Both the position numbers and the translations under genes were made by a program. From Acidimicrobiales bacterium (GTDB lineage Bacteria > Actinomycetota > Acidimicrobiia > Acidimicrobiales > Aldehydirespiratoraceae): a stretch of DNA of 64,000 nucleotides. The notes under the pieces were generated by a model that saw nothing but the letters and a program-made list of their open reading frames with translations, did not search any database and was not told the origin of the DNA. The stretch spans positions 248,001 to 312,000 of the forward strand of contig JAVJSI010000009.1 of the NCBI GenBank assembly GCA_040219515.1. Reading direction: 5' to 3'. Position 1 is the stretch's first letter; the number at the start of each line of letters is the position of its first letter. Shown piece by piece: positions 1 to 64,000 of the stretch.

Positions 1-712
1 ACGCCAGCGTGGCCCGATCTACCTGGATGCCCGGTCCATCGGCCCCGACTTTCCCGAGCGGTTCCCCACCGTGTGGGCCATCGCCCGACGGGCCGGACTC
101 GACCCCCGTGTCGATCTCCTGCCGGTCTCACCGGCCGAGCACTACCACATGGGCGGTATCGCCACCGACGACGACGGCCGCAGCTCGCTGCCTGGCCTCT
201 TCGCGTGCGGCGAAGCCGCCTCGACCGGCCTCCACGGTGCCAACCGGCTGGCCAGCAACTCGCTCCTCGAAGGCCTGGTCTTCGGCGCCCGGGTCGCCGA
301 GCAGATGCGCCTGGACGCCACCGATTGGATCGCCCCGACCAGGGTCTCCGTGCCCGACACCGCGCTCCGGGTCGACCTCGATCACCGCGGCGACGCCGAC
401 ATCGAAGCCCTGCGCCGGACCATGTGGGACGACGTCGGCGTGGTCCGCGACGCCACCGGAATGACCCGGGCCGCTCGCATCATCGCCGAGCTCGAGCCCC
501 GGCTCGCCACCCACCCGATCGGCCGCAACCTCGTCGAGAGCGCCCGATTGCTGACCGATGCCGCCCTCGCCCGCACCGAGTCGCGCGGCAGCCATCATCG
601 GCGGGACTTCCCCGGCGCCGATGACCGCGGCGTCCACACGACCGTCCACCCCGACCCGGCACCGTCGACGACCATCATCGTCGATCGCGAGCCGTCACGA
701 GCAGGCGCATGA
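1..712 (+). CDS. nadB: L-aspartate oxidase, C-terminal part (5' end outside window)
   Basis: This is the C-terminal part of L-aspartate oxidase, the FAD enzyme that oxidises aspartate to iminoaspartate in de novo NAD synthesis. The reading frame is open from base 2, so the N-terminus lies upstream of the window. Visible family motifs are PAEHYHMGGI and CGEAASTGLHGANRLASNS, the substrate and flavin region of the fumarate reductase/aspartate oxidase family. The helical C-terminal domain follows. The stop codon overlaps the nadC start (ATGA at 709-712), so the two genes are translationally coupled. Identification is secure; the gene is incomplete only because of the window edge. Confidence 0.93.
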   Translation, partial: RQRGPIYLDARSIGPDFPERFPTVWAIARRAGLDPRVDLLPVSPAEHYHMGGIATDDDGRSSLPGLFACGEAASTGLHGANRLASNSLLEGLVFGARVAEQMRLDATDWIAPTRVSVPDTALRVDLDHRGDADIEALRRTMWDDVGVVRDATGMTRAARIIAELEPRLATHPIGRNLVESARLLTDAALARTESRGSHHRRDFPGADDRGVHTTVHPDPAPSTTIIVDREPSRAGA

Positions 713-1572
713 CCGGCTCGTCGGAGCACAACCTGATGCCGCCGCCGGCCCACGAGGTCGAGAACGTCCTGCGACGCGCGCTCGTCGAGGACCTCGCACA
801 GGGCGGTGATCTCACCAGTGCCGCCCTCGTACCGCCCTCGGCAACGACCCGGGGCCGCGTGGTCGCCCGGGCCGCCGGCACGATCGCCGGCCTCCACATC
901 GGTCTCGCGGTGTTCGACCTCGTCGACGGGGACGTCTCGATCACCGCGCTTGCGAGCGACGGCGATCGTGTCGAAGCAGGCACCACGCTGGCCACGCTCG
1001 ACGGCTCGAGTCGCGCCATTCTCACCGGCGAACGCACCTGCCTGAACATCCTCGGTCACCTCAGCGGCATCGCCACCAGCACCCGCTCGGTGGTGGACGC
1101 GGTGTCCGACACCCGAACCCGCATCGCCGACACCCGCAAGACCACCCCCGGGCTCCGTGCCCTCGAGAAGTACGCGGTGCGATGCGGTGGCGGCATGAAC
1201 CATCGCTTCGGGCTGCACGACGCAGTGATGATCAAGGACAACCACCTCGTTGTCGCTGCGTCGCCGGCCGACGCCGTGCGCAGAGTCCGCTCGACCGTGG
1301 GCCACACCGTGTCGATCACCATCGAGGTCGATCGGCTCGACCAGATCGAGAGTGCAGTCGACGGCGGTGCCGACATCATCCTGCTCGACAACCTCCGTGG
1401 CGACGACCTCCGGCGTGCGGTCGAGCTCGTGGGTGGACGCGCCGTCACCGAGGCATCCGGCAACATCACCCTCGAGACCGCGGCGGCCGTTGCGGCATCC
1501 GGCGTGGACGTGATCTCGCTGGGATGGATCACCCACTCCGCACCGCGTCTCGACGTCGCCCTCGATCTCTGA
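709..1572 (+). CDS. nadC: nicotinate-nucleotide pyrophosphorylase (carboxylating)
   Basis: Quinolinate phosphoribosyltransferase converts quinolinate and PRPP to nicotinate mononucleotide, the third step of de novo NAD synthesis. The 287-residue length is normal for the family. Diagnostic motifs are ERTCLNILGHLSGIAT, the substrate segment DTRKTTPGLRALEKYAV, GGGMNHRFGLHDAVMIKDNH, and the C-terminal barrel strands ending with DVISLGWITHSAP. The ATG overlaps the nadB stop, giving a nadB-nadC operon; nadA is probably just upstream of the window. Confidence 0.96.
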   Translation: MTGSSEHNLMPPPAHEVENVLRRALVEDLAQGGDLTSAALVPPSATTRGRVVARAAGTIAGLHIGLAVFDLVDGDVSITALASDGDRVEAGTTLATLDGSSRAILTGERTCLNILGHLSGIATSTRSVVDAVSDTRTRIADTRKTTPGLRALEKYAVRCGGGMNHRFGLHDAVMIKDNHLVVAASPADAVRRVRSTVGHTVSITIEVDRLDQIESAVDGGADIILLDNLRGDDLRRAVELVGGRAVTEASGNITLETAAAVAASGVDVISLGWITHSAPRLDVALDL

Positions 1573-1586
1573 TCGGACCGGTGGCC

Positions 1587-1592
1587 TAGAGT
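1587..1592 (+). promoter_or_regulatory. -10 box TAGAGT, leaderless start of acetyltransferase
   Basis: TAGAGT lies exactly 7 nt before the ATG at 1600 and no Shine-Dalgarno sequence is present. This spacing would put the transcription start at or next to the start codon. The same arrangement recurs at many genes in the window. Confidence 0.5.
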
Positions 1593-1599
1593 CGTCGAC

Positions 1600-2217
1600 A
1601 TGGCGACCCCGACGAGAGAGCCCACCCCGAACGACGGCAGCCGTCACGCCACACCCGCCGACACGGACCAGCTGATCGACACGTTGGTCGAGGCCTTCCT
1701 CACCGACCCGTTCTGGGTCCACTTCATGCCCGACCCCGAACGAGATGGGTTCGCCTCGCCGGTCGGCCTTCGCGACGTCATGATCGCCGAGGTCGGGTCA
1801 TATCTCATCCACGGCCACACGCACATGATCGACGGGCGGGCAGCCGCATTGTGGACGCCGCCGGGCATTCGCTCCGACGACGACGCGCTGGCCGAGGCGT
1901 TCGGCCGACACGTGGCCGCGGCGTTGCTCGAGGCGGCCATGCCCCACTTCATCGAGATGGAGGAGCACCGGCCGACCGAGCCGCACTTCTATCTCCACCT
2001 CGTGGGTGCCCGGGATCAGGCCCGGGGCCAGGGCCTCGGCACGGTGCTCCTCGAGCGCGTCACCTCGATCTGCGACGCCGAGGGTCACGCGGCGTACCTC
2101 GAGGCATCGACGGCCCGCAGCGCCGGGCTCTACGCCCGCCACGGCTTCGTGGAGATGGCCCAGATCGACTTTGCGCCAGGCGTCACGTTGCGCCCGATGA
2201 TTCGTCACCCGGCATAG
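1600..2217 (+). CDS. GNAT-family N-acetyltransferase
   Basis: A 205-residue acetyl-CoA-dependent N-acetyltransferase of the GNAT fold. The acetyl-CoA pyrophosphate-binding motif is seen in DQARGQGLGTVLLERV (the R/Q-x-x-G-x-G/A pattern). It is followed by the strand and helix AAYLEASTARSAGLYARHGF typical of the C-terminal half of the fold. The N-terminal 100 residues are the variable substrate region. The substrate cannot be predicted. It lies 27 bp after nadC but has its own -10 box, so it may be transcribed separately. Confidence 0.85.
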   Translation: MATPTREPTPNDGSRHATPADTDQLIDTLVEAFLTDPFWVHFMPDPERDGFASPVGLRDVMIAEVGSYLIHGHTHMIDGRAAALWTPPGIRSDDDALAEAFGRHVAAALLEAAMPHFIEMEEHRPTEPHFYLHLVGARDQARGQGLGTVLLERVTSICDAEGHAAYLEASTARSAGLYARHGFVEMAQIDFAPGVTLRPMIRHPA

Positions 2218-2220
2218 CCT
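2215..2220 (+). promoter_or_regulatory. -10 box TAGCCT before adenosine deaminase
   Basis: TAGCCT overlaps the stop codon of the acetyltransferase gene and ends 5 nt before the ATG at 2226. There is no purine-rich ribosome binding site, so a leaderless transcript is the simplest reading. Confidence 0.4.
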
Positions 2221-2225
2221 GAGAT

Positions 2226-3347
2226 ATGCCCAGTACAACTACGGGAATCATCGATGTCGGACCTCCGACGCTCGACCGCATTCGTCGGGCGCCCAAGGTG
2301 GTCCTCCACGATCATCTCGACGGCGGTCTCCGGCCCGAGACGATCATCGAGATCGCCGACCAGATCGGCTACCGCGAGCTGCCGGCCACCGATGCCGACG
2401 CGCTCACCACGTGGATGCAACGCGGCGCGAACCGCAAGGACCTCACGCTGTACCTGGAGACGTTCGCCCACACCGTGGCCGTCATGCAGACCAGCGACAG
2501 CATCGAGCGAGTGGCCCGGGAGTGCGCCGAAGATCTCGCCGCCGACAACGTCGTCTACGCAGAGATCCGTTTCGCGCCGGAGCTGCACACCGCACAGGGC
2601 CTGAGCCTCGACGCGGTGATCGAGGCCGTCGTCGCCGGTTTTGCCGCAGGGTCCGCCGGTACGGAGCTGACCATCAGGACGATCTGCTCGGCGATGCGTC
2701 ACCAGCAGAACTCCCTCGAGGTCGCCCAGGCCGCGATTCGTTGGCGGGATCAGGGCGTGGTCGGGTTCGACATTGCGGGTCCCGAAGACGGCTTTCCCCC
2801 CGACGACCACCTGCTGGCATTCCAGTACTGCCATCGCGAGAACTTCCACATCACGATCCACGCCGGCGAGGCCTACGGTCCGCCGTCGATCTGGAAGGCG
2901 TTGCAGTACTGCGGGGCCGAGCGCCTCGGTCACGGCATACGGATCATCGAGGACCTCACCCGGGACGACAACGGCGAGCGTCAGCTCGGCCACCTCGCCC
3001 ACTACATCCGCGACCGGCGCATCCCGCTCGAGATCTGCCCCACGAGCAACGTCAACACCGGCGTGGTCGACGAGATCGCCGATCACCCCATCGCCGAGCT
3101 GATAGAACTCCGCTTCCGGGTCACCCTCAACACCGACAACCGGCTCATGTCGGGCGTCTCGATGTCATCGGAGATGGCGGCACTCGTCGAGGCGTTCGAC
3201 TACGGCTGGGATCGACTCCGTTGGCTCACGGTCAACGGCATGAAGTCCAGCTTCCTCCCGTTTCGCGAGCGACTCCAGATCATCGAGCAGATCATCAAGC
3301 CTCGCTACGCGCCGCTCGAGGCATGGGCCCTCGAACCCCGGTTCTGA
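2226..3347 (+). CDS. add: adenosine deaminase family protein
   Basis: Adenosine deaminase hydrolyses (deoxy)adenosine to (deoxy)inosine and ammonia in purine salvage. The metal-binding HxH pair is in VVLHDHLDGGLRP (His28, His30). Later come the HAGEAYG segment carrying the metal His and catalytic Glu, the LGHGIRI motif with the catalytic His, EICPTSNVNTG, and NTDNRLMSG with the catalytic/metal Asp. All catalytic positions appear intact and the length of 373 residues is typical. An adenosine kinase-like gene lies 8 kb away, so nucleoside salvage is represented twice in the window. Confidence 0.92.
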   Translation: MPSTTTGIIDVGPPTLDRIRRAPKVVLHDHLDGGLRPETIIEIADQIGYRELPATDADALTTWMQRGANRKDLTLYLETFAHTVAVMQTSDSIERVARECAEDLAADNVVYAEIRFAPELHTAQGLSLDAVIEAVVAGFAAGSAGTELTIRTICSAMRHQQNSLEVAQAAIRWRDQGVVGFDIAGPEDGFPPDDHLLAFQYCHRENFHITIHAGEAYGPPSIWKALQYCGAERLGHGIRIIEDLTRDDNGERQLGHLAHYIRDRRIPLEICPTSNVNTGVVDEIADHPIAELIELRFRVTLNTDNRLMSGVSMSSEMAALVEAFDYGWDRLRWLTVNGMKSSFLPFRERLQIIEQIIKPRYAPLEAWALEPRF

Positions 3348-3353
3348 CAGTCC

Positions 3354-6281
3354 ATGCGGACCCCCAGCCTTCGCTTCGTCTCCGTCGCGCTCGCTGCCAC
3401 CCTCGTGGCCGCCGCCTGTGCGGACAGCCCCGAGGCTGATGAACTCGTCGACGGGGTGTCCGGCGACACGCCCTCGTCCGTCACCACGACGCTCGACGAC
3501 GGGGCCGGCCCGGCATCCGACGACCCCACTGGCACCCTGACTCCGCCGGCGACGCCGCCGGAACCCGACCCCACCCCACTGCCGATCGACGAGGACTATC
3601 GCATCGGCACGCTCGACAACGGGCTCACCTATCTGCTGCGAAGCAACGACACCCCCGGCGCGAGCCTCGACCTCCGCCTGGTCGTGAACGCCGGATCGCT
3701 GCAGCAGGACACCCCCGACGACGGCAGCGCCCATTTCCTCGAGCACATGTTGTTCAACGGCACCGAGGCCTTCCCCGGCAACGAGTTGACCACCCAGCTC
3801 CAGCGGTTGGGCATCAGTTTCGGCGCCGACGTCAACGCCTACACGAGCTACGACGAGACGGTCTACCTCCTCGCCGCCACGACGACCGAGCCGACGGCAC
3901 CCGACATCGCCTTCGACGTCCTGGCGGAATGGGCGAGCAACGCAACGATCGATCCAGCCGACGTCGAGTCCGAGATCGGCATCGTCCGCGACGAGCTCCG
4001 CCAGGGCCGCGAGACCGTGGAGGGGTTCACATTCACCCGCTTCGAGGAGATCTACACCGAGGGCACGCCCTACGAGGGGCGCATCGTGGTCGGTGACGCG
4101 GCCCTCGTGGAGGCCACCGATGCCGCGACGCTGCGGGCCTTCTACGAGACGTGGTACCGACCCGACAACATGGCTGTCGTGGTCGTGGGCGACCTCCCGC
4201 TCGACGAGATGGAGCGCGAGGTCACCAGCCGACTCTCGGGTCTCACCAACCCGCCGACGCCGCTCGAACGCATCGACGTCGACATCCCGCTCGACCCTGA
4301 GCCCATCGCCAACATCATCGTTCATCCCGACAACGGTGCGGACAATCTCTCACTCGACATCCCGCTGCCGGTGTGGGACACCGGCACCGTCGGCGGCGAA
4401 CGGATGACACTGATCGAGTCGGCCGTGGCGATCATGCTGAGCACTCGTCTGCAAGAGGCATTCCAGCGCGGGGACCTCGACCTCGACCGCGAGCCCTCCA
4501 TCAGCGCGTTCTCGGTCAATCGGGGGCTGCGGTACTACGGCACCAATCTCCAGGCGCCCGAACTCGACGTCGCGCTCGATTCGTATCTGAGCCATCTCCT
4601 GCTCGCCGCCCAGACGGGCTTCAGCGACGAGGACGTCGAGCGGGTCAAGCAGCTGCTCCTCTCCGACCTCGACGACGAGCTGGCCTCGCTGAACTCCACC
4701 CAGGACTGGCAGTACGCCGGTGAACTCAGCGCCCACTTCCTCGAGGGCGCCGCGGCCGATGACGCCGAGCGACGCATCTCACGCCAGCGTGCCGTCGTCG
4801 AGTCATTCGGGAGTGAAGAGCTCACGAACCACTGGCGGTGGATCCTCGAGGAGAGTGGACCCATCGTGATCGCCGTCGGTGACGACGAGACCGATCTCCC
4901 CACCCCCGAACGACTCCTCGACGTACTCGACAGTGTCATCCCCGCCGGCGCGACCGAGGCGGCCCAAGTCATCGACCAGCTGATGCTCGCCCCCGAGAGG
5001 GCGCCCCTGCAGAGCGAGAGCAGCCGGGACACCTTCAATGGTCCGGTCGCCGAGTGGACGTTCGCCAACGGCGTCGTGGTCTCACACCAGGAGTCGAAGA
5101 TCTCCGAAGGGAACGTCTTCGTCGCCATGGCGTCCACCGGCGGATGGAGCGCCCTGGCCGAGCCGGATGCGTCACTGGCCACGGCGGCGGTCGATGCGGT
5201 GCTCGGTAGCGGCGTCGGCCCCCATGACCCGGCCACCCTCGAGCGCTACCTCGAGAGCCGCTCGACCAGCCTCGTCGCGACGATCGACGAGTGGAGCGAG
5301 ACGATCGGCGGATCCTCGTCATCGGCCGATGTCGAGGATCTGTTCGCGCTCATCAATCTCACGATCACGGAGCCCAGGGTCGACGAGATCTCCTTGCGGT
5401 CCGTGAGTCGTGCGGCGACGACCACGCTCGAGCTCGCGGAGACCAATCCCGACATCCGCGCCGGCGAGGTGCTGAGCAATCTCCTCTACCCCGACGACGA
5501 CCGCTACCAGTTCCTCCACACGGCCGAGGAGATCGCCGAACTCGACGCCGACGAGCTGCTCGGCGTGTTCGACGATCGATTCGGGGAGGCCGACGACCTC
5601 CATGTCGCCATCGTCGGGGACATCGGCGCCGACGAGGCGTTCGAGCTCGCGGCCCGCTATCTCGGCACGCTGCCCGTCGGCGAGGCCGACACGTGGGTGG
5701 ACCTCGGGGTGCGTCTTCCCACCACGGCGGTCAGCGGCGACGTCGTCCTGACTGCGGGAACCGCCGATGGGGGCCTGCAGCGGGTCGATTGGGTCATCGG
5801 TCAACCGAGCGCCCGAGACGAGGTGACCGGCGCGCTGCTCGCGACCATCGCGACCAGCCGCACGCTCGAGACCATCCGGGAAGCGCTCGGCGCCTCCTAC
5901 GGCGCGTCCGTGTCGGTGACCGCCGACCGGGAAGGCCCCGGTGCCCTCACCTCGTTCGCCACCGTCAGCGGCGATCCCGCCCGACGCGACGAGATCGAGA
6001 TCGCATTCCAGGAGATCCTCACCGATCTCTCCGAGACCGGGCCGACGGCCGACGAGTTCGACCGAGCCGTCGCCGTGGCCGCCACCGACTACGAGTTCGT
6101 CAACAACGGCATCTTCCTCGACGGCAACCTGGCTGCCACCCGTTTCCCTGACGTCGACGTGCTCCAATCGGACCAACGCTTCGCCATCCTCGAGTCGCTC
6201 TCGCCCGACGACATCCGGACCATGGCGGCCGCGCTCTACGGTGACGCCGCATCGGTCACCGTATCGAAGGTGCTTCCCTGA
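3354..6281 (+). CDS. M16 family zinc metalloprotease lipoprotein (two fused M16 units)
   Basis: A 975-residue secreted peptidase. The N-terminus is a lipoprotein signal (hydrophobic stretch, then lipobox VAAAC with Cys22), followed by a Ser/Thr/Pro/Asp-rich linker of about 55 residues. The inverted zinc motif HFLEH (His127, Glu130, His131) is in the first M16 unit, with the downstream acidic EIGIVRDEL segment expected to give the third ligand. The second half (from about residue 520) repeats the M16 fold without the zinc motif, as in PqqL-like proteases where one polypeptide forms both half-shells. It starts 6 bp after add. The substrate is unknown; degradation of imported peptides is likely. 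Confidence 0.88.
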   Translation: MRTPSLRFVSVALAATLVAAACADSPEADELVDGVSGDTPSSVTTTLDDGAGPASDDPTGTLTPPATPPEPDPTPLPIDEDYRIGTLDNGLTYLLRSNDTPGASLDLRLVVNAGSLQQDTPDDGSAHFLEHMLFNGTEAFPGNELTTQLQRLGISFGADVNAYTSYDETVYLLAATTTEPTAPDIAFDVLAEWASNATIDPADVESEIGIVRDELRQGRETVEGFTFTRFEEIYTEGTPYEGRIVVGDAALVEATDAATLRAFYETWYRPDNMAVVVVGDLPLDEMEREVTSRLSGLTNPPTPLERIDVDIPLDPEPIANIIVHPDNGADNLSLDIPLPVWDTGTVGGERMTLIESAVAIMLSTRLQEAFQRGDLDLDREPSISAFSVNRGLRYYGTNLQAPELDVALDSYLSHLLLAAQTGFSDEDVERVKQLLLSDLDDELASLNSTQDWQYAGELSAHFLEGAAADDAERRISRQRAVVESFGSEELTNHWRWILEESGPIVIAVGDDETDLPTPERLLDVLDSVIPAGATEAAQVIDQLMLAPERAPLQSESSRDTFNGPVAEWTFANGVVVSHQESKISEGNVFVAMASTGGWSALAEPDASLATAAVDAVLGSGVGPHDPATLERYLESRSTSLVATIDEWSETIGGSSSSADVEDLFALINLTITEPRVDEISLRSVSRAATTTLELAETNPDIRAGEVLSNLLYPDDDRYQFLHTAEEIAELDADELLGVFDDRFGEADDLHVAIVGDIGADEAFELAARYLGTLPVGEADTWVDLGVRLPTTAVSGDVVLTAGTADGGLQRVDWVIGQPSARDEVTGALLATIATSRTLETIREALGASYGASVSVTADREGPGALTSFATVSGDPARRDEIEIAFQEILTDLSETGPTADEFDRAVAVAATDYEFVNNGIFLDGNLAATRFPDVDVLQSDQRFAILESLSPDDIRTMAAALYGDAASVTVSKVLP

Positions 6282-6312
6282 GCCGATCGGTGCCGGCACC
6301 CATCGGACGTGG

Positions 6313-6318
6313 CATAGT
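6313..6318 (+). promoter_or_regulatory. -10 box CATAGT before upp
   Basis: CATAGT is placed 6 nt before the proposed GTG start of upp at 6325, the leaderless arrangement common in this window. It supports the GTG over any upstream in-frame codon. Confidence 0.4.
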
Positions 6319-6324
6319 CGCTCG

Positions 6325-6957
6325 GTGCATGTCCATGTCGTCGATCACCCCCTCGCCGCCGTCGCCCTGACGCGTCTGCGAGACGAGACCACCACTCGGC
6401 CGGCGTTCCGGGCCGAACTGCGAACCCTGAGTCGACACCTCGTCTACGAGGCCTCACGCGACATCACCACGGCTCAGGTCGACATCGTCACCCCGATGGG
6501 CCCGACCACCGGCACGAAACTCGGGCCCGACACGATGCTGCCGCTCCTCGTCCCGGTCCTGCGGGCCGGGCTGGGAATGCTCGATGCTGCCCTCGCCGTG
6601 CTCCCCGAGGCCCGCACCGGGTTCCTCGGCCTCAAGCGCAACGAGGAGACGCTCCAGCCGGATGTCTATCTCGACACCGTACCCGCCGACCTCGCCGGAC
6701 AGCCGGTGATGGTCCTCGACCCGATGCTCGCCACCGCCGGTTCGGCCATCCACGCGTGCCAGAGCCTCCGCCGCGCCAACGCGGGTGCGATCACCGTCGT
6801 CTGTGTCCTCTCGGCCCCCGAAGGTGTCGCAGCCCTGCGCACGTCGGGCACCGCCGACGCCCACGTGACCGCCTCGATCGACAGCCACCTCAACGAGATC
6901 GGCTACATCGTGCCCGGGCTCGGCGACGCCGGCGATCGCCAGTTCGGGGTCGACTGA
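6325..6957 (+). CDS. upp: uracil phosphoribosyltransferase
   Basis: Converts uracil and PRPP to UMP in pyrimidine salvage. The GTG start at 6325 gives 210 residues, the usual family length; the frame is open further upstream, but that part overlaps the protease gene and has no similarity to the family. Motifs are PVLRAGLGMLD, the PRPP-binding loop VMVLDPMLATAGSA, and the C-terminal uracil-binding segment PGLGDAGDRQFG. The stop overlaps the next start (TGATG), coupling it to the dehydrogenase gene. Confidence 0.93.
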   Translation: MHVHVVDHPLAAVALTRLRDETTTRPAFRAELRTLSRHLVYEASRDITTAQVDIVTPMGPTTGTKLGPDTMLPLLVPVLRAGLGMLDAALAVLPEARTGFLGLKRNEETLQPDVYLDTVPADLAGQPVMVLDPMLATAGSAIHACQSLRRANAGAITVVCVLSAPEGVAALRTSGTADAHVTASIDSHLNEIGYIVPGLGDAGDRQFGVD

Positions 6958-7883
6958 TGGCCGGGGGCGGCCGGATCGCGGTCGAGCCGCGGAGCCGCCC
7001 CGAGATGCATGCCGTGCTCGTCGCCGCGGTCGAGCGCGCCGGCGCCACGGTGGTCGATCCGGCCGTTGCCGACGCGATCATCTGGGCCGACCCGGCCGCC
7101 GTCGACGAGTTCGCCACCATCATCGAGCGCGCCCCCGATGCTCGATGGATCCAGCTCCCCTACGCCGGTATCGAGACCGTCGTCCATCTGCTCGACGACG
7201 ACCACCTCTGGACCTGCGGCAAGGGTGTCTACGCCGACGATTGCGCCGAGTGGATCATGGCGGCGCTGCTCACCGCGTTCCGCGCCATGCCCACCTTCGT
7301 CCGGGCATCGTCGTGGAGCCGCCAGGAGGGCCGCAACCTGCTCGGGGCGAAACTCACCGTGCTCGGCGGCGGCGGTCTCGCCGAGAGCTTCCTGCGGCTG
7401 ATCGAGCCCTGGGGGTGTGACGTCACCTGTGTCCGCCGCTCCCCTACGCCGGTCCCCGGCGCCGCTCGTACGGTCGCCACCGCCGACCGCCTCGACGCCG
7501 TCAGCAACGCCGACGCGGTCATCGTCTGTCTGGCGCTCACACCCGAGACGACCGGCATCGTCGACGAGCACCTCCTCGCCGCGATGCCCGACGATGCGTG
7601 GCTCGTCAATGTCGGACGAGGCAAGCACGTGGTCAATGACGACCTTCTCGCCGCCCTGGCGGCCGGGACCATCGCCGGCGCGGTGCTCGACGTGACCGAC
7701 CCCGAGCCGTTGCCCGACGGCCACGCTCTCTGGGGCTACGACAACGTGCTCATCACGCCCCACGTGGGCAACACCGCCGAGATGGGACTACCCCGCCTCG
7801 CCGAGCGGGTCGAGGAGAACGTCGGGCGATGGCTCCGGGGCGACGAGCTCCTCGGGCCCGTCGATGTGGCTGCCGGGTACTAG
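6957..7883 (+). CDS. D-isomer-specific 2-hydroxyacid dehydrogenase family protein
   Basis: A 308-residue NAD(P)-dependent dehydrogenase of the 2-hydroxyacid family. The catalytic Arg is in WLVNVGRGKHV, the Glu in DVTDPEPLPDGHALW, and the His in ITPHVGN, so the catalytic triad is complete. The Rossmann motif is unusual: the expected GxGxIG is replaced by LGGGGLAESF. The N-terminal substrate domain is short. The substrate cannot be assigned. Its ATG overlaps the upp stop, so it is in the same transcript. Confidence 0.85.
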   Translation: MAGGGRIAVEPRSRPEMHAVLVAAVERAGATVVDPAVADAIIWADPAAVDEFATIIERAPDARWIQLPYAGIETVVHLLDDDHLWTCGKGVYADDCAEWIMAALLTAFRAMPTFVRASSWSRQEGRNLLGAKLTVLGGGGLAESFLRLIEPWGCDVTCVRRSPTPVPGAARTVATADRLDAVSNADAVIVCLALTPETTGIVDEHLLAAMPDDAWLVNVGRGKHVVNDDLLAALAAGTIAGAVLDVTDPEPLPDGHALWGYDNVLITPHVGNTAEMGLPRLAERVEENVGRWLRGDELLGPVDVAAGY

Positions 7884-7895
7884 CCTCGTCGGTTC

Positions 7896-8492
7896 ATGCT
7901 CGACCACGTATTCACCGACGCCATCGGCGCACTGCGGGACGCGTTCGAGAATTCCCGGCTCGAACGTCAGGCGTTCGAGGAGCGCTTCCAGGTCGACGTC
8001 ATGCTCGGCGACATGTCGTGGCAGACCAGCTACGGCCTTCCCGGTGAGGGCCGTCCACCCCGGGTGCAGGCCGATGTCAGCTGCGTGTGGCCCACCTGGT
8101 CGCAGACCGCGTACCGGAGCTGGTACGTCGACGAGGAATTCACCGAACCCCCACGGATCGAGATCGAGATCACGCTTCGGGTGCAGCGGTTGATCGAGCC
8201 ACCCGAGCCACATGCCGTGCTCCAGGTGCTTCCGGTGAGCAGCGCCGCGCTCGGTCGCGAACGGCTGACCCGCAGCGGTCCCACCGTCGAGTCGGTCTAC
8301 GGCGCCGACGGCGATCAGGCCGAGTTCGCGATCGAGGTGAGCTACGAGGGGGTCTACGAGCTCGACGAGTCGGCCCTGGTCGACGGATCCACGCTCGACA
8401 GCCACTTCAACGCCCTCGGCGGCTGGGTCGCGTCGACCCTCGTGCAGCTCGGCGATCTCTCGCTGGCCTTCGGACCTCCGCTCGAGAGCTAG
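7896..8492 (+). CDS. conserved hypothetical protein, 198 residues
   Basis: I do not recognise this protein. It is soluble, without a signal peptide or membrane segment, and is rich in beta-strand-like alternation in the middle (about residues 55-150) with charged N-terminal helices. A TAGCCT box (7881-7886, overlapping the previous stop) precedes the ATG by 9 nt. Its stop codon lies in a CTAG that also supplies the stop of the convergent isomerase gene, so the two genes overlap tail to tail by 4 bp. Confidence 0.7.
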   Translation: MLDHVFTDAIGALRDAFENSRLERQAFEERFQVDVMLGDMSWQTSYGLPGEGRPPRVQADVSCVWPTWSQTAYRSWYVDEEFTEPPRIEIEITLRVQRLIEPPEPHAVLQVLPVSSAALGRERLTRSGPTVESVYGADGDQAEFAIEVSYEGVYELDESALVDGSTLDSHFNALGGWVASTLVQLGDLSLAFGPPLES

Positions 8493-9343
8493 AGGCCGCG
8501 CCGGATGGCGCCGAGATCCTCGAACACCGGATCACGGCCCTCGGCCTTCGCCGCGAATGTCTCGAGCATGTCGCCCGGCTGGAACATGCCGGTCTGCCAG
8601 GCGGCGATGTACTTCAGCGCGTCGTCGACCGCGTGGTCGCGGCTGTAGAGGATGGTCTCCTTGGTGCCGTGGACCGCCAGGGGCGACTTCGACGCGATCT
8701 CGGCTGCGATGTCGTGGACACCGTTGAGCATCGCGGCCTGATCGGCGTAGACCTGGTTGACCAGCCCGTAGTCGAGCGCCTGCGCGGCCGGCATCCGCCG
8801 ACCGGTGTAGGCGAGCTCGCGCACGACGCCCTCGGGAATGAGCTTGGGAAGGCGCTGGAGCGTGCCCACGTCAGCGGTCATGCCGATGTTGATCTCCTGG
8901 ATGCAGAAGAAGGCGTCGGCGGTGGCGTAGCGACAGTCGGCCGCCGTCACCATGTCGACCGCGCCTCCGATGCACCCGCCCTGGATCGCCGCGAGCACCG
9001 GCATGCGGGCTCGCTCGAGAATCGAGAACGAGTCCTGCAGGTGCAGCACGTTGTAGCGCAACGCGGCCCGTTGACGACCCCGCTCCTCGATACGCCCGGC
9101 GCCGTCCGCGAGCGCGTCGTCGGTACCGCCACCGAAGACGGCGAGGTCCATGCCCGCACTGAAGTGCTTGCCGGTCGACGAGAGGACCACCGCACGAACG
9201 CGTCCCGAGTCGGACAGTTCGCCGATGATCTCCGGGAGCTCCGACCAGAAGGCCGGAATCATCGAGTTCAGCGCGTCGGGCCTCGACAGGCGGACATGGG
9301 CCACGCCCTCGGTCTCTTCGACCTCGAAGCAGGTGTACCCCAT
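8489..9343 (-). CDS. enoyl-CoA hydratase/isomerase family protein, probable dienoyl-CoA isomerase
   Basis: A 284-residue crotonase-fold enzyme. The central block LAAIQGGCIGGAVDMVTAAD, then DAFFCIQEINIGMTADVGTL, matches the delta3,5-delta2,4-dienoyl-CoA isomerase branch (ECH1-like). The three acidic residues known from that family are all present: Asp in GAVDMV, Glu in QEINIG and Asp eight residues later in MTADVG. A role in beta-oxidation of unsaturated acyl-CoA is therefore likely. The ATG overlaps the stop of the upstream diiron gene (TGATG), and it is the last gene of the tetR operon. Confidence 0.85.
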   Translation of the reverse strand: MGYTCFEVEETEGVAHVRLSRPDALNSMIPAFWSELPEIIGELSDSGRVRAVVLSSTGKHFSAGMDLAVFGGGTDDALADGAGRIEERGRQRAALRYNVLHLQDSFSILERARMPVLAAIQGGCIGGAVDMVTAADCRYATADAFFCIQEINIGMTADVGTLQRLPKLIPEGVVRELAYTGRRMPAAQALDYGLVNQVYADQAAMLNGVHDIAAEIASKSPLAVHGTKETILYSRDHAVDDALKYIAAWQTGMFQPGDMLETFAAKAEGRDPVFEDLGAIRRGL

Positions 9344-10479
9344 CAGACGGCGGCGGCCGTGGCCTCGCCGCCGATGTTGCCGTCCTCGAGGTCGTAGTTC
9401 GTGAACTCCGAGCCGGTGTCCTCGAAGTGCTCGAACTCGATCACGCCGATCTCGGTGAACCGGTCACGCAACCAGCCGTCGCCGGCATCGAGCAGGCCCA
9501 GCTTGCGACAGTTCGGGACGATCTTCGAGAAGAGCATCCGCTGGAAGACCTTGGACTCCTCGGGCGCGTTGAGCAGCAGCTCCACCATCTTGCGGGTGTC
9601 GACGCCCATGTGCTCCCAGACCTCCTGCTGGAGGAAGCGATCACGCATGCGCATCGCGGCCTCGAAGGCGAACTCCTGGCGTTCGCGGATGTCGGCGGCG
9701 TCCATCTCCGCGTAGACCTCCTGCAGTGAGAGCACGCCGAACGCCACGTGGCGCGCTTCGTCGCTCATGACGTAGCGGAGCAGCTTCTTGAGCAACGGCT
9801 CGGTGGTGACATCGTGCATGAAGCCGAAGGCGGCGAGGGCGAGCCCCTCGACCATGATCTGCATGCCGAGATAGGTCATGTCCCAGCGGCTGTCGTTGAT
9901 GATGTCGTCGAGCAGCAGGCCGAGATGCGGGTTGACGGGATAGCCGCCGTCGAGCTTCTCGTCGAGATAGCGGGCGAACACCTCGACGTGGCGGGCCTCG
10001 TCGACGACCTGCGTCGCGGCGTAGTACTTCGCGTCGATCCACGGCACCGTCTCGACGATCTTGGCCGTGCAGAGAAGCGCACCCTGCTCGCCGTGCATGA
10101 ACTGGCTCAGCCGCCACTTGATCGACTGGAGGCCGAATTCCTCCCACTCCTTGTCGCCCCATTTGGCGACCGGGCTGTCGGGGTCCTGCTCGAAGCCGCC
10201 CATGAGCGCCCGCTCGAGGTTGAGGTCGAGCGCGGTGTAGGGATCGACCTCGGTCGACCAGTCGAGATCGGTGGACGCGTTCCACTGCGACGTCTTCGCC
10301 TTCTCGTACAACTTGTCGAGCTTGGCCCGCTCGCCCTTGTCGTAACCCCAGGTGAAGATCGCCTCGGCGTTGTCCTTCACGGCATGAATCAGCTCGTCGG
10401 GGTTGGTGTTCGCCTGGGCGATGTCCATGATCCGGTCGACGTCATTCGCGTCAGTGCTGTTTGCATCGGTGACAGCCAT
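9343..10479 (-). CDS. ferritin-like diiron protein
   Basis: A 378-residue four-helix diiron protein. The metal site is visible as a Glu in FMHGEQGALL, DEARH (E-x-x-H), a second Glu in MVEGLALAAF, and SDEARHVAFG (E-x-x-H). This is the ligand set of ferritin-like and R2-type oxygenases. It could be an N-oxygenase/hydroxylase or a desaturase-like enzyme; the substrate is unknown. It starts 1 nt after the tetR stop and overlaps the isomerase start, so it belongs to a regulated lipid or xenobiotic operon. Confidence 0.8.
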   Translation of the reverse strand: MAVTDANSTDANDVDRIMDIAQANTNPDELIHAVKDNAEAIFTWGYDKGERAKLDKLYEKAKTSQWNASTDLDWSTEVDPYTALDLNLERALMGGFEQDPDSPVAKWGDKEWEEFGLQSIKWRLSQFMHGEQGALLCTAKIVETVPWIDAKYYAATQVVDEARHVEVFARYLDEKLDGGYPVNPHLGLLLDDIINDSRWDMTYLGMQIMVEGLALAAFGFMHDVTTEPLLKKLLRYVMSDEARHVAFGVLSLQEVYAEMDAADIRERQEFAFEAAMRMRDRFLQQEVWEHMGVDTRKMVELLLNAPEESKVFQRMLFSKIVPNCRKLGLLDAGDGWLRDRFTEIGVIEFEHFEDTGSEFTNYDLEDGNIGGEATAAAV

Positions 10480-11142
10480 CTATGGCTCCTCGTTCTCGTC
10501 GGGATGGTTCTCTACGGGATGGGCTTCGGGTGGTACTGCGGAGATCGGTCGTGCGGCGATGATCAGCCGTTGGATCACGGCATTCCAGCCGTCGGCGACC
10601 GGGAGCTCGCGATCGATGGATCCGAGCATCGCGAATCCGAGGCTGATCGCGTGACACAGCGCGACGATCGCCTCGGTCGGCAGGGTCGGGTCGAGCAGGC
10701 CGTCGGTCTTGCCGTCGTCGATCAGCCGAGCGAGCTTGGTTTCCTGCTCGGCCATTCGGCGGGTGAGCATCGTCTGGAACTCGGCATCTCGTCGGGCGAT
10801 GACCAGCGCTTCGGCGATGAGCGCGTCGGCCGACGGTGATCGGACGAGCAGCTCCGCACCCAGCGCCCCGAGGATGTCGGTGACGTCGCCGCCGTCGGCC
10901 GAGAGGAGACGCTCCAGCTGGTCGGTCATGACCAGATCGAGGGCGTCGAGCATCATCTCCTGCTTGCCGCTCCAGCGTGCGTAGATCGCCCCCGTGGTCA
11001 CCCCGGCGGCGCGGGCGATGGCCGCGACACCCGCCTTCTCGAACCCGTTCTCGGTGAACACGTCGACCGCAGCGGCCAGCAGCCGATCCGTCAACGGATC
11101 ATGGGCATCGACAGTCGACGAGACGAGTGGGGCGGTGGGCAC
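10480..11142 (-). CDS. TetR family transcriptional regulator
   Basis: A 220-residue repressor of the TetR family. The N-terminal helix-turn-helix is LLAAAVDVFTENGFEKAGV followed by AIARAAGVTTGAIYARW and SGKQEMML. The C-terminal ligand domain is all-helical. I chose GTG at 11142: it follows a TATCAT -10 box by 7 nt, and the palindrome at 11152-11167 lies just upstream. An ATG at 11232 is in frame but would put promoter, operator and a repeat element inside the gene. It probably represses itself and the two genes behind it, with an acyl-CoA or a related lipid as inducer. Confidence 0.85.
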   Translation of the reverse strand: MPTAPLVSSTVDAHDPLTDRLLAAAVDVFTENGFEKAGVAAIARAAGVTTGAIYARWSGKQEMMLDALDLVMTDQLERLLSADGGDVTDILGALGAELLVRSPSADALIAEALVIARRDAEFQTMLTRRMAEQETKLARLIDDGKTDGLLDPTLPTEAIVALCHAISLGFAMLGSIDRELPVADGWNAVIQRLIIAARPISAVPPEAHPVENHPDENEEP

Positions 11143-11149
11143 GACCCCG

Positions 11150-11167
11150 ATGATAACGGTTATTATC
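11150..11167 (-). promoter_or_regulatory. tetR -10 box with overlapping operator palindrome
   Basis: ATAACGGTTAT (11153-11163) is an inverted repeat with 5-bp arms. A second nested pair, GATAA and TTATC, spans 11152-11167. The -10 box TATCAT (11155-11150 on the minus strand) overlaps the palindrome and ends 7 nt before the GTG of tetR. This is the expected layout of an autorepressor operator. Confidence 0.55.
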
Positions 11168-11180
11168 CACCTGTCAAGGG

Positions 11181-11223
11181 CAACGCTTCGCGTTGCTGCA
11201 GTTCGGCTGCGCCGAACTCCCCG
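11181..11223. repeat. dispersed palindromic element, copy 1 (short form)
   Basis: Two adjacent hairpins: CAACGC-TTC-GCGTTG (11181-11195) and AGTTCGG-CTGCG-CCGAACT (11200-11218). The segment closely matches 59361-59404 in the same orientation, differing mainly around a loop and in the linker. It lacks the GGGGTC-n-GACCCC hairpin of the long copies. It lies between the kinase stop and the tetR promoter. Confidence 0.75.
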
Positions 11224-11243
11224 GCAACGCACCCATCCGCGGT

Positions 11244-12218
11244 TCAGATGAGGGTGGTGAGGGGCACCTGGGAGCGGGCACCGATGTGGGAGATGACCTC
11301 TCCCGCAGCGATGCCGCCGAGCTCGGCACAGCGGGCGAGGTCGGCTCCGTTGGCCAGTCCGTGCAGGAATCCGGACGCGTAGAGATCGCCGGCCCCGGTG
11401 GCGTCGACCACCTTCGCCACCGGGGCGGCGGGCACGACGATGCGTTCGCCGTTGGCGACGATCACCGACCCCGCGGCCGAGCGGGTGAGCGCGGAGACCT
11501 CGACCATGCCCTCGATCTGCGAGGCCGCACGGTCGAAGTCGTCGGTTTCGAACAGTGCACAGATCTCCGACTCGTTGGCGAAGACGAGATCGACCTTGTC
11601 ACTGATCAGCTCGAGCCATTCGGCCCGGTGACGGTCCACGCAGAACGCGTCGGAGAGGGTCAGCGAGACGGTGCGGCCGGCATCGGAAGCCACGGCCATC
11701 GCACCCCGGATCGCCTCCTTGGCGATGTCCATGTCCCAGAGGTAGCCCTCGCAGTACGTGATCGCGGCCGACGCCACGATCGCCTCGTCGATGTCCTCGG
11801 GGCTCAGGAACGCCGAGATGCCGAGAAAGGTGTTCATCGTGCGCTCGGCATCCGGGGTGACCTGGATCAGGCAACGTGCCGTCGGCGGGCCCTCCGGCGC
11901 TCCGGGCACGTCGAAACCCACGCCCGCGGCACGAAGGTCGTGAATGAAGACCTCGCCCAGCTGATCCTCGCGCACCTTGCCCAGATAGGCCGACCGGCTA
12001 CCGAGGCTCGCCAGGCCGGCCATGGTGTTGGCCGCCGATCCGCCCGACGCCTCGATCCCGGGTGGCATCGCGGCGTAGAGCGACGTGGCCCGATCGGCGT
12101 CGATCAATGTCATCGCGCCCTTGTTGAGGTCGTGGGCGGCGATGAAATCGTCGTCGACGGTCGAGATGACGTCGACGATGGCGTTACCGACGCCGACGAC
12201 GTCGAGTGAGGCTTCCAC
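11244..12218 (-). CDS. PfkB family carbohydrate/adenosine kinase
   Basis: A 324-residue ribokinase-fold kinase. The C-terminal PfkB signature KVVDATGAGDLYASGFL carries the catalytic Asp and the anion-hole glycines, and the N-terminal substrate motif is GGSAANTMAGLASLG. The subgroup with MTLID and GGSAANT is usually annotated as adenosine kinase, which fits the adenosine deaminase nearby, but ribose or another sugar cannot be excluded. The start is GTG with a CTGGAG ribosome site 6 nt upstream. A downstream hairpin element (11181-11223) may end the transcript. Confidence 0.85.
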   Translation of the reverse strand: MEASLDVVGVGNAIVDVISTVDDDFIAAHDLNKGAMTLIDADRATSLYAAMPPGIEASGGSAANTMAGLASLGSRSAYLGKVREDQLGEVFIHDLRAAGVGFDVPGAPEGPPTARCLIQVTPDAERTMNTFLGISAFLSPEDIDEAIVASAAITYCEGYLWDMDIAKEAIRGAMAVASDAGRTVSLTLSDAFCVDRHRAEWLELISDKVDLVFANESEICALFETDDFDRAASQIEGMVEVSALTRSAAGSVIVANGERIVVPAAPVAKVVDATGAGDLYASGFLHGLANGADLARCAELGGIAAGEVISHIGARSQVPLTTLI

Positions 12219-12280
12219 GGTGGACTCCAGGGGCAGCGATCCGGAACCAGTGGAGGGTACCCCCTCTCACCGGGGGCGCC

Positions 12281-12296
12281 GCCTGAGGAATCAGGC
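12281..12296. terminator. short hairpin after the 45-residue small gene
   Basis: GCCTGA-GGAA-TCAGGC forms a 6-bp stem with a 4-nt loop, starting 11 bp beyond the stop of the small gene on the minus strand. There is no T tract, so it is at best a weak terminator or a processing site before the kinase gene. Confidence 0.25.
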
Positions 12297-12306
12297 CCAA
12301 ATCGCG

Positions 12307-12444
12307 CTACGCCGCGAGTTCCTCGTCCCGGCCGTTGGCGATCGCTTCCGCGAACGCCTGGTCGTCGACACCCAGCTCGGCATCGGGCCATTCGATGGAA
12401 TCGAACGACTCGTCGTGCTCCTCTTGATGATTTCGGTTCCGCAC
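12307..12444 (-). CDS. acidic 45-residue small protein
   Basis: A short gene read on the minus strand from GTG 12444 to TAG 12307. The support is a consensus ribosome binding site, GGAGGT at 12456-12451, with ideal 6-nt spacing; this is one of the best Shine-Dalgarno sites in the window. The product starts MRNRNHQEEHDESFDSIEWP and is strongly acidic, with no cysteine and no membrane segment. I recognise no family. It lies upstream of the kinase gene on the same strand and may share its transcript. The function is unknown; regulatory or accessory roles are possible. Confidence 0.6.
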   Translation of the reverse strand: MRNRNHQEEHDESFDSIEWPDAELGVDDQAFAEAIANGRDEELAA

Positions 12445-12536
12445 ACCGATACCTCCTGTTGGATGACCCGTACATCCATCAAAGCGGAGAAAGGTATTAC
12501 AAGGGTGTGTTTCCGTTTACGGTCCCGTGAAGCTTC

Positions 12537-12542
12537 TAGATT
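12537..12542 (+). promoter_or_regulatory. -10 box TAGATT before pepN
   Basis: TAGATT ends 6 nt before the pepN ATG (12549) in the divergent intergenic region. The GGGG between box and start is not a good Shine-Dalgarno spacing, so leaderless transcription is likely. Confidence 0.45.
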
Positions 12543-12548
12543 CAGGGG

Positions 12549-15065
12549 ATGACCGACGTCGACCCCCGTCTTCCCTCGCATGTCGTGCCGCACCGCTACG
12601 AACTCGTGCTCGAGCCCGACATCCCCACGTCCACGTTTCGGGGTGCCGCGACCATCGACGTGGAGATCCTCGAGAAGACCGACGAGATCGTGTGCAACGC
12701 CATCGAACTCGAGATCGAGAGCGCGCTGATCATCGTCGGCGAGGGCGCGGCGGCGATCGAGCACGCACCCGACATCCGGCTCGACGAGGCGTCGGAACGG
12801 CTGCACCTCACCTTGCCGGCCGACCTGTCACCCGGCCCCGCCCGAGTCCAACTCTCGTTCCGCGGCATTCTCAACGATCAGCTCCGAGGCTTCTACCGCT
12901 CGACCTACGAGGACGACGCCGGCGAGGTCCACACGATCGCCACGACCCAATGCCAGTCCACCGACGCGCGGCGGGTGTTCCCATGTTGGGACGAACCCGC
13001 CTACAAGGCCACCTTCGCCACCACGCTGGTGGTGGACCCCAACCACCTCGCCGTGGCGAACAGCGCCGAGGTGGCCGACACGATCGACCCCGATGGGCGC
13101 CGCCGGGTCACCTTCGCGGAGACCATGCGGATGTCCACCTACCTCGTCGCCTTCGTCGTCGGACCCCTGGAGATCACCGACCCCGTCGACGCCGATGGCG
13201 TGCCGGTGCGGGTCGTCCACCGTCCCGGCAAGGGCGACCTCACCCCGTTCGCACTCGATGTCGCCGTCCACGCGCTGCGATGGTTCACCGAGTACTACGA
13301 CATCCCCTACCCCGGCGACAAGGTCGACCTGTTGGCCATCCCCGACTTCGCGTTCGGCGCCATGGAGAACCTGGGCTGCGTCACGTTCCGCGAGGTACTC
13401 CTGCTCGTCGACCCCGACCGGGCCAGTCAGCCCGAACTGCAGGTGGTCGCCGACGTCATCAACCACGAGCTCGCCCACATGTGGTTCGGCGACCTCGTCA
13501 CCATGAAGTGGTGGGAAGGCATCTGGCTCAACGAGGCCTTCGCCACCTTCATGGAGACGTCGTGCAGCCACGCCTACCGACCCGACTGGATGGTGTGGAC
13601 CACATTCGGTCGCTCGCGGGCCGTCGCGTTCGACACCGATGCGCTGGCCACCACGCGCCCCATCGAGTTCCCGGTCGTCACACCGCAGGAAGCGGAGGGC
13701 ATGTTCGACGTCCTCACGTACGAGAAGGGTGCCTCGGTGGTCCGCATGCTCGAACAGCACCTCGGCGCAGAGCGATTCCGCGACGGCGTTCGCCACTACC
13801 TCGAGACACACGCCTACGCGAACACCGAGACCAGCGACCTCTGGGATGCCCTCGAGCAGGTGAGCGGCGAGCCGGTTCGGGCGATGATGGACGGCTGGAT
13901 CCACCAGGGCGGCCACCCCGTGATCGAGGTGGAGCAGATGCCCGACGGCCTACGACTCACACAACGCCACTTCACCCTCGACCCCGCAGCCGCCGAAGCG
14001 AAGCGCTGGGCGGTGCCGCTCGGCATCCGGCTCGATGACGACGGCGAGATCACCGACCATCGGGTGACGCTCGACATCGAGTCGACCACCCTCGAGACCT
14101 CCGGCACGCTCGTGACCGCCAACGCCGACGCAGCCGGCTTCTACCGCGTCGCCCACGGACCGGTGCTCGGTGCATCCATCGAAGCGTCGGGTCCGGGCGC
14201 CCGCACCGCGTCCGAACGTCACGGCCTGATCGACGACGCATGGGCGCTCGCCATCGCCGGTGAACTGACCGGCGATGCGTGGCTGAGACTCGCCCGCACC
14301 ATGATCGACGAGACCGACCTGACCGTGTGGCAGGCACTCGCCGCCGGGTTCGCCGGGCTCGAGCGCGTGGCGAACGACGAAGCCAAGGCCCGCCTCGTCG
14401 AACATGTCGTCGAGCTGGCCGCACCCGCACTCGAACGCCTCGGTCTCGAAACGGCCACCGACGACGACGACCGCACCCGGGAGTTGCGCGCCACACTCGT
14501 GCGTCTCCTCGGCATCGTCGCCGGCGATGCCGGGGTGATCGACGCGTGCCGAGCGATGCTCGGCCACGCCGATCCCACCCTCGCGGCAGCCGCCCTGGCC
14601 GTGATCGCCCACACCGACCCCAGCGCAGGACCGGCCATCCGTTCGACCTGGCAATCCGCCGATGACCCCCAGACCGAACAGCGACACCTGCGAGCGCTGG
14701 CCGATCTCCCGATCCCCGAACTGCCGGTCCTCGACGACATCCTCGCCGGAGAGGTTCGCACCCAGGACGCGCCGTATGTGATCCGCCGGGCGCTCACGAA
14801 CCCGATCGCCGGTCCACGGGTGTGGGAGTTCACCAAGTCGAACTGGGAACTGATCGGCGAACGCTTCCCGAGCAACTCCGTGGCCCGCCTCCTCGAAGGC
14901 ATCAGCCAGCTCGACACCGACGCACTGGTCGCCGACGTTTCCGCCTTCCTCGGCGACCATCCCGTCCCACAGGGCGCCAAACAGGTCGCCCAGCATCTCG
15001 AACGACAACGGGTCAACGCAGCCTTCAGGCGCCGGGAAACGACCGGTTTCACCGGCGGGAGCTGA
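12549..15065 (+). CDS. pepN: M1 family aminopeptidase N
   Basis: An 838-residue zinc aminopeptidase that removes N-terminal residues from peptides in the cytoplasm. The exopeptidase motif GAMEN (residues 270-274) and the zinc motif HELAH (306-310), with the third ligand Glu in WLNEAF (Glu329), are all intact. The N-terminal beta domain comes first, the thermolysin-like catalytic domain occupies the middle, and a long helical ERAP1-type C-terminal domain follows from about residue 490. The length is typical of actinobacterial PepN. It is divergent from the 45-residue small gene. Confidence 0.95.
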   Translation: MTDVDPRLPSHVVPHRYELVLEPDIPTSTFRGAATIDVEILEKTDEIVCNAIELEIESALIIVGEGAAAIEHAPDIRLDEASERLHLTLPADLSPGPARVQLSFRGILNDQLRGFYRSTYEDDAGEVHTIATTQCQSTDARRVFPCWDEPAYKATFATTLVVDPNHLAVANSAEVADTIDPDGRRRVTFAETMRMSTYLVAFVVGPLEITDPVDADGVPVRVVHRPGKGDLTPFALDVAVHALRWFTEYYDIPYPGDKVDLLAIPDFAFGAMENLGCVTFREVLLLVDPDRASQPELQVVADVINHELAHMWFGDLVTMKWWEGIWLNEAFATFMETSCSHAYRPDWMVWTTFGRSRAVAFDTDALATTRPIEFPVVTPQEAEGMFDVLTYEKGASVVRMLEQHLGAERFRDGVRHYLETHAYANTETSDLWDALEQVSGEPVRAMMDGWIHQGGHPVIEVEQMPDGLRLTQRHFTLDPAAAEAKRWAVPLGIRLDDDGEITDHRVTLDIESTTLETSGTLVTANADAAGFYRVAHGPVLGASIEASGPGARTASERHGLIDDAWALAIAGELTGDAWLRLARTMIDETDLTVWQALAAGFAGLERVANDEAKARLVEHVVELAAPALERLGLETATDDDDRTRELRATLVRLLGIVAGDAGVIDACRAMLGHADPTLAAAALAVIAHTDPSAGPAIRSTWQSADDPQTEQRHLRALADLPIPELPVLDDILAGEVRTQDAPYVIRRALTNPIAGPRVWEFTKSNWELIGERFPSNSVARLLEGISQLDTDALVADVSAFLGDHPVPQGAKQVAQHLERQRVNAAFRRRETTGFTGGS

Positions 15066-15106
15066 GCGAGGAGCCGTGCCCGCTCAGATTCCCGGCTCCG
15101 ACTGCC

Positions 15107-15112
15107 GATAGT
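15107..15112 (+). promoter_or_regulatory. -10 box GATAGT before the metallophosphoesterase
   Basis: GATAGT ends 5 nt before the GTG start at 15118. No ribosome binding site is seen between them, supporting the GTG as a leaderless start. Confidence 0.4.
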
Positions 15113-16265
15113 CGAACGTGGCCCCGACATTCCCCTTCACGCGGCTCGAGCCGGTCGAGGTCTTCGCTGTCGAGGACTGCGTCGCGCAGCTCACCTGGCG
15201 AGACCTCCCCTCCGGCGAGGTCGCCGTCGTCGTCGACGGGACGACGCAGGCGCTCGGATCGAGCGGCCGCCGGGGTGCTGCCGACATCTCCGGCCTGCGC
15301 CCGGCGACGACCCACTCGATTGCCGTGCAGGTCGACGGGCGAACGGTCGCCGAGTTCGCCGTACCGACCACCGAGTCACTAGGCGGGCCCGCCCGGACGA
15401 AGATCGCCACGATCAGCGACCTCCACCTCGGCGAGACCGGCTTCGGTCTCCTGAAGGAGATGACCGAGCCCGACCACCGCGAGCGCGACTACCCGCTGCG
15501 CTGTGCGCAGGCGGCGGTGGCCGAAGCCACTGCCTGGGGCGCCGACCTGCTCGTCATCAAGGGCGACATCACCGATTACGGCATGCCGGAGCACTGGGAA
15601 TTGTTCGACGAGTTGCTCGACACCATCCGGATCCCGGTCGTGGCGATCCCGGGCAACCACGACACCTTTGCGAAGCCGGGGTCGCTCGACGCCCATGAGC
15701 AACTGCGGCAACGGGCACTGTGCCCGACCGATGTGCAGACCGTGGACATCCCAGGCATTCGCGTCATCGCCGCCGACACGACCACTCCCGGGCACTCGTG
15801 GGGACGCATCCACCATCTCGAGAACCGTCTCATCGAGGCGGTCGACACCCACGGCCCGGCGCTGGTCTTCTTCCACCATCACCTCGAACCTCACCGCACC
15901 CCCCGGATCTGGCCGATCGGCACCCCACGTCGCCAGGCCGCGCCGTTGCTGGCTCGTCTGCTCGAGGCGAACCCGGACCTCGTCATCTCGTCGGGCCACA
16001 CCCATCGCAACCGGGCGCGCACACACGGGAGTGCCACCATCACCGAGGTGGGGGCAACCAAGGACTTTCCCGGCGTCTGGGCCGGCTATGTCGTGCACGA
16101 CAACGGCATCCGCCAGGTGGTTCGCCGGGTGGCCGAGCCCAGTTGCATCGAGTGGAACGACCGCACCCACGCGGCCGTGGGCGGTGTGTGGGGCCGCTGG
16201 TCGCCAGGGCGGATGGCCGACCGGTCGTTCGTCCGAAACTGGCGCCGGGCGGCGGCGCCTGCCGC

Positions 16266-17486
<1,221 letters not shown>

Positions 17487-17499
17487 TCATGTCTCCGGA

Positions 17500-18096
17500 T
17501 CAGAGCGAGGGACGAACGAGTCGTTCCACGTACTTGGCCAACACGTCGGCTTCGATGTTGACCCTGTCGCCCACGGTACGGCCTCCGAGCGTGGTGACCT
17601 CATGCGTGTGGGGGATGACGGCGATGGCGAAGGTGCTGGTGTCGACCGCGGCAACGGTGAGGCTGATGCCGTCGACCGCGATACTCCCCTTCTCGACGAC
17701 ATAGGAGGCCACCGCGGAGGGCAACGAGAACGCATAGCGGAAGGATCCGTCGTCGAGCTCGTCGATGGTGAGGACCTCGGCCGTGGCGTCGACGTGACCT
17801 TGCACGACATGTCCGCCATAGCGGCCGTTGGCCGCGAGCGGACGCTCGAGGTTGACGGCGTCGCCGGGCCGGAGTGCGCCGATGTTCGTGCGCTCGAGGG
17901 TCTCCGGCACGGCGTCGGCGGCCCAGGAGACCGCATCGAACTCGACCACGGTCAGGCAACACCCGTTGACCGCGATCGAAGCGCCGAGACCGGCGTCGTC
18001 GAGGACGAGAGCGGCCTCGATCACGACGCGGGCCCCACCGCCAACCGGGGTGACGGAGCGAACCGTCCCCACTTCTTCCACAAGTCCGGTGAACAT
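17500..18096 (-). CDS. ribE: riboflavin synthase alpha chain
   Basis: Dismutates two 6,7-dimethyl-8-ribityllumazine molecules to riboflavin. The start is fixed by the family N-terminus MFTGLVEEVG. Two lumazine-binding repeats are visible: VNGCCLTV with GHVVQGHVDA in the first half and VDGISLTV in the second. The length of 198 residues is standard. No Shine-Dalgarno is evident; instead a 16-bp palindrome (18099-18114) occupies the leader and covers the end of ribF. It is coupled to ribF upstream and ribBA downstream. Confidence 0.95.
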   Translation of the reverse strand: MFTGLVEEVGTVRSVTPVGGGARVVIEAALVLDDAGLGASIAVNGCCLTVVEFDAVSWAADAVPETLERTNIGALRPGDAVNLERPLAANGRYGGHVVQGHVDATAEVLTIDELDDGSFRYAFSLPSAVASYVVEKGSIAVDGISLTVAAVDTSTFAIAVIPHTHEVTTLGGRTVGDRVNIEADVLAKYVERLVRPSL

Positions 18097-18098
18097 TT

Positions 18099-18114
18099 CT
18101 AGAACATGTTCTAG
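18099..18114. repeat. perfect 16-bp palindrome between ribF and ribE
   Basis: CTAGAACATGTTCTAG is self-complementary. It contains the ribF stop codon and ends 2 bp before the ribE ATG, where the ribosome binding site would normally be. It also creates a small ATG-TTC-TAG reading frame just before the real ATG-TTC start. It could be a protein-binding site or a translational control hairpin. Confidence 0.55.
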
Positions 18115-19058
18115 TAATCGCCCAATGCTGTCAAGGCATCGGCGACATCGGTGGTGAGTTGGGCGACGAGCTGGTCGATGCCGTCGAACTTGCGCTCGCT
18201 GCGCAGGAATTCGACGAACGAGACGTCGATCTGTTCGCCGTACAGCTCGCCGTCGAAGCCGATGAGGTGCGCCTCCAGCAACGACTGTTCGGTGTGCTCG
18301 TAGAATGTGGGGCGACGGCCGATGTTGATCGCGCACGGATGGCGGTCGCCGTTGGCTCGGTGACACCAGCCCGCGTAGACGGCGTCGGCCGGCCAGGCCA
18401 TCACGTTGGGAACCGGCAGGTTGGCCGTGGGGAAGCCGATCCCGCTCCCCCGCTGATCGCCCTGTTCGACGACGCCGCGCACGGTGTAGGGCCGCCCCAG
18501 CATCGCCGCCGCCCGATCGACATCGCCACCGGCCAACGCCCGTCGGATCTTCGTGGACGAGACCGGCTCACGAGCATCTGCCTCGTGGCGGATGAGTTCG
18601 AGGGTGTGCACCTCGAAATTCCAGTGCGCGCCGATGTCTCGAAGGCCCTCGACGTTGCCGCTGCGGCCCTTGCCGAAGTGGAAATCCTCGCCGACCACGA
18701 TGGCTCGGGCGTGTAAGGCATCGATGAAGACCTGCTCGACGAAGACCTCGGGATGCGTGGCCGCCCGTTCCTCGTCGAAGTGGATCACGTAGGTGAAGTC
18801 GATGCCCTGCGCCGCGATGAGTTCGAGCTTCTGGTCCAACGTCGTGAGCAGCCGCGGCGCACTCTCGGGACGGACCACATAAGCCGGATGGTTGTCGAAT
18901 GTGACCACCGCAGAGGCGACGCCCAGCCGGTCGGCAACGTCTCTGACCTGGCGGAACACCGCCTGGTGGCCGACGTGAACTCCGTCGAACACGCCCATGG
19001 TGGACGCCACCGCCATGGCATCGGGCAGGGTGTCACGCCGGTCGTGGAGGATGTCCAT
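18111..19058 (-). CDS. ribF: bifunctional riboflavin kinase / FAD synthetase
   Basis: Phosphorylates riboflavin to FMN and adenylates FMN to FAD. The N-terminal adenylyltransferase domain shows GVFDGVHVGHQ and VSSTKIRRAL. The C-terminal kinase domain shows GIGFPTANLPVP and the INIGRRPTF segment. I chose ATG 19058 (315 residues) because the TAACGT box at 19071-19066, which contains the truB stop, lies 7 nt upstream; GTG 19061 is the alternative. It sits between truB and ribE, the usual order in this superoperon. Confidence 0.95.
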   Translation of the reverse strand: MDILHDRRDTLPDAMAVASTMGVFDGVHVGHQAVFRQVRDVADRLGVASAVVTFDNHPAYVVRPESAPRLLTTLDQKLELIAAQGIDFTYVIHFDEERAATHPEVFVEQVFIDALHARAIVVGEDFHFGKGRSGNVEGLRDIGAHWNFEVHTLELIRHEADAREPVSSTKIRRALAGGDVDRAAAMLGRPYTVRGVVEQGDQRGSGIGFPTANLPVPNVMAWPADAVYAGWCHRANGDRHPCAINIGRRPTFYEHTEQSLLEAHLIGFDGELYGEQIDVSFVEFLRSERKFDGIDQLVAQLTTDVADALTALGDY

Positions 19059-19065
19059 CACGACG

Positions 19066-19071
19066 ACGTTA
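19066..19071 (-). promoter_or_regulatory. -10 box TAACGT at the truB stop, before ribF
   Basis: On the minus strand TAACGT includes the truB stop codon TAA and ends 7 nt before the ribF ATG. It suggests an internal promoter that can express ribF separately from the upstream operon. Confidence 0.35.
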
Positions 19072-19959
19072 CCGGGGGATCACCAGGGCCGGCTTCGTCG
19101 CACCCTTGTGCGCTTCGTAGACCGCGAGGAGTGCACCGGCCGCGTCGCTGACGGCCCAGGGTCCGGCCGAGTCTCCGACCCCGAGGCGGTCGCGGTCGAG
19201 GCGTTTGCCGTGACCGACATCGACGGCCATCTCCTCGTCGGCGACGACCTGGTCGAGGTGCCGCACGGCATCGGCGACGGGCCGCAGCACGGGCTTCTCG
19301 ATGGTGCCCGCATCGGCGAGCGTGAAGCCGCCGACCGCAGTGCGTCGCAATGCCCGTAGGTGGGCGCCGCCACCCAGTGCCGCGCCCAGGTCAGCCGCCA
19401 GGGTCCGCACATAGGTGCCCGACGAACAATCGACCTCACAACGCCAGACCCCGGGCTCGCCGGGGACCGGTTCGACGTCGTAGCGAAAAACCGTCACGGG
19501 CCGCGCCGGACGGTCCACCTCCTTGCCTTCGCGAGCCAGCTCGTGGAGGCGCTTGCCGTCGATCTTCACGGCAGAGACCATCGGCGGAATCTGCTCGATC
19601 GCGCCGGTCAGCGGCACCGTCGCCGCCCGGACCTGCGCGTCGGTGACCGCCGCCATGTCGTGGACCGCCGTGACGTCGCCGGCGGCGTCGAGCGTTGATG
19701 TCTCGGTGCCCAGCACGATCTCGCCCACATACGACTTGGGCAGCTCGGTGAGGAACCGCAGCAGCCGTGTCGCCTTGCCGACGCCCAGCACCAGCACGCC
19801 GGTCGCATCGGGATCGAGCGTGCCGCTGTGTCCGACCTTGCGGGTTCCGAGCACGCCGCGACTCTTTGCCACCACGTCATGACTGGTCCACCCGGCCGGC
19901 TTGTCGATGACGACGACGCCGTGCGGCCCCTCGTCGTTCCCCTTTCCCGACCGAGCCAT
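19069..19959 (-). CDS. truB: tRNA pseudouridine(55) synthase
   Basis: Isomerises U55 to pseudouridine in the T-loop of tRNAs. The catalytic Asp is in HSGTLDPDATGVLVL. Further motifs are VVIDKPAGWTSHDVV at the N-terminus, KSYVGEIVLG, and VDCSSGTYVRTLAADLG. The 296 residues include a C-terminal PUA-like extension, as in other actinobacteria. The ATG lies 1 nt after the rbfA stop, so the two are translationally coupled. Confidence 0.95.
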   Translation of the reverse strand: MARSGKGNDEGPHGVVVIDKPAGWTSHDVVAKSRGVLGTRKVGHSGTLDPDATGVLVLGVGKATRLLRFLTELPKSYVGEIVLGTETSTLDAAGDVTAVHDMAAVTDAQVRAATVPLTGAIEQIPPMVSAVKIDGKRLHELAREGKEVDRPARPVTVFRYDVEPVPGEPGVWRCEVDCSSGTYVRTLAADLGAALGGGAHLRALRRTAVGGFTLADAGTIEKPVLRPVADAVRHLDQVVADEEMAVDVGHGKRLDRDRLGVGDSAGPWAVSDAAGALLAVYEAHKGATKPALVIPR

Positions 19960-19960
19960 C

Positions 19961-20380
19961 TCAGGCCGGGTCGGTGTCGGGCGTCTCGGGATCGGGCACC
20001 GGTGGACGTTGGTCGCTGCGCAGCAGGGTTTCGATCCGTTCGGCCGCCCGCAGGGTCGAATCGGCACGGAACTCGAGCATCGGGGTCGAGCGCAGCCGAG
20101 CCTGGTCGCTCACGGCCTTGCGCAGCCGCCCTCGGTACTCCTGGAAGGCCTCCTCGACGGCAGGCTCGTCGTTGCCATCGAGGGTGGTGAACCAGCAGAC
20201 GGCCTTGTGGAGTTCGCGGTCGACGTCGACGCTCGTGATCGACACCAGCGACATGCGGTCGTCGTCGAAATGCTCCAGTTCCTCGGCGATGATGCGCTTG
20301 ATCAGCTCGCCCACGCGCGCGGTGCGATTCGTGGTGGCCGGGTTGCCCCGGCGGCTCCGTTGGTTTCCCTTGCCAGCCAT
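19961..20380 (-). CDS. rbfA: 30S ribosome-binding factor A
   Basis: A cold-shock and 16S rRNA maturation factor that binds the 30S subunit. The KH-like fold shows RVGELIKRIIAEEL and VDRELHKAVCWF, then the helix EAFQEYRGRLRKAVSD and LEFRADSTLRAAERIE. I chose ATG 20380 (139 residues): GGAG lies 8 nt upstream and the product begins MAGKGNQRSRRG, a normal basic N-terminus. An ATG at 20401 would overlap the upstream gene. It has an acidic Pro/Asp tail. Confidence 0.93.
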   Translation of the reverse strand: MAGKGNQRSRRGNPATTNRTARVGELIKRIIAEELEHFDDDRMSLVSITSVDVDRELHKAVCWFTTLDGNDEPAVEEAFQEYRGRLRKAVSDQARLRSTPMLEFRADSTLRAAERIETLLRSDQRPPVPDPETPDTDPA

Positions 20381-20393
20381 CAACCAGTCTCCA

Positions 20394-20684
20394 TCAATCA
20401 TCTTCCAGCCAGCGAGACACCGACCGCAACACCTCGAGCTCGGGGAACGACCAGACGAAACGCTCGGCCTCGTCCATCATCGCCTCCGCTCTTGCGGTAC
20501 TCGCCGACACCACCGCCACACCGATGGCCGCCCGTTGCCAGAGATCCTGATGATCGACCTCGGCCACCGCCACCGGGTGACGATTCTTCAAGCCGTCGAG
20601 CACCGGCCGCAGGACCGAGCGCTTCTCCTTCAGCGACTGACAGTGGGGCAACCGAAGGTCGAACTCGACAGCCAGAACGTGCAC
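20394..20684 (-). CDS. DUF503 family protein (YlxP-like)
   Basis: A 96-residue protein of the DUF503/YlxP family, found between infB and rbfA in many Gram-positive and actinobacterial genomes. It shows the family core: a beta strand LAVEFDLRLP, then the helix QSLKEKRSVLRPVLDGLKNR, then VAVAEVDHQDLWQRAAIG. Starting with GTG one nucleotide after the infB stop, it is clearly cotranscribed. The family has been linked to ribosome maturation; the biochemical role is not known. Confidence 0.88.
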   Translation of the reverse strand: MHVLAVEFDLRLPHCQSLKEKRSVLRPVLDGLKNRHPVAVAEVDHQDLWQRAAIGVAVVSASTARAEAMMDEAERFVWSFPELEVLRSVSRWLEDD

Positions 20685-20685
20685 G

Positions 20686-23514
<2,829 letters not shown>

Positions 23515-23574
23515 GTTCCGGCGAAAGTCCTTGTGATAAACGAGCGGTGAGCACATGACCCACCGGCCGCGGTC

Positions 23575-23862
23575 TCAGACGCTCTCGTGGGGGCACGCGA
23601 GCGGTTCTGTCGACCACGACTTCAGAAGCCTAGCGATCGCGACGGCGTTCGCCTCGGGTCCCAGAGCTCGGCGCAGGCCCTGCCGATCAGCGGCCAACTC
23701 CAGACACGCGTCCGCAGGCCCGACCCACGCGCCTCGTCTCGGGCCTGCTCCGGTCACGAGGTCCTGACCCTCCAGCCGCACCCGCACCAGCGTGTCGGCG
23801 GGAAAGACCCGCCGACACCCGACACACGTCCGCCGAGGGTCAGACCGTTTCTTCGCCGGCAT
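23575..23862 (-). CDS. YlxR family RNA-binding protein
   Basis: A 95-residue YlxR/DUF448 protein. The signature [21 protein letters not shown] is the small zinc-finger-like RNA-binding motif of the family. GAGPRRGAWVGPADACLEL, the second conserved segment, follows. The ATG at 23862 lies inside the 3' end of nusA (23-bp overlap), so the two are coupled. In other bacteria YlxR affects RNase P activity or transcription; the role here is inferred only from the family. Confidence 0.88.
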   Translation of the reverse strand: MPAKKRSDPRRTCVGCRRVFPADTLVRVRLEGQDLVTGAGPRRGAWVGPADACLELAADRQGLRRALGPEANAVAIARLLKSWSTEPLACPHESV

Positions 23863-25168
23863 CCGCGGTGCTTGCGCCGGCATCCGCCGGACCCGCGTCC
23901 GTCGGTGCGGGCTCGGTGTCGTCGCCGGCATCCGCGGTGTCGTCGCCGGCATCCGCCGGGACCGCGTCCGTCGGTGCGGACTCGCCAGTGTCCGCGTCCG
24001 TCGCTGCGGGCTCACTGTCATCGCCGGCATCCGCGGTGTCGTCGCCGGCATCGGCGGTTTTCTCGTCGACGGCTTCGGCCCAGTCGGCGGCGGACACGGC
24101 ATCGCCGCCATCGGCGGGCTGCCAGACCTGTTCGCCCGACTCGGGGTCGGTGACCCATTCGCCTTCGGCCCACTCGACATCGCCGTAGGCCTCTTCCTCG
24201 GCCAGCTGGGTCTCGCTCTTGATGTTGATGCCCCAGCCGGTCAGACGGGAGGCGAGGCGGGCGTTCTGCCCCTCCTTGCCGATCGCCAGCGACAGCTGGA
24301 AGTCGGGCACGATGACGTCACAATCGCCGGTCTCGGGGTCGGGGCGAACCTGAGTGACCTTGGCCGGGGACAGCGCCTTCATGATGAACTCGTCGAGATC
24401 CTCCGAGAACGGCACGATGTCGATCTTCTCGCCCCGCAACTCGTTGACGACCTGACGCACACGGGCCCCGCGAGCGCCCACACAGGCACCCACCGGGTCG
24501 ACGTTGGAGTCGTTCGAGTACACGGCGATCTTGGTGCGGTGCCCTGGTTCGCGGGCGCAGGCCTTGATTTCGACGACGCCGTCGGCGATCTCGGGCACCT
24601 CGAGCTCGAACAGGCGCTTCACCAGACCCGGGTGGGTACGGCTGACCACGATCTGCGGGCCCTTCGCCGTCTTGCGGACCTCGACGATGTAGGCCTTGAT
24701 GCGCACGTTGGAGTCGGGACGCTCGTAGGGCACCTGCTCGGCCTGCGGCAACAGCGCCTCGACCCGACCGAGGTCGAGCAGCGTGTAGCGGGCATCGGTC
24801 TGCTGGATCATGCCGGTGACGATGTCGCCCTCGCGCCCTGCGTACTCCTCGTACTTGAGCTCCCGCTCGGCCTCGCGAATGCGCTGGGTCATCACCTGAC
24901 GAGCCGTCTGCGCGGCGATCCGACCGAAGTCGTCGGGGGTGACCTCGAACTCCTCGCCGATCGGCTCGCCGTCGTCGTCGAGCTCCTGCGCGAAGACCTG
25001 GAACTCCATGGTCTCGGGATTGATCGTCACCCACGCGTACTCGTACGCGCCGGGCATCCGCTTGTAGGCGGACTCGAGCGCGTCGGCCAATGCCGCGAAC
25101 AGCGCATCGACGGAGATGCCTCGCTCGGAGGCGAGCGCCTGGAGTGCTTCCATCATGTCTTGGTTCAT
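23840..25168 (-). CDS. nusA: transcription termination/antitermination factor NusA
   Basis: An RNA polymerase elongation factor with an N-terminal polymerase-binding domain (from [12 protein letters not shown]), an S1 domain ([20 protein letters not shown]) and two KH domains ([19 protein letters not shown] and [19 protein letters not shown]). The 442 residues end with a highly repetitive acidic tail of about 90 residues built from TADAGDD, APTDA and PADAG units, encoded by tandem DNA repeats at about 23857-24060. The ATG overlaps the rimP stop (ATGA). Confidence 0.95.
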
Positions 25169-25725
25169 GACGACGGGGCCTTCTTCTCGGGGATCTGGGG
25201 CTTCTCGGGGATCTGGGGCTTCTCGGAGGACTGGGACTGCTCGGAGGACTCGGTCTTCTTGGGGCCGCCGGGCTTCGGGGTGGGACCCCATTCGAACACG
25301 GTACGGGCCTTGGAGATGTCGGCGAACGCCACCGCGCGCACATCGCCGTCGACGGACACCTCGATGCCGCCGTCGTCGACGCCGGTCAGCTCGCCTTCCA
25401 CACGGCGATCTCCGTCGGCGTCGGGGCGGGTCTTCAGCTTCACGACCGAGCCGAGGGCCTTGCGAAAGTGTTCGGGCGTGCGCAGCGAGCGCTCGAGGCC
25501 GGGGCTCGACACCTCGAGCGTGTAGCGCCCGGGAATCGGGTCGGCTTCGTCGAGCAGATGGCTGATGCTGCGGCTGATGCGCTTGATCACGTCGATGCTG
25601 ACGCCATCGGGGTGCTCGACGAAGATGCGCAGCGCACCACCCTGGTGTTCGATGTCGTAGATCTCGACCGACTCGGCGTCGATGATCGGAGCGACGAGAT
25701 CGCGAACACGGTCGACGATGGCCAT
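25165..25725 (-). CDS. rimP: ribosome maturation factor RimP
   Basis: Needed for 30S assembly. The family blocks are EIYDIEHQGGALRIFVE, IDVIKRISRSISHLLDE, and YTLEVSSPGLERSLRTPEHF, which is the RimP signature. The start MAIVDRVRDL is preceded by GGGAG 10 nt away. The 186-residue product carries an unusual tail with repeats of EKPQIP, encoded by a tandem 18-bp repeat (25183-25218). It is coupled to nusA by a 4-bp overlap and has a stable hairpin in its leader (25753-25775). Confidence 0.94.
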   Translation of the reverse strand: MAIVDRVRDLVAPIIDAESVEIYDIEHQGGALRIFVEHPDGVSIDVIKRISRSISHLLDEADPIPGRYTLEVSSPGLERSLRTPEHFRKALGSVVKLKTRPDADGDRRVEGELTGVDDGGIEVSVDGDVRAVAFADISKARTVFEWGPTPKPGGPKKTESSEQSQSSEKPQIPEKPQIPEKKAPSS

Positions 25726-25752
25726 GGCGAAATTGCTCCCTTCAATCGAGAA

Positions 25753-25775
25753 AGGCGTGGCCTGGGGCCACGCCT
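25753..25775 (-). terminator. 10-bp hairpin upstream of rimP
   Basis: AGGCGTGGCC-TGG-GGCCACGCCT forms a perfect 10-bp stem with a 3-nt loop. On the minus strand it is followed by TTTCTC. It lies between the stop of the small membrane-protein gene (25806) and the rimP start (25725). It is a plausible terminator of the upstream segment or an attenuator of the rimP-nusA-infB operon. Confidence 0.5.
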
Positions 25776-25805
25776 CATCCAAACGGACTATCGAAACGTT
25801 GCCAC

Positions 25806-26216
25806 TTACTCTAGCAATACCGCCGCCGCGAACGCCTTGTGAACGCCGCGAAGCGTGAATTCGTCGGCCTTCGGCCCCGGCTCGACCTTCGGCAGCAGCC
25901 GGCGAAGCACCAGCGCGCAGGCGAGCCACAACACGGCCGACAGGGCGCCGATCACCAGGCCGAGCGGCAGCATCACCGGAAACCGGGCCATCGCCACGCC
26001 GAACACCGCACACGCCGCACCGCCGTAGATCGCCGATTTCTGGCGCGTCCGGAGCATCTGCACCTTGTCGAACTCGTCCTGCGTGAGCGGCACCCGGACC
26101 ACATAGGGCACCCGTCCCGCCGGCGCGTAGCCGTCGGCCGGACGGCCGCTGCGCACCGAGATCGGCGGGAGCGCCCGGTCGCGGGCTGCCGCGCGACCGA
26201 CCTGCACCGTCACCAC
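25806..26216 (-). CDS. small two-helix membrane protein
   Basis: A 136-residue protein of unknown function. After a hydrophilic N-terminus (LTQDEFDKVQMLRTRQKSA) come two closely spaced transmembrane helices (about residues 70-115: YGGAACAVFGVAMA and GLVIGALSAVLWLACALV). A cytoplasmic basic segment follows. GTG 26216 sits on the ispG stop (TAGTGGTG), so coupling is likely; GTG 26213 or 26207 are equally possible. I do not recognise a family. Its place between ispG and rimP suggests it simply rides in the operon. Confidence 0.6.
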   Translation of the reverse strand: MVTVQVGRAAARDRALPPISVRSGRPADGYAPAGRVPYVVRVPLTQDEFDKVQMLRTRQKSAIYGGAACAVFGVAMARFPVMLPLGLVIGALSAVLWLACALVLRRLLPKVEPGPKADEFTLRGVHKAFAAAVLLE

Positions 26217-27454
26217 TACGTGGACTCGGGCTTGCGCCGGATCTCGCGGATGATCGTCTCGGTGTCGTTGGCGTCGTCGCCCTTCTCTCCGAGGTTGCGC
26301 TCCCGATCCTCTTCTGCGGCCCGGCGAGCCGCATCCTTGGTGGCCGACGCCCGTTCGAGCGCGGCATCGGCGCCGTGCTCGTGGATGTACTCGGCCCACT
26401 CGACGAGGGTGTCGACCATCTCGTCCTCCGGCACGACCATCACGTTCTGGCCCTTGACGAACAGGTGCCCACGCTTGTTGCCGGCCGCGATGCCGAGATC
26501 CGCGTCGCGGGCTTCGCCGGGACCGTTCACGACGCAGCCCATCACCGCGACCTGCAACGGGATCTCACGTTCACCGAAGGCGGCCATGGCGTCCTGGGCG
26601 ATCGTGAACACGTCGACCTCGGCTCGCCCGCAGCTCGGGCAGGCGATCAGGTCGATGTTCTTGCGCTCGCGCAGGCCCAGCGTCTCGAGCAACTGGCGGC
26701 CGGCCTTGGCTTCCTCGACCGGGTCGGCGGTGAGCGAGTAGCGGATCGTGTCGCCGATGCCCTCGGCCAGCAGGGTGGCCATGCCCGCCGTCGCCTTGAG
26801 CGTGCCGATCGGCGGTGGGCCCGCCTCGGTGACGCCGAGATGCAGGGGATGATCGGTGACCTCGGCGAGTTGGCGATACGCCTCGATCATCAACGGCACG
26901 CTCGAGGCCTTGACCGAGATCTTGATCAGATCGAAGTCGACCTCGTCGAAGTAGGCGATCTCCTGGAGCGCCGACTCGACCATTGCCTCGGGGGTCACCC
27001 GGTCGCCGTACTTCTTGTAGAGATCGGGGTGAAGCGAACCGCCGTTGACCCCGATGCGAATGGGCACGTTGCGGTCCTTGGCCTCGCGGGCCACGGTCTT
27101 GATGTGCTCGGGGTTCTTGATGTTGCCCGGGTTGAGCCGCAGGCAATGGACACCTGCTTCGAGCGCTTCGAGCGCCCGCCGGTACTGGTGGTGGATGTCG
27201 GCGACGATCGGGACCGGGGATCGCGGCACGATCCGGGCCAGTCCCTCGGCCGCCTCGGGCTCGTTGCACGTGCAGCGCACGATGTCGGCACCGGCCGCCG
27301 CCAGTGCGTAGATCTGCTGGAGCGTCGCCTCGTGATCGGCCGTCTTGGTGACCGTCATCGACTGGACCGTGATGGGCGCTCCCCCACCGACGGGAACATC
27401 GCCCACCATGATCTGCTTGGTGGGCCGACGCGGAAAGCTCTGTGTGAACTCCAT
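26216..27454 (-). CDS. ispG: 4-hydroxy-3-methylbut-2-enyl diphosphate synthase
   Basis: The penultimate enzyme of the MEP isoprenoid pathway, reducing MEcPP to HMBPP with a 4Fe-4S cluster. Cluster cysteines are in ACPSCGRAEVD and MGCVVNGPGEARDAD, and the binding Glu lies in the latter. The N-terminal barrel shows QSMTVTKTADHEAT and CLRLNPGNI. The length of 412 residues includes a charged C-terminal extension. With dxr two genes upstream, the window holds two steps of the pathway. Confidence 0.96.
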   Translation of the reverse strand: MEFTQSFPRRPTKQIMVGDVPVGGGAPITVQSMTVTKTADHEATLQQIYALAAAGADIVRCTCNEPEAAEGLARIVPRSPVPIVADIHHQYRRALEALEAGVHCLRLNPGNIKNPEHIKTVAREAKDRNVPIRIGVNGGSLHPDLYKKYGDRVTPEAMVESALQEIAYFDEVDFDLIKISVKASSVPLMIEAYRQLAEVTDHPLHLGVTEAGPPPIGTLKATAGMATLLAEGIGDTIRYSLTADPVEEAKAGRQLLETLGLRERKNIDLIACPSCGRAEVDVFTIAQDAMAAFGEREIPLQVAVMGCVVNGPGEARDADLGIAAGNKRGHLFVKGQNVMVVPEDEMVDTLVEWAEYIHEHGADAALERASATKDAARRAAEEDRERNLGEKGDDANDTETIIREIRRKPEST

Positions 27455-27462
27455 TGATGCCG

Positions 27463-27468
27463 AGGCTA
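27463..27468 (-). promoter_or_regulatory. -10 box TAGCCT before ispG
   Basis: On the minus strand TAGCCT ends 8 nt before the ispG ATG at 27454, in the 32-bp gap after rseP. It indicates an internal promoter in the operon. Confidence 0.4.
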
Positions 27469-27486
27469 CCGGCCCCGCCTCGCTCG

Positions 27487-28986
27487 CTAGCCGATGTTGA
27501 TCGGGTCGATGATGTCGCGGAACACCGCGAGCAGCCCGAACCCGGTGAGCAGCACGAACACCGCGTAGGTGACGGGCATGACCTTGTTGTAGTCGACCTC
27601 GTGACGGCGGCCGCCGAAGGACCGCAGTCGCTCGTAGGTGGCAATCAACACATGCCCACCGTCGAGCGGCGGCAGGGGAATCAGGTTGAGGATGCCGATC
27701 GAGATGTTCAGGAACGCCAACAACTGCAGGGCGTTGTCGAGTCCGTCCTCGGTCACCTGCGAGCCGATGCGGGCCGCACCATAGATCGAGATGATGCGCT
27801 CCTCGTCGGGATTGCCCTCGTCGAGGGCCCGGCTGGCCGCCTCGCGCTCGCCCGCGTCGGTGGAGGTGATGTCGTCGTGGACGCTGTCGATGTCGCCGCT
27901 CAGCGTGTCGCCCACGAAGGTCGGGAGGGCGCCACCGGTGACGGTGTCGTACAAGCCGCCCAGAATCTGACCGAACGCATCGACGAACGTCGTCACGCTG
28001 TTCGTGGCGCTGCCCACGATGCCGAGTGATTCCCGCATCGCTTCCGGTCCCACTCCGAAGAACCCGATCGTGGCGACCTCGGCCGGCGGCAGCTCACGGA
28101 AGACGGCGTTGTCGAGGGTCTGCAGACCCTCGCCACCGGCCGGATCGAAGACGACACTGAGCGGTTCACCCAGACGATCGCCCACCGCGGCGCCCACGTC
28201 GTCCCAGCTGAACACCCGGGTGCCGTCGATCTCGAGGATGCGGTCGAACTCGTCGAGTCCGTCGATGGCCTCGTCGCCGGCCTGGCTCAGTCGGGCCCCG
28301 AGGATGACCGAGCCGGTGGACGTCTCGCCATCACGCAGGTAGGTGACCTCGACCTCCTGACCGCCGCGCTGGCCCACCAGGTCGCCGAACTGCGCGAAGT
28401 CGGAGACATCGACACCGTCGACGGTCAGGATCTGGTCGCCGGGCTGCAGGCCGAGTTCGGCCGCCGCGCTCTGATCGCTGACCCCGGCGATCTGCCAGTT
28501 GCCGTCAGTGGTGACGTTGCCCTGCCACAGCAGAAACCCGAAGATCAGCACGATTGCCATGGCGAAGTGCATCAGCGAACCGGCCGAGACCACCAGGAGC
28601 TTCCGGGGGAAGGACTTCACCCGGTACGCACGATCCTCGTCGCCGGGTTCGACCGGGTCGAGATTGTTCATGCCGATGATGCGCACATACGCGCCGGCGG
28701 GAATGAGCTTCACGCCGTATTCGGTCTCTCCCTTGTGGAACGACCAGATGCGCGGACCGAACCCGATGAAGAACTCGGTGACCTTCATGCCGGTGAGCTT
28801 GGCCGTGACGAAGTGCCCCATCTCGTGCATGAAGATCATGAAGATGATCGCCACGACGATGAACGCCCAGCTCCAGCTGGCGAAGACCCCGAGCGCGACC
28901 ACGGCGAACCCGAGCAGGATCAGACCGGTGAAATCGTTCGGTCGTTCTTCGGCTTCGGCCGCAGGCGGACCCACGTTGAGCGTCAT
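27487..28986 (-). CDS. rseP: site-2 intramembrane metalloprotease (RseP/RIP1-like)
   Basis: A membrane zinc protease that cleaves transmembrane substrates such as anti-sigma factors. The active site HEMGH (about residues 54-58) lies in an early transmembrane helix, and the second motif PPLDGGHV lies in a late helix. Two PDZ-like regions lie between (LQPGDQILTVDGVDVSDF and FDRILEIDGTRVFSW). The product of 499 residues is longer than usual because of an inserted region at about 300-420. ATG overlaps the dxr stop (ATGA). Confidence 0.92.
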   Translation of the reverse strand: MTLNVGPPAAEAEERPNDFTGLILLGFAVVALGVFASWSWAFIVVAIIFMIFMHEMGHFVTAKLTGMKVTEFFIGFGPRIWSFHKGETEYGVKLIPAGAYVRIIGMNNLDPVEPGDEDRAYRVKSFPRKLLVVSAGSLMHFAMAIVLIFGFLLWQGNVTTDGNWQIAGVSDQSAAAELGLQPGDQILTVDGVDVSDFAQFGDLVGQRGGQEVEVTYLRDGETSTGSVILGARLSQAGDEAIDGLDEFDRILEIDGTRVFSWDDVGAAVGDRLGEPLSVVFDPAGGEGLQTLDNAVFRELPPAEVATIGFFGVGPEAMRESLGIVGSATNSVTTFVDAFGQILGGLYDTVTGGALPTFVGDTLSGDIDSVHDDITSTDAGEREAASRALDEGNPDEERIISIYGAARIGSQVTEDGLDNALQLLAFLNISIGILNLIPLPPLDGGHVLIATYERLRSFGGRRHEVDYNKVMPVTYAVFVLLTGFGLLAVFRDIIDPINIG

Positions 28987-30161
28987 GCGTGCACCCTCTG
29001 CTCGATCAATTCGGCGGCGACGACCCGTGCGTGGCGGTCGATGTCGAGAACAACGTCGACATCGGTCGCGTTTGTTCCCGGCCAGACCTGAAGACTCGCA
29101 TCGAGCACCTCGGGAATGTCGACCCAGCGGATGCGACCCTTGAGAAACTCGTCGACCGCGACCTCGTTGGCCGCGCTGATCCACGCCGGCGCCGTCTCGC
29201 CGGCCCGGCCCGCTTCGAAGCAGAGCCGCAGGCAGGGAAACGCCTCGAGATCGGGGGGCTGGAAGTCGAGTCGGGACAAGTCGGACCAGTCGATCGCGCC
29301 GTAGGGAAGTTCCAATCGGTCGGGAAAGGCCAATGCGTAGCCGATGCACAAACGCATGTCGGGCATGGAGAGCTGGGCGATGGTCGCACCGTCGGTGTAG
29401 CTCACCATCGAGTGGACGACCGACTGGGGATGAACCACCACGTTGATCCGGTCGTAGTCGACACCGAACAGCTCGTGGGCCTCGATCACCTCGAGGCCCT
29501 TGTTCATCAGCGTGCTCGAATCGATGGTGATCTTCGGACCCATCAACCAGGTCGGGTGGGCCAACGCATCGTCGATGGTCACCTCGGCGAGATCGGCCCG
29601 GCTGCGACCTCGGAACGGTCCGCCGCTCGCGGTGAGGACGATCTCGTGGACACGATCGCCCGACGTGACCTTGCCGTCGACGTCGTTGGCCCGAAGACAC
29701 TGATGCACCGCGCAGTGTTCGCTGTCGACGGGGATCAGATCACCGCTCGACGCAGCCCAGACCCTCTGGACGACTGGACCCGCCGCGATCAACGACTCCT
29801 TGTTGGCGAGGCCGAGGCGCTTGCCGGCGACGAGCGCCGCCAGCGTGACCGGGAGCCCGGCGAACCCGACGACCCCGTTGATCACGACATCGCCGTGTCG
29901 GGCCGCGGCGGCCATGGCATCGTCGCCGACCAACAGTTCGGTGCCGGCGGGCAACCGTGACGCGAGCTCGACGGCCTGGCTCTCGTCGGCCACCGCCACG
30001 ACCTCGGGCCGGAACTCCTCGGCCTGCGCGACCACGGCATCGACCGACGTGGCAACACCCAGGGCCGCCACGCGATAGCGCGCCGGGTCGGCCCGCACGA
30101 TGTCGAGGGTCTGGGTGCCGATGGATCCGGACGAGCCGAGAACGGCAACCGACGTGGTCAT
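28983..30161 (-). CDS. dxr: 1-deoxy-D-xylulose-5-phosphate reductoisomerase
   Basis: Converts DXP to MEP with NADPH, the committed step of the MEP isoprenoid pathway. The NADPH loop is LGSSGSIGTQTLD. The substrate region shows LANKESLIAAG, DSEHCAVHQCL and ASGGPFRG, and the metal and substrate helix AHPTWLMGPKITIDSSTLMN is cut here to its core. All catalytic features look intact in 392 residues. A TAGCGT box 7 nt before the ATG indicates its own leaderless promoter; rseP follows with a 4-bp overlap. Confidence 0.96.
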   Translation of the reverse strand: MTTSVAVLGSSGSIGTQTLDIVRADPARYRVAALGVATSVDAVVAQAEEFRPEVVAVADESQAVELASRLPAGTELLVGDDAMAAAARHGDVVINGVVGFAGLPVTLAALVAGKRLGLANKESLIAAGPVVQRVWAASSGDLIPVDSEHCAVHQCLRANDVDGKVTSGDRVHEIVLTASGGPFRGRSRADLAEVTIDDALAHPTWLMGPKITIDSSTLMNKGLEVIEAHELFGVDYDRINVVVHPQSVVHSMVSYTDGATIAQLSMPDMRLCIGYALAFPDRLELPYGAIDWSDLSRLDFQPPDLEAFPCLRLCFEAGRAGETAPAWISAANEVAVDEFLKGRIRWVDIPEVLDASLQVWPGTNATDVDVVLDIDRHARVVAAELIEQRVHA

Positions 30162-30168
30162 GACGGTG

Positions 30169-30174
30169 ACGCTA
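30169..30174 (-). promoter_or_regulatory. -10 box TAGCGT before dxr
   Basis: TAGCGT on the minus strand ends 7 nt before the dxr ATG (30161), in the 51-bp gap after cdsA. It suggests separate initiation for the dxr-rseP-ispG block. Confidence 0.45.
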
Positions 30175-30212
30175 CCCGCCCGACCCCGCTGGTCGGGGTC
30201 GCGGGTGGGGAC

Positions 30213-31550
30213 TCAGCCGGGGACCGTGACCTCGAGAAGCAGGGCGGCGTAGTAGGTGGCCGGCAGTACGAACAGCAAGCCGTCGAATCGGTCGAGCAGC
30301 CCGCCGTGGCCCGGCAGGATCGATCCCATGTCCTTGATGCCAAGGTCGCGCTTGATCTGTGACACGGCGAGATCACCGATCGGCGCGGCCAGCGCCGCGA
30401 CGATGCCGAGCAGCAGGGACGCACCGAAGCCGCCACCCCACACCTCGCCGGCGAACGGGGCGGGCTTGCCGAGGATCCCCATGACGACACCGATGGCGAC
30501 GGCGACGCCCATGCCGCCGACGAGGCCCTCCATGGTCTTGTTGGGGCTCGCCGGCGACAGCGGCGTGCGACCCATCATCTTGCCGATCGCCAGCGCGCCG
30601 ACGTCGTAGCCGACCGTCACCAGGACAGCCGCCGTGAGCAGGCCGGTGCCGATGTCGACACCCCCGACGGTGGTCGTGAGCATCAACGCCGCGAAGGAGC
30701 CGAGCAGACCGATGTGGACGATGCCGAGCAGCGTGGTGCCGAGACCGCGCACGGCCGACTCGTTGCCGACACCGGTGAGATACCACAGCGAGCCGAAGAT
30801 GACGGACAGGACGAGGACGAGGATCATCGCCTGCTCACCACGCCAGTAGACGGCGAGCGGCATGGTGACCGACGCGGCCAGTCCGAGCAGCACGGCCGGC
30901 TGATGTCCGGCGATGCGCACCGCATTGAAGAACTCGACCGCCGCGAGCCCGAGCGCCAGCGTGACCACGGCGAGCGCGGCTGCGGGGCCGACGGTCATCG
31001 CGGCCAGGATCAGCGCCGCGAGTCCGACACCGACGATGACCGCCACCGGCAGGTCTCGGTCGGTGTCGCCGCCACCACGGGTGGCATTCAGCGCCGCACC
31101 CAGCGACGGCTCTGCCGTCTTCGAGCGCGACGGCTTGCTGTCGTCGAAATCGAAGAAGTCGTCGGCGGTGTCGCCGACGTCTTCGGTGAGCGGTCGTGCC
31201 GGCGCCATGGGTTCGGGCTCATCGGCCCACCGCGGCGTGGACGCCACGTCGGCCCAGGCGGCCATGTCGTCCTCGTTGGCTTCCGCCAGCCGCGGCTCCT
31301 CGTCGGCGGGTTCGTCGAAGAAGGGCTCCTCCGGCGGAGCAAAGGTCACCGACTCGGCTGCGCCGCCGACCTGTGGGACCGCACCCGTGGGCGGCTCGCT
31401 CCAGTGGGGCACCGCCGCATCGTCGTCGGCGAAGGAGTCGTCGTCATCGCCGAACACCGACCGACCGGGGGTCACATCGTCGTCGATCGCATCGCCACCG
31501 TCGACCACGCGAAAGTCCTCGCTGTCGAAACCGCTGTGTTGGTCACTCAT
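30213..31550 (-). CDS. cdsA: phosphatidate cytidylyltransferase with long acidic N-terminus
   Basis: Makes CDP-diacylglycerol from phosphatidate and CTP in the membrane. The family signature is seen as SQIKRDLGIKDMGSILPGHG followed by GLLDRFD. About eight transmembrane helices occupy residues 165-445. The first 150 residues are a soluble, acidic, Pro/Ala-rich extension (DDDDSFADDDAA, EEPFFDEPADEEP) absent from most CdsA proteins. That part may be a cytoplasmic interaction region. The gene follows frr by 29 bp. Confidence 0.93.
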   Translation of the reverse strand: MSDQHSGFDSEDFRVVDGGDAIDDDVTPGRSVFGDDDDSFADDDAAVPHWSEPPTGAVPQVGGAAESVTFAPPEEPFFDEPADEEPRLAEANEDDMAAWADVASTPRWADEPEPMAPARPLTEDVGDTADDFFDFDDSKPSRSKTAEPSLGAALNATRGGGDTDRDLPVAVIVGVGLAALILAAMTVGPAAALAVVTLALGLAAVEFFNAVRIAGHQPAVLLGLAASVTMPLAVYWRGEQAMILVLVLSVIFGSLWYLTGVGNESAVRGLGTTLLGIVHIGLLGSFAALMLTTTVGGVDIGTGLLTAAVLVTVGYDVGALAIGKMMGRTPLSPASPNKTMEGLVGGMGVAVAIGVVMGILGKPAPFAGEVWGGGFGASLLLGIVAALAAPIGDLAVSQIKRDLGIKDMGSILPGHGGLLDRFDGLLFVLPATYYAALLLEVTVPG

Positions 31551-31579
31551 TGTCTCGCCCTTCCCTGAACCGACGGAGG

Positions 31580-32146
31580 TCAGACCTCCATCAGCTCCTG
31601 TTCCTTGTGGGCCTGCGCCTCATCGATCGCCGCGATTCGAGCATCCTTGAGCGCATCGAGCTGCGCTTCTGCTCGCTGGATCTCATCGGAGGAGACTCCC
31701 CCGTCATTCTCCAGATCGTCGAGATCCTTGCGCGCGGCACGTCGTACTGCGTTGACTCGCTGCTTTGCTTCCTCGGCCATGCCGCCCACCACGCGGGCGA
31801 GGTCCCGGCGGCGTTCCTCGTTGAGCGGCGGAAACGCCAGCCGGATGATCCGCCCGTCGTTGGACGGGGTAAGACCCATGTTGGCATTGACGATCGCCCG
31901 CTCGATCACGTCGAGGTTGGCCACGTCGTGCGGGGTGACGACCAGCATGCGCGCCTCGGGCACCGCGAAACTCGCGAGCTCCTGGAGCCGCATCTCGACA
32001 CCGTAGGCCTCGGCGGTCAGCCGCTCGAACAGGGCGGAACTGGCGCGACCGGTGCGGATCGTGGAGAACTCGGAGCGGGCATGGCTCACCGCACCGTCCA
32101 TCTTCTCGGCTGCGTCTTCGAGCACCAGCTCGATCATCTCGCTCAC
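31580..32146 (-). CDS. frr: ribosome recycling factor
   Basis: Dissociates post-termination ribosomes together with EF-G. The 188 residues show the family motifs [52 protein letters not shown] and [12 protein letters not shown]. Length and motif order are normal. The ATG overlaps the pyrH stop (ATGA at 32143-32146 on the minus strand), the usual pyrH-frr coupling. Confidence 0.97.
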
Positions 32147-32913
32147 GACGACCCCTTCTCGTCATCGACGAGCGTACCGATCGCCTCTCCCGCGAGCAGG
32201 GACCGGAAGTTTCCCTCGCCCATCAGGTCGAACACGACGATGGGCAGGGCGTTGTCCATGCAGAGAGTGATGGCGGTCGCGTCCATCACCTTCAGGCCTC
32301 GGTTCAGCACGTCCAGGTAGCTCACGTGGTCGAGTTTGGTCGCGTTCGGGTCGAGGCGTGGGTCGGCGGTGTAAATTCCGTTGGTTCCGCCGTGGGTGCC
32401 CTTCAGGACGGCGTCGGCCTCGATCTCGACCGCACGCAACGACGCAGCCGTGTCGGTGGTGAAGAACGGGTTGCCGGTACCGCCTGCGAAGATCACGATG
32501 CGGCCCTTTTCGAGGTGGCGGGTGGCCTTGCGGCGGATGTAGGGCTCGGCCACCTGGGCCATGTGGATCGCCGACTGCACCCGGGTGGGCTGACCCATCT
32601 GTTCGAGGGTGTCCTGGAGCGCGAGTCCGTTCATGACAGTGGCCAGCATGCCCATGTAGTCGGCCTGGGCACGGTCCATGCCCGCACCGGAACCCTGGAT
32701 ACCGCGCCAGATGTTGCCGCCACCGACGACCACCGCGATGTCGACGTCGAACTGGCTCCGCGCCGCAACGATGTCCTCGGCGATCGCCCGAACGGTCGGC
32801 CCGTCGATGCCGTACTCCTGGGGGCCGGCGAAGGCCTCCCCGGAGAGCTTCAGCAGCACTCGACCCCACTTTGCCGGTTGGGTGCCCCGCGAAGTGTCGT
32901 CGACGTCGCTCAC
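32143..32913 (-). CDS. pyrH: UMP kinase
   Basis: Phosphorylates UMP to UDP, the entry to all pyrimidine nucleotides. The amino-acid kinase fold shows [20 protein letters not shown], and [14 protein letters not shown]. The 256 residues include a polar N-terminal extension of about 15 residues. It follows tsf closely and overlaps frr, the common tsf-pyrH-frr order. Confidence 0.96.
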
Positions 32914-32915
32914 GA

Positions 32916-33704
32916 TCAGGAGCCGATCACGACCTGCACGTAGCGGGTGATCGACCCTCCGCCGAGACTGTCCTTCACGGCGGTCTTGTCCCCGTGGAGA
33001 CCCTGCTCGAGCAGAACACGCTCACCGAGCCACCCGCGCATGCGGCCGTCGACGATCTTGTCCCATGCCTGTTCGGGCTTGCCCTCGGCCTTGGTGATCT
33101 CGAGCAGTGACTCCCGCTCCTTCGCCGCCTCTTCGGCAGGCACCTCGTCGGCGCTGAGATACGACGGCTTCGCGAACGCGATGTGAAGGGCGACCTGGTG
33201 GAGGTCTTCCTGGCTCACACCGTTGCCCTCGACGACCACGGCGTTGACACCGCGACCGTCCTGCACGTGGAGATACGTGTCGACGACGTTGCCCTCGGCA
33301 GCCTCGATGCGTTCGACCGCACCGACCGCGATGTTCTCCTTGATCGTGACCTGGAGGTCCTCGATCTCGGTCGCATTGGCATCGACCGCACCGGGACCGT
33401 CGGCCAGCACCGCGTCGGCCAGGCGCTGCGCCAGACCGGTGACCGCCTCGTTCTTGGCCGAGAAATCGGTCTCGGTCTTGATCTGGACGAGGGCGGCGGT
33501 GTTGCCGTCGACGGCGAGGGCGATGGTGCCCTCGTTGTTCTCACGGTCGCCACGATCGGCGGCCTTGGCCAGACCCTTCTCCCGCAGGAGCTGGGTGGCG
33601 GCTTCCATGTCGCCGTCGGTCTCGGTGAGCGCCTTCTTGGCGTCCATCATTCCGGCGCCCGTTGCGTCGCGGAGGGCTTTGACGTCCTTGGCGGAAATCG
33701 ACAT
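32916..33704 (-). CDS. tsf: translation elongation factor Ts
   Basis: The nucleotide exchange factor for EF-Tu. The N-terminal UBA-like domain [20 protein letters not shown] and the segment [20 protein letters not shown] are diagnostic. The core continues with the family pattern [13 protein letters not shown]. 262 residues, as in actinobacteria. A GAGGA ribosome site precedes the ATG. It follows rpsB, from which it is separated by 63 bp. Confidence 0.96.
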
Positions 33705-33767
33705 CTCGGTGTTCCTCGGTTGTTGCTCTGTGAGTGTGAAAGCGTTGCGGCGGGGTGCTCGGGCCGA

Positions 33768-34742
33768 TCAGGCCTCGGGCGTACCCTCGTCGCCGGCCTG
33801 CGGGAGGGATTCTTCCACAGGAGCCTCGGGGGCCTTTGCGACGGGCGCGGTTTCCTCGGCGGCGGCGTCGGCGACGGGGGCCGTCTCCTCGACCGGGGCT
33901 TCCGGTTCGGCGCTCGCAGCCGCAGCCACGCGTGCCTCACGCTCGGCGGCCTGGGCGGCCGCCTCGTTGCGGGCGGCCTCCTGCTGGGCAGCGACCTCGG
34001 CTTCCTCGAGGGCGTTGCGCTGGGCACCGGCCTCGCCCGACTTCTCCTGGCGCTTGGAGCGGATGAAGCGGCCTTCCTGCACCGCGTCGGAGATGACACG
34101 GCACATCAGCTGACCGGCGCGGATCGCGTCGTCGTTGCCGGGAATGGCGTAGTCGACCAGGTCGGGATCGCAGTTGGTGTCGACGACGGCGACGATCGGC
34201 ACACCGATCTTGCGGGCCTCGGTGACGGCGATGTGCTCCTTCTTCGTGTCGAGCACGAAGATCGCGTCGGGCAGCTTCTCCATGTCGCGGATGCCGCCGA
34301 GGTTGCGCTCGAGCTTGATGAGTTCGCGATTGATGAGCAGGGCTTCCTTCTTGGGCATCGCCTCGAACTCGCCCGAGTCCCGCATGCGCATGTAGTCCTT
34401 CATCTTCCCCACGCGCTTGGAGATGGTCTGGAAGTTGGTGAGCATGCCGCCGAGCCAACGCTCGTTGATGTAGGGCATGTTGCAGCGCTCGGCATAGGAC
34501 TGGATGGAATCCTGGGCCTGCTTCTTGGTGCCGATGAAGAGCACGGTGCCGCCGTTGGCGACGAGATCACGGACGAACACGTAGGACGTCTCGAGGTGGT
34601 TGAGCGTCTGGTGAAGATCGACGATGTGGATGCCGGACCGCTCGCCGTGGATGAACCGCTTCATCTTCGGGTTCCAACGACGGGTCTGGTGGCCGAAGTG
34701 AACGCCGGCCTCCAACAACTGCTTCATGGAGATGACTGCCAT
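33768..34742 (-). CDS. rpsB: 30S ribosomal protein S2 with extended acidic tail
   Basis: A core ribosomal protein that docks S1. The start is fixed by [19 protein letters not shown]. Other motifs are [21 protein letters not shown], and [12 protein letters not shown]. The conserved part ends near residue 235. A tail of about 85 residues rich in Ala, Glu and Pro follows ([20 protein letters not shown]), absent from typical S2 and giving 324 residues. A putative -10 box (34865-34870) lies 120 bp upstream, inside the end of the M23-like reading frame. Confidence 0.95.
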
Positions 34743-35424
34743 GGACTTCTTCTTTCCCGGTTGCGTGTTCGTGCTGGACGCCGAGGCGACCGGGTGTGGC
34801 ACGAACCCAGTGATTCCGTCGATCCCGAGATGGCATCGTCCGGGGTCCCTTTGGACCGTCGAGAAGTGTAGCGGCTGGATCGGAAAGGCCGTCCACGGCC
34901 ACAGGAATCGACCTGAATCCGCCGGCGGGGGCCCGTCCGGGGTTCGTTCGGTGCGGGACGAGCCGCACCCTGACCTGCGCCACACCGAAGAAGCGGGCGG
35001 GGTCGACGTGGACCCCATGGAGTCGCACCGTGAAATGGAACGGCCCGGCCGCCACGGCGACGGGCGTGCCGCGGCGAATGCCCACCCCGCGCCGAACCAG
35101 CGGGGTTCCCACGAAGCCGTAGGTGGTCCGCAGGCCGCCGGGGTGATCGACGCTGACGAATCTCGAGCCCCCCACCCGACCGACGAACGCGACTGTGCCG
35201 TCGGCGGCAGCGACGATCACGTCACCTTCTGCGGTGTCGTACTCGATCCCGCGGTTGCCGGCGCCGTAGGGCCCGTTGGGCAGTCGGAACGGATCCAGAA
35301 CCGGCGCCGACGTCGGCGGCGACATGATCAACTCGGCGGCCACCGCCAGATCGGTCGTCACCATGACGACACCGAACCAGAGCATCACCAGTGCGGCTGG
35401 GACCCTCGTGCGTGACATGGACAT
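34567..35424 (-). CDS. M23-like peptidoglycan-associated protein, probably catalytically degenerate; frame runs into rpsB
   Basis: A secreted protein with an N-terminal signal ([20 protein letters not shown]) and an M23/LytM-like domain at about residues 45-150. The zinc ligands appear changed: the H-x-G-x-D block reads NRGIEYD and the HxH block reads FHFTVR, so a non-enzymatic LytM-like role is likely. The ribosome site AAGGAG is 6 nt before the ATG. No in-frame stop occurs until 34567, 176 bp inside rpsB; the last 60 residues merely mirror rpsB out of frame. The true end may be earlier if a base is missing or substituted near 34900. Confidence 0.6.
34865..34870 (-). promoter_or_regulatory. 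possible -10 box TACACT for rpsB
   Basis: TACACT on the minus strand lies about 120 bp before the rpsB ATG; a TGGACG resembling a -35 lies 19 bp further upstream. The leader between box and ATG is of the length seen for ribosomal protein operons. It lies inside the M23-like reading frame. Confidence 0.35.
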
Positions 35425-35508
35425 TCCGCTCTCCTTCGATGATCACGGGGAAGTGAGGATCGGAGGAAGTGGCGAAGCGACCCGTTCGCCGGGTCGGGGC
35501 GGGTCGTC

Positions 35509-36285
35509 TCAGACCGGTTCGCGTTCGGCCGCAGTGATCCGCGAGCGAAGCTGGAGCACGGCCTTGGTGTGGATCTGACACACACGACTCTCGGTGACCC
35601 CGAGGACTCGACCGATCTCGGCGAGGGTGAGGCCCTCGTAGTAGTAGAGGGTGAGCACGATCTTCTCGCGCTCGGGCATGCGGTTGATCGACTCGGCGAG
35701 GATCTGACGCATCTCCTCGACCTCGTAGACGCCCATGGGCCCCGCGCCCTGATCGGCGACGGTGTCGCCCAGCGTCACGGACTCGCCGCGTTCACCGCCC
35801 GACAGCATCTCGTCGAGCGCGGCGACCCCGACGAACGAGATCTGGCTCAGCGTGTTCTGGAGTTGCTGCTGGGTCACACCCATCTCGGCGGCGACCTCGC
35901 CGTCGGTGGGCGATCGATGATGCTCGGCTTCGAGTTTGCCCATGGCCCGCTCGAGGGTGCGAGCCTTCGATCGCACCGACCGGGGGACCCAGTCGATCGA
36001 GCGGAGTTCGTCGAGGATGGCTCCCTTGATGCGGGCGATCGCGTACGTCTCGAACTTGTAGCCGCGCTCCGGGTCGAACTTCTCGATGGCGTCGATCAGT
36101 CCGAAAACGCCGAAGCTGACCAGATCGGACTGTTCGACGTTGCGGGGCAAGCCGACGCCCACTCGTCCGGCCACGTACTTGACGAGCGGCGAGTACTGGA
36201 TGATCAGCTTGTCGCGGAGATCCTGGGCGCGAGTCTGCTTGTAGTCGGTCCAGAGGCGTTCGGTCTCGGAGGCGTCGTCGCTCAC
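35509..36285 (-). CDS. whiG: RNA polymerase sigma factor, WhiG/FliA family
   Basis: A 258-residue alternative sigma factor with regions 2, 3 and 4. Region 2 shows [20 protein letters not shown] and [20 protein letters not shown]. The segment that follows, [16 protein letters not shown], is typical of FliA/WhiG. Region 4 ends with [20 protein letters not shown]. In Streptomyces WhiG starts sporulation and in motile bacteria FliA drives flagellar genes; no flagellar or spore genes are in the window. GTG start, 9 bp after xerC. Confidence 0.92.
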
Positions 36286-36294
36286 GGCAAGGTC

Positions 36295-37173
36295 CTAGGC
36301 GCGGGGATGGGTTGATCGGTGGACCTCACGCATGCGCTCGCGGCTCACCCGAGTGTAGATCTGAGTGGTGGCGAGATCCGCGTGGCCCAACAATTCCTGC
36401 ACAGCACGCAAGTCGGCACCTCCGTCCAAAAGATGAGTGGCAAAGGTGTGACGAAGGGCGTGCGGATGGGTCGGTGTGGGCGACCGTCGGTCGAGAAGGC
36501 GCCGGACATCCCTCGGCGACAGCGGCTTTCCCCGCCGATTCAGGAAAACCCGGTCGTCGGGCGAGGACTCGTTGCAGAGTGCCGGCCTGCCGTCGGCGAT
36601 CCACTCGGCCAGCGCAGCCGCGGCCGGCTCGGAGATCGGTACTCGGCGCTGCTTGTCGCCCTTTCCCCACACGGAGATCGTGCCGACCGGTCCCGAGAGA
36701 TCGCCGCGGCACAGACCGCAGAGCTCGCTGACACGGAGACCGCTGCCGTAGAGCAGTTCGACCACCGCACGATCACGCAATTCGATTTCGGGTCGATCGT
36801 CGGAGCGGGGTCCACCGTCGACGAGCCCGTCGAGCTCGGCGGCGGTCAGCACCCGGGGCAGCGTGGCCGTTCCGCGTGGCGCGGACAGCGATGCGCTGGG
36901 GTCGTGCTCGATCCGTCCGCTGCGCTGGGCCCAGTGGAAGTAGCGGCGGAGAACTGAGGCCTTGCGAGCGATCGTGCGGCGGGCGTATCCCTCGCGGTCG
37001 AGTTGTGCGAGATAGCCGCGTAGGTCTCGTCGGGAAACCGACGCCGGATCGGCCCGTCCGAGATCGGCAAGCCATACCGCGGCGTCTCGCAGGTCCCGCC
37101 GATAGACCGCACGGGTCGACGTCGCGACGCGGGTGAGCGAACCCAACCACTCGTCGAGGTCCCAGCGTTCCAT
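36295..37173 (-). CDS. xerC: tyrosine recombinase XerC/XerD family
   Basis: A 292-residue site-specific recombinase that resolves chromosome dimers at dif. All catalytic residues are present: Arg147 (GSGLRVSEL), Lys171 (GKGDKQRR), His238 and Arg241 (HALRHTF), His264 (LLGHADL) and nucleophile Tyr273 (TQIYTRVS). The N-terminal SAM-like core-binding domain is at 1-100. The ATG has a TAGGGT box 7 nt upstream. Its place between dprA and whiG fits the chromosomal XerC rather than a mobile integrase. Confidence 0.92.
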
Positions 37174-37180
37174 GGGATCG

Positions 37181-37186
37181 ACCCTA
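37181..37186 (-). promoter_or_regulatory. -10 box TAGGGT before xerC
   Basis: TAGGGT on the minus strand ends 7 nt before the xerC ATG (37173). There is no ribosome binding site between them, supporting both the start and leaderless initiation. Confidence 0.45.
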
Positions 37187-37232
37187 CCGACCGCGGCCGC
37201 CGGGCATCCACCGCCACCGATCACCGGCCCGC

Positions 37233-38324
37233 TCACGATCGCCGAACCCGTGCGCCGTCGTGCATGATCAACCCCGCCAACTCCAGTTCGGCCAACACGG
37301 CGAAGATCTCGCCGGCACCGACGCCGGCTCGAGACGCCAACTGGTCGATCGACGTGGGCCCGTCGTCGACGGCGCCGAGCACCGTCGCCGCGGCATCGCT
37401 CAGTGACGGGGCCGTTCGCGTGCCGGACCGCCGAATCGACGCCCCGCAACGGTCGAGCCCGAGCGCGTCGGTGACATCGTCGACATCGAGCACCGGCGCA
37501 CATCCGTCGGACAGCAGACGGTTGGTGCCCGCCGCTGCGCCGTTGCGCAGCGAACCGGGCACCGCCATGACGTCGACCCCGCGCCGGATGGCCTGGTCGA
37601 CCGTGAGCAATGATCCGCCGGCCGAACGCGACTCGACGACCACGACCAGATCGGCCATCGCCACGATGAGTCGGTTGCGGGCGGGAAACCGCCACGGCTC
37701 GGGCCGGGCGCCCATCGGTGCTTCGCTGAGCAGGGCACCCGAATGACCGACCTCGGCCCAGAGTTCGCGATTGGCCGGCGGGTACGGCACATCACATCCA
37801 CTCCCGACGACCGCCACCGGCGCAACGCCGGCCGCCGCGAGCGCGCCCCGATGGGCCGCCCCGTCGATGCCCAACGCCAAGCCGGAAACGACCACCACTC
37901 CGGCGGTTGCGAGGCCGAAGCCCAGGTCACGGGCTATCTCCCGACCGATCGCCGACGCCCGTCGAGTGCCCACGATGGCCACGTGGGGCAATGCCGGATC
38001 AGGCAGCGCACCGCGCCGGAAGGCAATCGGTGCCGGGTCGATGTCGCGGGTGAACTGGGCGGGATGCTCGCCGTCGTGCCAGGTGGTGGCCATGACACCG
38101 GCCGACTGCAACGACGCCCGGACCGAGGCCAGGTCGACCGCGACCGCCGCGGCCCGCCACTCGGCCCGAACCGCAGCCGGCGCGATCTCGACCGGCACAC
38201 GACCCGACTGCACCTTCGCCCATGCCGCCGATGCCGACGACGATTCGAGCAGGCGGCCGAGCCGCGCCGATCCGGCGCCGGGCAGCGATGCCAACGCCGC
38301 TGCGTGCTCACCGGCCGACGACAT
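37233..38324 (-). CDS. dprA: DNA-processing protein DprA
   Basis: Binds incoming single-stranded DNA and loads RecA in transformation. The Rossmann-like core shows [42 protein letters not shown] and [11 protein letters not shown]-terminal winged-helix segment ([21 protein letters not shown]) follows. 363 residues. The ATG overlaps the end of comM by 17 bp, so the two natural-transformation-type genes are coupled. Confidence 0.93.
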
Positions 38325-39825
38325 CGTCGCCTCCCATCGGCGGGCGAGCTCGCATGCCGATCGCACCGGCGATGTCGCAGGCACGGATCTCGGTGCCGCC
38401 GCCGTCGAGGTCGGCGATGGTGCGGGCGACGGCGCGCACTCGCATCGCGCCGCGACCGCTGAGCGCACCGCCCTTGATCGCCGCGTGCAGCATCTCGAGC
38501 GCCTGTGGGGCCAGCGGCGCACACTCGTCGAGCTGGTCCCGGCTGAGTTCGGCGTTGCACTCGGCCCCCCGCTCGTGGGCGAGGCGTCGCACCTCGGCAA
38601 CCCGAGCGGCAACGGCGGCGGTCGACTCGCCGGGTTCGGCGTCGAGCAACGCGAACGGTGAGGGCCGATCGACGTGGACCATGATGTCGAGTCGATCGAG
38701 CAGCGGGCCCGAGACCCGCGAGGCGTAGCGGGAGCGCGATGCCGGATTGCAGCGGCAGTTGACGCTGCCTCCTTCGCCGCAAGGACACGGGTTCATGGCG
38801 GCGACCAGCAGGAGCCGGGCCGGGTGTTCGCGCGTGCCACCGGAACGAGCGATCCGGACGACTCCCTCCTCGAGGGGCTGGCGAAGCGCGTCGAGCACAC
38901 TCGGCGCGAACTCGCCCAGCTCATCGAGGAACAGCACACCCTCGCTGGCCACGCTCACCTCCCCGGGTCGGGCGTGACCGGACCCGCCACCGACGAGGGC
39001 CGGCATCGATGCGGAGTGATGGGGTGCCCGAAACGGTGGCCGCCGGACCAGCCCTGACGGTGGCAACGGAAGACCGGCTGCGCTGTGGACCCGCGTGACC
39101 TGGCGGGCCGCACCGGCCCGCAGGTCGGGCAGGAGACCCGTGATACGACGGGCCAGCATGGTCTTGCCGGCGCCCGGCGGTCCCACCAGCAGGAGGTGGT
39201 GTCCCCCGGCGGCGGCCACCGTGAGCGCACGGCGAGCCGCGTCCTGACCGCGCACGTCGGCGAGATCGGGTTCGAGCGGCGGGAGGTCGAGATCGCAGGC
39301 CAGTTCGACGTGGGGCCACGGCAGCCCTTCGTTCAGTGCGTCGACCGCGTCGCGCAACCGACGAATGGGGCGGCATCGCTCGGCGAGTCCCAGCGCCGCT
39401 ACCCGGGCATCGGCTGCCGCAACCACCACACGGGCCTCGTCGAGCACGTCGACCATCGGGAGCACACCCCGGACCGGCCGCACGCTGCCGTCGAGCCCGA
39501 GCTCGCCGACCGCGGCAAGGCCAGCCAGTTGCCCGATGGGAATCTGATCGGTGGCACCCAGGATGCCGAGCGCGATCGCGAGGTCGAGCCCGGCACCGAC
39601 CTTCCGGAACCCGCCGGGCGCCAGATTGACCGTCACCCGCTGGAGCGGCCACGTGAGCTCGCTCGACTCGATGGCCGCGCGCACGCGGTCGCGTGCCTCG
39701 CGGCACGAGGTGTCGGGCAGACCCACGATCGTGAAGCCGGGCAGACCGTTGGCGACATGGACTTCGACCGAGACGCGTGCCCCATCGAGCCCATCGAGGG
39801 TCGATGACGGAATCGTGGCAAGCAA
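38308..39825 (-). CDS. comM: YifB/ComM family Mg chelatase-like AAA ATPase
   Basis: ComM is a hexameric helicase that aids branch migration during transformation. The N-terminal Lon-like domain shows VEVHVANGLPGFTIVGLPD. The AAA module shows Walker A VGPPGAGKTMLA and Walker B GVLFLDELGEF. The zinc/cysteine segment NPCPCGEGG and the C-terminal Mg chelatase domain complete the 505 residues. The start is TTG at 39825, with GGAGG 5 nt upstream. It heads the comM-dprA-xerC-whiG run. Confidence 0.92.
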   Translation of the reverse strand: MLATIPSSTLDGLDGARVSVEVHVANGLPGFTIVGLPDTSCREARDRVRAAIESSELTWPLQRVTVNLAPGGFRKVGAGLDLAIALGILGATDQIPIGQLAGLAAVGELGLDGSVRPVRGVLPMVDVLDEARVVVAAADARVAALGLAERCRPIRRLRDAVDALNEGLPWPHVELACDLDLPPLEPDLADVRGQDAARRALTVAAAGGHHLLLVGPPGAGKTMLARRITGLLPDLRAGAARQVTRVHSAAGLPLPPSGLVRRPPFRAPHHSASMPALVGGGSGHARPGEVSVASEGVLFLDELGEFAPSVLDALRQPLEEGVVRIARSGGTREHPARLLLVAAMNPCPCGEGGSVNCRCNPASRSRYASRVSGPLLDRLDIMVHVDRPSPFALLDAEPGESTAAVAARVAEVRRLAHERGAECNAELSRDQLDECAPLAPQALEMLHAAIKGGALSGRGAMRVRAVARTIADLDGGGTEIRACDIAGAIGMRARPPMGGDDVVGR

Positions 39826-39924
39826 GGGGACCTCCGATGGATGAATCCGGAGATCGCCTTGGCGCAGACGATGAGCGTGAAACCGACCCTAGCGCCGGCG
39901 TGTGACACCGCTACTCCCGCACCC

Positions 39925-40284
39925 CTACTTCAAGACCTCGCGGGTGTAGCGAACAACGGCCTCGATCTCGGCCTCGGTGAGTGTCCCGCCGAAACTCGGC
40001 ATGCCCTGCCGACCGTCGCGTACGACGGCGACCTGGTCCGCCGGATCCGGGAATTTCTCGACGACCTCGCCCGCGAGCCGCGCACCCGTACCCCCGCCAC
40101 CCGACGAACCATGGCAACTGCTGCAACGCGACCCGAAGACGTCACGACCGAGGGCGAGGACGTCGTCGGGCTCGCCGTCGGGGCCCAGCGGCACGGCCGG
40201 CGGGTCTTCGGCACACCCGCCGAGGAACAGCACCAGGGTGAGACCGGCGGCGAGAAGTCCCCGGAGGGGGGTGGGGGTCCGCAT
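39925..40284 (-). CDS. cytochrome c lipoprotein
   Basis: A 119-residue secreted monohaem cytochrome. The N-terminus MRTPTPLRGLLAAGLTLVLF leads into the lipobox LGGC (Cys about 26), so it is lipid-anchored outside the cell. The haem site is CSSCH and the axial Met is in GMPSFGGTLT. The class I fold is completed by the helix ALTEAEIEAVVRYTREVL-type terminal segment. It could donate electrons to an oxidase or extracellular dehydrogenase; no partner is in the window. It is read divergently from the microprotein gene. Confidence 0.88.
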   Translation of the reverse strand: MRTPTPLRGLLAAGLTLVLFLGGCAEDPPAVPLGPDGEPDDVLALGRDVFGSRCSSCHGSSGGGGTGARLAGEVVEKFPDPADQVAVVRDGRQGMPSFGGTLTEAEIEAVVRYTREVLK

Positions 40285-40291
40285 GAGGCCG

Positions 40292-40299
40292 ACGATACT
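40292..40299. promoter_or_regulatory. overlapping divergent -10 boxes
   Basis: ACGATACT contains TATCGT on the minus strand (40297-40292), 7 nt before the cytochrome ATG, and GATACT on the plus strand (40294-40299), 6 nt before the microprotein ATG. The two boxes share four base pairs, so polymerase can serve only one direction at a time. Confidence 0.5.
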
Positions 40300-40305
40300 G
40301 ACCCG

Positions 40306-40416
40306 ATGGGAATGGACCCCACCCGGCCGCATCGGCGCCGACCGAGCGATTATCTGTTCGTCGGTGCCGCGATCCTGGTCGCCGTGCTGCTCGTGCTCTG
40401 GGCGTTCCTCGGCTGA
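40306..40416 (+). CDS. 36-residue single-helix membrane microprotein
   Basis: The product begins MGMDPTRPHRRRPSDY and continues with one transmembrane helix, LFVGAAILVAVLLVLWAFLG, to its end. The Arg-rich N-terminus predicts N-in topology. A GATACT box lies 6 nt upstream and the stop overlaps the start of the zinc-protein gene (TGATG), both arguing that it is real. I recognise no family. It could be a small subunit or anchor for a membrane complex. Confidence 0.6.
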   Translation: MGMDPTRPHRRRPSDYLFVGAAILVAVLLVLWAFLG

Positions 40417-40625
40417 TGGACGATCCAGAGGCCTACGGCGACGTCGACGTTCGATTCCTCCAGCCCTATCAGGCGACCAAGACCTACCTCTGCCCGAACT
40501 GCAATAGGGACATTCCGCCCGGGACGGGGCACTATGCGGTGGTCCCGAGCGAGGCCCCCGACCTTCGCCGTCACTGGCATCGGGGCTGCTGGGACGGACG
40601 CAAGACCCGCAAGAAACCGCGCTGA
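40416..40625 (+). CDS. small zinc-binding protein (actinobacterial family)
   Basis: A 69-residue protein with the pattern YLCPNCNRDIPPGTGHYAVV followed by DLRRHWHRGCW. The C-x-x-C pair with the later H-x-x-C suggests a zinc finger. Similar small proteins are widespread in actinobacteria, often under the misleading name ATP/GTP-binding protein, although no nucleotide-binding loop is present. It is coupled to the microprotein by a TGATG overlap and lies 13 bp before the esterase gene. Confidence 0.75.
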   Translation: MDDPEAYGDVDVRFLQPYQATKTYLCPNCNRDIPPGTGHYAVVPSEAPDLRRHWHRGCWDGRKTRKKPR

Positions 40626-40638
40626 CGAGGAGACGACG

Positions 40639-41499
40639 ATGGCCAGCGAACAACTCGAGGCAACGATCGAGGTGCTCCGCACCCTGTCGATCACCAGCGG
40701 CGACATCGACGCCGACCGCGCGGCAATGGGCGCGTCCAGCGAGGTCCCGGCCGACCTCGTCCACGAGATGGTGGTGGTCGATGCCCGACCGGCGGCCTGG
40801 ATCACCGAGGGAGCCACCGGCGACGGCGCCATCCTCTACCTCCACGGCGGCGGTTATGTGATGGGCGGGCTGAGCACCCACAGCGCCTTCGGTGCCCGAC
40901 TCGGGGCCGAGACCGGTCTGCCCGTCCTCGTTCTCGACTATCGACTCGCGCCCGAACACGTCTACCCCGCCGCGCTCGACGATGCGCTCGCCGCCTTCGA
41001 CTGGCTCGTCGACAAGGGCATCGACGCCGACCGCATCGTCGTTGCCGGCGATTCCGCCGGCGGTGGCCTGACCCTGACCGTGCTCACCCGCCTACGCGAC
41101 CGCGGGACCCGATGCGCGGCCGGTGTGATGTTGTCGCCGTGGACCGATCTCACCGGCCGCAACGGCTCGCACCGGACCCAGGCCGATGCCGATCCGCTCG
41201 TGGATTCCGACGCGCTGGCCGTCTACGCCAGGGCGTACGCCGGCGACACGGCGCTCACCGACCCCGGGGTGTCACCCGGCCTGGGCGATGTGTCGGGACT
41301 GCCACCCGTGCTCATCCAGGTCGGCGGACGCGAAGTGCTGCTCGACGACAGTCTCGAGACCGCCGCCGCGATCCAACGCGCCGGCGGCGACGTGACCCTG
41401 CAACGCTGGGACGAGGCCATTCACGTGTTCCAGATACTCGGCGCGCCAGAGTCGGACGAGGCAATCAGCGCCATCGCCGAGTTCCTGGCCGCACACTGA
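40639..41499 (+). CDS. alpha/beta hydrolase, hormone-sensitive lipase family
   Basis: A 286-residue esterase. The oxyanion-hole motif is YLHGGGYVMGG and the nucleophile elbow is GDSAGGG. The catalytic Asp is probably in REVLLDD and the His in EAIHVFQ, so the triad is intact. DYRLAPEHVYPAALDDA is the family's conserved second block. Short acyl esters are likely substrates. An AGGAG-like site (GACGAGGAGA) precedes the ATG. It ends just before the convergent yraN gene. Confidence 0.88.
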   Translation: MASEQLEATIEVLRTLSITSGDIDADRAAMGASSEVPADLVHEMVVVDARPAAWITEGATGDGAILYLHGGGYVMGGLSTHSAFGARLGAETGLPVLVLDYRLAPEHVYPAALDDALAAFDWLVDKGIDADRIVVAGDSAGGGLTLTVLTRLRDRGTRCAAGVMLSPWTDLTGRNGSHRTQADADPLVDSDALAVYARAYAGDTALTDPGVSPGLGDVSGLPPVLIQVGGREVLLDDSLETAAAIQRAGGDVTLQRWDEAIHVFQILGAPESDEAISAIAEFLAAH

Positions 41500-41505
41500 C
41501 CACCC

Positions 41506-41847
41506 TCAGAAGGCCGCCTCGACCACGTCGATCCGATTGCCGGTGACAGCCGCGACGTCGAAGCGCAGCCGACCCCGTCGGTCGTGGGCATCGAGCCACG
41601 ACACCGCCGTGCGGCGCAGGAACTGTTGTTTGCGCACACCGACGGCTTCCACCCCGGCGCCGAACCGGTCCGACGATCGGGTCTTCACCTCGCAGAACAC
41701 GATCTCGTCGTCGCGGCCGAGTACGAGGTCGAGTTCACCGCCGCGTACGCGCCAGTTCCGGTCGAGCACCTCGTAGCCGGCACGTTCGTAGTGCCGCGCC
41801 ACTCTGGTCTCGCCCCACTGCCCCAGTGCCACTCGTGATCGGTCCAT
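41506..41847 (-). CDS. YraN/UPF0102 family nuclease-like protein
   Basis: A 113-residue protein with a restriction-endonuclease-like fold. Motifs are ALGQWGETRVARHYERAGY, RVRGGELDLVLGRDDEIVF and EVKTRSS, which give the D-x(n)-E-x-K active site pattern. Start ATG 41847 is supported by a TAGCGT box 7 nt upstream; longer in-frame starts have no support. In many bacteria it lies between rnhB and comM. Here it lies between rplS and the esterase/cytochrome insertion, with no rnhB visible. The function is unproven. Confidence 0.85.
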   Translation of the reverse strand: MDRSRVALGQWGETRVARHYERAGYEVLDRNWRVRGGELDLVLGRDDEIVFCEVKTRSSDRFGAGVEAVGVRKQQFLRRTAVSWLDAHDRRGRLRFDVAAVTGNRIDVVEAAF

Positions 41848-41854
41848 GGGGCCG

Positions 41855-41860
41855 ACGCTA
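41855..41860 (-). promoter_or_regulatory. -10 box TAGCGT before yraN
   Basis: On the minus strand TAGCGT ends 7 nt before the ATG at 41847. It decides the start of this gene. Confidence 0.45.
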
Positions 41861-41917
41861 CGAACGGGGTGTGACATCGACGGATGTCGGCGGCACCTGC
41901 GTCGGCGCCGCAGCGAC

Positions 41918-42265
41918 TCACCAGTCGCGCTTTTCCTTGACCTTGGCAGCCTTGCCGATGCGATCGCGCAGGTAGTAGAGCTTCGCACGACGCACGTCGC
42001 CGCGGCTCACGCGCTCGATCGTCTCGACGATCGGCGAGTGCAGCGGGAACGTGCGCTCGACACCGACGCCGAAGCTGAGCTTGCGGACGGTGTAGGACTC
42101 GCGGATACCGGCGCCCTGTCGACGAATGACCACGCCTTCGAACACCTGGGTGCGCTGGCGGTTGCCTTCGATGACCTTCACGTGGACCTTGAGGGTGTCA
42201 CCCGCAGCGAAGTCGGGAATGTCGTCCCGAAGGCTCAGGTTGTCGATGAGATCGGTGGGCTGCAT
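41918..42265 (-). CDS. rplS: 50S ribosomal protein L19
   Basis: A 115-residue ribosomal protein at the 30S-50S interface. Motifs are [53 protein letters not shown] and [19 protein letters not shown]. The start [10 protein letters not shown] is the natural one; about 123 bp of leader separate it from trmD. It follows trmD as in most bacteria. Confidence 0.96.
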
Positions 42266-42365
42266 CGCAGGCTCCGCATGAAGAGAGGGTGAGAGTGGTC
42301 GCGGCGGGTCGAGGGACCCGGGCCGACGGTCGAGTTTAGAGGCACCGATGGCAGACGCCACCCTG

Positions 42366-42386
42366 CCGACCCACACAGACGGTCGG
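42366..42386 (-). terminator. hairpin just after trmD
   Basis: CCGACC (42366-42371) pairs with GGTCGG (42381-42386), starting 2 bp after the trmD stop on the minus strand. There is no T run. It may be a weak terminator or an mRNA 3'-end stabiliser ahead of rplS. Confidence 0.3.
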
Positions 42387-42388
42387 AC

Positions 42389-43114
42389 CTACAGATCGAA
42401 TTCGTCGAGCAGCTTCTGGTCGGCCGGGCCGATGCCACCGCGCGCCTCGATCATGTCGGGACGTCGCGCCATCGTGCGGCGCAGGGCCTGGGCCCGCCGC
42501 CAACGCGCCACCTTCGCGTGATCGCCACTGCGCAGCACATCGGGAACCGACCAGCCCCGGAAGTCGGCCGGCCGTGTGTAGTGCGGGTATTCGAGCAGTC
42601 CGTCGGCGAACGACTCGTCGTCGGTCGACGTGGCGTTGCCGAGCACGCCGGGCACGAGTCGGCCCACGGCCTCGATGATCAGCAGCGCGCCGACCTCCCC
42701 GCCGGCCAGCACGACATCGCCGACCGAGACCTCGCCGTCGACGAGGTGTTCGCGCACTCGCTCGTCGATGCCCTCGTAGCGTCCGCACAGGAGCGAGAAC
42801 CCACCCGATTCGGCCAGCTCGTGGGCCATCGGCTGGTCGAAGGTTCGTCCCGCGGGCGACAGATAGAACAACGGTCGTGGTGGCTCCACCGCCTCAACCG
42901 CACCGAAGAGTGGCTCGGGCATCATGACCATGCCGGCGCCACCCCCGAACGGCGCGTCGTCGACCGTGCCGTGTACATCGGTGGTCGTCGACCGCAGGTC
43001 GTGGACCCGCAGGTCGAGGTGACCGTCGCGTCGGCCCCGGCCGATGACGGACTCCCGGGCGCCGGCATCGACCATCTCGGGGAAGATCGTGAAGACGTCG
43101 ATCCGCAGGCTCAC
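42389..43114 (-). CDS. trmD: tRNA (guanine-N1-)-methyltransferase
   Basis: Methylates G37 of tRNAs with S-adenosylmethionine, preventing frameshifting. The SPOUT knot is seen as LLCGRYEGIDERV, VGDVVLAGGEVGALLIIEAV and RLVPGVLGNATSTDDESF. The C-terminal domain shows GDHAKVARWRRAQALRRT. 241 residues. The GTG start overlaps the rimM stop (GTGA). Confidence 0.96.
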   Translation of the reverse strand: MSLRIDVFTIFPEMVDAGARESVIGRGRRDGHLDLRVHDLRSTTTDVHGTVDDAPFGGGAGMVMMPEPLFGAVEAVEPPRPLFYLSPAGRTFDQPMAHELAESGGFSLLCGRYEGIDERVREHLVDGEVSVGDVVLAGGEVGALLIIEAVGRLVPGVLGNATSTDDESFADGLLEYPHYTRPADFRGWSVPDVLRSGDHAKVARWRRAQALRRTMARRPDMIEARGGIGPADQKLLDEFDL

Positions 43115-43629
43115 GCCGGGGTCTCGTCAGGGTCGTCGTCGGGATCGTCGTCAGGGTCGTCGTCAGGGTCGTCGAGGGTGAACAGGCCCGCCGGTACGTC
43201 GACGTCGATGCGCACACCGGGGTCGAGCGACGTCACGAACTGCACCGGCACCAGCGCACCCGAATCGAGCTCGAGGATGTCGCTGGCCGGATTGTCGAGC
43301 ACCTGCACGACGCGGCCCCGCTCGACGCCGCCCTCGTCGATCACCACGGCACCGATCAGCTCGTGGACCCACAACTCGTCGGGATCATCGATCGGCTCAC
43401 CGAGCAGCACCGTGTCACGCAGCTGTTCGGCCCGCTCCCGGTCGCCGCACTCGGCGAACGTGACGATGTAGCCGGACTTGTGCGGGCGCGACGAACGGAC
43501 GGTCAGCGGACCGTCCGTCGTGTGGAGCACGGCGCCCACCGCGACGCGCTCGGTTCGGTTTGAGGTGAGCAACACGTTCACATCGCCGCGCACGCCGTGC
43601 GGGCGGGTGATGCGTCCGACCTCGAGCAT
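43111..43629 (-). CDS. rimM: 16S rRNA processing protein RimM
   Basis: Assists 30S head assembly by binding S19. The N-terminal domain begins LEVGRITRPHGVRGDVNV. The PRC-barrel part shows ELIGAVVIDEGGVERGRVV and DILELDSGALVPVQFV. The 172 residues end with an acidic DPDD repeat encoded by four tandem 12-bp units (43127-43174). It is coupled to trmD and lies 17 bp after the KH gene. Confidence 0.94.
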   Translation of the reverse strand: MLEVGRITRPHGVRGDVNVLLTSNRTERVAVGAVLHTTDGPLTVRSSRPHKSGYIVTFAECGDRERAEQLRDTVLLGEPIDDPDELWVHELIGAVVIDEGGVERGRVVQVLDNPASDILELDSGALVPVQFVTSLDPGVRIDVDVPAGLFTLDDPDDDPDDDPDDDPDETPA

Positions 43630-43646
43630 CGGACGGTGCTCGTGAC

Positions 43647-43892
43647 TCAGTCGACGAACTCGACGTCGATGGAGATGTCGTCTTCGTGGCCGGCGGCTCG
43701 CACCACGGTGCGGATCGCGCTGGCGACCCGTCCGCGCTTGCCGATGACCCGGCCCATGTCGCCGTCGCCGACGGTGACGTCGAGACGGTAACCGCCGTCA
43801 CGATCGGACAGCTCGACGCTCACCGCATCGGGATTGTCGACGATCTGCTTGACGACGTATTCACAAACGGCCTGTGCGGCTTCGCTCGACAT
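43647..43892 (-). CDS. khpA: KH-domain RNA-binding protein KhpA-like
   Basis: An 81-residue single KH domain protein. The RNA-binding GxxG loop is in MGRVIGKRGRVASAI. The N-terminal helix VCEYVVKQIVDNPDAV is typical. KhpA with KhpB affects cell wall synthesis and elongation in Gram-positive bacteria; that role is inferred. The start overlaps the rpsP stop (TGATG), the usual rpsP-khpA-rimM-trmD order. Confidence 0.93.
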   Translation of the reverse strand: MSSEAAQAVCEYVVKQIVDNPDAVSVELSDRDGGYRLDVTVGDGDMGRVIGKRGRVASAIRTVVRAAGHEDDISIDVEFVD

Positions 43893-44374
43893 CAGGAGTC
43901 CTTGTTCTCGCCGGCATCCGCCGGAGCGGCAGCGTCATCGGTATCCGCGGTATCCGCGGGATCCGCGTCAGCGGAGGCGGCGGCCTCGGCGGCCGGTGCC
44001 TCGTCCGCAGGAGCCTCTTCGGCAGGGGCCGCGGCAGCCTCGGCGGCCTCGGCTTCCTTCTCGACCTGCTTCTTGCTCTTCTTAGGAGCGGCCGTGGGCA
44101 CGGCGGCGTCGACGGTCTCGCCGGTCGCCTCGGTCCATGCACCGGAGATCTTCAGGAGCTTCGCCACGCGCTCGGTGGGCTGCGCGCCATGGCTCAGCCA
44201 GTGCACGGCCCGCTCGTTGTCGATCTTGATGACCGAGGGATCCTGACGCGGCTCGTAGGTGCCGATGATCTCGATGAACCGCCCGTTGCGGGGCGAGCGG
44301 GAGTCGGCGGCGACGACGCGGTAGGTGGGCTGCTTCTTCTTGCCCATCCGCATGAGGCGGAGCTTGACGGCCAT
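43892..44374 (-). CDS. rpsP: 30S ribosomal protein S16 with extended Ala/Asp tail
   Basis: Core 30S protein. The start is fixed by [20 protein letters not shown]. Other motifs are [20 protein letters not shown] and [20 protein letters not shown]. The normal domain ends near residue 85. A tail of about 75 residues, first lysine-rich ([10 protein letters not shown]) and then made of Ala/Asp/Glu repeats, brings it to 160 residues. Such long S16 tails occur in some actinobacteria. Confidence 0.95.
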
Positions 44375-44476
44375 GTGTGGTGTTTCTTTCTGAAGAGAGG
44401 AGATCTGCGCGGCGAGTCGGGGCCGGGCAACCCGACAATTCAATCTGGGCACGGGTTTGTTCACAACCCGGCGGGT

Positions 44477-45937
44477 CTAGTTGAGCTTGGGAAACTCGCC
44501 GTCGTCGAGACCCTGGAGCGCATCCTCGAGGCCCGGAAGCGACAGCGGCGACTTGCCGACCTTGGCCGGGCCCTTCTCGGTCACCCGGCCGCCGCGCTTC
44601 TTCTTGCCCTTCTTGCCCTTGCCGCCGCGTGCCTTCGGGTTCGACTTCTTGGTGCCGAAGCCGGCGAACTGCTTCATCATCTTGCGCATCTGGCCGAACT
44701 GGTCGAGCAGGGCCTTGACCTCGTTCGGCTGCACACCCGAACCCTGGGCGATGCGCTGGCGCCGGGCGCCGTCGATCACGTCGGGATCGATTCGCTCGCC
44801 GGGCGTCATGGAGTGGATGATCCCTTCGATGCGGGCGATCTGGCGGTCGTCGATCTCGACGTCGCGCGCCTCCTTCGGCAGCCCGGGCATCATGCCCATG
44901 AGGTTGCCGAGCGGGCCCATCTTCTTGACCTGCTGCATCTGCTCGAGGAAGTCCTCGAGCGTGAAGGTTCCCTCGAGGAGCCGCGCGGCCGCCTCTTCGG
45001 CCTCCTCGGCCTCGAACGCTTCCTCGGCCTTCTCGATGAGCGTTTCCATGTCGCCCATGCCGAGGATGCGACTGGCGAGGCGGTCGGGGTGGAAGGTCTC
45101 GAAGTCCTCGAGCTTCTCGCCCGTTGACTGGAAGGCGATCGGCTTGCCGACGATCTCCTTGACCGAGAGGGCGGCGCCACCGCGGGCGTCGCCGTCGATC
45201 TTGGTGAGGATGACGCCGTCGAGGGCGAGTGTCTCGTTGAAGGCGCGAGCGACGGTGACGGCGTCCTGGCCGGTCATGGCGTCGACCACGAGGAACGTGT
45301 AGTCCGGGTTGACGGCGTCGGAGATCTGGCCGACCTGGGCCATGAGTTCGGCGTCGATGGCCAGACGGCCGGCGGTGTCGACGATCACCACGTCGCGACC
45401 GGTGCGGTTGGCTTCGGCGATGGCCTTGCTCGCCACGTCGACCGGGTCTGTGGCCTCGGAGAACACCGGCACACCGACCTGACCGCCGAGGGTGCGGAGC
45501 TGTTCGACCGCGGCCGGGCGCTGGAGGTCGGCGCCGACGAGCAAGGGGTTGCGCCCCTGCTTCTTGAACCACATCGCGAGCTTGCCGGTGTTCGTGGTCT
45601 TGCCTGCGCCCTGAAGACCGGCCATCAGCACGACCGTGGGCGGCTTCGATGCGTAGGTGAGCTTCATCGCCTCGCCGCCGAGGCTCTCGGTCAGCTCCTC
45701 GAGGACGATCTTGACGATCTGCTGCCCGGGATTGAGGGCCTTGGAGAGCTCTTCGCCCACGGCCCGGTCGCGGATGCGGCCGGTGAGGTTCTTGGCGACG
45801 TCGAGGTTGACATCGGCCTCGAGCAGGGCCCGGCGGATCTCCCGCAACGCCTCGTCGACGTCGTCGGCGGAGAGTTTGCCGCGGCCCCGCAGGCCTTTGA
45901 AGATGTTGTCGAATCGATCGGTGAGCGTCTCGAACAT
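44477..45937 (-). CDS. ffh: signal recognition particle protein Ffh
   Basis: The SRP GTPase that binds signal peptides on ribosomes. The N domain is followed by the G domain with AGLQGAGKTTNTGKLA, DTAGRLAIDAELM and ILTKIDGDARGG. The C-terminal M domain has a methionine-rich groove (QMQQVKKMGPLGNLMGMMPG). 486 residues with a basic Gly/Lys tail. A TAGTCT box 8 nt before the ATG suggests a leaderless start. Its receptor ftsY is only 1 kb away. Confidence 0.96.
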   Translation of the reverse strand: MFETLTDRFDNIFKGLRGRGKLSADDVDEALREIRRALLEADVNLDVAKNLTGRIRDRAVGEELSKALNPGQQIVKIVLEELTESLGGEAMKLTYASKPPTVVLMAGLQGAGKTTNTGKLAMWFKKQGRNPLLVGADLQRPAAVEQLRTLGGQVGVPVFSEATDPVDVASKAIAEANRTGRDVVIVDTAGRLAIDAELMAQVGQISDAVNPDYTFLVVDAMTGQDAVTVARAFNETLALDGVILTKIDGDARGGAALSVKEIVGKPIAFQSTGEKLEDFETFHPDRLASRILGMGDMETLIEKAEEAFEAEEAEEAAARLLEGTFTLEDFLEQMQQVKKMGPLGNLMGMMPGLPKEARDVEIDDRQIARIEGIIHSMTPGERIDPDVIDGARRQRIAQGSGVQPNEVKALLDQFGQMRKMMKQFAGFGTKKSNPKARGGKGKKGKKKRGGRVTEKGPAKVGKSPLSLPGLEDALQGLDDGEFPKLN

Positions 45938-45945
45938 GAGCGGTC

Positions 45946-45951
45946 AGACTA
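45946..45951 (-). promoter_or_regulatory. -10 box TAGTCT before ffh
   Basis: On the minus strand TAGTCT ends 8 nt before the ffh ATG. It lies in the 44-bp divergent gap shared with the small membrane-anchored protein at 45982. Confidence 0.45.
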
Positions 45952-45967
45952 CCCACCGAGTCGCCGG

Positions 45968-45973
45968 TAGCGT
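45968..45973 (+). promoter_or_regulatory. -10 box TAGCGT before the anchored hypothetical protein
   Basis: TAGCGT ends 8 nt before the ATG at 45982, back to back with the ffh box 16 bp away. The two leaderless promoters face opposite ways. Confidence 0.4.
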
Positions 45974-45981
45974 GCGGGGCC

Positions 45982-46407
45982 ATGACCCTCACGCCCCGAC
46001 AGATGCTCATCCTGCTGGTTCTCGTGGTGGGTTTCGGTGTCACCGCGTTCCTCGTGAGTCGCGATGGCGGCGACGCGCCGACCATCGACGAGGCCGCCTG
46101 GTGCGAAGGGGCCCGCGGTCTCGTCGGAGTGGGGCCGATCCTCACCGGTGACGCCGCCGAGGTCGATGCCGCCGATCTCGACGCCGCGCTCGAGGCCTTC
46201 TACGCCGTCGAAACGATCGCCCCCTTCGAGCTGCGGCCCGAGATCGGGCGCATGGCCGACTTCACCCTCATCGCCGGCCAGGAACTCGAGCGGGCCCCCT
46301 GGCCCGAGGCGTACATCGCGGCGCGAGCGAACAAGGAAGCCGAGCTCGATGGCGCGATCGATGCACTCGAGACCGAGATGAACCTCTGCGGGCTCCAGTT
46401 GGGCTGA
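45982..46407 (+). CDS. membrane-anchored hypothetical protein, 141 residues
   Basis: An N-terminal transmembrane anchor (MLILLVLVVGFGVTAFLVS, about residues 8-26) is followed by an extracellular helical domain containing two cysteines (AAWCEGAR and MNLCGLQLG), which could form a disulfide joining both ends of the domain. I recognise no family. It may be the intact relative of the decayed reading frame right behind it. It is divergent from ffh. Confidence 0.65.
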   Translation: MTLTPRQMLILLVLVVGFGVTAFLVSRDGGDAPTIDEAAWCEGARGLVGVGPILTGDAAEVDAADLDAALEAFYAVETIAPFELRPEIGRMADFTLIAGQELERAPWPEAYIAARANKEAELDGAIDALETEMNLCGLQLG

Positions 46408-46409
46408 GC

Positions 46410-46913
46410 CGACGCTGCGACTCGGGCGGGGATTCGATGGAACCGGCCTGCTCAGGGGCGACTCGGACCCGTTCGCCGACCGGGTGATGGAGCGCGTCGA
46501 CGAAGCGGAAGACGGCCGCCTCGTGCACGTCCTCCGGTGGCGGGAGGCCCTCGCCAAGATCGATGTCTTCACCGACGAGAGCCAGCTCAGCGAAGGCTTC
46601 TCGGTCTGGACATCCCAGCACTGCCGACTTGCGATCGAGGGCGTCAGCCTCGCGGCGCCCATCACGTTGACCGACTGCGGGCCCGACGAGTCGGACGACC
46701 CGCTGCAACGAGGGAGCAGAACTGGCTGCGACCGATCGTGAGATCTACGACGACTTCGTCGCCATCACCCAGCCGCTGGCCGTGGTGTCCGGTGGCCTGT
46801 CCCGAGGCGAGCTCGACCTGACCGTCCTCACCGTCGACGAGGCCACGACCGATGCCATCTGCGCGATGGGCTATGACACCACGCTCACCACGATCATGCG
46901 GCCGATCGGGTAG
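46410..46913 (+). pseudogene. decayed reading frame behind the anchored hypothetical
   Basis: Two overlapping open segments in different frames look like one broken gene. The first (from about 46484; LVHVLRWREALAKIDVFTDE, then CRLAIEGVSLAAPITLTDCG) stops at 46741. The second continues in another frame as AATDREIYDDFVAITQPLAV and ends MRPIG at the TAG 46911-46913. Joining them needs one frameshift near 46710. Neither segment has a good start. Both encode plausible protein-like sequence. A sequencing error is the alternative. Nothing else is seen in this 530-bp stretch. Confidence 0.4.
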
Positions 46914-46943
46914 CCACTCGAACAGGCCCTACTCGCACCCTGC

Positions 46944-48050
<1,107 letters not shown>

Positions 48051-48109
48051 CGCCGCAAACCCTACCGTCCCCCTCCCCCGCTACTTCCCGACCACGCCAA
48101 CACCGATGC

Positions 48110-48156
48110 TTCTGTGACCTGGCGTGGCGACCTGTTCGCCACGCCAGGTCACAGAA
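48110..48156. repeat. 47-bp palindromic element, copy A
   Basis: Perfect inverted repeat: 21-bp arms at 48110-48130 and 48136-48156 around a 5-nt loop. Each arm reads TTCTGTGACCTGGCG and onward from its outer end. The stop codon of the AbiEi/DUF559 gene (48149-48151) lies in the right arm. A second copy is at 49101-49147. Confidence 0.9.
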
Positions 48157-49054
48157 CGAGGAATCGACGGATGCGGGCGGCGACCTCGTGGGGTCGGTCA
48201 CGCAGGTCCGCCCAGACGAACCGGATCACGGTCCACCCCGTCTCCTGCAGGTCGTTCTGTCGAACTCGATCAGCATCGAACTTCTCGGGTCGAGTGTGCT
48301 CGCCGAACTCGTCGTACTCGACCGCAAGCCGCGCCTCGGGATAGGCGAAGTCGATCACATACCGACGACCGCGAGCGATCACCGGGTGTTGCCAGACGGG
48401 TGATGGCAGGCCGGCCTCCTGGCAGAGTCTCGCCATCTCGACTTCCGGCCCGGAATCGGCCTTCACCACCTCACCGGGTAGTCGTCGAAGCGCCCGGTCG
48501 AGCGCACCCACGCCATTGCGACCCTTGCGGCCCACCCGTTGGCGATACCGCCAGAGTTCCTCGACGGTCACAATCTCCTTCGCGACCGCATGGTGCACGA
48601 GCCGTTCGACTTCGTTCTCGGGAAAGACGAGCCCGGCGTCACACAACGTACGTGCAGGAATGGTGACCGGCACACCCTCGATGTAGGTGAATTCGTGCTG
48701 CGTCAGGTCTCGAATCCGCCGGATCTTGGCATCCGGGGCATTGATCCGCCCCGGGTATCGAATGCTCACATCGATGTCGTCATCGACAGACCGCATTCCC
48801 CAGAGGCGCAGCGCGCTTCGGTGGCTGGCGACCGCGAGACGGGGTGTGGCGAGGAGCACCGTCATCACATCCGCCTCCCAGCTCGGTGCGGAACCTGCCA
48901 GCTCGTAGACACCGAGCCTCCGACGTCGCACGACGCCGCCATCGACGAGCGCGCGGAGCCCATGACGAGTGCCGAGAAGTTGTTCGATCTGTCGTGAGGT
49001 GAGGAGGCCGTGTTGGCTCGCAGCCGTCCGAGCGAGGACCGAGACGTCCTGCAT
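48149..49054 (-). CDS. AbiEi-type winged-helix / DUF559 nuclease-like fusion protein
   Basis: A 301-residue protein with two recognisable parts. The N-terminal half resembles AbiEi antitoxin-type winged-helix proteins (ASQHGLLTSRQIEQLLGT, and AVASHRSALRLWGM). The C-terminal half is DUF559, a PD-(D/E)XK-like domain related to Vsr: RYVIDFAYPEARLAVEYDEF, GEHTRPEKFDADRVRQNDLQ and GWTVIRFVW. Conserved Asp, Glu and Asp of that fold are visible. No separate toxin gene is adjacent. The gene is bracketed by two 47-bp palindromes, one covering its stop. ATG 49054 is chosen because it begins the winged helix. The role may be defence, DNA repair or mobility. Confidence 0.8.
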   Translation of the reverse strand: MQDVSVLARTAASQHGLLTSRQIEQLLGTRHGLRALVDGGVVRRRRLGVYELAGSAPSWEADVMTVLLATPRLAVASHRSALRLWGMRSVDDDIDVSIRYPGRINAPDAKIRRIRDLTQHEFTYIEGVPVTIPARTLCDAGLVFPENEVERLVHHAVAKEIVTVEELWRYRQRVGRKGRNGVGALDRALRRLPGEVVKADSGPEVEMARLCQEAGLPSPVWQHPVIARGRRYVIDFAYPEARLAVEYDEFGEHTRPEKFDADRVRQNDLQETGWTVIRFVWADLRDRPHEVAARIRRFLVL

Positions 49055-49100
49055 GCCCCCACTCTGTCGACCGGGTACGACAATCATCCCACCGACCCGC

Positions 49101-49147
49101 TTCTGTGACCTGGCGTGGCGACCAGGTCGCCATCTCAGGTCACAGAA
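49101..49147. repeat. 47-bp palindromic element, copy B
   Basis: Same size and layout as copy A: arms 49101-49121 and 49127-49147 with a 5-nt loop. The left arm is identical to copy A; the right arm differs at three adjacent bases, giving 18 of 21 pairs. It lies 47 bp before the AbiEi/DUF559 start and 11 bp after the HtrA stop. Confidence 0.88.
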
Positions 49148-49158
49148 CGGAGAGAGGG

Positions 49159-50625
49159 TCAGCTGGCGCCGAGGGTGACCGCGGTTTCGAGGCGTTCGCC
49201 GTCGCGGATGAACTCGATGTTGACGACTTCCTCCGGGCGGAAGAGCTTCACGTCGGCGGAGAGCTCCTGCATCGAGCTGACGAGCTTCCCGTCGAGGGAG
49301 ACGATGAGGTCGCCGGCGACCAGTCCGGCACGAGCCGCGGGAGCCCCCTCGACCACGGCGGTGACCAATGCCCCGACGGTGCCGTCGGCGGGGGTCTCGC
49401 CGCTCACACCGAGGTGCGCGAGTTCGAGCGACTCGCCGGCGACGATGCGCTCGGCGATCAACAGGATCGTGTCGGACGGGACCGCGAAGCCGACGCCGAC
49501 GTTGCCGGTGCTGATGCCGTCGGTGCGGATCTGGGTGTTCATGCCGATGACCAGGCCGTTGCGGTCGACCAGCGCGCCGCCGGAGTTGCCGGGGTTGATC
49601 GGGGCATCGGTCTGGATCATCTCGACGTCGACGGGATCGGTGGGGTCCGAGCCGCCGTACTGGTTGATGCGGTTCACGGCCGACACGATGCCCGCAGTGA
49701 CTGATTGGTCGAGTCCGAAGGGACTGCCGATCGCCACCGCGAGCTGGCCGACCTCGACCGAGGCCGTCGGCGCGAACTGGGCGGCGACGAGCGCCTCGTC
49801 TGACGGCTCGACCTGGACGACCGCGATGTCCCGAGCAGGGTCGCCGCCCACCACGGTGCCCGGAACTCGGTTGCCGTTGGCGAACTGCACCACCACAGAG
49901 GTGGCCCCGCCCGTCACGTGATCGTTGGTCACGATGTAGCCGTTGTCGGCATCCCACACGATGCCAGAGCCCTGGCCGACGTTGGTCTGGATCAGCACGA
50001 CCGATGGGGCGACCGCGCGAGCGACGTCGGCGACCGGCTCGGTCGAGTCGTCGGGCACCAGCGGCACCACCGGCTGGGAGGGCGTGCCGTCGTCGGTGCC
50101 GGAGGTCGGCTGGCTGCCGTTGCCGACGGCCACCGGTACCGCGACCGTCTGGTCATCGGTCAGCGCCGAGCCGATCACGATGCCACCCGAGACGAGCGAC
50201 AAGGGGACGAGCAGAGAGGCCAGCACACCTAACGCCACCCGCCAGCGTCGGCGCCGGGGACCGAGAGGCGTTGATCCTCCGGCGAACGCTGGGGGTGGCG
50301 AGTTCGGGGGCACGCCGTCGCCGGGCCGCGGCGGGTTGGCCGCGGTCGGGGGGTGCGTGAGTAGCGGCATCGGGGGCGAGGTCGGCGCCGGGGGACGAAC
50401 CACCTGCGGCGACGGCCGGTTCGCGGGAGACGGGGGTGGAGGAGGCGGCGGCGGGGTCGAGGGCGTCGCGGCTTCGATCGGAGCGACGGTCGACGGCGGC
50501 GCAGCAACCGGGGGCATCGGCTCGGGCTCGAACCGCAGCGGGTTGGGCGCGACGTCGCCGGGGTGACGCGAAGGAGGTGGCGGCGGGACTTCGCCGCGTG
50601 TGGGGTCGACGGGGTTTCGATCCAT
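49159..50625 (-). CDS. HtrA/DegP-like serine protease (PepD-like)
   Basis: A 488-residue membrane-anchored quality-control protease. The first 120 residues are cytoplasmic and Pro-rich. A transmembrane helix follows (VALGVLASLLVPLSLVSGGI, about 129-150). The trypsin-like domain has His in VTNDHVTGG, Asp in DPARDIAVVQV and Ser in NPGNSGGALVD. One PDZ domain is at the C-terminus (AARAGLVAGDLIVSLDGKLV). It lies behind a response regulator and kinase as pepD lies behind mprAB in mycobacteria. Confidence 0.93.
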   Translation of the reverse strand: MDRNPVDPTRGEVPPPPPSRHPGDVAPNPLRFEPEPMPPVAAPPSTVAPIEAATPSTPPPPPPPPSPANRPSPQVVRPPAPTSPPMPLLTHPPTAANPPRPGDGVPPNSPPPAFAGGSTPLGPRRRRWRVALGVLASLLVPLSLVSGGIVIGSALTDDQTVAVPVAVGNGSQPTSGTDDGTPSQPVVPLVPDDSTEPVADVARAVAPSVVLIQTNVGQGSGIVWDADNGYIVTNDHVTGGATSVVVQFANGNRVPGTVVGGDPARDIAVVQVEPSDEALVAAQFAPTASVEVGQLAVAIGSPFGLDQSVTAGIVSAVNRINQYGGSDPTDPVDVEMIQTDAPINPGNSGGALVDRNGLVIGMNTQIRTDGISTGNVGVGFAVPSDTILLIAERIVAGESLELAHLGVSGETPADGTVGALVTAVVEGAPAARAGLVAGDLIVSLDGKLVSSMQELSADVKLFRPEEVVNIEFIRDGERLETAVTLGAS

Positions 50626-50818
50626 GGGAAGAAGGTACGGGGTCGAGGTGAAAGGTTTCGTAAGGACGGCGAAGAATCAGGTGGGGAGTTCACTCATCGT
50701 CGGCCGGTTCAACCAAGACCATGACCTCTTTCATCCTCAACACCAGTTTCGAGTGCGACGACCCGCTGTCGCTCGGTCGGTTCCGGGGCCGAAGGCAACG
50801 AGTTCTGCGTCGGCTGAC

Positions 50819-52009
50819 TCAGCGACGGGGAAGCCGCAGGGTGAAGCGGGAGCCCCCGCCGGCCGACGACTCGAGTTCGACGCGCCCCCCGTGCGCCTCC
50901 GCGATCTGTCGAACGATCGTGAGACCGAGACCGGACCGACCGGCGACACGGGCCGACGCCTCGTCACCGCGCCAGAAACGTTGGAAGACCCGCAGTTGGT
51001 CCTCGGCGTCGATGCCCGGGCCCTCGTCGGCGACGGCCAGCGTGACCCAACGACCCTCGTCGCACGCCACGACGGTGACCGTGGTGTCGGCCGGCGCCAG
51101 GCGAACCGCATTGGCCACCAGGTTCGTGGCGGCGCGATGAATGGCCTGCCCGTCGCCGAGCACCGTCAGCGCCTGCCCCGGTGTTTCGGCGACCAGCGTG
51201 AGGCCGTTGTTCTCTGCCGCCGCGGCGAACTCCTCGACGACGTCGCTCACCACGTCGACCACGTCCACGTCCTCGCGTCGCGTCGCTCGTGTGCCGTGGC
51301 GGGCGTAGAGGAGGAGATCGTCGACCAACGTCGACATCCGCTCGGCCGAGCGGCCCACGACCTCACCGACCGACCGCAGTTCCTCGGCGGTGGCATCGGG
51401 ATCATCGAGGGCGACATCGATGTTGGTCCGGATGACCGCCAGCGGGTTGCGGAGCTCGTGGCTCGCCTCGTGGATGAACTCCCGCTGCGATTCGAACGCG
51501 TCGTCGATACGTCCGAGCATGCCGTCGAAGGTGTCCGCCAGCTCCTTGAGTTCGTCGTCCGGACCGTCGAGTTCGATGCGTCGCGAGAGGTCGGTCGCCT
51601 CGATCTCCTTCGCCACGCCCGTGATACGACCCACCGGGCGCAACACGAGGCCGGCGACGAACCAGCCGACGAAGAGACTGCCCACGAACAGCAGACCGAG
51701 CGCCGCGAATGCGTAGTTGCGCAACTGGTCGAGCGCCTGCTCGTTGACCGCCCGCTCGAAGAGCAACAGATAGTCCTGCACCTCCACCTCGACGGTGGCG
51801 ACGCTGGGTTGACCCTGGCGGTCACGGAAGAACGTGAGCCACTCCTCGGTGCGAGACACCTCCTGGCGCTCGAGCCCCCGCGCCACACCGGCGTAGATAC
51901 CGCCGACCACGACCGTGGCCAAGGCGAAGAGAAGCACGGAATACAGGACCGTGAGCCGAAACCGGATCGAGCCGGCCCACCCGTGGAGCCGCGGGCCGGC
52001 TTCGGTCAT
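50819..52009 (-). CDS. two-component sensor histidine kinase
   Basis: A 396-residue membrane kinase. Transmembrane helices at about 17-40 and 102-125 enclose a short extracellular sensor (about 60 residues). A HAMP domain is at 125-180 (RPVGRITGVAKEIEATDLSR). The H box is FIHEASHELRNPLAVIRTN with the phosphorylated His. ATP-binding boxes are TNLVANAVR, DEGPGID and GRSGLGLTIV. ATG overlaps the regulator stop (ATGA). The architecture resembles MprB. Confidence 0.93.
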   Translation of the reverse strand: MTEAGPRLHGWAGSIRFRLTVLYSVLLFALATVVVGGIYAGVARGLERQEVSRTEEWLTFFRDRQGQPSVATVEVEVQDYLLLFERAVNEQALDQLRNYAFAALGLLFVGSLFVGWFVAGLVLRPVGRITGVAKEIEATDLSRRIELDGPDDELKELADTFDGMLGRIDDAFESQREFIHEASHELRNPLAVIRTNIDVALDDPDATAEELRSVGEVVGRSAERMSTLVDDLLLYARHGTRATRREDVDVVDVVSDVVEEFAAAAENNGLTLVAETPGQALTVLGDGQAIHRAATNLVANAVRLAPADTTVTVVACDEGRWVTLAVADEGPGIDAEDQLRVFQRFWRGDEASARVAGRSGLGLTIVRQIAEAHGGRVELESSAGGGSRFTLRLPRR

Positions 52010-52692
52010 CCCGGCGCCTCGATCATGCGATAGCCCGAGCCGATCACCGTTTCGATCAGCTGGGGCTCGTCGCCCTCGGCGAGTTTGCGGCGCAGGGTGC
52101 CGACGGTGACCCGCACCGTGTTCGTGAACGGGTCGGCGTGTTCGTCCCACACGTGCTCGAGCAGCCGTTCCTGCGACAGGACCACGTCGACATGGGACAT
52201 GAAGTAGCGAAGCAGCGCGAACTCCTTCGCGGTCAGCTCCAGATCGCGCTCGCCACGGCGGACGCGGTGGCGGCTGTCGTCGAGTTCCACATCGGCCACG
52301 GTCAGGAGCGAACCAGTCGTGGCCGCATCTCGCCGGAGCAGTGATCGCACCCGTGCCGTCAGCTCGCCGAACGCGAACGGCTTGACGAGATAGTCGTCGG
52401 CACCGTGGTCGAGCCCGTCGATGCGGTCCTCGACCGAGTCGCGGGCGGTCAGCATGAGGACCCGGGGGGCGACGCCCTCGGGGGGATCGTCGCGAAGCCG
52501 ACGGCAGACCTCGAGCCCGTCGATGCCGGGCATCGTGAGGTCGAGACAGACCAGGTCGTAGGGGACGAGCTCGGCTTTTTCGAGGGCGGTGACGCCATCG
52601 TTGGCCACGTCGACGGCATACCCTTCGCGGCGCAGCCCGCGGGCAACGGCGTCGGCCAGCTCGGTTTCGTCATCGACCACCAGAATCCGCAT
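52006..52692 (-). CDS. OmpR-family response regulator
   Basis: A 228-residue regulator. The receiver domain has acidic pocket DDE near residue 7, phospho-acceptor Asp in VCLDLTMPGIDG, the Thr in LMLTARDS and the Lys in LVKPFAFGE. The C-terminal winged helix shows LTAKEFALLRYFMSH and VDVVLSQERLLEHVW, then NTVRVTVGTLRRKL. It is transcribed with the kinase and probably controls the HtrA gene behind it. A TAGCGT box lies 7 nt before the ATG. Confidence 0.94.
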   Translation of the reverse strand: MRILVVDDETELADAVARGLRREGYAVDVANDGVTALEKAELVPYDLVCLDLTMPGIDGLEVCRRLRDDPPEGVAPRVLMLTARDSVEDRIDGLDHGADDYLVKPFAFGELTARVRSLLRRDAATTGSLLTVADVELDDSRHRVRRGERDLELTAKEFALLRYFMSHVDVVLSQERLLEHVWDEHADPFTNTVRVTVGTLRRKLAEGDEPQLIETVIGSGYRMIEAPG

Positions 52693-52699
52693 CCCGGGC

Positions 52700-52705
52700 A
52701 CGCTA
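52700..52705 (-). promoter_or_regulatory. -10 box TAGCGT before the response regulator
   Basis: On the minus strand TAGCGT ends 7 nt before the ATG at 52692. No ribosome site lies between, so a leaderless start is likely. It faces the divergent MoxR operon. Confidence 0.45.
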
Positions 52706-52813
52706 GCTGTGGGCGGCTTTCGGTCGCGCTTATCGTGCGCCTGGTTCACTGCCGCGTCTGTCACGCTCTCTACCGCACCACAATCGGGTGAAAGCCTGTG
52801 TGAAGGAGTCCCC

Positions 52814-53827
52814 TTGTCCGAGAATCCCGGAGCGCTCGAACGCACCCTCGTCGAACTGCGCCGTGTCATCGTCGGCCAGGAACGGCTCATGGAACGGCTT
52901 CTCGTCGCGCTGGTGGCGGGCGGTCACTGCCTGCTCGAGGGCCCACCCGGCCTCGCCAAGACGCTGGCGGTCCGCACACTCGCCGACACCACCGGCGGGT
53001 CGTTCGCCCGGGTGCAGTTCACGCCCGACCTGCTCCCTGCCGACATCGTCGGCACCCGGATCTATCGCTCGTCGTCGGAGACGTTCGACGTCGAACTCGG
53101 CCCCGTCTTCGCCAACTTCGTCCTGGCCGACGAGATCAATCGGGCCCCGGCGAAAGTGCAGTCCGCTCTGCTCGAGGTGATGGCGGAGCACCAGGTGACG
53201 ATCGGCGGCCAGACCCACAAGGTGCCCACGCCGTTCCTCGTGCTGGCCACCCAGAACCCGATCGAGAACGAGGGTGTCTACGCGCTCCCCGAGGCGCAAC
53301 GCGACCGGTTCCTGATGAAGGTCGTCATCGACTACCCCACTCCGCAGGAGGAACTCGAGATCGTCCGTCGGATGGGAGTCAACCCGCCGACAGCGTCGCA
53401 GGTGCTGACCCCGGAGCGAATCCTCGAGCTCCAGCGCGAGAGCGACGAGATCCTCATCGACCAGGGCACCCTCGACTACGCCGTGAACCTCGTCATCGCC
53501 ACCCGCGACCCGGGCAACCACGGACTGCCCGATCTCGTCGGGATGATCGAGTACGGGGCCAGCCCGCGTGCCACACTCGGCCTGGTCGCCGCCGGGCGGG
53601 CGATGGCGCTGCTGCGGGGCCGCGACTATGTCGTGCCCCAGGACATCTTCGACATCGCCCCCGATGTGCTCCGGCACCGTCTGGTGCTGTCCTACGAAGC
53701 ACTGGCTGCCGAGCTGAGCATCGACCAGGTGCTGATTCGGTTGTTGTCGACCATTCCGGCGCCGATGGTGTCCCCGACCACCCAGGACCCGGGGCGCACC
53801 GGCGACGCCGACTACCGGCCGGCATGA
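52814..53827 (+). CDS. MoxR family AAA ATPase
   Basis: A 337-residue AAA+ chaperone-like ATPase. Walker A is EGPPGLAKTLAVRTLA, Walker B with sensor is VLADEINRAPAKVQSALLE, and the VLATQNPIENEG segment is the family signature. I chose TTG 52814 because AAGGAG lies 5 nt upstream and the product then begins SENPGALERTLVEL. It heads a MoxR-DUF58-VWA operon with 4-bp overlaps, thought from other systems to mature or insert metal-binding or envelope protein complexes. Confidence 0.9.
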   Translation: MSENPGALERTLVELRRVIVGQERLMERLLVALVAGGHCLLEGPPGLAKTLAVRTLADTTGGSFARVQFTPDLLPADIVGTRIYRSSSETFDVELGPVFANFVLADEINRAPAKVQSALLEVMAEHQVTIGGQTHKVPTPFLVLATQNPIENEGVYALPEAQRDRFLMKVVIDYPTPQEELEIVRRMGVNPPTASQVLTPERILELQRESDEILIDQGTLDYAVNLVIATRDPGNHGLPDLVGMIEYGASPRATLGLVAAGRAMALLRGRDYVVPQDIFDIAPDVLRHRLVLSYEALAAELSIDQVLIRLLSTIPAPMVSPTTQDPGRTGDADYRPA

Positions 53828-54768
53828 GCACGCTGCGCCGATCGGGCCCCTCCCCCACGACGACCGACACCGACGCGGCGCGCACCCGGGCGATTCTGCG
53901 CCGCCTCGAACTCGACGTCACCCGACGGCTCGACGGCCTCCTACAGGGCGACTATCGCGGCCTCGTGCCCGGACTCGGGTCCGAACCCGGCGAGACGCGG
54001 GCCTACTCGGCCGGCGATGACGTGCGGCGAATGGACTGGAACGTCACCGCCCGCATGAACGAGCCCCACGTGCGCGAGTCGATCGCCGATCGGGAGCTCG
54101 AGACGACCGTGCTCGTGGACCTCTCGCCCAGCCTCGACTTCGGCACCGTCCGTCAGACCAAGGCCGAGCTGGCGACCGCCGCAGTCGCGGCCATCGGGCT
54201 ACTCACCGACCGTGCCGGCAACCGGCTCGGCGCAATCGTCAACGACGGGGCCCGTCTCCACGACATCCGACCCGGTTCAGGGCGACGCCACCTCATGTCG
54301 GTGCTGCACCGCCTGGCGACCACCGTTCCCCAACCGGGCGACTCGGCGCTGGTCGAGGGACTCCATCGGCTGGCCGGGCCCGGTCATCGTGGCGGCCTCG
54401 CTGTCGTCGTGTCCGATCTCCTGCGTCCCGGCTGGAGCAGCGCGCTCCGTACCGTGACGCTGCGCCACGAGACGCTGGTCATCGAGATCGTGGACCCACG
54501 CGAGCTCGAACTCCCCGACGTGGGGCTGGTCGACCTCGTCGATGCCCGCACCGGACGGCTGGTCGAGGTCGACACCCGCAGCGCGAAGGTCCGCGCCCGG
54601 TTCGCCGAGGCCGGTCGAGCGAGGCTCGACGAGCATGCCCACGACGTCCGCGCCGCTCGCGCCGACCATCTCGTGTTGCGCACGGACCGGGACTGGGTGC
54701 TCGACCTGGCGAAGTTCGTCGACCGGCGCCGTCGTCGCCGACACCTCATCGCGGGGGCCGTCGCATGA
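53824..54768 (+). CDS. DUF58 domain protein
   Basis: A 314-residue protein of the DUF58 family, the constant partner of MoxR ATPases. The signature GLGSEPGETRAYSAGDDVRR with MDWNVTARM is present, and a von Willebrand-like fold follows (VLVDLSPSLDFGT). No membrane segment is seen, unlike many DUF58 proteins. ATG overlaps the MoxR stop and TGA overlaps the VWA start, so all three are made together. Confidence 0.9.
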   Translation: MSTLRRSGPSPTTTDTDAARTRAILRRLELDVTRRLDGLLQGDYRGLVPGLGSEPGETRAYSAGDDVRRMDWNVTARMNEPHVRESIADRELETTVLVDLSPSLDFGTVRQTKAELATAAVAAIGLLTDRAGNRLGAIVNDGARLHDIRPGSGRRHLMSVLHRLATTVPQPGDSALVEGLHRLAGPGHRGGLAVVVSDLLRPGWSSALRTVTLRHETLVIEIVDPRELELPDVGLVDLVDARTGRLVEVDTRSAKVRARFAEAGRARLDEHAHDVRAARADHLVLRTDRDWVLDLAKFVDRRRRRRHLIAGAVA

Positions 54769-55751
54769 GCTGGTTCGGCGAGATCGAGTTCGATTCGGCG
54801 TCGCGCCTCTGGCTTCTCACGGTGGTCGGCGTCCTGCTCATCGCCTACGTCGTCGTCCAACGCCGGCGCGGCACCTACGCCCTGCGGTTCTCCGACACCT
54901 CGCTCCTGGACAACATCGCGCCGAAGCGGCCCGGGTGGCGTCGCCATGTCGTGGCGGTGCTCTTCCTGGCCTCCGCGTCGATGATGGTCGTGTCGTTCGC
55001 CGGCCCGTACCGCTTCGAGGTGCCGTTCCGGGCCACGGTGGTGCTCACGATCGACACCTCGTTGTCGATGGGCGCCACCGATGTCGCACCCACCCGCTTC
55101 GATGCAGCGAAGCAGGCGGCCAAGGACTTCCTCACCGACGTGCCCGACTCGGTCGACGTCGCTCTCATCTCCTTCGACGAGTTCCCCGTCGTGCAGGTGG
55201 CACCCACCGACAACCGCGCCGCGGTCGCCGCCGCGGTCGATGCCCTCGAGCTCGGACCCTTCACCGGCACGGGCGATGCCATCGTCGCATCGGTCGGCAC
55301 GATCGTCGACACGGGTCGCGCCGTGCGAGACGAGAACGGCGATCCCACGGCGGTCGTGGTCCTGCTGTCCGACGGTGAGCCCACCATCGGCCGATCCATC
55401 GACGAAGCGATCGCCGCCGCGGTCGATGCCGACATCGAGATCAGCACGGTGGCGCTCGGCACCCCTTTCGGTGAGGTCGAGATCGAGGACCCCGAGGTGC
55501 CGGGCACGTTCTTCAGCCAGCCGGTTCCGGTCGACGAGGTCACCATGGAGACCGTGGCGCTGGGGACCGGCGGCGAGTTCTTCACCACCGACTCGTTCAC
55601 CGATCTCGCCGAGGTCTATCGCGACATCGGGACGGCGTTGGGCGAGGAGCCGGTCCGCAAGGACGAGGACGACTGGTTCGTCGGGTTCGCCCTGGCGGGC
55701 GTGGCGGTCACGGCATTGTTGAGTCTCACCTGGTTCCAGCGCCTGCCCTGA
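54765..55751 (+). CDS. VWA domain membrane protein (BatA-like)
   Basis: A 328-residue membrane protein. Two transmembrane helices occur near the N-terminus (LWLLTVVGVLLIAYVVV and HVVAVLFLASASMMVVSFAG) and one at the C-terminus (GFALAGVAVTALLSLTWF). Between them lies a von Willebrand A domain with the metal-ion site DTSLSMG and later LLSDGEPT. It completes the MoxR-DUF58-VWA module. The client complex is unknown. Confidence 0.9.
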   Translation: MSWFGEIEFDSASRLWLLTVVGVLLIAYVVVQRRRGTYALRFSDTSLLDNIAPKRPGWRRHVVAVLFLASASMMVVSFAGPYRFEVPFRATVVLTIDTSLSMGATDVAPTRFDAAKQAAKDFLTDVPDSVDVALISFDEFPVVQVAPTDNRAAVAAAVDALELGPFTGTGDAIVASVGTIVDTGRAVRDENGDPTAVVVLLSDGEPTIGRSIDEAIAAAVDADIEISTVALGTPFGEVEIEDPEVPGTFFSQPVPVDEVTMETVALGTGGEFFTTDSFTDLAEVYRDIGTALGEEPVRKDEDDWFVGFALAGVAVTALLSLTWFQRLP

Positions 55752-55798
55752 GTGTCCGCTGTCGTCTCAGGAACTGCCGATAGCGCAGTTTCGGTGCG

Positions 55799-56356
55799 AT
55801 GAAGTCTGCCGAATCTGCCCTGGAACTGCGGATGTTGCCGGAGCATGATCTCTCCATGGCTGCGACCCTCACCCCCGACAGCAATCACCATGTCCCCGCG
55901 ACGACCACCACGCCGGCCGTCACTCGGCCGACGTCACACCATGTGTTGATCATCCTCCACGCCGAATTCGACAGCGACGACACCCTCGTCGAGTTCGCAC
56001 AGCGTCTTGGGCCGGACGATCGCGTCACCCTGGCCAACATCCGCCCGGCCGGTGCCGCACCGATCCCCCCGAGCGGCGTCATGAGTGATCTCGGCATGAT
56101 GATCTACCTCGACACTCGCGACACGTACAACGAAGAGAGTTCGCTCTTGGACATGCGGGTGTCGGCCCGGTCCCGACTCCTGCGCGAGCTCGGCGTCGAC
56201 CACGAGGTCGTCACCGAGATCTACCACCGGTCGGTGCTCGACCGAGTCACGCAACGCGGGCTCCGCAAGGCGATCGGCCGGGCCGCACGTCATGCCCGGG
56301 CCGACGAGATCATGGTCGGCCCGGGCGCCATTCTCCAGTCGCAGAAGCTCGGCTGA
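55799..56356 (+). CDS. hypothetical protein, possible nucleotide-binding-like fold
   Basis: A 185-residue protein I cannot assign. After a disordered, Thr/Pro-rich first 45 residues come alternating strands and helices: HHVLIILHAEFDS, DDRVTLANIRP, then a long helix ARSRLLRELGVDHEVVTEI and ARADEIMVGPGAILQ. The pattern recalls universal-stress-protein-like folds, but the usual glycine loop is incomplete. The true start may be ATG 55856 (166 residues). It follows the VWA gene by 47 bp and may be an independent unit. Confidence 0.55.
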   Translation: MKSAESALELRMLPEHDLSMAATLTPDSNHHVPATTTTPAVTRPTSHHVLIILHAEFDSDDTLVEFAQRLGPDDRVTLANIRPAGAAPIPPSGVMSDLGMMIYLDTRDTYNEESSLLDMRVSARSRLLRELGVDHEVVTEIYHRSVLDRVTQRGLRKAIGRAARHARADEIMVGPGAILQSQKLG

Positions 56357-56467
56357 CGCCTCAGCGAACTCGGGGCCGGTGACGGCCGAGATCCCCTCCA
56401 GGAAAGCCGCCCGCGGCAGTTGCCGGCCCCGAAGACCTCCCACACACCCCCCGTCGGCGGGGTCGAC

Positions 56468-57541
56468 TCACCCGCCGGGGTCGACCAGCGGACGGCAGCG
56501 CAACGCCAGCTCGAGGGTGAGCCGACCGTCCGGGTCGCGAAGCGAGTAGCCGGTGAGTTCGGCGATGCGGTCGAGGCGATAGGCCACTGACCGGGAGCCG
56601 AGCGACAGGTCCCGGGCGACGGCGGCCATGTTGCCACCGTGAGCCACGAACGATGCGAGCGTCTCGAGGAGGTCCCCGCGCCGGGACTGCACCAGCGGCG
56701 ACAGGACCGAATCGACGAGGGCCGCCGCGACCACCGGGTCGGCGGCGAGCATGCGATGAGCCAGCAGCGAATCGAAGACGGCGAACTCGTCGAGTCCGAA
56801 GATGCGGCTCAGGCGCAGCGCCTCACGGGCGTCGTCGTATGACCGGTGGATCTCGGCCAGACTCGTGCTGGGACGTCCGACACCACACCGCCACGCCCCG
56901 GTGTCGAGGGCGGCGAGCGACAGTTCCACGACTCGTAGCTCCGCCGGCGACGCCGTGGGGGCGATGACCACCAGCTGTCCGGCGGTGACGAACGTGGTCA
57001 TCTCCCGGCCCGGGGCCCGAGACCGGATCTCGACCTGCACTCGCTCGTGGACCGGCCCCAGTTCGGACAGGGCCGTGGCGCTCTCGGCGACGAGCACGAG
57101 CTGCACCGGCTCGGCCGGAATGGCGGCCAGCCGGGCCCGCTCCTCGAGGTGCGTCACGTCGCCGCGCCCGGTCAGCAGCTCGTGGATGACCTCCCGGCGC
57201 AGCGCCTCCTCCGCCTGGATCGAACGGCGTTGGGCGGCCTCGAAGCCGGAGGCGAGCCCGGCCACGGCGTTCTCCGACACCCGCCGCAGGGTGCGGCCGA
57301 CCTCGACCGCCATGCCCGGCTCGGTTGCTCCGAAGACGTTCTCCCACAGTTCGGCCGCGCCGGCGAGATAGGCCTCGATCAGCTGACTGAGCGAACCGCC
57401 GGTCCCGTGGGCCGCTTCGCCGGTCGCGAAGATCTCCTCACGCTCCCCGATGGTGAGATCGCGTTGATCGTCCGCCGCGTCGAGCACGAGCTCGAATACC
57501 TGCGCCAGTCCCGGCGCAATCCACTCCGAACGCGTCGTCAC
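56468..57541 (-). CDS. PucR-type helix-turn-helix transcriptional regulator
   Basis: A 357-residue regulator. The C-terminal HTH typical of PucR/CdaR is seen in GGNMAAVARDLSLGSRSVAY with RLDRIAELTGYSL. The middle GGDEF-like region shows GVGRPSTSLAEIHRSYDDAR. The N-terminal third is helical (residues 1-120), as in RsbRD-like sensory domains. The target genes are unknown. GTG start overlaps the acetyltransferase stop (GTGA), so both are in one operon. Confidence 0.85.
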   Translation of the reverse strand: MTTRSEWIAPGLAQVFELVLDAADDQRDLTIGEREEIFATGEAAHGTGGSLSQLIEAYLAGAAELWENVFGATEPGMAVEVGRTLRRVSENAVAGLASGFEAAQRRSIQAEEALRREVIHELLTGRGDVTHLEERARLAAIPAEPVQLVLVAESATALSELGPVHERVQVEIRSRAPGREMTTFVTAGQLVVIAPTASPAELRVVELSLAALDTGAWRCGVGRPSTSLAEIHRSYDDAREALRLSRIFGLDEFAVFDSLLAHRMLAADPVVAAALVDSVLSPLVQSRRGDLLETLASFVAHGGNMAAVARDLSLGSRSVAYRLDRIAELTGYSLRDPDGRLTLELALRCRPLVDPGG

Positions 57542-58026
57542 AGTGGTTCACGACGCATGCGGATCTCGTCCTTGCACGGGTCCGACGGCGGTGGCTGGAA
57601 GTCGCCTGTCGTCACGAAGCCGCATCGTTCGTAGAGCCGAACGGCGGCGTCGTTGCCCTGCGTCACCCACAGCTCGACCCGCGCATCGCCCGCCCAGGCG
57701 ACAACCGCGCCGACCAGTGCCGCGCCGACGCCTCGCCCCCGAGCAGAAGCGTCGGTCCACATCGACACGAGCTCGATGGTCGCGTCGTCGGTCCGGTGAC
57801 CGCCGACGAGTCCGACCACATCGCGGCCATCAGTGGCGAAGAAGGTCGCGTGATCCGGCCCTTCCGACCGCTCGACGGCCCATTCGTCCCACCGCCTCGA
57901 CGGCAGTTCGGCCTCGGCGGCATGGGTGCTGCCGAATGCCGTCGGTTCATCGGCCAGCGCGCCCAGCCGGACCTCGCGCAAGAGCGCACCCTCGTCGGGC
58001 CGAACCCGTCGCGTCGTCACCGTCAT
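57538..58026 (-). CDS. GNAT-family N-acetyltransferase
   Basis: A 162-residue acetyltransferase of compact GNAT form. The acetyl-CoA loop is DASARGRGVGAALVGAVVAW. Then comes the RVELWVTQGNDAAVRLYERC block with GFVTTGDF, as in ribosomal-protein or small-molecule acetyltransferases. The start MTVTTRRVRPDE is natural for the family. The longer open frame upstream is excluded because it runs through a palindromic element. It is coupled to the PucR gene. Confidence 0.87.
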   Translation of the reverse strand: MTVTTRRVRPDEGALLREVRLGALADEPTAFGSTHAAEAELPSRRWDEWAVERSEGPDHATFFATDGRDVVGLVGGHRTDDATIELVSMWTDASARGRGVGAALVGAVVAWAGDARVELWVTQGNDAAVRLYERCGFVTTGDFQPPPSDPCKDEIRMRREPL

Positions 58027-58080
58027 CGCCCCATGCTTGCGCACCCACCGCCGCCCTGCCGGGCTTTCACCGTTGCATCC

Positions 58081-58149
58081 GGGAGTTCGGCCCCAGCCGA
58101 ACTCCGAGCAACGCGCCGCGTTGCCGGGGTCAGACCCCCGTTGCAGTTC
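58081..58149. repeat. dispersed palindromic element, copy 2 (long form, inverted)
   Basis: Three hairpins in a row: GAGTTCGGC-CCCA-GCCGAACTC (58083-58104), GCAACGC-GCC-GCGTTGC (58108-58124) and GGGGTC-A-GACCCC (58126-58138), then TTGCAGTTC. It is the inverted counterpart of 59335-59402; the stems are conserved and nearly all differences fall in loops and linkers. It forms the left boundary of a unit holding the dioxygenase gene. Confidence 0.85.
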
Positions 58150-58181
58150 ACGTCGGACCAACGGCTCCGGTGCCCGGATCG

Positions 58182-59264
58182 TCAGAAGAGAATCGGAATC
58201 TGGTCCCTTGGCGAGTAGCCCTCGTCGTTGGGCCGCATCATCTCGACATAGGTCGACGGGCTGAGGAGCCATGTCTCGATCGCGTGGCGATCCTCGGTCA
58301 TCTCCGGATCGATCGCGGTGCGGTGCAGGTTCATCTGATCGAAGAAGAGCGCGTCACCCGGCTCGAAGATCGGCCGTACCAGCGCCCCCTCTGCCACCTT
58401 CTCGGCTTCGGCCGGACTGGTGGCCCAGGGCGAGAACGCGCCGTCGCCCGTCGGCACGATGTAGTCGAGCCGCTTTGCGACCAGGTCCATGCCCGGCGCC
58501 GTATCGCCGCAGTGGGTCAACGGAATCCAGATGTTGAGCGAACGGATGCCCGAACCCATGAACGCGCCGTCCTGATGCCATCCTCCGGTGTTGCCACCGT
58601 GGGCGATGCGGCGAAGCGTTCCCTTTCTCCCGAGCAGTAGTGGCTCTTCGCCGAAGTACTCGCAGACGAGTCGATCGAGCCCCGTTTCCCGAAAGGTCTC
58701 GACGAGGTCGAACATGGTGGCGGGCGACTCGACCGTCAGGATCGACCCCCGGGAACGCTTTCGTTCGCGGTCACTGGCCTTGTCGCGGGAGAACGGCGTG
58801 TACCAGCGCCGGGTATCCGCATCCTCATCGCCGGAGGCCACCACGTCGAACGACGAGAGCGCCCGGTCGATGTCATCGCGGAGCTCAGCGACGCGGCTCG
58901 AGCCGACGACGCCCCGAACGTGCAGCGAACCCTGATGGGTCATCGCGCTGCGAAGGACATCGAGATCGAGATCGCTCGCGTCGATTTCGGGAAATGGCGT
59001 GCCCTCGAATCGGTTCGGCACGTGCTCGGGCCAGGGCGGCCGGGACTCGGGCCAGACGAACGCTTCGGCCGCCGCCGACCGCAACTCGATCAGGCGTCGC
59101 TCCAGACGGTCGTCACGGGCCGCCCGGTTCGCAGCCGTCAAGGTGTCGATCGCGCCGCGGAAGTCGCCATCCTCGGCCATTCGGTTCGCGTCACGAAGGA
59201 TCGACTGCGCATCGCCCGTGCTCTCAGGCTTCTGATCGGGTCGTTGTCGACGCCACAAGCGCAT
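58182..59264 (-). CDS. phytanoyl-CoA dioxygenase-like Fe(II)/2-oxoglutarate oxygenase
   Basis: A 360-residue member of the PhyH superfamily. The iron-binding H-x-D is in GGWHQDGAFMG and the distal His is in the C-terminal region around FFDQMNLHRTAID. The Arg for 2-oxoglutarate probably follows. Residues 1-60 are a charged helical N-terminal extension (MRLWRRQRPDQ, and an ANR-rich helix), unlike the rest. GGAGG precedes ATG 59264 by 5 nt. The substrate is not predictable; halogenated or lipid substrates are possible. Inverted palindromic elements flank it on both sides. Confidence 0.82.
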   Translation of the reverse strand: MRLWRRQRPDQKPESTGDAQSILRDANRMAEDGDFRGAIDTLTAANRAARDDRLERRLIELRSAAAEAFVWPESRPPWPEHVPNRFEGTPFPEIDASDLDLDVLRSAMTHQGSLHVRGVVGSSRVAELRDDIDRALSSFDVVASGDEDADTRRWYTPFSRDKASDRERKRSRGSILTVESPATMFDLVETFRETGLDRLVCEYFGEEPLLLGRKGTLRRIAHGGNTGGWHQDGAFMGSGIRSLNIWIPLTHCGDTAPGMDLVAKRLDYIVPTGDGAFSPWATSPAEAEKVAEGALVRPIFEPGDALFFDQMNLHRTAIDPEMTEDRHAIETWLLSPSTYVEMMRPNDEGYSPRDQIPILF

Positions 59265-59334
59265 GGGTCCCTCCACGTCGGACAACGGCGAGGGTACCGA
59301 ACACCACCGGTGCCGTCGACAGGTCGACCTGCCC

Positions 59335-59402
59335 GAACTGCAACGGGGGTCTGACCCCGGCAACGCTCCGCGTTGCTTGGAGTTCGGCTGCGCCGAACTC
59401 CC
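59335..59402. repeat. dispersed palindromic element, copy 3 (long form)
   Basis: GAACTGCAAC, then GGGGTC-T-GACCCC (59346-59358), CAACGC-TCC-GCGTTG (59361-59375) and AGTTCGG-CTGCG-CCGAACT (59381-59399). It is the right-hand, inverted partner of 58081-58149 and lies between the dioxygenase start and the thiolase stop. The last 44 bp also match 11181-11223. Confidence 0.85.
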
Positions 59403-59414
59403 CGAATGCAATGG

Positions 59415-60578
59415 TTACTTGGTGGCGCCGACGATCCACATGGCGAAGTACTGGGCGCCGCCGCCGTAGGCGTGGCCGAAGGCGGTGCGGCAGCCGTCGA
59501 CCTGATGCTCGCCGGCCTCGCCCATCACCTGCATGGCCGACTCGGCGAAGCGGACCATGCCCGACGCGCCGATGGCATTGGTCGACAGCACCCCGCCCGA
59601 GGTGTTGACCGGCAGGTCCCCGCCCTCGAGATTGGTGGAGCCGTCCTCGACCATCCGCCAACCCTGGCCCTTCTCGGCGAAGCCGAGCGACTCGAGCCAC
59701 ATGGGCTCGTACCAGGAGAACGGCACGTACATCTCGACCGCGTCGATCTCCTTGCGGCGGTCGTGGATGCCGGCCTGGGCGAACACGTCGTCGGCGCACT
59801 GCTCCGACGCAGCGGGCGACACCATGTTGCGACCGCCGTAGGAGTTCGACTCCGAACGCATCGCGGTGCCCTTGATCCAGGCGACCGGACCATCGTGGGC
59901 GTCGCCCCCGGCCTCGTTCGTGAAGACCATCGCGCACGCACCGTCGGACGACGGGCAGGTCTCGGAGTAGCGGATCGGGTCCCACAGCATCGGCGACTCG
60001 ACGACCTGCTCGAAGGTCAGGTCGTGCTGCTGGAGATGGGCGTACGGGTTCTTCAGCGCATGCTGACGGTCCTTGAACGCCACCATGCAACCGATCAGAT
60101 CCGGCGCGCCGGACATCGCCATGTAGCGACGCATGATCGGCGAGAAGTAGCCGCCGGCACCGGCGTTGACCGAGGTCGTGAACGGCTGCGGGAGCGACAG
60201 CGCCCACATCGCATTGGATTCCGACTGCTTCTCCCAGGCGATCGTGAGGACGGTCTCGTGAACCCGACTCTGCACCATCGACGCGGCCACGTTGGCGGTC
60301 GACCCGCCGACCGAGCCGGCCGTATGGACACGCATGATCGGCTTGCCGACGCACCCGAGCGCCTCGGCCAGGTAGATCTCGGGCATCATCACGCCCTCGA
60401 AGAAGTCGGGCGCCTTGCCCATCACGACGGCGTCGATCTCGTCCCAGGTCTTCCCGGCCATCTCGAGGGCCCGATAGGCGGCCTCACGCAGGAGCCCGGC
60501 CATCGAGACATCGCCCCGGGTCGAGGCGTACTTGGTCTGTCCGACCCCGATGACGGCAGTTCTCTCTTTCCCCATCAC
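59415..60578 (-). CDS. thiolase-fold protein lacking the nucleophilic Cys (Ltp2-like), copy 1
   Basis: A 387-residue thiolase-superfamily protein of the SCP-x/lipid-transfer branch. In place of the nucleophilic Cys segment it has VHTAGSVGGSTAN, and in place of the catalytic G-H-x-x-G it has LSTNAIGASG, while the C-terminal motif reads GHAYGGGAQYF. A true thiolytic reaction is therefore unlikely. The pattern recalls Ltp2-type retro-aldolases, which act with DUF35 partners in steroid side-chain loss. Starts with GTG overlapping the stop of the second thiolase-fold gene. Last gene of the operon. Confidence 0.78.
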   Translation of the reverse strand: MMGKERTAVIGVGQTKYASTRGDVSMAGLLREAAYRALEMAGKTWDEIDAVVMGKAPDFFEGVMMPEIYLAEALGCVGKPIMRVHTAGSVGGSTANVAASMVQSRVHETVLTIAWEKQSESNAMWALSLPQPFTTSVNAGAGGYFSPIMRRYMAMSGAPDLIGCMVAFKDRQHALKNPYAHLQQHDLTFEQVVESPMLWDPIRYSETCPSSDGACAMVFTNEAGGDAHDGPVAWIKGTAMRSESNSYGGRNMVSPAASEQCADDVFAQAGIHDRRKEIDAVEMYVPFSWYEPMWLESLGFAEKGQGWRMVEDGSTNLEGGDLPVNTSGGVLSTNAIGASGMVRFAESAMQVMGEAGEHQVDGCRTAFGHAYGGGAQYFAMWIVGATK

Positions 60579-61642
60579 TCCCCCTCCAGCACGGCGACCA
60601 TGTTCTGTTGCAACACCGGTCCGGCCGTGGCGTGGACGACGGCACGATCGCCGTCGCCACGGGCGATGCGTTCGAAGGCCTCGCCGAATCGGATGTGACC
60701 GGCGGCCATCATCGTGTGGGCGGCCAGCGGGCCGCCCGACGGATTGATGTTCACCTCTTCACCCAGGCCCAACGCGTCGGTGAGTACGGCGTGGCTGGTC
60801 GTGAACGGCGCGTGGATCTCGGCGAAGTCGATCTTGTCGTCGTTGACGCCGACCTTGTCGGCCGCGATCGACGCCGACATCGCGGTCGTGAGATCCCGGG
60901 CGCCGAGAGTGTGGGCGTCGATGCGGTGATCGATGCCCCGGATCCACACGGGGCGGTCGCAGAGCTCGCGGGCCCGATCGCCGGCCGCCAGGACCATGGC
61001 GCAGCCGCCATCGGCGGAGGCCGGGATGTCGGACGGCCGTAGCGGGTCGGCCAGGTACTCCTCGGCCAGGATCTCGTCGACCGTCTTCAGTTCGCTGCGC
61101 ACCGCGTGGGGGTTCGACACCGCGTTGGCCCGCGAGCGTGACGCGATCTCGGCGAGCTGACGCTCGGAGACCTTGCCCGACTCGAGCAGCATGCGGGCGG
61201 CGATGCCCTCGATGGCGAAGGCATCGGGCCACAGCGGTGCCACGTAGTACGGGTCCATCTGGGTGGCGAGCACATCGCGCAGCGAGCCGGGCGACGACTT
61301 GCCGTAGGAGTAGATGAACGCCGTGTCGACGTCGCCGCACTGGAGCTTCACCCACGCCTCGTAGAGCGCCCAGGCACCGTCCTGTTCGACGTGCGACTCG
61401 CTGATCGGCGGAACCGGCCCGGTGCCGTCGATCGTGGCGACGAACGAGAACGCCTGGCCGGCGAGGAAGTCCGACGAGCCGGAGCACGTGAACCCCATGT
61501 CCTGCTGGGTGAGTCCGACGGCGTCCTTGGCCGCCGCCATCAGCGGCACCATGAACTCGACCTCGGACTCGGTGGGAATCGCCGCTTGCTGACGTTGGGC
61601 GAAGGAGACGATGGCGATGTCTCTCATACCGTTGTCGCTCAT
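60575..61642 (-). CDS. thiolase-fold protein lacking the nucleophilic Cys, copy 2
   Basis: A 355-residue paralogue of the neighbouring thiolase-fold protein. Where thiolases have the nucleophile, this reads SHVEQDGAWALYEA, with no Cys. The later segment INPSGGPLAAHTMMAAGHIR keeps His residues near the normal catalytic position. Both features suggest a condensing or aldolase-type role or a non-catalytic partner subunit. It overlaps the DUF35 gene start-to-stop (ATGA) and the first thiolase-fold gene. Confidence 0.78.
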   Translation of the reverse strand: MSDNGMRDIAIVSFAQRQQAAIPTESEVEFMVPLMAAAKDAVGLTQQDMGFTCSGSSDFLAGQAFSFVATIDGTGPVPPISESHVEQDGAWALYEAWVKLQCGDVDTAFIYSYGKSSPGSLRDVLATQMDPYYVAPLWPDAFAIEGIAARMLLESGKVSERQLAEIASRSRANAVSNPHAVRSELKTVDEILAEEYLADPLRPSDIPASADGGCAMVLAAGDRARELCDRPVWIRGIDHRIDAHTLGARDLTTAMSASIAADKVGVNDDKIDFAEIHAPFTTSHAVLTDALGLGEEVNINPSGGPLAAHTMMAAGHIRFGEAFERIARGDGDRAVVHATAGPVLQQNMVAVLEGE

Positions 61643-62229
61643 TCGAGATCTCCCTTCTGCCCGATGGTCTCGATGTCGACGATGTCGACATCGGGCTCGC
61701 CGGTCGGCTCCCAACCGAGGATGTTCGTGGCCGCCATCTCGAGCTCGTCGTCGGGTTTCCAGACGGCCCGCACCCGCGTGCCGAGCTTCACGTCCTCGGG
61801 TTGGCAGTTGATGACGAGGCCCATGAGGCCGACGGACGCACCGTCGAGCAGGACCCAGGCCGAGACGTAGGGCGGCTCGAGTTCGGGCCGGCTCGCGATC
61901 GGCACCCGGGTGATGTTGAACGACTCGACATAGCCGGTGTCGGGCAACTCCACCGGACCCTCGGTGAGGATTCCGGCGACGGGGCTGACCCCGCGGGGCG
62001 GCACGAAGACCTGACCCGTCTTCGGGCAGCGCTCGGCCAGGATCTTCTTGTCCTTCATGCCGCGCAGATAGGCCGACAGAGCCTCGCCCGGCGTGTACGT
62101 GTATTCGATGCGGATCGGGGTGCGCACGCTCTGCACCCGCTCCACGCCGGCGATCGAGTCGGGCACCGTCACCTCGACGTCGAGGCCGGCGGGGCGACTC
62201 GAGGGGTCCTGGCTCTTCGAGTAGGTCAT
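61639..62229 (-). CDS. DUF35/OB-fold acyl-CoA-associated protein
   Basis: A 196-residue protein of the DUF35 type. The rubredoxin-like zinc-ribbon segment is reduced to LAERCPKTGQVFVPPRG with one Cys, and an OB-fold follows (GYVESFNITRVPIAS, LDGASVGLMGLVINC, LGTRVRAVW). DUF35 proteins bind acyl-CoA and partner thiolase-fold enzymes, as ChsH2 with Ltp2. The product is coupled by 1- to 4-bp overlaps to genes on both sides. Confidence 0.8.
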   Translation of the reverse strand: MTYSKSQDPSSRPAGLDVEVTVPDSIAGVERVQSVRTPIRIEYTYTPGEALSAYLRGMKDKKILAERCPKTGQVFVPPRGVSPVAGILTEGPVELPDTGYVESFNITRVPIASRPELEPPYVSAWVLLDGASVGLMGLVINCQPEDVKLGTRVRAVWKPDDELEMAATNILGWEPTGEPDVDIVDIETIGQKGDLE

Positions 62230-62675
62230 CAGGACTCCTCGGACGGGACGAAGCCGGCGATGTCGGCGATGTGGCCGTGTCGCTCGTCTCGCCACTGGAC
62301 GGTGACCCGCATGCCGGAGGACATGTCGGCGGGGCCATCGACGAACACCGCGTGCAACATCGGCGTGTCGGCGCCGTCGAGGGTGATCAGCGCCCATGCG
62401 ACATCGCGGTCGAACGGCTGTTGGGGCCGAGGCGGACCGCCCCAGCTCCAGGACACGACAGTGCCGGTCTGGCCGACCTCGACCATCTCACCGAGCGGCG
62501 AGGCGTCGAGAGGGTCGTACTCGAGGGGCGGACACATCACCGTGCCGTCGGTTCTCTTGACCCCGAGCACCACGCCCTCACGTAGCCCGGTGAGGAACGC
62601 CCCCACGACAGGCCCGGTGGTGCGGGTGAAGGGGTACTCGAGCACGAGAGGTGCTTGCAGTACGTCATCGGCCAT
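62229..62675 (-). CDS. OB-fold (DUF35-like) acyl-CoA-associated protein
   Basis: A 148-residue relative of the neighbouring DUF35 protein. It begins with a helix-strand hot region LVLEYPFTRTTGPVVGAFLT, then has a short Cys-containing segment TVMCPPLEYDP and the OB-fold (GQTGTVVSWSWG, WALITLDGADTPMLHAVF, GMRVTVQWRDE). Probably the second subunit of a DUF35-containing complex. It heads the operon of four overlapping genes; TAGGTT lies 8 nt before its ATG. Confidence 0.75.
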   Translation of the reverse strand: MADDVLQAPLVLEYPFTRTTGPVVGAFLTGLREGVVLGVKRTDGTVMCPPLEYDPLDASPLGEMVEVGQTGTVVSWSWGGPPRPQQPFDRDVAWALITLDGADTPMLHAVFVDGPADMSSGMRVTVQWRDERHGHIADIAGFVPSEES

Positions 62676-62683
62676 GGCCGCCG

Positions 62684-62689
62684 AACCTA
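62684..62689 (-). promoter_or_regulatory. -10 box TAGGTT for the thiolase/DUF35 operon
   Basis: On the minus strand TAGGTT ends 8 nt before ATG 62675, the first gene of the four-gene operon. It decides the start against the longer open frame. Confidence 0.45.
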
Positions 62690-62727
62690 GTGGTGCCCGG
62701 CCGCCGTCCCCCAACCCGGAGAAGGGA

Positions 62728-62794
62728 CGCTGGGGTCAGACCCCCGCTGCAACTTTGCGCCCGCCGCAGTTGGGACGGGGGTCTGACCCCAGCG
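62728..62794. repeat. large palindrome related to the dispersed elements, copy 4
   Basis: A perfect 19-bp inverted repeat (62728-62746 and 62776-62794) around 29 bp. Each arm contains GGGGTC-n-GACCCC, the hairpin seen in the long copies at 58 and 59 kb, so the whole forms a cruciform with nested hairpins. It lies 6 bp after the amidohydrolase stop and upstream of the operon promoter. Confidence 0.85.
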
Positions 62795-62800
62795 CTGCAA

Positions 62801-64000
62801 CTAGTGGGAGAAGGAGCGGAGGACGCGGCCGGGGCGGGTGCCGGTGTGGGTGCCGTCCTCGGCGATGACCTGGCCGTTGACGAGCGTTGCCGCGTAGCCC
62901 TCGGACTGCACGATGAACCGGCCCTTCTCACCGGGAAAGTCGTGGACGTAGTCGGGGTAGCAGGCGGCGAGCCGGTCGTAGTCGAACACGTTGACGTCGG
63001 CGAACCATCCCGGTTGCAGGCGACCGCGCTCCTTCAGCCGAATCACCGAGGCCGGCAACGACGTGAGCCGGCGAATGGCCTCGGGAAGGGTGAACGCCTT
63101 GCGTTCGCGGGCCCAGTGGGTGAGGAAGAACGTGGACGTGTCGGCGTCGCAGATCTGTCCGACGTGGGCACCGGCATCGCCGAGACCCGGTGTCACATGG
63201 TCGAGTTGGAGGTAGTCGGCGAGGCTGTCGGCGGCCCGGTTGAAGAACCAGACGTTGTAGAGCTCGCGTCCCTCGCTCTCGAGCAGCCGATCGACGACGA
63301 GCTCGACCGGATGGACCCCGGCCGCGGCCGCCAGGGCGGCGAGCGAACCCTCCGCGCTCCCCTCGACCTGATAGTCGGGGTATTCGCCCAACCCGAGCGG
63401 ATGGATGTGGGCCGGGTCGTACCAGGTGCCGGCGGCCACCCCTTCCTCCAACAGCAACGCCCGTTCGTCGGCGTCCTTCAACACCGCGAGCCGTGCCTCC
63501 ATCGTCGGCAACTCCGACAGCCGCTTCCACGCCGGCGTGGCCACCGGCATCATCTGGCGAAGGCCGACGAGCACGCCGCCGGGCCGGGTCTGGCTGAGCG
63601 CCGACACCCGACGACCCCTCGCGGCCTGATCCTGGAAGTAGGCGTCCTGGCGCGGCACGACCTTGGGCGGCGCATCGCCCACGCCGCCGCTGAAGAGCAC
63701 GTCGGTGCCGGTGTCGGCCACCGCATCGAGCAGCCGGTACTCCTCGTCGCGACGCGTCGCCATGTCGAGTACGGCTTGGAACAACCCGCCACCGGCAGCC
63801 TGCATGGCCTCACCCACGGCCACGTACTCCTCGATCGGCGCCCAGGTGCCGGGCACGTGGCGGCCATCGGGCACCTTGTGCAAGAGGATGCGTGACGTCG
63901 AGAAGCCGACCGCACCATCGGCCACGGCCTGACCCGCGATCTCGCCCAGTTCCGCGAGCTCCGCCGCCGTCGGTGTCTCGTCCGACAGCGAGCGCTCGCC
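62801..64000 (-). CDS. amidohydrolase family protein (D-aminoacylase-like), 5' end outside window
   Basis: The C-terminal 399 residues of a metal-dependent amidohydrolase resembling N-acyl-D-amino-acid deacylases. Visible motifs are AVGFSTSRILLHKVPDG, the barrel segment GLGDAGAHVGQICDADTSTF with the catalytic Asp, LPEAIRRLTSLPASVIRLKE, RGRLQPGWFADVNVFDYDRL and the closing YAATLVNGQVI. The substrate could be an N-acyl amino acid, a dihydropyrimidine-like amide or a carbamoyl compound. The frame is open to base 64000, so the start lies beyond the window. Confidence 0.85.
   Translation of the reverse strand, partial: GERSLSDETPTAAELAELGEIAGQAVADGAVGFSTSRILLHKVPDGRHVPGTWAPIEEYVAVGEAMQAAGGGLFQAVLDMATRRDEEYRLLDAVADTGTDVLFSGGVGDAPPKVVPRQDAYFQDQAARGRRVSALSQTRPGGVLVGLRQMMPVATPAWKRLSELPTMEARLAVLKDADERALLLEEGVAAGTWYDPAHIHPLGLGEYPDYQVEGSAEGSLAALAAAAGVHPVELVVDRLLESEGRELYNVWFFNRAADSLADYLQLDHVTPGLGDAGAHVGQICDADTSTFFLTHWARERKAFTLPEAIRRLTSLPASVIRLKERGRLQPGWFADVNVFDYDRLAACYPDYVHDFPGEKGRFIVQSEGYAATLVNGQVIAEDGTHTGTRPGRVLRSFSH

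Follow-up and report, generated by a model that had tools for sequence, protein, structure and literature searches.

The window (the whole stretch of 64,000 nucleotides that was analysed) carries three co-directional genes on its minus strand: a thiolase-like gene (59415..60578), a gene for a 360-aa PhyH-type Fe(II)/2-oxoglutarate dioxygenase (58182..59264; PF05721, E = 1.3e-7), hereafter PhyH, and a GNAT acetyltransferase gene (57538..58026), the first and the last being the upstream and downstream neighbours of PhyH. The strongest inverted repeat of the region, with arms at 58069-58149 and 59335-59415, encloses exactly one gene, as the first-pass annotation had stated, and the product of this gene is assigned at the level of the PhyH family. 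Copy 1 (58069..58149, plus strand) is placed between the 3' end of PhyH and the start of the GNAT gene, and copy 2 (59335..59415, minus strand) is docked on the stop codon of the thiolase-like gene, with its first base completing the TAA. In an optimal alignment 74 of 80 aligned bases were identical (92.5%), with two 1-base gaps, in agreement with the figure of about 93% previously estimated by eye. Copy 1 consists of a left arm (58069-58080), a 45-bp module X (58081-58125), a core palindrome (58126-58138, GGGGTCAGACCCC), which we designate the TIR/REP core, and a right arm (58139-58149). The module holds hairpin A (58082..58105, plus strand, GGAGTTCGGC-CCCA-GCCGAACTCC) and hairpin B (58108..58124, plus strand, GCAACGC-GCC-GCGTTGC). 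Copy 2 shows, on the minus strand, the right arm at 59335-59345, the core at 59346-59358, hairpin B at 59360-59376, hairpin A at 59379-59401 and the left arm at 59403-59415, so that the three hairpins per copy formerly described were all found. The limits first given to the elements (58081-58149 and 59335-59402) missed the 12 left bases of copy 1 (ACCGTTGCATCC) and positions 59403-59415 of copy 2; what had been called a 69-bp element is made up of the nested module together with core and right arm.

Mismatches between copies 1 and 2 were located in loops and linkers, and this part of the initial description holds. The accompanying claim that stems are maintained does not hold throughout, since among the five composite repeats of this kind found in the genome (see below) the one on C5 has both hairpin A and the core broken, and stem conservation is therefore not absolute. 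The stem of hairpin B was invariant across the five composites, while its 3-nt loop was different in all of them. Elsewhere in the window, a lone hairpin-B-like palindrome (GCAACGCTTCGCGTTGC) is present at 11180-11196 without a core, and at 62732..62790 two further cores with arms of mixed type (62732-62744, plus, and 62778-62790, minus) form a short, REPIN-like inward pair, whose docking point is the TAG stop codon of the adjoining minus-strand gene.

The first-pass annotation had proposed a search of the whole genome (4.02 Mb, 19 contigs, 68% GC), and this revealed a dispersed family: the exact core GGGGTCAGACCCC was found 92 times, and its reversed control pattern was not found at all. All 92 cores contained GGGGTCAG. 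The basic repeat, type 1, is ~35 bp long and has the structure ACCGTTGCATTC-GGGGTCAGACCCC-CGTTGCAGTT; alignment of all 92 cores further distinguished type 2 (AGTTGGGACACC-core-CGTCCCAACT) and type 3 (AGTTGCAGCGCT-core-CGCTGCAACT) arms. The cores are distributed over 69 sites, 22 of which are clusters, and 18 out of 23 neighbours inside clusters face inward with a spacing of 23-65 bp. No match to the repeats was obtained in Rfam, and searching the literature with the core sequence gave no result.

Compared to the plain type-1 repeat, the copies flanking PhyH contain an extra 45 bp (58081-58125 and 59358-59402) that harbour hairpins A and B. This composite is present at five sites of the genome in an identical arrangement, with pairwise identities of 85-92.5%, which indicates that it has multiplied as one unit. 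Copies 1 and 2 were 92.3% and 92.4% identical to the composite on C16, respectively, and 92.5% identical to each other; the PhyH pair are thus not clear nearest relatives among the five composites. A local duplication of one copy into the other was also considered and rejected, as the equally high identities with the C16 copy gave it no support. The 45-bp module, searched with a query of 68 bases, also stands alone in the genome (C14:5795, C10:161225 and C11:190919) and occurs in relatives, among them G001 and G003, whose genomes contain hardly any cores. Four modules of relative G002 interrupt a GGTGTC|AGACACC-type core precisely at its centre, and one module of G005 splits GGGG|TGACCCC. Together with the composites described here, these mid-core positions show that, in three lineages or more, different repeats received the module, and that the nested form multiplied in two of these lineages. 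The central position within the transposase-linked palindrome produces a cloverleaf-like shape, in which one outer stem encloses both hairpins of the module, as in the four G002 copies.

The earlier observation that no transposase lies near the pair was confirmed, and the RAYT/IS200-type gene whose search elsewhere had been recommended was found in the form of three Y1_Tnp genes in other parts of the genome. The C4 gene is bracketed by inverted cores (C4:61361+/62282-) with type-2/3-like arms, the C7 gene by inverted cores (C7:291416+/292387-) with type-1 arms, and the third, on C13, by a variant inverted repeat, GGTGTCAGACACC. Y1 genes flanked by inverted repeat copies also exist in G004, G005 and G020. 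The encoded proteins of ~290 aa score above the cut-off for PF01797, and the NHxH and RYxHRNP (tyrosine) motifs were invariant in five aligned proteins, three from this genome and two from relatives. All three fell below the cut-off of 80 bits of the NCBIfam model NF047646 (REP_Tyr_transpos), with 35.6, 49.5 and 42.4 bits, and a PDB search with one of the transposases returned no relative. Among 61 genomes surveyed, a Y1_Tnp match was present in all nine with at least five cores, and none of the 49 genomes without Y1_Tnp reached five cores (Fisher p = 1.3e-8). Moreover, in G004 the core is preceded by CATACTTTCT both at a transposase gene and in the repeat docked on the thiolase stop codon, and the two corresponding places in G005 share CGCTTCAACT. 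Such lineage-specific matching of arms ties the repeat to the transposase more firmly than mere co-occurrence. Some transposase matches in relatives had no core within the 1.5 kb examined; the link between repeat and transposase is observed in some lineages and presumed for others. Passages of PMC3733652 give GGGGWSAS as the consensus of TIRYT repeats, with which GGGGTCAG agrees, and passages of PMC6006769 also attribute GGGGWSAS to the repeats of TnpA-Y1 subclass 2.1. Because of the flanked transposase genes, the co-occurrence and the matching arms, we assign the elements to the TIR/REP-type repeats of TIRYT (RAYT-like) transposases, and from their copy number and co-occurrence we infer that they are moved in trans. 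The initial analogy with a REP-associated transposase acting in trans has thus gained a link to Y1/HUH genes of the same genome, the movement in trans being the conjectural part of it.

In 35 of the 92 cores (~38%), an open reading frame upstream has its stop codon exactly at the edge of the element, 13-14 bases before the core, examples being C7:260790, C12:137297, C1:133227 and window position 59415. The docked genes end where the orthologues of relatives end, i.e., they have not been shortened, and therefore the repeats were placed at natural gene ends and do not truncate genes. Furthermore, at the superoxide dismutase, acyl-CoA dehydrogenase and thiolase genes, the type of repeat found at an identical stop codon varies between genomes, as would be expected if docking points were used more than once or if one repeat type were exchanged for another. 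The stop codon of superoxide dismutase in G004, G005 and G001 comes from the repeat core itself (TC-TGA-CC), and two acyl-CoA dehydrogenase paralogues with TPFKDLPRN-like ends, at C1:133227 and C7:291416, each have a stop-docked repeat, the latter of which also forms the left flank of a transposase gene. According to passages of PMC3733652, GTAG REPs often supply stop codons. Docking at stop codons means that repeats of this kind can mimic cassettes that bracket a gene.

The most serious alternative is that the pair and PhyH form a composite mobile cassette, in which the Y1 transposase would excise and insert repeat, gene and repeat together as a unit of single-stranded DNA, perhaps in the way it handles its own gene. 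The inward geometry and the spacing of the pair match those of two transposase genes, and similar arrangements are in excess in this genome. Neighbouring site pairs 100-2000 bp apart amounted to 12, with nine inward, two outward and one direct; two inward pairs enclose transposase genes and seven enclose about one gene each, when ~0.5 inward pairs are expected under uniform random placement, a null that leaves regional clustering aside and under which the inward excess is real. In addition, the presence of two of the five composites at one gene has a rough chance of ~0.7% (ten pairs, <=1.3 kb, 4 Mb). Independent insertion alone leaves both the inward excess and the two composites at one gene unaccounted for. 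Against the cassette, no such excess was seen in relatives, where just 1 out of 6 pairs of the same distance class was inward (G002 plus G005, with signs swapped in G005, whose centre base is inverted, and with the pair around its own transposase left out; the cores of G004 were listed only in part). The first-pass annotation had also contemplated a random placement of the pair relative to genes. This is contradicted by the docking at gene 3' ends (35/92) and the inward excess in this genome, but not by G002 and G005, in which the excess is absent.

The fate of the bracketed genes in relatives was followed by means of a synteny search with one chimeric query of protein fragments from flanking and bracketed genes, whose matches were verified by tblastn on the DNA of the relatives. 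Three of the six other bracketed genes, at C7:260790 (78 aa), C12:136706 (SRPBCC) and C12:299370 (LLM), reside at the same place in relatives devoid of the repeats, so that in these cases the genes were already resident when repeats arrived around them. The bracketed C14 gene has a 63% relative at another site in G002, with neither core nor variant core nearby, and the small open reading frame bracketed on C1 was not traced in the relatives examined. The best candidate for a truly inserted unit is the gene at C7:301525-303208 (~380 aa), which is missing from this place in G003, G004 and G005, where its neighbours adjoin directly, a point in favour of the cassette; this gene is located between convergent genes and is flanked by inward repeats. 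PhyH was likewise missing from the thiolase site in G004, G005 and G006, which is also compatible with a cassette, but the thiolase gene is followed there by other genes (SDR, lipoprotein, PadR) or by none, and the whole neighbourhood differs, including GNAT and further genes, so that none of the three relatives offers a clean, seamless empty site. The closest relative of PhyH (63%) was found in G002 at a different site, again with neither core nor variant core nearby, adjoining genes that, from a reading of their sequences, we take to encode a topoisomerase and a peroxiredoxin. As to whether the gene stays in place in relatives lacking the elements, the outcome put forward beforehand as adverse to a cassette, it does so for the three other bracketed genes and not for PhyH, whose site differs. 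Bracketing in itself does not mean cargo, and the first-pass reading of the dioxygenase as the cargo of a mobile cassette was not sustained, given the bracketed genes that reside at the same place in repeat-free relatives and the PhyH relative of G002 without repeats; the cassette was dropped as the main explanation after comparing the inward-bracketed genes with relatives. For PhyH a cassette is possible, with the geometry as its sole positive evidence, and we regard it as unlikely; the dioxygenase is most likely an ordinary bystander. A related proposal, that inward pairs turn resident genes into potential passengers of the Y1 transposase and that PhyH, the ~380-aa gene on C7 and the C14 gene have actually moved, we deem quite improbable. 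If true, the genome would hold several gene-sized units at different stages of becoming mobile, and the nested modules would show that repeats tolerate and carry inserts.

A transcriptional role of the repeats, as RNA or DNA punctuation at gene ends (terminators, mRNA stabilisers or insulators) which isolates the dioxygenase gene, was evaluated as well. The elements fold as single strands better than shuffled sequences (z about -3 to -3.9), their favoured position is directly behind stop codons, and both copies sit between co-directional genes; passages of PMC3733652 mention that REPs have been proposed to act post-transcriptionally. However, no intrinsic terminator, recognisable by a U tract behind a GC stem, was detected in 57900-59700, Rfam yielded no family, close relatives have the same genes without the repeats, and the presence of the repeats tracks the transposase and not the gene. 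The notion of a gene insulated by paired structures, also raised in the first-pass annotation, was consequently rejected, and punctuation seems to us very unlikely as the explanation of the pair, whatever secondary effect on transcripts the repeats may have. Chance similarity of GC-rich palindromes, which the 68% GC makes common when short, is already refuted by the core and control counts (92 versus 0), as well as opposed by the 92.5% identity of 81-base copies and the family-wide association with transposases, and its probability is practically nil.

We therefore favour, with good though not full confidence, that the repeats are independent non-autonomous TIR/REP copies of a TIRYT/RAYT-like Y1 transposase and that PhyH is bracketed by them without being cargo. 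The two segments would be separately inserted copies of a short hairpin-forming repeat. This repeat would be the terminal repeat (TIR/REP), in dispersed form, of a single-strand transposase of the Y1 (HUH) kind whose gene lies in another part of the genome, and the copies flanking PhyH would represent the basic unit extended by the nested 45-bp module X. By analogy with its family, the transposase would bind the hairpin as single-stranded DNA, cut beside it and join the repeat elsewhere; cleavage beside REPs has been demonstrated in vitro for this family (PMC8266576). The bracketing of the dioxygenase gene would result from one insertion in each of the gaps beside it, at the thiolase stop codon and on the 3' side of PhyH. 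For annotators this is a caution, as stop-codon-docked repeats can resemble cassettes without being any. The analysis also assigns a poorly studied branch of Y1 transposases (TIRYT) to a group of related genomes, in several lineages of which repeat and transposase clearly match. Arms differ there and the core is fixed, which amounts to a natural experiment on the features that the transposase recognises, and the composites reveal that repeats multiply even with a 45-bp structured insert inside.

These elements belong to a known kind, the TIRYT-linked repeats, with a new composite form. They share with the TIRtrons/TIRYT and subclass 2.1 systems, as portrayed in passages of PMC3733652 and PMC6006769, the Y1/HUH genes bracketed by GGGGWSAS inverted repeats, the dispersed copies occurring as dimers and singletons, the self-complementary cores and the ~290-aa proteins with an additional C-terminal region. 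The arm-core-arm direct-repeat format, the fast-changing arms and the nested double-hairpin module depart from what those passages describe, and the present set of related genomes does not figure in them. As in REP/REPIN (BIME) and RAYT (TnpA_REP) systems, there are short palindromes, inverted dimers (23-65 bp), location at gene 3' ends and one transposase per repeat type, and the repeat termini supply stop codons in the way reported for GTAG REPs in passages of PMC3733652; unlike canonical REP/RAYT, the alignment of all cores has no conserved GTAG (GT[AG]G) foot and the proteins remain under the NCBIfam RAYT cut-off (35-50 bits versus 80). With IS200/IS605 they have in common the catalytic superfamily and the subterminal hairpins, whereas no tnpB was seen beside the Y1 genes of this genome, and each of these genes exists in one copy, alongside numerous short repeats at dispersed sites. 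Finally, the double inverted repeats of P. putida and P. fluorescens, depicted in the part of PMC3733652 around Fig. 8B as degenerate GTAG units with unrelated stem-loops, offer a parallel for the fusion of a transposase-linked repeat to an unrelated stem-loop and its multiplication. Relative to that account, the repeats here are of other sequence families, and two hairpins make up their second module, which also occurs solitary and, in three lineages or more, became nested in repeats of different types.
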